Positions 1 to 24,102 of a stretch of DNA of 24,102 nucleotides are shown here, one piece after another; the stretch's first letter is position 1, and each line of letters starts with the position of its first letter. The stretch spans positions 1 to 24,102 of IMG/VR virus record IMGVR_UViG_3300037635_005197. The stretch is one strand, 5' to 3'. The notes under the pieces were generated by a model. That model did no database searches and was not told where the DNA came from. It saw nothing but the letters and a program-made list of their open reading frames with translations. Origin of the DNA: a virus. A program made the translations under genes and the position numbers.

Positions 1-1737
1 ACCAGGATTATATGCAAGTTTAACTGCATTTAAGATAGCACCTCTATCACTTCCTGCTGGAGAGAACCATGGGAAGGAATTTGCATCAGTTCTGGCGCAA
101 AGTCCAGCAATATCCCCATTTAATGGGACATATCTGAAGGTATTATTAAATCTGTCATACATGTACTTATAACCACTATCAAATACACCATATGTTGATG
201 ATGTGATTGGTGAGTAGAAACTTAGAACATTATCTGTAATAGTATCAATATTTCTAATCGTTGCTTCAGTTTGTGTGGATGTATCAGTAATTGCAGATCC
301 TCTATAAGGAGAAATAAATGCGACTGAATCCTGCCTTGCTTCGGCAACAGCAATTAGTTTATTTGCTAATGCTTGTGCATCTTCTTTATCATATGCAGCA
401 GATCCCATAAGTAAGAAATCAACATCAACATCCTCTTCATTAACAAATACATCAATTCCAGAAATTACTCCTGAAAGATCTGAATTGAGGGCACCTGTGC
501 TAGTAATAGTTCCAATACCACTATAGTTAAGACCATTAGTCATCGCATTATTATAATTACCAATACTGGCAAAAGAAATGCCTTGAGCATTTTGATCCCA
601 ACTGGTATCTGATGCTTCATCAAATGTTCCCGAATCATATGCAGTAGTTACAATTCCTGCAGGTTCAGATCCTCCAAATACATACTCGGAATTTTCTGCT
701 AAGAACTTTCTCCAATATGAAGGAGATCCTGAAGAAAATGTTGCATCCTTCGCCTTAGAAAGACCTAAGTGCTTCTCTAAAACTGTTCCGGTGTTTCCTG
801 TAATCGAACCATCATCATCATAAACAATGACATGGAGTTCATCAAATCTCGAACCTCTATCTTCTCCATATTTGGTGGTTTGAGGTCTTTCGGCAAGTGA
901 GTTCCAATTTACTTTTGAACCGGATCCTAAAGTAACTTGTTGACTATCAAACCAGTCAGTTTGTCCGGTGTATGCAGTAGCACCAATACCACCAATAGCA
1001 CCATTTGCTGTAGTTAGACCAACAGTGCCACTATTCGAAAATCTGTAAACACCTCTGCTCTGATAATCAACATCAGTTATAGTTCCGCCAGCAGAAACAT
1101 GACTTAAAACTTTAACTGAAACTTGGTTCACTCCCAATTCAGTAACAATTCCTTTTAAATATCCATCTAAAGTTGTTGTTGTTCCGGCACCAGGAAGAGT
1201 TGAAGTTATGGATTGAGTTACACCTGCACCAACTGAAATATCACTAGTTCCGCCATTTATATCTTCAGTACTAATGCCAGTTAAAACTTGGTCTGCAAGT
1301 GCATCAATAATTGAAACTCTAATAGAATTTCCCCATGATCCGGGACTTTTTGCTGCAAACACTACATCAGTTATAGTATTTTCAGAATATCCTAGTTCAT
1401 TGTAATGCTGAAGACTTCTAATTTTAACTGATGGGGCGCTACCAATAAATCCATTCTTCATACTGGCGTCATCAGTTCTGATCACTTGAAGTGATCCGCC
1501 ATATGCTAGATAAGATGAAGAAACCATCCAATGTTCATAATGATTATCTACATCATATGGTTTTCCAAATGTGTTTAAAAGATCGTTTTCACTCTGAATA
1601 AGAGTGGGTTCTCCGACAGGTCCTTTCGCAAAAGGTGCTGCAATAGCACCAACTGAAGGAGAAACAGGATCGATTCTTCCTACAGTTAAGTCAACTTCTC
1701 TAATTAAAACCCCAGGAGATGCTAAGTTTAATGGCAT
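1..1737 (-). CDS. gp18: Contractile tail sheath protein gp18 (C-terminus cut by window edge)
   Basis: This is the T4-family tail sheath subunit, which polymerises around the tail tube and contracts to drive it through the host envelope. The frame is open for 579 codons from the ATG at 1737 to the first base of the window, with no stop. Sheath hallmarks I can read are the N-terminal LASPGVLIREVDLTVGRID (about residues 5-23), FGKP near 57, VIRTDD near 85, AKSPGSWGNSIRV near 129-141, FDELHVIVYDDDG in the middle, and near the visible end GDIAGLCARTD followed by PWFSPAGSDRGAI. The missing part is the conserved C-terminal domain that contacts the tube; T4 gp18 has 659 residues and marine relatives are often longer. 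A good Shine-Dalgarno (GAGGAA) precedes the start, and a late-promoter-like CTAAATA lies 39 nt upstream. The Gly/Ser/Thr-rich middle (roughly 160-290) probably forms the exposed outer domains. Family identification is secure. Confidence 0.95.
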   Translation of the reverse strand, partial: MPLNLASPGVLIREVDLTVGRIDPVSPSVGAIAAPFAKGPVGEPTLIQSENDLLNTFGKPYDVDNHYEHWMVSSSYLAYGGSLQVIRTDDASMKNGFIGSAPSVKIRSLQHYNELGYSENTITDVVFAAKSPGSWGNSIRVSIIDALADQVLTGISTEDINGGTSDISVGAGVTQSITSTLPGAGTTTTLDGYLKGIVTELGVNQVSVKVLSHVSAGGTITDVDYQSRGVYRFSNSGTVGLTTANGAIGGIGATAYTGQTDWFDSQQVTLGSGSKVNWNSLAERPQTTKYGEDRGSRFDELHVIVYDDDGSITGNTGTVLEKHLGLSKAKDATFSSGSPSYWRKFLAENSEYVFGGSEPAGIVTTAYDSGTFDEASDTSWDQNAQGISFASIGNYNNAMTNGLNYSGIGTITSTGALNSDLSGVISGIDVFVNEEDVDVDFLLMGSAAYDKEDAQALANKLIAVAEARQDSVAFISPYRGSAITDTSTQTEATIRNIDTITDNVLSFYSPITSSTYGVFDSGYKYMYDRFNNTFRYVPLNGDIAGLCARTDANSFPWFSPAGSDRGAILNAVKLAYNPG

Positions 1738-1745
1738 CTTTGTGT

Positions 1746-1751
1746 TCCTCT
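1746..1751 (-). promoter_or_regulatory. Ribosome binding site of gp18
   Basis: The minus-strand sequence AGAGGAACACAAAGATG places GAGGAA 8 nt before the ATG at 1737. It is one of the stronger Shine-Dalgarno sites in the window and supports this start for the sheath gene. Confidence 0.7.
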
Positions 1752-1775
1752 ACAAGTGCAATATTTAACTAAAAA

Positions 1776-1782
1776 TATTTAG
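1776..1782 (-). promoter_or_regulatory. Late-promoter-like motif CTAAATA upstream of gp18
   Basis: CTAAATA is on the minus strand in the 84-nt gap between the small zinc-ribbon gene and gp18, the longest gap in the window. T4 late promoters are a lone TATAAATA -10 box recognised by the gp55 sigma factor, and CTAAATA/NATAAATA variants are reported for marine T4-like phages. Its position in a true intergenic gap before the most highly expressed tail gene is as expected. The motif also forms a weak 5-bp stem (CTAAA/TTTAG), which I consider incidental. Confidence 0.6.
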
Positions 1783-1821
1783 GAAAAGGCTTACTTTGAA
1801 CGGAAAAACCGTGCATGAACA

Positions 1822-2052
1822 TTACCAGTCTGGATATTGCCAGTTAGCATTTGCTGGTTTTTTCTTTCTATTATCAGAAACTCTTTTTTTATTACATTCC
1901 TTACACTCATAAGAGTATGAAGAAGGAAATACGCCTCTATCTTTTCTAATCAAATAAAATTCGTCAATCAAGTTTTTTATTTCTTTGCAGGATCTACATT
2001 CTCTTTCCAAAAATAATATATGTTCTAATTGAATTTGATCATCTAAATTCAT
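1822..2052 (-). CDS. Small zinc-ribbon-like protein between gp17 and gp18
   Basis: A 76-residue hydrophilic protein of unknown function. It has two Cys pairs, CRSC near residues 19-22 and CKEC near 50-53, separated by about 27 residues that include the pattern EIKNLIDEFY. This is the spacing of a two-knuckle zinc ribbon as found in small phage proteins and at the N-termini of some HNH endonucleases. No HNH catalytic motif follows; the tail is Lys/Arg-rich (KKRVSDNRKKK) and ends in NWQYPDW. I chose the ATG at 2052 because it forms a TAATG overlap with the gp17 stop. An in-frame ATG at 2067, inside gp17, would add five residues. The overlap suggests translational coupling to the large terminase. 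A nucleic-acid-binding or packaging accessory role is possible but is inference. Confidence 0.8.
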   Translation of the reverse strand: MNLDDQIQLEHILFLERECRSCKEIKNLIDEFYLIRKDRGVFPSSYSYECKECNKKRVSDNRKKKPANANWQYPDW

Positions 2053-3695
2053 TACATATAATCCCACATATAACTTCTGTCGCCATATTCATCTACATGC
2101 CAGGTATCGCCATCAGTATCCGTAAAAATAGTATCATTTAATCCATCTTCTACAAATCCAAATGGTGCCATGTCCTGTTCAATTTCATTTCTTTTCTCTT
2201 CATATAATCTTTTACGAACATCATTATTTGTCATTTCTTTAAAATATTCTTGTGCAACTAACCAAGAAAATAAAACTAGACACATTGCTAAATCATCATT
2301 ACAACCTTCCTCTGCCTCAAAAGTATTTCCTCTTTGGGAAAAAGTTGTAAGTTCTGATATGACTTCATAATCAGAAACTAATATTTTATCATCTTCTAAA
2401 AGTGTCTTTAAATTTGAACATCCTAGTTTTTTTACACCAGAAGTTGTTCTAACACCAAGTTGCGATCTTTTTCCACTAAATCCCTGACCAACAATTTGAC
2501 CATTTCTTCCTCTCATTGAGGCCATTAAAATATTAGGATACTCAAGATCGAAATGGAGAATATTTGCTACTTGATCTCCAATATCATTAATTTCTATAAG
2601 CATCCATGCACTATTATATCCTTTTGCGACTTCTTCAATAATATTGGGAAATAACATGGGTTTTATTTCATTATTCCTATATTTTGCTACAACTTTATAT
2701 GGAAACTCTGTTATATCAAAAACAATGAATGCAGAATAATCATTGCCCATACCACGAGCAACATCAACAGTCATTAGATAATTATGATCTTTTTCTGGAT
2801 TTGTATGGATATCAAGTCCGGCATTTTTTCTAATCGGTTCTTGATAAACTAAATTCCTTAATTTTGATGGGTTGATAAGAGTATTAATAGAACCCAAGAA
2901 TTCGCATTCAAACTCAACTTTGAATTGTGCTTCTGAAGTATTGGCAATTGTTTGCTCTTTCCATACAACATCTCTACCAGGAACTTCAGACCAATGAACA
3001 TCTGTAGGAGTATATTCATTTTTGCCATTCTCAGCATCATGCCACATGCGATAAAAATGATTCATACCCCTTGGAGTAGAAACAATAATTACCTTTGTAC
3101 TTTGTCCAGAAGAAATTGTGGGATAAACAGAAGCAAAGAAATCGTCGGCAATGTGATTTGGAATGAATGCAAATTCGTCGAGAAATATTACATTATATGA
3201 TCCGCCACGAACAGCAGAGGAAGAAGTAGAGTTGGATGAAATTTTAGATCCGTTTTCAAGTTCAAGAGATCCTTTATTCCAGGATATAATACCTTGTTGC
3301 ATCCACTTAGGTAGATTTTCATATGCAAGTTGCAATCTTCCCAATAAATCTCTTGCAGTAGATGCTTTGTTTGCTAATATAGCAATATTTACGTTATCGT
3401 TAAAAACTGCATAATGTAAAAGATATGATACGCATGTTGTAGATTTGCCAGTCTGGCGTGGCATTTTGCATATATTAAATCTTTTATCGTGAAAGTTTTG
3501 AATTAATTTTTCTTGAAATGGATAAAGATTGAATGGAACCAATCCGTGATCCAGGGAAACAATTTTAATATAATTTTTAGCAAAATATACCGGATCTTCT
3601 TTGCACTTCATGAATTCAATGATATTATCTTCTGTGAATTCAATTGCAGTATTTGCTTTTTTAAGATTTGGGTTACCCAAATATACTTCAGACAT
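2052..3695 (-). CDS. gp17: Terminase large subunit gp17 (packaging ATPase and nuclease)
   Basis: The motor of DNA packaging: it cuts concatemeric DNA and pumps it through the portal into the prohead. At 547 residues it is slightly shorter than T4 gp17 (610). The ATPase half shows Walker A PRQTGKST (79-86), Walker B VIFLDEF (169-175) with catalytic D173/E174, and the coupling motif STPRG (206-210). The RNase-H-like nuclease half shows acidic residues at the expected places: D311 in TVDVARG, E369 in LIEIND and D467/D468 in CNDDLAM, matching the T4 triad. All key residues are present, so the enzyme should be active. It starts 62 nt after the stop of the 643-residue protein, with no convincing Shine-Dalgarno (the leader reads CTGAATAATTATT). 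Its stop overlaps the next ATG. Unlike T4, gene 16 is not adjacent. Confidence 0.98.
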   Translation of the reverse strand: MSEVYLGNPNLKKANTAIEFTEDNIIEFMKCKEDPVYFAKNYIKIVSLDHGLVPFNLYPFQEKLIQNFHDKRFNICKMPRQTGKSTTCVSYLLHYAVFNDNVNIAILANKASTARDLLGRLQLAYENLPKWMQQGIISWNKGSLELENGSKISSNSTSSSAVRGGSYNVIFLDEFAFIPNHIADDFFASVYPTISSGQSTKVIIVSTPRGMNHFYRMWHDAENGKNEYTPTDVHWSEVPGRDVVWKEQTIANTSEAQFKVEFECEFLGSINTLINPSKLRNLVYQEPIRKNAGLDIHTNPEKDHNYLMTVDVARGMGNDYSAFIVFDITEFPYKVVAKYRNNEIKPMLFPNIIEEVAKGYNSAWMLIEINDIGDQVANILHFDLEYPNILMASMRGRNGQIVGQGFSGKRSQLGVRTTSGVKKLGCSNLKTLLEDDKILVSDYEVISELTTFSQRGNTFEAEEGCNDDLAMCLVLFSWLVAQEYFKEMTNNDVRKRLYEEKRNEIEQDMAPFGFVEDGLNDTIFTDTDGDTWHVDEYGDRSYMWDYM

Positions 3696-3757
3696 AATAA
3701 TTATTCAGATTAGTTTTGTATCAACAAAATGCAAAAAGTTGCTGCACATTTTATAGA
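3696..3757. other. 62-nt gap between the 643-residue gene and gp17
   Basis: This AT-rich spacer holds no late-promoter motif and no strong hairpin. The best inverted repeat is GCAA/TTGC around a 4-nt loop near 3732-3743, too weak to call a terminator. It presumably acts only as the leader for gp17. Confidence 0.5.
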
Positions 3758-5689
3758 TCAGCATTTCCAGCGACGACGGGCCTTACAAATTGATTTATCG
3801 GGGGTTTTAGCGCAATTGATGTTATGCATGTCTTGCTGCCCCTTAGAACGGGCGCAGAAAGACTTTCTGCGCTTGGCATCTTTACTACCTTTTTTTGGAT
3901 TACCAGTTACTGCAGTCTTTAGTTTAGAACCTGGATTTTCACGTCTGTAAGCATTAACTGATCTCTGACTCATACCATCAACACCATCTTTACGATTTGA
4001 TTTCTGCCAGTCTTCTTTCACCTCTTGCTTACCATAAGTTTTGCAGGGATCTTTACCACATCCGCAGTTCTTTTTCTCAGGTTTTTCGTGGGTATAACCC
4101 ATCTTCTTCATACGAAGATGATCCTGTTCTGTTTCGGCATCATATCCCTTACCAGTTTTTTGATCATACATCTTATGGGATTTAAACTCTTTTTCTTGAA
4201 GATTTAAATCGGACCTCCAATCAGAGAAATGTGCTTTTACACAATTTGGATATCTCTTTCCAAACATTGTCTTCATACCCTTTTTCTCATATCCTTTCCA
4301 ACACTTTTCATCAAGATTAGCAGCAACTTTAGCAACTTGTTTAGATTGTTTTGCGTGCATTTTAGATGCACCTTTCAATTGTTTTGAAACTTCTTTAAGT
4401 TTGTCCAAAGTTGACTTTGCTTCACTCAAACCTTTCATGGGTTCTGTCTTAATAATATCAACGAATTCAAATTCCATTGTTTTGAAATCATCTCTCCAGT
4501 TGGAGTAATCGTAACTTTCTTTATTAATTTTATTGCCCCAGTTTTTGGCACCAACTTTACGACACTTGACTAGTGCTCCAGAAGCATATGCAGAAGGCCA
4601 CACAGAGTAACGAGATTTGACCTTATGGTAGCAAGCATCTTTCTTTCCTTCTTCAGTTACCATTTTCGCTTTACCTTTTCTATTGGGATTTGGATCTTCT
4701 TTACGCTTTTTCTTTGCTCTTTTTTCCCTTTCATCTTTACTCATGGCAGCACGATCATCTGCATCACGGCAAAATGGTTTAGTCTTCTGTCCTGGTTGCT
4801 TTGCACAAGGTTTTCCGTCATACTTGCCACCAGTCTGTTTCCAACCACCACCTTTGAACCAGTCGCGGAGAGAATAACCTTTGTCCTTGGCAGATTTACC
4901 ATCTCTTGCCTCTTCTAATTGTTCGACTTCTTCTCTTACTCTTGGATTATAATATGGATTTACATCATTACTATGTTTTTTACCTGTACTGGTAAATCCC
5001 GCCTCTCTTCTTTTCTTTTCAAACTCATACCGCTTTGTGGGAGATTTCCATTTTTTCTTTGGGACGGGTTTACCAGTAAACCCAATTTCAGTCTCATCTT
5101 TTTTCTTTGCAGATTTGCCTTGCCCATAATCAACAGATGGTGATTTTTTGTCCTCACTTTTTTTTCGTGCTTGCATGATCATTCCTGCCAAACCAGTTGC
5201 TGCCAAACCAGCACCGATTGCTTTCATTGTGGGTACTGCTAATGGTGCTGCTAATAGAGGCACTGCTTCATTGATTTTATCTGCATAACCAGCAGCAGCA
5301 TCAGTGTCATGTGCAGTATCAGTAATCTTTGCTTGCATCCAAGCAGGAATATCTTTCTCTTTCTTACCTAGTGCTTTTCTCAACTTTGCAATGTTTCTTT
5401 CTGCTTTTGCAAGTTGGGATTGTGCCATTGCAACTTCATGATCGCCAGACTCTTTATCCTCATTAGTGACGCTCCAACTTTCTTCTACTCCACCACCGCC
5501 ATCTCCTCCAGCATCAGAACCTCCATTTCCGCTACCATTGGAATCGTTTCCACTCTTATCTTCACTATCCTCTTCATGATCTTTATCACGCATAATCTGC
5601 CCACTAGACATTAAATGCCATCCCCTAGGAATTTTTTTACATTCTTTGTCTGTAAAGCAATAATAGTATCCTTTTTTACAAGATTTCAT
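3758..5689 (-). CDS. Cys/Lys-rich multidomain protein between gp16 and gp17, function unknown
   Basis: A 643-residue, very basic and modular protein. Visible segments: an N-terminal Cys motif SCKKGYYYCFTDKECKKIP (3-21); an acidic Gly/Ser/Asn/Asp linker (36-68); an Ala/Lys helix (86-112); a hydrophobic Ala/Gly stretch (143-172); a basic linker; a DUF5872-like segment with SLRDWFKGGGW (273-283) and KPCAKQPG (293-300); DACYHKVKSRYSVWPSAYAS (351-370) plus ALVKCRKVGAKNWGNK; a Lys-rich helix (424-457); CWKGYEKKGM (463-472) with PNC at 481; CGCGKDPC (542-549); and a DUF6321-like C-terminus, MSQRSVNAYRRENPGSKLKT (573-592) to RRKSFCAR and a final RRRWKC. Related segments occur in marine T4-like phages and large algal viruses, none with a known function. 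E/small-residue junctions at 260/261, 347/348 and 423/424 resemble prohead protease sites. Candidate roles are an internal head or DNA-condensing protein, or another virion component; this is inference. A CTAAATA motif lies 24 nt upstream of the ATG. Confidence 0.9.
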   Translation of the reverse strand: MKSCKKGYYYCFTDKECKKIPRGWHLMSSGQIMRDKDHEEDSEDKSGNDSNGSGNGGSDAGGDGGGGVEESWSVTNEDKESGDHEVAMAQSQLAKAERNIAKLRKALGKKEKDIPAWMQAKITDTAHDTDAAAGYADKINEAVPLLAAPLAVPTMKAIGAGLAATGLAGMIMQARKKSEDKKSPSVDYGQGKSAKKKDETEIGFTGKPVPKKKWKSPTKRYEFEKKRREAGFTSTGKKHSNDVNPYYNPRVREEVEQLEEARDGKSAKDKGYSLRDWFKGGGWKQTGGKYDGKPCAKQPGQKTKPFCRDADDRAAMSKDEREKRAKKKRKEDPNPNRKGKAKMVTEEGKKDACYHKVKSRYSVWPSAYASGALVKCRKVGAKNWGNKINKESYDYSNWRDDFKTMEFEFVDIIKTEPMKGLSEAKSTLDKLKEVSKQLKGASKMHAKQSKQVAKVAANLDEKCWKGYEKKGMKTMFGKRYPNCVKAHFSDWRSDLNLQEKEFKSHKMYDQKTGKGYDAETEQDHLRMKKMGYTHEKPEKKNCGCGKDPCKTYGKQEVKEDWQKSNRKDGVDGMSQRSVNAYRRENPGSKLKTAVTGNPKKGSKDAKRRKSFCARSKGQQDMHNINCAKTPDKSICKARRRWKC

Positions 5690-5695
5690 TTATAC

Positions 5696-6127
5696 TTATT
5701 CTTCGTTAGTATTATTTAGAAAACCTTTTTTTAATAACTTAGATAAGTCTGAGGTTGATCCAACAAACAAGGCATTATTAGTCACATTAGTTGTCTGTTT
5801 AACATTATCTTCCTCAAGATCTTTGATTTTCTTTTGAAGATCTGCTAATTTATCTGTAGTATCTGCAACGTTCTTAATTAGTTGTCCTGCAACTTCATAA
5901 GCGCGTGGACTATCACTTTCTCCTGCAAGATCCATAATTCCATTAATTGCTTCTTGCCCTTTTTCAATTAATGAATATAAATTTGCTCTTGTATATTCAT
6001 AATCTTTTTTAATATCTCCTGGTTTCATTGACTCGGGATTTAGTTCCTGAGGTTTTATTATGGAAGTATTATCGTCCTCCATAGAAGTATTAAAGGTATC
6101 ATTCAAACTGTCAAAATTTTTAGTCAT
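5696..6127 (-). CDS. gp16: Terminase small subunit gp16
   Basis: The DNA-recognition and regulatory partner of gp17, which forms rings and loads the motor on viral DNA. The protein is 143 residues from the ATG at 6127; a TTG at 6136 would add three residues and overlap the gp15 stop. T4 gp16 has 164. Family signatures are SDSPRAYEV in the middle of the central helical region (T4 has DSPRHMEV), a following Lys/Asp coiled-coil stretch TDKLADLQKKIKDLEED, and the C-terminal NNALFVGSTSDLSKLL (T4 has TVFVGSPTDL). The N-terminal 30 residues are acidic and probably disordered. ATG was preferred because no strong Shine-Dalgarno favours TTG; either start is possible. Translation is probably coupled to gp15, whose stop lies 5 nt upstream. 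The usual partner gene, gp17, is displaced by about 2 kb. Confidence 0.92.
   Translation of the reverse strand: MTKNFDSLNDTFNTSMEDDNTSIIKPQELNPESMKPGDIKKDYEYTRANLYSLIEKGQEAINGIMDLAGESDSPRAYEVAGQLIKNVADTTDKLADLQKKIKDLEEDNVKQTTNVTNNALFVGSTSDLSKLLKKGFLNNTNEE
5713..5719 (-). promoter_or_regulatory. Late-promoter-like motif CTAAATA upstream of the 643-residue gene
   Basis: CTAAATA on the minus strand, inside the last codons of gp16 and 24 nt before the ATG at 5689. It is the same heptamer and orientation as the motif before gp18. Its presence suggests the inserted gene carries its own late promoter. It is inside coding sequence, so chance is possible. Confidence 0.45.
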
Positions 6128-6132
6128 ATTAA

Positions 6133-6933
6133 TCAAATATCAGATTGTTGCACGGGACTATATGCTTTTGAGTCTCCCAAATATTGCCAATCTTCATCTA
6201 ATGTCCAATTATCATCTGGTTCTGCATTAGAAGGATTGGGTTGTGCAGTATACCTCATTTCACGTTTTGCAGTTCTAATATCTGTATCAGAATACGTATC
6301 AACTTGAACTTTACGGATAAGAGAATCAGTGCTATCACTAATTGGTCCAAACAGATATGTTTTTGCGGTAAACTGTAGTGTATAAAGAATTAACCTTCGA
6401 GATGAAAAATCTCCTTCATAATCATCTCTAAAAGAAACAGAATCTAAAACGATTGGCACATCTTTCTTTTCATCAATAACATCTGTCATATCAACCGTAA
6501 CAGTAAATGATGGTTGAAAAAATGGTAAAATTTGTTCGACAATTTGGAGAACTTCATCATTAAACTTTGTCATTATATTAATTTCAAATCCAATATTATA
6601 TGGAATTGGCATATAAACTTTACGAGTTTTATCATCAGATCCAACCGATTTGAAGGTCTGTGTTATACCAACTTTTCTTGAAGAATCATATTTCAAAGAA
6701 TTCATTTCAAATGAAATTCTGGGCAATGTAATAGCAATGGGTTTATTGAGATCTGCTTGTTGCTCTAATCTCGCTAAAAACTTTTGTGTAGGTCCATATG
6801 ATAATGGAACTCGTATCTCACTAAAAGTATCACCTGTAGCATCCTTTGATTTGACAATTATGTTGTTAAATAAGTTGCCAAAAGCAATAATAGTTTTTCT
6901 TATGTTTTGATGATAAAAATAAGTTCCTAACAT
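6133..6933 (-). CDS. gp15: Tail completion and sheath stabiliser protein gp15
   Basis: Forms the hexameric ring that caps the finished tail and joins it to the head neck. It has 266 residues against 272 in T4. The N-terminus MLGTYFYHQNIRKTIIAFGN and the following VPLSYGPTQKFLARLEQQ (about 43-60) are hallmarks of this family, and the central TRKVYMPIPYNIGF and FFQPSFTVTV segments fit the conserved core. The ATG at 6931-6933 overlaps the gp14 stop as TAATG, so translation is likely coupled to gp14. The C-terminal 35 residues are polar and end NWTLDEDWQYLG followed by a short Ser/Gln tail. Position between gp14 and gp16 is as in T4. Nothing appears broken. Confidence 0.95.
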   Translation of the reverse strand: MLGTYFYHQNIRKTIIAFGNLFNNIIVKSKDATGDTFSEIRVPLSYGPTQKFLARLEQQADLNKPIAITLPRISFEMNSLKYDSSRKVGITQTFKSVGSDDKTRKVYMPIPYNIGFEINIMTKFNDEVLQIVEQILPFFQPSFTVTVDMTDVIDEKKDVPIVLDSVSFRDDYEGDFSSRRLILYTLQFTAKTYLFGPISDSTDSLIRKVQVDTYSDTDIRTAKREMRYTAQPNPSNAEPDDNWTLDEDWQYLGDSKAYSPVQQSDI

Positions 6934-9191
6934 TAGTAATTACCGAATAAATTTGTTTCTGTGAAATCAATTATAGAACTAGACTCTGTTTGTATAGTAT
7001 CATTTTGTTCATATTTATCTTGATTTATGGGATTTTCTCCCAATTCGCCAATGGTATATCGTGCTGACGATGAAGATCCAATAATAACCTCACCATCAGT
7101 AAATGTGCCAGAAATATTACCAATTTTGAGGATATTTGTGGATGTATCCCATGATTTTACGTAAGCAGTTGATCCGGAAGATTCTCCAGTAACGACTTCA
7201 TTGAATATATAAGTTCCAATACCAGTTATTGTTGCTGGCGCTGCAATAGTAATAGATGGTGCAGAAGTATATCCAACACCAGAATTAGTAAGATATACTG
7301 AATCTACTATTCCTGCTGATGTTATATTTACAATTCCCGATGCTGCAGTTGTTCCGAGACCAACAACATCTGGACTGGAAAATGTTACAATTGGCGAATA
7401 ATTGTAACCAGAACCAGCATCTGTAATAGAAATTGAAGAAATTCCACTATATGTGGTATCAATTTCGGCCGTTGCAGTTGCCCCTATACCAGTAGTTCCG
7501 CTTATGATTACATTTGGAATAGATGTATATCCTGCACCAGAATTTGTTATGTATATATTATCAACAGAACAATAACTTCCTATACATGAAGTTATTGCAA
7601 CAGCAGTTGCAGTTATTGAAGGGTAGGCATCTTGAATGGATATTGTAGGAACTGAAGTATAATTAACTCCATTTTCGGTTAAAGATATTCCTGTTACATT
7701 ACCTGTAGAATTTAAAATAACATTTCCAGTGGTTGTGACTCTTTCACCATCTTGGAAGAATAACGTATTTGAAGAATTTTTACTTGTTGACGTTGGTGCT
7801 TCTGCTGGTTGTGATGTTGACCCAATACTAGTAAATCTTAATTCGTCAAGATAAATTTCATTATCAGAAAAATTTCCATTTGGATTTAGGGATACTCCAT
7901 CACTATTCATGAATATAGTATTAAATGTATCAGTTGAATACGAACTATTGATAGTATCGCCAAAGAAGTGAGCAGCAACTCTATGTGAGCCAGAATTATC
8001 GTCAGTTTGGGAAAGTCTTATCCAATTCCAACGATTAAAATTGCTACTATAATCTGATATTAACTCAACTGTAGTGAAACTATTATCAAAATCACTATCT
8101 GGTCTAGACCAATTTAGAGAAGTTGTTCCTCCACTAGTTGAAAAATATAAAGAGTATTTTATGCTATTATCGTCATTAGTGCCCCATTCCAGTATTGTAA
8201 CATCTCCCGCAGCAGCTGTTGTTGCATACAACCAAAATTCAATTGCTCCAGTTTCTCTTTCCGCCAATCCAGAAGTAGGTATAAGTAATCCAGAATTTTC
8301 TCCATTATATGATCTGGATCCAAATTTAACAATAGTGGTTTCATTACCTCCACCAGTTGGATCACTAAATGTAACTGTCGGTATATTCTTATGACTGGGA
8401 TAATATCCACTATTTGTAATTGTAGTACTAGTGACTGATCCTCCCACACTTACAGTTGCAGTTGCTGCAGCACCAACTGCCGTAGGAGGATCATCTATAG
8501 TTACTGTAGGGACTGTAGTATAATTATAACCATCTTCAATAAGATTGATAGTTTTTATATATCCACTATTCTCTCGTATTGTTGCCGAAGCAGAAGCTTG
8601 ACTACCCGATGCTAAAAGTGTTAAGGACTTAATGTATCCATAATCCTCAAGAGATTCATCAATCTCTCCTATACCTGTAGAAATCACAGATGAATGTGTA
8701 TATTCAAAGAGTTCACATTTCAACTCATATACGTATGTTTTTCCTAATTGATAGAATGGTTGTTCATGCTCAACAAATTTAATTTCAAATAATCTTTCAC
8801 CTAGAGGAAACCAAATCAAATCTCCTTCTCTAGGTCTTAAAGATGTAGTATTTTCTGACGTTGGTATTTCAGATAAAAGCGGAGAAATAAAATCTTCAAA
8901 TCTTTCTTTGGAAATAATTAAAGTAACTTCATCCTTCAATTGCATACCGAATTTGCTCAGTATGTCTCCAGATCCAGAATATCCTCCATAATTACTTAAG
9001 TATGCTTCAACTATAAACTTATCAGTAAATTTGGAGGAAGTAACTTCCCTTATAACTGTTTCTTTTCTTATCATCCTTTGAGGTAGATAAGCAATATCCA
9101 TTCCATACATGGATAATTGTTCATTTACTAATGACTGTATTAATCTTTGTTCAGATTCTGAACCATGCAGAAAAAATGGATTTAATGCCAT
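6933..9191 (-). CDS. gp14: Neck protein gp14 with a large beta-rich insertion
   Basis: gp14 joins gp13 in the neck that closes the filled head and docks the tail. T4 gp14 has 256 residues; this one has 752. Residues 1-185 hold the neck-protein core (start MALNPFFLHGSESEQRLIQS, then LPQRMIRKE, FGMQLKDEVTLIISKERFED, LRPREGDLIWFPLGERLFEI, YQLGKTYVYELKCELFEY). The last 35 or so residues (DKYEQNDTIQTESSSIIDF to NLFGNY) return to core-like sequence. Between them sit about 530 residues of GxGYTxxPxVxI repeats (six copies: about 219-231, 260-274, 507-518, 551-563, 591-603, 637-649) around a LamG-like domain (285-458). An isolated Cys pair (C536, C541) lies among the repeats. A Shine-Dalgarno AGGA precedes the ATG. 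The insert may decorate the neck with a glycan-binding fibre or collar; that is inference. Confidence 0.93.
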   Translation of the reverse strand: MALNPFFLHGSESEQRLIQSLVNEQLSMYGMDIAYLPQRMIRKETVIREVTSSKFTDKFIVEAYLSNYGGYSGSGDILSKFGMQLKDEVTLIISKERFEDFISPLLSEIPTSENTTSLRPREGDLIWFPLGERLFEIKFVEHEQPFYQLGKTYVYELKCELFEYTHSSVISTGIGEIDESLEDYGYIKSLTLLASGSQASASATIRENSGYIKTINLIEDGYNYTTVPTVTIDDPPTAVGAAATATVSVGGSVTSTTITNSGYYPSHKNIPTVTFSDPTGGGNETTIVKFGSRSYNGENSGLLIPTSGLAERETGAIEFWLYATTAAAGDVTILEWGTNDDNSIKYSLYFSTSGGTTSLNWSRPDSDFDNSFTTVELISDYSSNFNRWNWIRLSQTDDNSGSHRVAAHFFGDTINSSYSTDTFNTIFMNSDGVSLNPNGNFSDNEIYLDELRFTSIGSTSQPAEAPTSTSKNSSNTLFFQDGERVTTTGNVILNSTGNVTGISLTENGVNYTSVPTISIQDAYPSITATAVAITSCIGSYCSVDNIYITNSGAGYTSIPNVIISGTTGIGATATAEIDTTYSGISSISITDAGSGYNYSPIVTFSSPDVVGLGTTAASGIVNITSAGIVDSVYLTNSGVGYTSAPSITIAAPATITGIGTYIFNEVVTGESSGSTAYVKSWDTSTNILKIGNISGTFTDGEVIIGSSSSARYTIGELGENPINQDKYEQNDTIQTESSSIIDFTETNLFGNY
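7245..7673 (-). repeat. GxGYTxxPxVxI repeat block 2 of gp14 (four copies)
   Basis: Four copies at residues about 507-518 (NGVNYTSVPTIS), 551-563 (SGAGYTSIPNVII), 591-603 (DAGSGYNYSPIVT) and 637-649 (SGVGYTSAPSITI), spaced about 40-46 residues apart. The DNA copies are also similar, for example a tatatccaacaccagaatta-type element near 7272 and a tatatcctgcaccagaattt-type element near 7527, so recent duplication or exchange is plausible. Confidence 0.85.
7818..8339 (-). other. LamG/concanavalin-like domain inserted in gp14
   Basis: Residues about 285-458 of gp14 read like a laminin-G-type jelly roll. They open with VKFGSRSYNGENSGLLIP, continue with GAIEFWLYATT, RWNWIRLSQTDDNSGSHRVA (the strand pair RWNWIRL and HRVAAHF is typical), and close with NEIYLDELRFTSIG. 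Such domains commonly bind carbohydrate. Assignment is by pattern only. The domain is flanked on both sides by GxGYT repeats, as if the repeats carried it. Confidence 0.7.
8370..8537 (-). repeat. GxGYTxxPxVxI repeat block 1 of gp14 (two copies)
   Basis: Residues about 219-231 (EDGYNYTTVPTVTI) and 260-274 (NSGYYPSHKNIPTVTF), lying before the LamG-like domain. The second copy is degenerate, with an insertion between GYY and the IPTVTF strand. Confidence 0.75.
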
Positions 9192-9193
9192 AA

Positions 9194-10066
9194 TTATCCT
9201 ATAAAGTCATAAGGTGGTAATTCGTATTCTGCTGCCATTCTCTGTTTTAATGCAGTCAACTCTCTTTCTGCATCATCATATATTTCTCTACCATTCAATT
9301 CAACTCCACCAGGAAGTTTCACTCCTCTAAATTTTAATAAATTTTGTCCCCACTGTCTTTTAATTAAAGATGTTAAATATTTTTTAACAAAACTGTCATT
9401 ATATACTTGTGTGAATGATGTAGGATCTAATGCTCTGTAACAATCTAAAACAATAAAATTGCCTACTGTTTGCGATCCCCAATCAATATCCATATACAGT
9501 CTATCTTGCCTCTTATTAAATCTAATCTGCTTATCTGTTGTCAGCATATGATCGATATCTTCAAGATATCTTTTGGTCATTGAATATTGAAGCAATTCTA
9601 CAGAATTAAAATAATATAGATCATTTAGAAAGAGTTGATATTTAATACTAAACATTCCACCAGAAATAGAACTAGTATCAAATTTGAATATTCTTTCAAC
9701 ACCAATAACTGAATCTGGAACTTGTATAAAATTGGAATTTTCGTACCAGTTGGAAGTTATTGTACCAAGACCACTTACATCAGTTGATGTTGCGGTAGTA
9801 GTTACAATACCAACACCAGAACTTCCATCTACACTAGTTAATCCTGCAGAAGATGCACCTCTACCCCTATCTATATCAGATTGAGTAATCTGATACTTAA
9901 GATACATTCTTTCAACACCATCAAAGTGTCTCTCATTAAAATATTGAATTGTATCATCTACTAAATCATCTAATTGATCATCATCTACATTTATTTCTAA
10001 AACAGGATGTCCGAGTCTACGTAAGCAATAATCTATTAAACCTTGTTTTGTTGATGGTTTTGCCAT
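9194..10066 (-). CDS. gp13: Neck protein gp13
   Basis: Head-completion protein that, with gp14, plugs the portal after packaging and receives the tail. It has 290 residues against 309 in T4. Family signatures: MAKPSTKQGLIDYCLRRLGH at the N-terminus with the acidic DDDQLDDLVDDTIQYF helix (28-43), NDLYYFNSVELLQYSMTKRY (148-167), DRLYMDIDW (188-196), and the diagnostic KRQWGQNLLKFRGVKLPGGV (236-255) with LNGREIYDDAERE. Residues about 70-107 (GASSAGLTSVDGSSGVGIVT onward) form a Gly/Ser/Thr-rich insertion in the style of the tail proteins, not typical of a neck core. A Shine-Dalgarno GAGGT, 8 nt before the ATG, overlaps the stop of the upstream 113-residue gene. The stop is 2 nt from the gp14 start. 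Confidence 0.95.
   Translation of the reverse strand: MAKPSTKQGLIDYCLRRLGHPVLEINVDDDQLDDLVDDTIQYFNERHFDGVERMYLKYQITQSDIDRGRGASSAGLTSVDGSSGVGIVTTTATSTDVSGLGTITSNWYENSNFIQVPDSVIGVERIFKFDTSSISGGMFSIKYQLFLNDLYYFNSVELLQYSMTKRYLEDIDHMLTTDKQIRFNKRQDRLYMDIDWGSQTVGNFIVLDCYRALDPTSFTQVYNDSFVKKYLTSLIKRQWGQNLLKFRGVKLPGGVELNGREIYDDAERELTALKQRMAAEYELPPYDFIG
9197..9200 (-). promoter_or_regulatory. Ribosome binding site of gp14
   Basis: AGGA on the minus strand, 5 nt before the ATG at 9191 and spanning the last codons of gp13 (TTTATAGGATAATTATG). It supports the chosen gp14 start. Confidence 0.6.
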
Positions 10067-10072
10067 ATTTTA

Positions 10073-10414
10073 TTACCTCGTTATTGTCTTCGATACTAAT
10101 ACAGAACCCTGCAGAACTCTTGATATGTTATTATCAAGAGTTCTTGTCAATACAACATCATAAACATATCTTCCTGGTTTTAAATCTACAGTGTCAGATG
10201 GTTCTAAAGATATTGTAAGTTCTCCACTTGATGGTGTTACTGTTGTAGTAGCAAAACTAACAGCAGTGGTACTATTTGGGTGCTTTCTTATTTGTGAAGC
10301 ATAAGTATATTCGGATAAATTTAAAGCAGCACCTTCATCATCAGTTAAACTAAAAGTCTGTGAAAAACTTGTTGAAGTGTTTATTGATAAATTCAGTGCA
10401 AAAGGTGCAGACAT
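10073..10414 (-). CDS. Small beta-rich virion-type protein in the wac/fibre position
   Basis: A 113-residue protein of alternating beta-strand pattern. It starts MSAPFALNLSINTSTSFSQT, continues with SLTDDEGAALNLSEYTYASQ and GELTISLEPSDTVDLKPGRY, and closes with YVYDVVLTR, RVLQGSVLVS. The order (polar N-term strand, LTDDEG loop, LKPGRYVYDV strand, LQGxVxVS strand) resembles the small beta-sandwich at the N-terminus of phage baseplate/receptor-binding BppU-type proteins. Short proteins of this kind are common beside gp13 in marine T4-like phages. It lies where T4 has wac. It may be a small fibre, collar or adaptor subunit; function is not established. A GATAAATA late-promoter-like motif and an AAAGG Shine-Dalgarno (close, about 4 nt) precede the ATG. 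Confidence 0.87.
   Translation of the reverse strand: MSAPFALNLSINTSTSFSQTFSLTDDEGAALNLSEYTYASQIRKHPNSTTAVSFATTTVTPSSGELTISLEPSDTVDLKPGRYVYDVVLTRTLDNNISRVLQGSVLVSKTITR
10075..10079 (-). promoter_or_regulatory. Ribosome binding site of gp13
   Basis: GAGGT on the minus strand 8 nt before the ATG at 10066. It overlaps the TAA of the upstream 113-residue gene (CGAGGTAA), so ribosomes ending there are placed to start gp13. Confidence 0.65.
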
Positions 10415-10438
10415 TTACCTTTATTTTAAGTTCTTATC

Positions 10439-10446
10439 TATTTATC
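10439..10446 (-). promoter_or_regulatory. Late-promoter-like motif GATAAATA before the 113-residue gene
   Basis: GATAAATA on the minus strand, in the 33-nt gap between the 54-codon gene and the 113-residue gene and 25 nt before its ATG. It differs from the T4 late consensus TATAAATA only in the first base. It would drive the neck genes gp13-gp14-gp15-gp16. Confidence 0.6.
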
Positions 10447-10447
10447 A

Positions 10448-10612
10448 TCAAATTATAGACAACACTTCCTGCTGCTTCAAATATAATTTAGCATAAGATT
10501 TAGCAATATCTTTTAAAAGTTCTAAAGATTCGATATCATTAATCTCAGAAGAAATTTTATAATATTCGAATTGCTTAGAAATTTTTTCAAGTTTTATATC
10601 ATCTGGATCCAT
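10448..10612 (-). CDS. Small 54-residue helical protein, unrecognised
   Basis: A short gene of 54 codons plus TGA. The protein is charged and almost certainly all-helical: MDPDDIKLEKISKQFEYYKI, then EINDIESLELLKDIAKSY, ending KLYLKQQEVLSII. It is supported by a near-perfect Shine-Dalgarno, AAAGGAG, 7 nt before the ATG, and by a 14-nt overlap with the preceding small gene. Size and helical layout recall small adaptor proteins, superficially NblA, but the NblA motifs are not evident and I do not assign it. Both neighbours are structural genes, so a chaperone or minor virion role is possible. Confidence 0.75.
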   Translation of the reverse strand: MDPDDIKLEKISKQFEYYKISSEINDIESLELLKDIAKSYAKLYLKQQEVLSII

Positions 10613-10805
10613 TGATTAACTCCTTTAATAAAGATTTGATTTCTTTTACATCATTTTTTAGTTGTTCAATTTCTTTTTTTGCGTTTATTCTACTAGAAGA
10701 ACTCTGCAAATACTGATCATAACCATTCAAATCTTTATTGATGATAGCACCAGTATTTGAATCTCTATAAAGATTTGAATGACCTTCAACTTTTACTAAT
10801 TTCAT
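10599..10805 (-). CDS. Small 68-residue protein with C-terminal coiled coil
   Basis: Residues 1-36 (MKLVKVEGHSNLYRDSNTGA, then IINKDLNGYDQYL) read as a small folded part; residues 38-66 (RINAKKEIEQLKNDVKEIKS, then LLKELI) have a clear heptad pattern and should form a coiled coil. Small proteins beginning K(L)xKVEGHSNLYRD and naming a 'TGAI' turn are typical companions of tail genes in marine T4-like phages; none has a known function to my knowledge. The ATG overlaps the stop of the 2518-residue gene as TAATG, so expression is probably coupled to it. A GATAAATA string 40 nt upstream lies in Asp-Lys-Tyr codons and is probably chance. Confidence 0.85.
   Translation of the reverse strand: MKLVKVEGHSNLYRDSNTGAIINKDLNGYDQYLQSSSSRINAKKEIEQLKNDVKEIKSLLKELINGSR
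10620..10626 (-). promoter_or_regulatory. Strong ribosome binding site of the 54-residue gene
   Basis: AAAGGAG on the minus strand, 7 nt before the ATG at 10612. It is the best Shine-Dalgarno in the window and the main evidence that this very short frame is translated. Confidence 0.75.
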
Positions 10806-13800
10806 TATAACAATGCAATTGCGCGAATGTCTTTAAACCTTGGATATTTATCCATTTTTGTTGTAGACATAACAATTTTAATTGTAAATCCTACAAATGG
10901 TCCAACATTTGGTGCTGTATATTGATATTGTATAAATTCATTATCAGCACTACTAGAAGTAAATCTATCGGGCAAACCACTATTATTGGATAAATCAACA
11001 ATATCCAAAAATCCATCAGAATCTAAATCTGAAGTTAAGTTATTATATCCAGGGAACATTTCAAAAATTTTCAAAGTAGTATTCATTTCTGGTCTAATTA
11101 ATGAATACATAACTCTAAAATCAGCAGATTTGTGTCTATATGCACTAATATTCACTCTTAGAGTATTTGAAGGTCTTGCCAAATTAATAGTTTTTGAGAT
11201 GTAAACTGCCGCATGTGGATCCTCTATAAAATTAGAAGTCCTTTTATCCGAAATATAATCTGATATTGGATTATTAATCAGATATTTTGTATATTCTGCA
11301 GAAGCAGTATCCAAGAATATCATTGGAGATAAATTATAGTTTGTAGTAGAAAGACTCAATGATAAGACACTTGACTTGCTTTTTAATAGATTAGGTAAAA
11401 ACTCTTCAGTATTAACTTTCGATGTTACCATACTCAAAGAATTCATTTTATTGGGTTGATTTAATTCCACGTCTACATATGGTTGCTCCAAAAATGATGT
11501 TTCATTACCATTCACACTAGTTGCGCTCACAGATTTTAATTGTGCGGATATAGATGCCTCAGACTCTGGTGGCAGTATAGCACTTATGAATGGAGTTACT
11601 GTATCATAAAGAACATTTTCTGAAGCATATACATTGGTACCGCCAACACTTTTTTCCTTATTGAATGATAATGCAGGATTACTACCTGTAGAACCATCAG
11701 TATTTCTATTAACAGCTATAGGATTGCTATCAATATCTAAAGATCCTATTGGTATTTTAATATAATAAGAATTGATATCAATTCCAGTATCTACAATATT
11801 ATGCTTAGTGTTAATTCTGCGTAATGAAACACCACCACACTCATATTTTTGAATAAATGTCTCTGAAGGATGTGGCACTGCAATAGTGTCTTCAAGACCT
11901 CTAGAAAGTCCTCCAATTTCTGTACCACTTACGGAAGTATAACTCATTAACTCACTATTAACTATCAAATACCCAGGATTTGTACTTGAAACATCTGCAC
12001 CCTCAAATTGTTGGAATAGAGAAATATCTAAACTGCTAACGTTAATAGATTGAGAGTTTCTTGTAATTGATGAAGTAATTTTGATTTTTGATGTATCTGG
12101 TGATACTGCAGAAATTGAAACAATATTATTTGTAGCATACATTCCATGATCGAAATGATTTACTAGAGCATATGTCCCATCATAATAATCAGATAAATAT
12201 GTCTCCGATGACTGTATATGTGTGTTAGCAAGAGACACAGCACCACCACCATCATTATAGTAAATTAAATCCTGGAGGTTAAATGAATCGCCAGCAACAT
12301 TTGTCAGGTATAACGTATCAATACTACTATCATTACTTGTAATTGTGATTCTAGAATTTTCTCCACTAGGTACTGAAGAAGTTCCTGTTATATCAGAAGT
12401 AACGATTCCAACAACATCACCAATTGCATATCCTTTTCCTTTAGAAACTGGAGTTGCGCTGTCAATAATACCATTAGTAGCATTTACACTTAATGTTAAC
12501 CCAGATCCATTTCCAGTTATGTTGAATGTTGATACTGAAGAACTACCATTAGAATATCCTCTTCCACCAGTGTCAATGCTTACTGTATGTGCAAGACCAC
12601 CAACACTTTCAATAATACCCTGAACATAAGATTTAGTAGTATCTTGAATTTTTCTTCCTGCAGTTAAATCTGTAAGAAGACCTGCATCAGTTATGGTATC
12701 AATGCCAACTTTTAATTTTCTTGGAAGAATAGTTAATGGATTATTAGTCAGTTTACGAATATAACTATTTCCCTTTGAAAGTGGAGTGTTACCAAAATAG
12801 GCGATTCCCTCAGTAGATGTGAATTCTGCTTTATATAAAGTAAATTTCATATCTTCATACTGATCTGGTGTCCATGTAGATCCATTCTGAGATTTAAATA
12901 AACTGCCAATTGCAAACTGCTGTGTATATCTTACAGATTCAGCATCTGGTAAATTAGCAGTATTTAATGTATTTTCTCCCATTTTTGCAGTAAATACCTC
13001 ATATTCATCACTTTCTGGTGCCATCAAGACAATTGCATATTCTAAACCTGGAGGTAAATATATTGGATATGGGAAAGTTACCTTTGTTGCAACAGTTCCA
13101 TCAATAGATATATTGTCTCTTAAAATAGTTTCTCCATCAACTTTATCTGTTGGTCTTAGTGTTACTGGATCACCAATCATAGTTAACGTGGGAGTTCCAA
13201 ATTCGGTGGTTCTAATTTGGATTGTGATTGGAGCATTTCCAGAATCTACAGAAGCAAAAAATAAGTCAATTGAAGTTAGAAATGCTCCAAGTTCATCATC
13301 ATTGAATGAATTTAATCCCCTAGCAGTTCCAACCAAAAAAGTTTGCGCTAAAGGATCATCATGTCGCTGCTGCTCAATAATTTGGGTAATATTTTTAGTA
13401 ACTTTAGTTACATTGGTTATATCTTGAGTTACATTAGTAATATTATTAACGACTGGAGTCGGTGTCTCAATATTGGATATATTCTCATTCCTAACTGCAG
13501 TTAGAGTTCTTGTTCTAACCTGATTAGTTGTGGTTAAATTACCAGTTAACTCAATTACTCTTATCGTATTTTGGAATTTGTTAACAGTTCCTCTAGAACT
13601 ATATGTTGTTTCTGCAGAAGAAATATCCGTGGATCCAACAATGCCTAGACTATTTTCTTCGGAAGAGGATAGTCTGAAAGTTTTATTTCCTGTCGGAATT
13701 CTTACTGCTGGTACTGGATTCTCATGTGGTTCTCTGATAAAGAATGTGCCTATTACATCACCATAGTTATCTGTAACTAATCTAATATCTTTGACATATG

Positions 13801-16800
13801 CAATAGCACCGCTCGTCTCACCAATTAAGATTGCTCCTTTTAGAAGATATCCACCATATTCTTCACCTGCAGAATCATCTGATAAAGATAATGTGTCAAT
13901 ATTCAATGTAGTAGAAGATTGACTATATCCTGCTGGCATAGATTCATTTTTACTATATGGATTTACATCATAAACTCTATTTGGAGAGTTATATACCCCA
14001 GATTTATGATTAGATTCTGCAAGTCGGAATCTCATAATTTCAATAGCATCATCCCAAACAGATATATTTTCACCTACTTCAAAAACACCATCAGATCCCG
14101 GACTACTTAACTGAAGATCTTGTGTAATTTCAATTAACTTTGGCGTAATATCAATATTACTAATTCCATCTAAAGAAGCATAATACCTAGTAGATGCTTT
14201 CAAGTTTGAAGATGAAAATTCAGTATTTCTAGATCTCATAAATTGATCTATTTCACTATCAACAAATGTAGTTTCATTAGTTGAAGAGGTATCTGAATCA
14301 GAATCAGAGGTTACTATTTTGTTAATATTTCCCGTATCAGCATCACTTAGATTGAGGGTTGTAAATGTATCTCTATATTGATTTAAACCTAATGGAGCAC
14401 CTGTTGTATTATCTTGTAGATTTCCGAGATTAAGTGTTTCTGTTTGTATATTACTTTCTAAATTTAATGTTAAACTATGTGTAAGTGTTTTATTGTCTAG
14501 TTGTACGGTTCTTATCCAAATATCTTCAAAAGGATTCAATCGAATATCGCCAACATATTGAATAACATGGAATGGATTGACATTTGATACTCTCGTTGCT
14601 AACTCTTGCTTGACCCACTCTCTACTAGTGTAATTTAATGTTACAACATTTCCAGTTTTCTTAACTCTATTATCTAACAGAGTATAATCTTGTGAAGAAT
14701 CATATTCAGTATTACTTATATCACTTTCAGTCAAAACCTGATATGGAACTACATTCCTCATTTTCAGAGGGGTTAATTCCTTGGAGTCTTGATTAACTTC
14801 ACAAAAAGAGAAAGGTACATCAATGAAATCATTATTATTAAATGAATCTGCAAAAAATCCAGTTTTAAATCTATCAAATCCATCAGAATCTTTTATTTGC
14901 AATGCCTGAGTATTTAATTCTAGTAAAGATAATGATGTTACTTCTTCTAAAATTTCTACTCTGTCTTGTATTATACCAATATCTCTCATTGTATATCTTT
15001 TATTATCAATCATACTAATTCTTGCGTCACTAATATCAAAAAGATATGGTGGCAATAATATTGTAGCTAATTCTAATAAATCAGGAGATTTTTTGGGTGC
15101 TTTAGGTTGTAATGATGAAATTCCTTTTTCCAAAGAAAAAGTTCCAGTAGAATCTAAATACAATTTATCAATTCTAGGCAAGTATACATCATAGGAAATT
15201 AATGTTGCTTCGTTTGGTGTAATTATAACTTTTGGAGAATTTCCAAAAGATCTTCCATCCTTAGAAAATGGCGAACTAGTGCTGCTACTAAAATAAGAGA
15301 CCCTTGGTCTAAAATCTAAAATATCTGACGCTTTAATTCCAAAACGTCCTACACGAGGAATTGTAGATCCATAATTTTCCGCATCATAACTTAGTACAGA
15401 ATATAAATCGCCATTATCTACTGCATTTACATCATAGCGATCAAAAATAATTTTTATTTTTCTACTTGGTTCTGCTTCACCATTGATTCTAATTAACCTA
15501 GAGTAGTCATAATATTCATCTTTATGTCCTTTATCTAATTTAAACGAGGATGTTATATCAGTGTAAGATCCTGGTGTAATTGACTCAATAATGGCATCAG
15601 TATTTGTAGATCTAAATTTAACATTTTCTCCAATTTGAAATTTGGGACTATTTAAATATGCAATAGTTACACTATTAGTTGTTTTTTCGATAACTCTTGC
15701 AACAGATTGTGATGATAATCCTTCAAATTCTTCGCCTATCAATACATTATCGCCTACAGAATAAATTGAAGAAAAGTTAATTGTATCTAAAGATATAGTA
15801 CGACCATCCAATTCTTCATAAACAGCGATAATCCTAGCAACGTCTGGATACCTTAAGCAAATTTCTTCATCTTGAACTCTTAATCCATAATATCTATTAT
15901 ATGTCAATCCATCATTACTACTATTACTTGCATTAGATCCTGAACTCTTATATTTTGAAAGAGATACATCTAAAGTTTCACTTTTTTTAAATACCTTCGT
16001 TTTGCTTTGTATACTAGATTTTACAAATGATGCTGTTATTGAAGATATCGTTTTATTCTGAATATTATTAAATGTTACAGTTGTAAAATTATTTGTAAAT
16101 ACAACTTTATCTTGTGTCAAGGGTTCTATAACACCATCACTGTAATGAATAGAATATTTTTCCGCATCAAAGGCATCAAACTTTATCGTTCCAGAATTGT
16201 TTGCAAAATTAAAATCTCCAATAGATACGGATATTAATAGATCTCCTCCAACAGATGAATTAAATCCTGTTATCTGTGATGTAAATGTTAATTGAGATCC
16301 TGACAGATCTACGGTTTCAATAGTTCTATTTGGAAGAATTGAGTATAAGTATCCTTTTTCCGGATTTTCTATTTCCGAAGTTCCAATTTTAAAACTTACA
16401 TTTTCAATAGTGCCAGAATTTCCATCTGAAGCACTTGGAACTAGTCCAGAATTCACTCCAGATACATTTTTCTCTGGCACTAAAGTTAAACTATTGGTAT
16501 TGACAGCACTTACACGGTTGAAGGTTTCTGTAGTATCTGTTGGTATTGTATATTTTACTATATCTTTCACCTTTATTCCACTAAATGGTTTAGTGGATGT
16601 CAAAGTTGCGGAATTATTATCAACTCTTGCAATACTTACGCTATCATTGGCAGTATATCCTGGCGCTATTTTAGTTTTTAATATTACGTCCGCAAAAAAC
16701 TTTAAACTATTAGATGTATCAACAACAGATTTAATATCTTCAGAAGAAAATACTTTTAAAGATTTTATATTTCTTTTATTTTCTTCTATACCATCAATAT

Positions 16801-18361
16801 GAATTATCTCATTTTGAATAAACCTACCAGATTCTACTCTTACTTTTATAACTGCAGATCCAGAACCATCATTAACTGCATATCCAATAGCACCACTTGC
16901 TTGTCCAACTACTTTAGAAGATACTTTTATTTCAGAGCTAGATAAAGTGGTTCCTAATGTCAATTCTGTAAATAATGAGGAATCATAAACGTGAAGATCC
17001 CATGATGTTGAACTACCAGTATATGCAGCATCAGTAACTTTGAAAAGATATACATTAGCATCTCCTATCTTTTCTCCTTGAGCAGTCAATGTTGTGGCAT
17101 CTCTTCTCTGATCATAGAAATCTACATTTCCCTTCAATGTTGGACATCCATAAACATTATTTACTTTTAATCTATTTCCCAAATCAAATGGAACCAGAAC
17201 ATCACTAATAGTTTGAGTGTCTCTAGGTTTATCAACATCTATAACCGTACCAAATGTTTTATGAACATCATACCCTTTGACATAAGCCTTTCCGGGACTT
17301 ACTGTGAGACACATAAGATCATCAGAAGGGGTATTTTCTTGAGATGTTAGTTTTCCAGTTAAATATTTTCCATTATTACCAAGCAAATCATTTAAAGAAT
17401 TTGATAAAGATATGCTGAATGGATCTACAGTATAATTTCCAGACTCATCATATGTCCTCTTGGCAAGATAGTCCTTAATAAGATTATAATCTGTCTCTGT
17501 TTCAGTTTTCCTTAAAATACCACCTTCAACACGCAATAACTCTACAAAGTTTGTATCATTAAGATCTGTTAATTGCTTTTTAGTTAAAGATAGGTTTATT
17601 TTAAATCTATCTGCACCAGGAGATGAAAAATTATTAAATCCTTTAGCATTATCATATAATGTTCTATCTTCTTTTGCAGTTATAATTTCTTCGGATACAT
17701 TTAACCCTATTCTATATGATGGGAATTGAGAATAATATTCTAAAATTAAAGTTTGTTTAGATACTGATACAAAATTACCTCGTATAAAATAAATGCCATT
17801 ATCAATAGATACTACAGATCCAATATCAGTTGCATTAGAAGAAATTAATGATGCAAATGGAGATCCACTAGATATTGTAATATTGTTTATACCATATGAT
17901 ATTATTTCTGTTGATAATAAACTTTCTCCATTTAAAAATGTACCGCCAGATAACCCATTATCAGAATCTAAGTACTTTACATATATTGTAGTATCAGAAA
18001 CTTGATTATTTGGAAAAACTACAGATTTTACTGTAGCTGTAAGTCCAGAAGTTTGTCCTCTTATTTTTTTTCCAATATACTTTTCAAGATACTGTGAAAT
18101 TTCTACACCAAAAGAAAGTGTGTTTAATTTTACTGCATGATAACTAGAGTCATAATGTATTCCGCCAGGTATTACTTTTGATCCCTCTTTAAATATATGA
18201 CTTCCAAAGGTCTCAACCTGATTTTGGAGTATAGATTGAATAGTATTTAATTCTCTAGACTGAATTGGTCTACCTGGATTAAAAAGAACTTTATAAAAAT
18301 TCTTATCAGCATCAAAATCGTCAAAATATGGATTTATGTTAAGATTTGTTTTTTGTGCCAT
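10805..18361 (-). CDS. Giant DUF4815-type baseplate/tail fibre structural protein
   Basis: A 2518-residue virion protein lying where T4 has genes 9-12 and wac. The N-terminus (FYKVLFNPGRPIQSRELNTI about residues 22-41, then QSILQNQVE, HIFKEGSKVIPGG) is the DUF4815 signature of phage tail proteins, and similar sequence continues to about residue 1200 (ASDILDFRPRVSYF, RYTMRDIGIIQDRVEILEEV). Near 1637-1668 is an Asn/Ile/Thr-rich heptad segment (ITNVTQDITNVTKVTKNIT). Next come DPLAQTFLVG (about 1671) and FLTSIDLFFASVDS, a module common in tail fibres. GxGY-type repeats lie near 1930-1985 (GGRGYSNG, KGKGYAIGD). The C-terminal 140 residues (DPHAAVYISKTINLARPSNT, FRVMYSLIRPEM) form a separate conserved module. 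The ATG is 3 nt after the gp8 stop, with an A-rich leader and no Shine-Dalgarno. Likely baseplate rim and fibre attachment; the exact T4 counterpart is not clear. Confidence 0.9.
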   Translation of the reverse strand: MAQKTNLNINPYFDDFDADKNFYKVLFNPGRPIQSRELNTIQSILQNQVETFGSHIFKEGSKVIPGGIHYDSSYHAVKLNTLSFGVEISQYLEKYIGKKIRGQTSGLTATVKSVVFPNNQVSDTTIYVKYLDSDNGLSGGTFLNGESLLSTEIISYGINNITISSGSPFASLISSNATDIGSVVSIDNGIYFIRGNFVSVSKQTLILEYYSQFPSYRIGLNVSEEIITAKEDRTLYDNAKGFNNFSSPGADRFKINLSLTKKQLTDLNDTNFVELLRVEGGILRKTETETDYNLIKDYLAKRTYDESGNYTVDPFSISLSNSLNDLLGNNGKYLTGKLTSQENTPSDDLMCLTVSPGKAYVKGYDVHKTFGTVIDVDKPRDTQTISDVLVPFDLGNRLKVNNVYGCPTLKGNVDFYDQRRDATTLTAQGEKIGDANVYLFKVTDAAYTGSSTSWDLHVYDSSLFTELTLGTTLSSSEIKVSSKVVGQASGAIGYAVNDGSGSAVIKVRVESGRFIQNEIIHIDGIEENKRNIKSLKVFSSEDIKSVVDTSNSLKFFADVILKTKIAPGYTANDSVSIARVDNNSATLTSTKPFSGIKVKDIVKYTIPTDTTETFNRVSAVNTNSLTLVPEKNVSGVNSGLVPSASDGNSGTIENVSFKIGTSEIENPEKGYLYSILPNRTIETVDLSGSQLTFTSQITGFNSSVGGDLLISVSIGDFNFANNSGTIKFDAFDAEKYSIHYSDGVIEPLTQDKVVFTNNFTTVTFNNIQNKTISSITASFVKSSIQSKTKVFKKSETLDVSLSKYKSSGSNASNSSNDGLTYNRYYGLRVQDEEICLRYPDVARIIAVYEELDGRTISLDTINFSSIYSVGDNVLIGEEFEGLSSQSVARVIEKTTNSVTIAYLNSPKFQIGENVKFRSTNTDAIIESITPGSYTDITSSFKLDKGHKDEYYDYSRLIRINGEAEPSRKIKIIFDRYDVNAVDNGDLYSVLSYDAENYGSTIPRVGRFGIKASDILDFRPRVSYFSSSTSSPFSKDGRSFGNSPKVIITPNEATLISYDVYLPRIDKLYLDSTGTFSLEKGISSLQPKAPKKSPDLLELATILLPPYLFDISDARISMIDNKRYTMRDIGIIQDRVEILEEVTSLSLLELNTQALQIKDSDGFDRFKTGFFADSFNNNDFIDVPFSFCEVNQDSKELTPLKMRNVVPYQVLTESDISNTEYDSSQDYTLLDNRVKKTGNVVTLNYTSREWVKQELATRVSNVNPFHVIQYVGDIRLNPFEDIWIRTVQLDNKTLTHSLTLNLESNIQTETLNLGNLQDNTTGAPLGLNQYRDTFTTLNLSDADTGNINKIVTSDSDSDTSSTNETTFVDSEIDQFMRSRNTEFSSSNLKASTRYYASLDGISNIDITPKLIEITQDLQLSSPGSDGVFEVGENISVWDDAIEIMRFRLAESNHKSGVYNSPNRVYDVNPYSKNESMPAGYSQSSTTLNIDTLSLSDDSAGEEYGGYLLKGAILIGETSGAIAYVKDIRLVTDNYGDVIGTFFIREPHENPVPAVRIPTGNKTFRLSSSEENSLGIVGSTDISSAETTYSSRGTVNKFQNTIRVIELTGNLTTTNQVRTRTLTAVRNENISNIETPTPVVNNITNVTQDITNVTKVTKNITQIIEQQRHDDPLAQTFLVGTARGLNSFNDDELGAFLTSIDLFFASVDSGNAPITIQIRTTEFGTPTLTMIGDPVTLRPTDKVDGETILRDNISIDGTVATKVTFPYPIYLPPGLEYAIVLMAPESDEYEVFTAKMGENTLNTANLPDAESVRYTQQFAIGSLFKSQNGSTWTPDQYEDMKFTLYKAEFTSTEGIAYFGNTPLSKGNSYIRKLTNNPLTILPRKLKVGIDTITDAGLLTDLTAGRKIQDTTKSYVQGIIESVGGLAHTVSIDTGGRGYSNGSSSVSTFNITGNGSGLTLSVNATNGIIDSATPVSKGKGYAIGDVVGIVTSDITGTSSVPSGENSRITITSNDSSIDTLYLTNVAGDSFNLQDLIYYNDGGGAVSLANTHIQSSETYLSDYYDGTYALVNHFDHGMYATNNIVSISAVSPDTSKIKITSSITRNSQSINVSSLDISLFQQFEGADVSSTNPGYLIVNSELMSYTSVSGTEIGGLSRGLEDTIAVPHPSETFIQKYECGGVSLRRINTKHNIVDTGIDINSYYIKIPIGSLDIDSNPIAVNRNTDGSTGSNPALSFNKEKSVGGTNVYASENVLYDTVTPFISAILPPESEASISAQLKSVSATSVNGNETSFLEQPYVDVELNQPNKMNSLSMVTSKVNTEEFLPNLLKSKSSVLSLSLSTTNYNLSPMIFLDTASAEYTKYLINNPISDYISDKRTSNFIEDPHAAVYISKTINLARPSNTLRVNISAYRHKSADFRVMYSLIRPEMNTTLKIFEMFPGYNNLTSDLDSDGFLDIVDLSNNSGLPDRFTSSSADNEFIQYQYTAPNVGPFVGFTIKIVMSTTKMDKYPRFKDIRAIALL
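12405..12590 (-). repeat. GxGY-type repeats in the giant tail protein
   Basis: Two degenerate copies, TGGRGYSNGSSS and SKGKGYAIGDVVGIV, about 40 residues apart (near residues 1930 and 1975). They match the gp14 repeats in their Gly-x-Gly-Tyr turn but lack the PxVxI strand. Confidence 0.6.
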
Positions 18362-18364
18362 TTT

Positions 18365-19951
18365 TTAAAATTCTAGAATAATTTTTACGTCTTCTTTTTG
18401 TCTAGAGTTCCTTGATACCAAGGGTCTGTTATCGATAAAAATAATATCTCCAGATGTTTTATTTATTTCAGGTTCTGATACGCCAGAACTGAAAGTTGAA
18501 TCTAGGGTTATCAACTTATTATTTACAGTAATACTACTGAGATTGAAAGTCGTATCTATGCTTGCAACAAAATTTCCGCTAGATCCATTAATTGAATTTG
18601 TGCCTCCAAAATCTAAGATTGCATTAGATGCTGTAGTTGTAACTCCAACATAATCTGCTTGATCAAATGTGGTAGGGTTGTAAAATAAAGAACGATCTTT
18701 AAAATACTTTAAAACTGACGTTTCGCCGTCATATGAGGCAACATATCCTTGAGCAACTCCTCCTTCAACTGTTTGTGTTATTTTTTCTCCAACATCTGGT
18801 GAAGTAGAACCATCACTCAAAGTAACTTTCAGTGAGTATACCCCAGAAAAAGTAGAATCTGTATAAGATTCTGTTGATATAAATTTACTTGGATTTTTTA
18901 AAATTCCAATTTGTGCAAATTTGGTGTCCAAAGGAAAGTCCTTTGTTGATCCATCAAATCTAGAATATGCTAGAACTTTATCTGCACCCAACTCTCTATA
19001 AATATCATACCCATGACCTTTAGATGGTGGAATTATTGGAATCAGTTTAGCCGGAGTTGTATATGTGTCACTAATTTGAAGTGGTCCTAAATCTACAACT
19101 CCATAAGTATACCCAGATCCTCCAGAAGTGACTGTTGTTTTTAATATTTTCCCAGACGTATCGGTTTCAACAAACACTTTAGCACCACTTCCGTCACCAT
19201 AAATGTCAACTTCTCCAGAAGTATATCCACCACTCCCTCTTTCATCTATATATACAAATTTTATTTGATTCTTATTTATATCTGAGTCTGCATTAGATCT
19301 AATATTTGATATCTGAGTATTTGTTGATGTTGCCCAATCATTAGGTAAAGGTATAAATTCAACGGAATCAAATTTTATAATATCTGAAGGTGATACTGTA
19401 AATAAGTATTTCCAGAGATACCCATCACCACTAGAACCTGCTTTTGATGGTTCTAAATCTGTAAATGTTGGTTTATCTTGAGACTGAGTTCCGCCAGTAT
19501 TAATTCCACTCGAATCATTGCTAAGACAAATATATACTTGAAATTGATCATTCATTACATAATAATTTGAATCATATAATCTACTTCTATCTGTCACTGC
19601 AGTTCTATTGGCGACACTGTAATCATGACGATACATATCATAAGTAGTTCCCTGCTTCCATTCAATTTTTCGTACACATCTACGAATATTTTCGGGAATT
19701 ATTCTTTTTCCATATAAAATAGTATCTCCATAATGAGGCAAGTAATCAAAATTATCTACTGGGTTTGGTAGTATTGAATCATTAGCATTTACACCTTCAG
19801 TATTATCCCAATTAGCATTTCTACCATATCCCGATACTCCAGGATTTGCCAATCCAACAAAAATATAATAATAATCACTTCCGTTAGATATAGTATCTAC
19901 AAAATTATTTGTAGATAGTATTCTAAATTGATCTGTAACGAACGCAGGCAT
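18365..19951 (-). CDS. gp8: Baseplate wedge protein gp8
   Basis: A dimeric component of the baseplate wedge, built onto the gp10-gp7 arm in T4. It has 528 residues against 334 in T4. The core is recognisable: FRILSTNNFVDTI (9-21), the Trp/Tyr-rich head to about 140, GDGYLWKYLFTV (175-186; T4 has GDGYVWEYLF), FIPLPNDWA (199-207; T4 has IVVPWP), and the C-terminus TSGDIIFIDNRPLV (499-512) ending EDVKIILEF, against T4 SGEMIYMENRPPI ending EEINILFTF. Extra length comes from two GGYTSGEVDIYG/GSGYTYGVVDLGP repeats (about 238-288) and a later segment with GEKITQTVEGGVAQGYVASY (388-407) and LKYFKDR. The ATG follows an exact TATAAATA late promoter. The leader is A-rich without a clear Shine-Dalgarno. 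Confidence 0.93.
   Translation of the reverse strand: MPAFVTDQFRILSTNNFVDTISNGSDYYYIFVGLANPGVSGYGRNANWDNTEGVNANDSILPNPVDNFDYLPHYGDTILYGKRIIPENIRRCVRKIEWKQGTTYDMYRHDYSVANRTAVTDRSRLYDSNYYVMNDQFQVYICLSNDSSGINTGGTQSQDKPTFTDLEPSKAGSSGDGYLWKYLFTVSPSDIIKFDSVEFIPLPNDWATSTNTQISNIRSNADSDINKNQIKFVYIDERGSGGYTSGEVDIYGDGSGAKVFVETDTSGKILKTTVTSGGSGYTYGVVDLGPLQISDTYTTPAKLIPIIPPSKGHGYDIYRELGADKVLAYSRFDGSTKDFPLDTKFAQIGILKNPSKFISTESYTDSTFSGVYSLKVTLSDGSTSPDVGEKITQTVEGGVAQGYVASYDGETSVLKYFKDRSLFYNPTTFDQADYVGVTTTASNAILDFGGTNSINGSSGNFVASIDTTFNLSSITVNNKLITLDSTFSSGVSEPEINKTSGDIIFIDNRPLVSRNSRQKEDVKIILEF
19088..19240 (-). repeat. GxGYT repeats inside gp8
   Basis: Two copies, RGSGGYTSGEVDI and SGGSGYTYGVVDL, 38 residues apart, within the expansion that makes this gp8 longer than T4 gp8. 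Confidence 0.7.
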
Positions 19952-19969
19952 TTTAAACCATTTTTTTAT

Positions 19970-19977
19970 TATTTATA
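19970..19977 (-). promoter_or_regulatory. Exact T4-type late promoter TATAAATA upstream of gp8
   Basis: TATAAATA on the minus strand, in the 30-nt gap between the gp7-position gene and gp8 and 19 nt before the gp8 ATG. It is identical to the T4 late promoter box and is in one of the few true gaps. A second exact copy at 19273-19280 is inside gp8 coding sequence, so sequence alone does not prove use. Confidence 0.6.
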
Positions 19978-19981
19978 AGTG

Positions 19982-22900
19982 TTAGGTTGAAGTTGTTCTT
20001 TTCTTTAGTGAACCAGTATCTCGCAATCCAGCACCAGCACCTCTTCTTTGAACTGTAGGATATGTTCCTAATCCAGATGTAGTATAAGAAGTGATTGCTA
20101 TAGAAACTGGATTATTAGATCTAGTAAATCCAGATATTTTTCCCCAAGAGAATTTTCCAACAGGATTTAATAATGTTCCAGTAGTTCCAATACCAACCTC
20201 ACCACTAATATTAGTATCACTCTTAACATTACAAGTAATTATTCCTGTAATAGTATCAATACCATGAACCTTATAAATGTTATTGAGGAATTGAGTACTA
20301 ATCCCAATTACTTCAGTATCATTATTATCATTAATTGATGTTATACCATTACCAATTCTAGTGTCAAATATATGAATAGGAATTCCTTCTGTTATAGATG
20401 TATAATTATCATTAAGAGCTTTTAGTGTGAATTCTAGTGCTAATGGTGCTCCATTAGTTCCTGTTGTTGTAGCAATTCCTACAATAGACCCACTCAGACC
20501 TTGAACAACATTTGCATTAGTTAATAATTCACTTTCAAAAGTTGGAAAATCTAATATAACTTGTGGTGGATTTGTACTTGTATATCCAGATCCAGGATTA
20601 ATTACAGTGACAGAATCTATATTGCCATTTGACACAGTTACAGAAGCTGTTGCCGTGGTTCCAATACCAACGTCTCCTGATGTTCCTATACCAACATTAT
20701 ACCATTTCCTATCACTTCCAATACCAATTATGGGATTTGAAACATTAACAGATGGTGCGTTAGTATATCCAATACCAGCATCAACAATATCAAATGATGA
20801 TATTGTCCCTGTAGCAGAAACGATTGCTGTAATAATTCCAACTTTATTATTATCTTGATTTGGGACAACCAAAACATCAATTTTCTTTAAATTTACAGCA
20901 TCTTCATAATCAAAAAATTCAGAATTATCTAAGTATAATACAGTATCTGTAGTATTAAAGTCTGTTATAACCTTTGCTGTCGGATATACTTGAGTTGCCA
21001 AAGAATCTCTAGACTTGTAGTAAGTTTGTTGATTTATTACAATATCTTCTTTTTGCCTAATCCAATCGATAGGTTTTAAATTAATTTCATCTATGCCATC
21101 TCCATAATATAGATTTGTCTCAAGTATATCTGCATTAACAATATCGTAAATAAGTCTCTTATCTTGCTGCTTAGTAATATCCAAATATGAATTATTACTT
21201 TGTATTTGTAGTGTATCACCGATTTGTATTATTTCATTTACATCAACTCGTGAAGAATCTTCTCCCCTAGTTCCAACATAAAAATAGATTTTAACATCAT
21301 CTTCAACTTTTGGTGCAGTTAGGAATCTAAATGCTGATCCCCCAACAAATTGATATGCAATTCCAGGTTCTTGCAATATACCATTAATAAAAATTACTAA
21401 TAATGAATCAAAGTCGATTGCAGAAGAAGTTAAATCATTAGGATCTTTAGAGAAAGATAATAACTCAGTTTCGTAATATAATGGATAAACTAATCTTGAT
21501 CCATTCTGATAAGGTTTGATACTATCAATCAAATTCATCTCTCCAAATTGCCATGCAGCAACACTATCATTATAAGTATTCAAAACATATAATTGGAATT
21601 TTTCTATTGGTTCGGAAAGATGTCTATCTGTGACTATTCCAGATACGGTTAATACATCGCCAGTCTCAAAAGCATATCCTGCTCTTGCAACACTAAATGA
21701 AGACACTTCGAATAATGTTGATCCAATACCAACAGAACCTGACTCATCAATACCTGGAGAAGGTCCAACTTCAACATTCATAAGCATATTAATTCCAACT
21801 TCTGTGGTAGCACCCACTCCCAATCTAGAAACTCCAACAACTTCGAGATTATCATATGATGGGTTTGAAATATTTAATATAGGATATGTATAATTTGTAC
21901 CTCCATTAGAAACATTAAATGATAATGTTCCCCCTAAACCAACAGTGACATCAACAACACCGCCAGAACCGACCATAGATCCTGCATCTATCGTTATAGT
22001 ATCGTCTGTGTATGCAGTAATATCGGTTGCAATACCTGCTAAAGGATCTGTTGCTCTTGGATAACCAATAACAAATTTATGACCATCAGAGGAGCAAGTA
22101 AACTTTAATGATCCTGTTGTTACAGTAATATCATCACCAGTATCCAATCCATGATTTTCAATGACGAGAACCATATTTCCAGTTACAGGGTTATAAGTTG
22201 CAAATGTTGGAGTGAAATTATTTCCACCACTTTGAACAGAATTTTCATCGCTTTCTACAAATTTATGAATATAATCTTCTGCAGCGTCTTTTACAGAAAC
22301 TGAGGCTGTATCTTGTCTATATCCAGATCCATTCGTCAACCGACTATTCCATACAAATACTGTTCCATATCCAACATAATAATGTTCCAATGTTGAAATG
22401 CCTACATTTAAACTAAATGATTCTGTTCCAATTCCAATAATATCAGTAACATCATCATGCAATGGAAACTCTGATGTAATTCCTGTATTAGAATTACATG
22501 TGAATGCAAGTCCAACCAATTTCACTTGATTTGCCTTAGATTCTACTAACTTATAAATCTCTTCTTGTGGAGAAGTTATTGTCAAATGTCCCAGATTATT
22601 ATCATAGGTTGCTGTAGTTATAGCAACAGTCTTTCCTGTAGATGCCACACTAATAACTGGATTTAAAATAGTTCCATTGTCATCAATATTTAATTTTACC
22701 TTAGCACCAACAAGAGGAGCATATCCAAGACCTGCAGTAGATCCAAGAGAAACAATAATACCACCTCTAGGCAATTGATTTTGGTTTATATCCGAATCGG
22801 AAATTGTCAATACATCTAAATCATCTCTGAGTCCAGAAAATACTACACTTGAAATGCCTGCAGGAATATCGCTAACTATTTTAAAATTGTGATTTGTAAT

Positions 22901-24102
22901 ATTTTCAGTAAGAGGAGTTTGGAATATTCCATTAATAAACAATATACCATTTCCAGAAGTTGTTCCTAAACCAACTGTACTTATTCCTTGAGATTTTAAT
23001 TCAAAAGTAGTTGTTTTTCCGTCAAATTCATTTGAAAAATCATCAAAAATTTCATTTGTAGTATAATTTTTCCTCAGAAAAGTTCTACCATTAAAAGTTG
23101 CTCTTGCTCTGAATAAATTTGATTCATCTTTTGTTGACAAATCTCCAACATTTCCTCTTGGAGGATTAGTAAAGTGTATAGAATCGCCAACAATGTTATA
23201 TGATCCCTTGTAAAGTGAGACACTATCTCCAATATCATGAGATGTTGCAGCACTGCCAACACTACCACGTTTTACCTCTACAACATTTAAATCTCCAGTA
23301 AAATACAAGATAGGTCCGGAAGTTGATGTTCCTATACCAACATTCAATACTTGCATATATTCATCATCAACTTTTATGATATCATTTGGATTTATTGAAC
23401 TTATACCCGATAAAGTTACAAAAGTATCTGCAATTCCTACATTTTTATCAGAGATTGAATGACTAATGTCTGTATATAATAAAGGATATTGTGCCAAATC
23501 ATTAATGGTTATTAAAACCTTTTCATTTTTCTTATACATTTCAAATTCATGTGCATTACCTTCACCCAAATAAGATGAAAACTGTATTGCAATATCATTA
23601 TTTGCATCATATTCACTTAAAGCAACTTTGAAATTGTCATTATCAATTTTTATTGCATAAACTTCAGTAGACAATCCAACATTACTACTAGTATGAATTG
23701 CACTATTTCCTAATCCAATAAATGTTGACTTTGGTGTGTAAATTAATCTTTCGCCAGTACTAAAGAAATGATTATTTAAAGTAAACTGCCCTGTAGTAGG
23801 GTCGAATTTAGTTTGGTCAAAAGGATCAAAAGACTTATTGAAAATTGGAACATTATCATACTTTAAAGGAAAATCAAGTCTATTTCTTTGAGTGGAATTA
23901 ACGCCAAAATATTTTGCAACACTAAAAGATTTATTTAATGATCCAATATCCAAATCTAATGGAATGTTTATTTCATCTAAAAATGTATAGAATGAGTAAT
24001 CCAGTTGTGTAATAGTTAAATTTGAATTGGAATATTCATCATTTCTTTCAAATTCTAATTTCAGATTATTTTGATTAACACTAGTTTTAAATACACCCAT
24101 TG
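19982..24102 (-). CDS. Giant structural protein in the gene 7 position (baseplate), probably N-terminally partial
   Basis: At least 1372 residues from the ATG at 24100, but the frame is open to the window edge. That Met (MGVFKTSVNQNNLKLEFERN) may be internal, since comparable stretches lie inside longer proteins. It is immediately upstream of gp8, where T4 has the baseplate wedge gene 7 (1032 residues). Two INGxxQxP modules can be read: ILFINGIFQTPL near residue 393 and VIFINGILQEPGIAYQFVGG near 905, the latter followed by FLTAPKVEDDVKIYFYVG. GxGYT repeats occur near 735 (GGTNYTYPILNIS), 1108 (DAGIGYTNAPSVNV) and 1168 (NPGSGYTSTNPPQVI). Many GIGT/VGIG turns punctuate the beta-rich chain. The C-terminus (GKFSWGKISGFTRSNNPVSI, GAGAGLRDTGSLKKR) is basic. 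No enzymatic motif was seen. A baseplate role follows from position; sequence homology to T4 gp7 is not evident by eye. Confidence 0.8.
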   Translation of the reverse strand, partial: MGVFKTSVNQNNLKLEFERNDEYSNSNLTITQLDYSFYTFLDEINIPLDLDIGSLNKSFSVAKYFGVNSTQRNRLDFPLKYDNVPIFNKSFDPFDQTKFDPTTGQFTLNNHFFSTGERLIYTPKSTFIGLGNSAIHTSSNVGLSTEVYAIKIDNDNFKVALSEYDANNDIAIQFSSYLGEGNAHEFEMYKKNEKVLITINDLAQYPLLYTDISHSISDKNVGIADTFVTLSGISSINPNDIIKVDDEYMQVLNVGIGTSTSGPILYFTGDLNVVEVKRGSVGSAATSHDIGDSVSLYKGSYNIVGDSIHFTNPPRGNVGDLSTKDESNLFRARATFNGRTFLRKNYTTNEIFDDFSNEFDGKTTTFELKSQGISTVGLGTTSGNGILFINGIFQTPLTENITNHNFKIVSDIPAGISSVVFSGLRDDLDVLTISDSDINQNQLPRGGIIVSLGSTAGLGYAPLVGAKVKLNIDDNGTILNPVISVASTGKTVAITTATYDNNLGHLTITSPQEEIYKLVESKANQVKLVGLAFTCNSNTGITSEFPLHDDVTDIIGIGTESFSLNVGISTLEHYYVGYGTVFVWNSRLTNGSGYRQDTASVSVKDAAEDYIHKFVESDENSVQSGGNNFTPTFATYNPVTGNMVLVIENHGLDTGDDITVTTGSLKFTCSSDGHKFVIGYPRATDPLAGIATDITAYTDDTITIDAGSMVGSGGVVDVTVGLGGTLSFNVSNGGTNYTYPILNISNPSYDNLEVVGVSRLGVGATTEVGINMLMNVEVGPSPGIDESGSVGIGSTLFEVSSFSVARAGYAFETGDVLTVSGIVTDRHLSEPIEKFQLYVLNTYNDSVAAWQFGEMNLIDSIKPYQNGSRLVYPLYYETELLSFSKDPNDLTSSAIDFDSLLVIFINGILQEPGIAYQFVGGSAFRFLTAPKVEDDVKIYFYVGTRGEDSSRVDVNEIIQIGDTLQIQSNNSYLDITKQQDKRLIYDIVNADILETNLYYGDGIDEINLKPIDWIRQKEDIVINQQTYYKSRDSLATQVYPTAKVITDFNTTDTVLYLDNSEFFDYEDAVNLKKIDVLVVPNQDNNKVGIITAIVSATGTISSFDIVDAGIGYTNAPSVNVSNPIIGIGSDRKWYNVGIGTSGDVGIGTTATASVTVSNGNIDSVTVINPGSGYTSTNPPQVILDFPTFESELLTNANVVQGLSGSIVGIATTTGTNGAPLALEFTLKALNDNYTSITEGIPIHIFDTRIGNGITSINDNNDTEVIGISTQFLNNIYKVHGIDTITGIITCNVKSDTNISGEVGIGTTGTLLNPVGKFSWGKISGFTRSNNPVSIAITSYTTSGLGTYPTVQRRGAGAGLRDTGSLKKRTTST
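20560..20790 (-). repeat. GxGYT repeats near the C-terminus of the gp7-position protein
   Basis: Two copies, DAGIGYTNAPSVNVS and NPGSGYTSTNPPQVILD, about 60 residues apart and close in sequence to the gp14 copies. The DNA on the plus strand repeats a tatatcca(a/g)(a/t)(t/c)cca element in both. Confidence 0.75.

Follow-up and report, generated by a model that had tools for sequence, protein, structure and literature searches.

The window considered here is the entire stretch of 24,102 nucleotides that was analysed from the IMG/VR virus record IMGVR_UViG_3300037635_005197; its source is a P-SSM2-like T4-type cyanophage. It carries a minus-strand block of late structural genes, which comprises gp18, an endonuclease VII-like gene, gp17, a 643-residue ORF that we term P0001 (3758-5689, minus strand), gp16, gp15, gp14 and gp13. 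P0001 sits between the terminase small subunit gp16 (5696-6136, minus strand; PHROG 445) and the terminase large subunit gp17 (2052-3695, minus strand; 84% identity to P-SSM2 gp17). Its product contains 111 Lys, 34 Arg and 16 Cys and matches PHROGs 727 and 3477. Relatives, nearly all annotated as unknown, occur in some 400 phage records and on several hundred or more viral contigs.

Some features of the neighbourhood may be recorded separately. The neck protein gp14 of the window (6933-9191) has 752 residues, as against 347 in S-CREM2, and combines the neck domain with repeats common to baseplate wedge and tail fibre PHROGs. In 19 of 98 loci, the gene immediately downstream of the module gene is one of about 105 codons (PHROG 1742; e.g. 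L003:5687-5995, L264:5043-5351 and L266:32216-32536), whose product starts with MK[SN]F..F[LIM][ST]ES..I.GDFNG; it is absent from the window and bears no virion-protein label in S-SCSM1. The gp17 of S-SRM01 carries the GenBank label 'tail sheath protein' (MW015081.1 128216-129937).

A chain of small modules between gp16 and gp17

We divided P0001 into 11 candidate modules, for each of which an HMM was built from 80 viral loci; all are encoded on the minus strand. M1 (residues 1-38, KGYYYC..KKIP; 5576-5689) is a predicted small β domain with an AlphaFold pLDDT of 82-89, and M2 (residues 82-141, DHEVAMAQ..AWMQAKIT; 5267-5446) is helical, with two predicted helices. M3 (residues 200-252; 4934-5092) is a basic module with the sequence GFTGKPVPKKKWKSP.., whose HMM recovers few homologues. 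The bead with M4 (4652-4909; core residues 266-312, SLRDWF..GKPC..KPFC) is DUF5872-like and modelled with a pLDDT of 80-85; M5 (residues 347-390, DACYHKV..VKCRKVG; 4520-4651) reaches about 83. These are followed by M6 (residues 391-420, SNWRDDF..VDIIKTEP; 4430-4519), which was recovered with the module HMM set, and M7 (residues 424-458; 4316-4420), a single helix with a pLDDT of about 80. M8 (residues 462-484, CWKGYEKKGM..YPNC; 4238-4306) is a predicted β hairpin supported by both its HMM and AlphaFold. M9 (residues 486-496; 4202-4234), again from the module HMM set, consists of an SDWRSDL motif; M10 (residues 500-556, HKMYDQKTGKGY..CGCGKDPC; 4022-4192) is defined by its HMM; and the chain ends with M11 (residues 560-643; 3761-4012), a DUF6321 module of 84 residues that exists elsewhere as stand-alone genes of 70-94 codons.

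The initial annotation had described P0001 as a string of small basic Cys-containing domains, and its ORF coordinates are exact and all the domain strings it quoted are present. Its DUF6321-like domain is corroborated by Pfam (PF19846 at residues 571-641, E = 1.8e-10, 41.8 bits against a gathering cut-off of 28.5), M11 being the only module of P0001 with a Pfam match. The DUF5872-like assignment is borne out only in part: a BFVD structure search matches the predicted fold of M4, the DWF module, to a UniProt entry bearing the name DUF5872, but Pfam yields no match of DUF5872 (PF19197) to P0001 at E<1, the gathering cut-off thus being unmet, and one homologue matches with E = 0.009. In the AlphaFold model of P0001 the small beads M1, M3, M7, M8 and the end of M11 are ordered, the linkers are of low confidence and most joints are predicted to be disordered. 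M4 and M5 are ordered in a separate model, with pLDDT about 80 on both sides of an intervening linker below 50. No significant PDB fold match was obtained with the full model (mean pLDDT 55.8), nor any with the M4-M5 model, and a PDB sequence search likewise returned no significant match. The Pfam, PHROGs and PDB searches found neither an enzyme nor a known anti-restriction domain in P0001.

Module-bearing ORFs identified with the HMMs number 84 in the first of two sets and 119 in the other. Among these relatives modules have been gained, lost, duplicated and reordered: the commonest order is M4-M5-M6-M8-M10-M11, and M4-M8-M5, M7-M8-M10-M4-M5 and M4-M5-M2-M8 are also seen.

Hydrophobic-x-Glu sites at the module joints

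T4 prohead protease gp21 cleaves after Glu in L/I-x-E (PMC9026906). The initial annotation had pointed to three sites near domain edges of P0001 that match this or, in the case of TEE↓G, nearly do, and their positions on the minus strand are confirmed by codon translation: LEE↓A (4907-4918), TEE↓G (4646-4657) and LSE↓A (4418-4429), where the arrow marks the would-be cut. The first and third hold, after residues 260 and 423 respectively. TEE↓G fails, lacking Leu or Ile at P3; the conserved site is VTE↓E after residue 346 (4649-4660, minus strand), one residue upstream, in the linker of pLDDT below 50. The list was also incomplete, with at least five further joint sites, all on the minus strand: VEE↓S after residue 70 (5477-5488), in a low-pLDDT linker; INE↓A after 141 (5264-5275), directly followed by the hydrophobic stretch AVPLLAAPLAVPT; LDE↓K after 461 (4304-4315); LQE↓K after 499 (4190-4201); and VKE↓D after 559 (4010-4021). 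Ten [LIVMF]xE sites occur in P0001; nine fall at or close to joints (after residues 70, 141, 253/260, 346, 423, 461, 499 and 559), and the tenth (433) is inside the M7 helix. A cut between M5 and M6, at NKE↓S, was rejected: homologues have Lys or Asn at P3 here, and M5-M6 is hence treated as one piece. As a separate observation, residues 142-172 (5174-5266), just past INE↓A, form a hydrophobic Ala/Leu/Gly stretch that is possibly membrane-active after release.

The number of sites in P0001 is only mildly unusual, with four strict [LIV]xE↓[AGS] sites against 1.0 expected (P=0.02) and ten broad [LIVMF]xE sites against 6.4 (P=0.09), and was rejected as decisive on its own. Strict sites are also abundant in the S-CREM2 long tail fibre (29 versus 12), so that a substrate cannot be recognised by their number alone.

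Given the specificity of gp21 and the earlier claim, we asked at each joint of the homologous ORFs whether P3 is hydrophobic when the Glu nearest upstream of the module core is taken as P1. In the first set this holds for 75% of joints, against 12-33% at P2 and P4-P9 (n=114 non-redundant joints, Fisher 3e-32), and in the second for 76% against 20% (n=156 further non-redundant joints, p=1e-42), where only 14% of Glu residues within modules have a hydrophobic P3. For individual modules the respective figures in the two sets are 95% and 78% of non-redundant joints before M4, 79% and 84% before M8, and 96% and 80% before M11. An [LIV]xE motif occurs within 14 residues ahead of a module in 74% of cases, compared with 6-10% in two windows farther upstream and 16-34% inside modules. 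When sites were rotated circularly within each protein, the mean over 1000 trials was 87 of 547 joints and the maximum 117; the observed count is 421 of 547. Site placement at the joints is therefore far beyond chance, and the conservation of L-x-E at the joints that had been named as a check is satisfied in about 200 homologous ORFs and repeated in the second set.

The linkers vary apart from this motif, in which P3 and P1 are constrained and P2 is free, the same as with gp21. The cleavage code first proposed stands in the sense of a hydrophobic-x-Glu at joints, but the actual pattern is looser: among 213 joints P3 is Ile in 46, Val in 45, Leu in 45, Met in 16 and Phe in 10 (strict Leu/Ile, 43%), Val being as frequent as Leu or Ile, and P1' is often Lys or Asp. 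The P3 constraint holds whether P1' is Gly, Ala, Lys or Asp. N-terminal modules can start exactly at the would-be cut (MRDGKS, MKDGKS, MANKSGDSS); hence the joint motif is not required by the module itself.

Prohead protease, head-targeting leaders and virion proteins of relatives

A Peptidase_S77 of the gp21 family was found in S-CREM2, S-SRM01, S-SZBM1, a Methylophilales phage and three IMG/VR contigs. That the same virus encodes such a protease is thus supported through complete or long relatives; the 24-kb window itself stops short of the gp21 region. In a fourth IMG/VR contig (L013, record L247, 231 kb) the Peptidase_S77 match crosses one TGA and four TAA codons, which may reflect a frameshifted assembly, a pseudogene or another cause. 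Neither an S77 nor an S78 protease was detected in Skadi-10, C75C1 and MaMV-DL02, and these phages have M11 as a separate gene of 70-94 codons, a size that fits the predicted 84-residue product 560-643 of P0001. The comparison covers three phages only, and they may have a protease of another type that escaped detection.

Ahead of the conserved mature start of cyanophage gp23 stands LLTE↓A, ILTE↓A or FLAE↓A, a site read by analogy with LTE↓A of T4 gp23. A cytidylyltransferase present in the virions of several cyanophages starts with MKNFSSFLTE↓A, MKSYKEFLSE↓A, MKKFSAFLTE↓A or MKSFLQFLKE↓A, nearly equal to the T4-type internal-protein leader MKTYKEFIAE↓A; our scan of viral contigs recovered a single cytidylyltransferase locus, and the comparison used annotated phages. 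In S-CREM2 the strict targeting leader occurs on 5 of 52 virion proteins and on none of 167 others (p=6e-4). As side observations in the same phage (L083, L081), T4-type leaders are borne by the cytidylyltransferase, a SAM hydrolase and an APH-like kinase, and a Cas9-like nuclease has one within its first 27 residues, which suggests that these enzymes are head cargo. A leader, MKTFKQYITE↓A, also precedes the lone M11 protein S-SZBM1_192, and targeting-peptide sequences occur within some joints of the chains (KKSFQDFLDE↓GQKCW, EGITFLQFMSE↓AKTAA and GKTFQDFIEE↓KDACY). P0001, which starts with MKSCKKGYYYC, lacks an N-terminal capsid-targeting propeptide of 10-19 residues ending in L/I-x-E, and none is present in the window. 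In a literature search that did not cover subscription papers, 'capsid targeting sequence' and cyanophages were paired in a T4 review only.

The HMMs identify two clear module proteins in the S-CREM2 genome, ORF137, encoded between gp16 and gp17 and bearing M11 at its C-terminus, and ORF160 with modules M4-M8-M5; the mass-spectrometric virion table of this phage (PMC10665884) includes both. The positional orthologue in S-SCSM1, SSCSM1_29 (gene 29), which lies between gp16 and gp17 and has modules M1, M4, M5, M8 and M11, is labelled 'virion protein' in its GenBank record, and the paper on this phage reports 45 virion proteins by mass spectrometry. Its joints read VSE↓GTLHK, MTE↓GKDKK, FNE↓DCWDG and VSE↓GAAWT. 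Virion presence is accordingly met for relatives, by label for SSCSM1_29 and by the virion table for ORF137 and ORF160, and not for P0001 itself. Absence from virions, which had been named as a refutation of the packaged-polyprotein model, is now unlikely in view of the virion label on a positional orthologue that shares this architecture. The tryptic coverage of module proteins in relatives (4-13%) cannot separate cut from uncut chains. S-SZBM1_190, a virion protein from the same gene interval, has no modules and was excluded as a module protein.

Proposed processing of the chain and alternative readings

Building on the observed modular anatomy, joint-site conservation, gp21 of the relatives and virion annotation of the orthologue, we propose that P0001 is a precursor chain cut at its joints into internal head proteins by a gp21-family protease, a reading to which we assign a probability of about 0.75. 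The chain of small, mostly basic, Cys-containing proteins would be incorporated in the prohead core and cut after the Glu of [L/I/V]-x-E, giving about nine pieces of some 4-13 kDa with one or two modules apiece: 1-70, 71-141, 142-260, 261-346, 347-423, 424-461, 462-499, 500-559 and 560-643. Most of these are basic by computed charge and the first two mildly acidic (calculated with cuts at 347 and 556 instead of 346 and 559). At least some pieces would remain in the mature head; basic ones, such as the DUF6321 piece, would be positioned next to the DNA there and may be carried into the host along with it. Loading could use scaffold-binding elements, for which the DWR-x-D/E-L motif before some joints is an inferred candidate, and possible roles of the beads include DNA compaction, redox-sensitive Cys chemistry and host take-over.

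The cleavage-site observation of the initial annotation is thereby confirmed on stronger evidence than it had, and its polyprotein interpretation is supported by the joint conservation, the gp21 of relatives and the virion label, but cutting and packing with DNA are inferred. The same applies to entry of P0001 into the prohead, retention in the head, and the fate and role of the pieces. Against our reading stand the absence of any observed cleavage product, a P1' (Lys/Asp) and P3 (Val) looser than the L/I-x-E given for T4, the missing N-terminal targeting peptide and the location of the site after 499 in a helix predicted with low confidence.

Cleavage of head proteins at L/I-x-E is already known, as are internal proteins, and P0001 would appear to work like T4 internal-protein maturation, failing its N-terminal-leader test. 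Like IPI-IPIII and Alt of T4, which are small and mostly basic, arise from precursors bearing L/I-x-E sites and are packaged in the head, it is proposed to be matured there, and the T4 targeting peptide (MK-x-aromatic-x-x-F-L/I-x-E) is also present in these cyanophages. Unlike them, P0001 strings together many modules, nearly all of whose joints contain an internal site, and lacks an N-terminal leader; a sequence similarity between its modules and T4 internal proteins was not found. The prohead-protease substrates of phiKZ, 201phi2-1 and SPN3US are comparable in being cut after Glu with a P3 preference and in including many head proteins, but there cleavage mainly removes propeptides (at A-x-E in SPN3US), and no module chain is described for these phages in the literature searched. 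Pfam DUF6321 and DUF5872 and PHROGs 727, 3477 and 4689 are all annotated as of unknown function, none with mention of joint sites, and our literature search found no modular internal-protein chain with a site at each joint.

A possible, if tentative, alternative is a core or scaffold protein like T4 gp22 and gp67, cut at its joints and its pieces discarded to free room for the DNA, with an assembly role only. Those proteins likewise have many gp21 sites per polypeptide, gp22 of the same phage has nine L/I-x-E sites against 1.7 expected, and T4 core proteins are cut to fragments, most of which leave (PMC9026906). However, degradation and loss is the main fate of T4 core proteins, whereas the sites of P0001 fall between conserved, Cys-containing modules that also occur as stand-alone proteins, rather than being scattered within them. 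Module proteins are also present in purified virions of relatives, yet T4 too keeps some core fragments.

It is rather doubtful, though compatible with cutting, that P0001 is a packaged and injected multi-domain effector directed at host defence or transcription, akin to the phage-encoded polyvalent proteins, which have 2-15 domains per chain, are likely packaged and have been likened to polyproteins (Iyer et al. 2017, PMC5512222). P0001 shares with these the many domains per chain and their gain, loss and shuffling, its gene lies among late head genes, and there is precedent in T4-like phages for injecting internal proteins (PMC5512222, PMC9026906). But polyvalent proteins carry enzyme domains and often embedded peptidases; P0001 has small Cys-containing and basic modules and would rely on a separate head protease, and the Pfam, PHROGs and PDB searches revealed in it neither catalytic effector domains nor an embedded peptidase, besides the lack of any known anti-restriction domain.

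We consider it unlikely that P0001 stays uncut in the virion, as a protein whose linkers are flexible and whose hydrophobic-x-Glu motif serves for docking, for instance to scaffold or capsid, instead of being a protease site. Cleavage is unobserved, Lys and Asp are common at P1', and the T4 targeting peptide also binds the core, such that the motif could be a binding element; against this, the constraint falls exactly on P3 and P1, N-terminal modules may begin at the would-be cut, and lone modules occur in phages without a detectable protease. An external head decoration or tail component, as the location among neck, terminase and sheath genes might imply, is improbable in view of the gp21 sites, the strong positive charge of most beads and the targeting peptides on the lone M11 protein and within joints.

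If the precursor reading is correct, many hypothetical proteins of abundant ocean viruses would become a testable class, internal head cargo. The head-targeting peptide and L/I-x-E code of T4 are apparently retained in cyanophages, as our results suggest, and packaged proteins could therefore be predicted from sequence; in S-CREM2 this code marks the cytidylyltransferase, SAM hydrolase, kinase and Cas9-like nuclease. We see even odds for the wider proposal that ocean T4-like phages make their internal head proteins as genuine polyproteins of swappable beads, each flanked by a prohead-protease site, which are loaded as one chain, freed in the prohead and delivered with the DNA, such that bead insertion adds or swaps cargo.

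Two further observations concern relatives. A DUF3008-like piece (QQRF.GMV..KG...KDFASTKHKGLP) is a stand-alone 69-residue protein with a virion label in S-SCSM1, and in L066 it is fused upstream of M4 with the joint KIAE↓GKRDGK, making it another bead that exists both ways (L258:18253-20376, L265:31627-31836, L066:4007-5176). Three cyanophage proteins, S-CREM2 ORF160 (L081:14806-15699), MA01 (L263:1698-2441) and SSCSM1_97 (L265:33122-33307), two of which are listed as virion proteins, open with a sequence that closely copies the N-terminal arm of mature gp23 (GFTGAAAPEGPVAGYDPLMG versus GFTGAAAPGGPNAGFDPVMIG in gp23); this sequence matches PHROG 696 'major head protein' and may be a way of docking on the capsid lattice.
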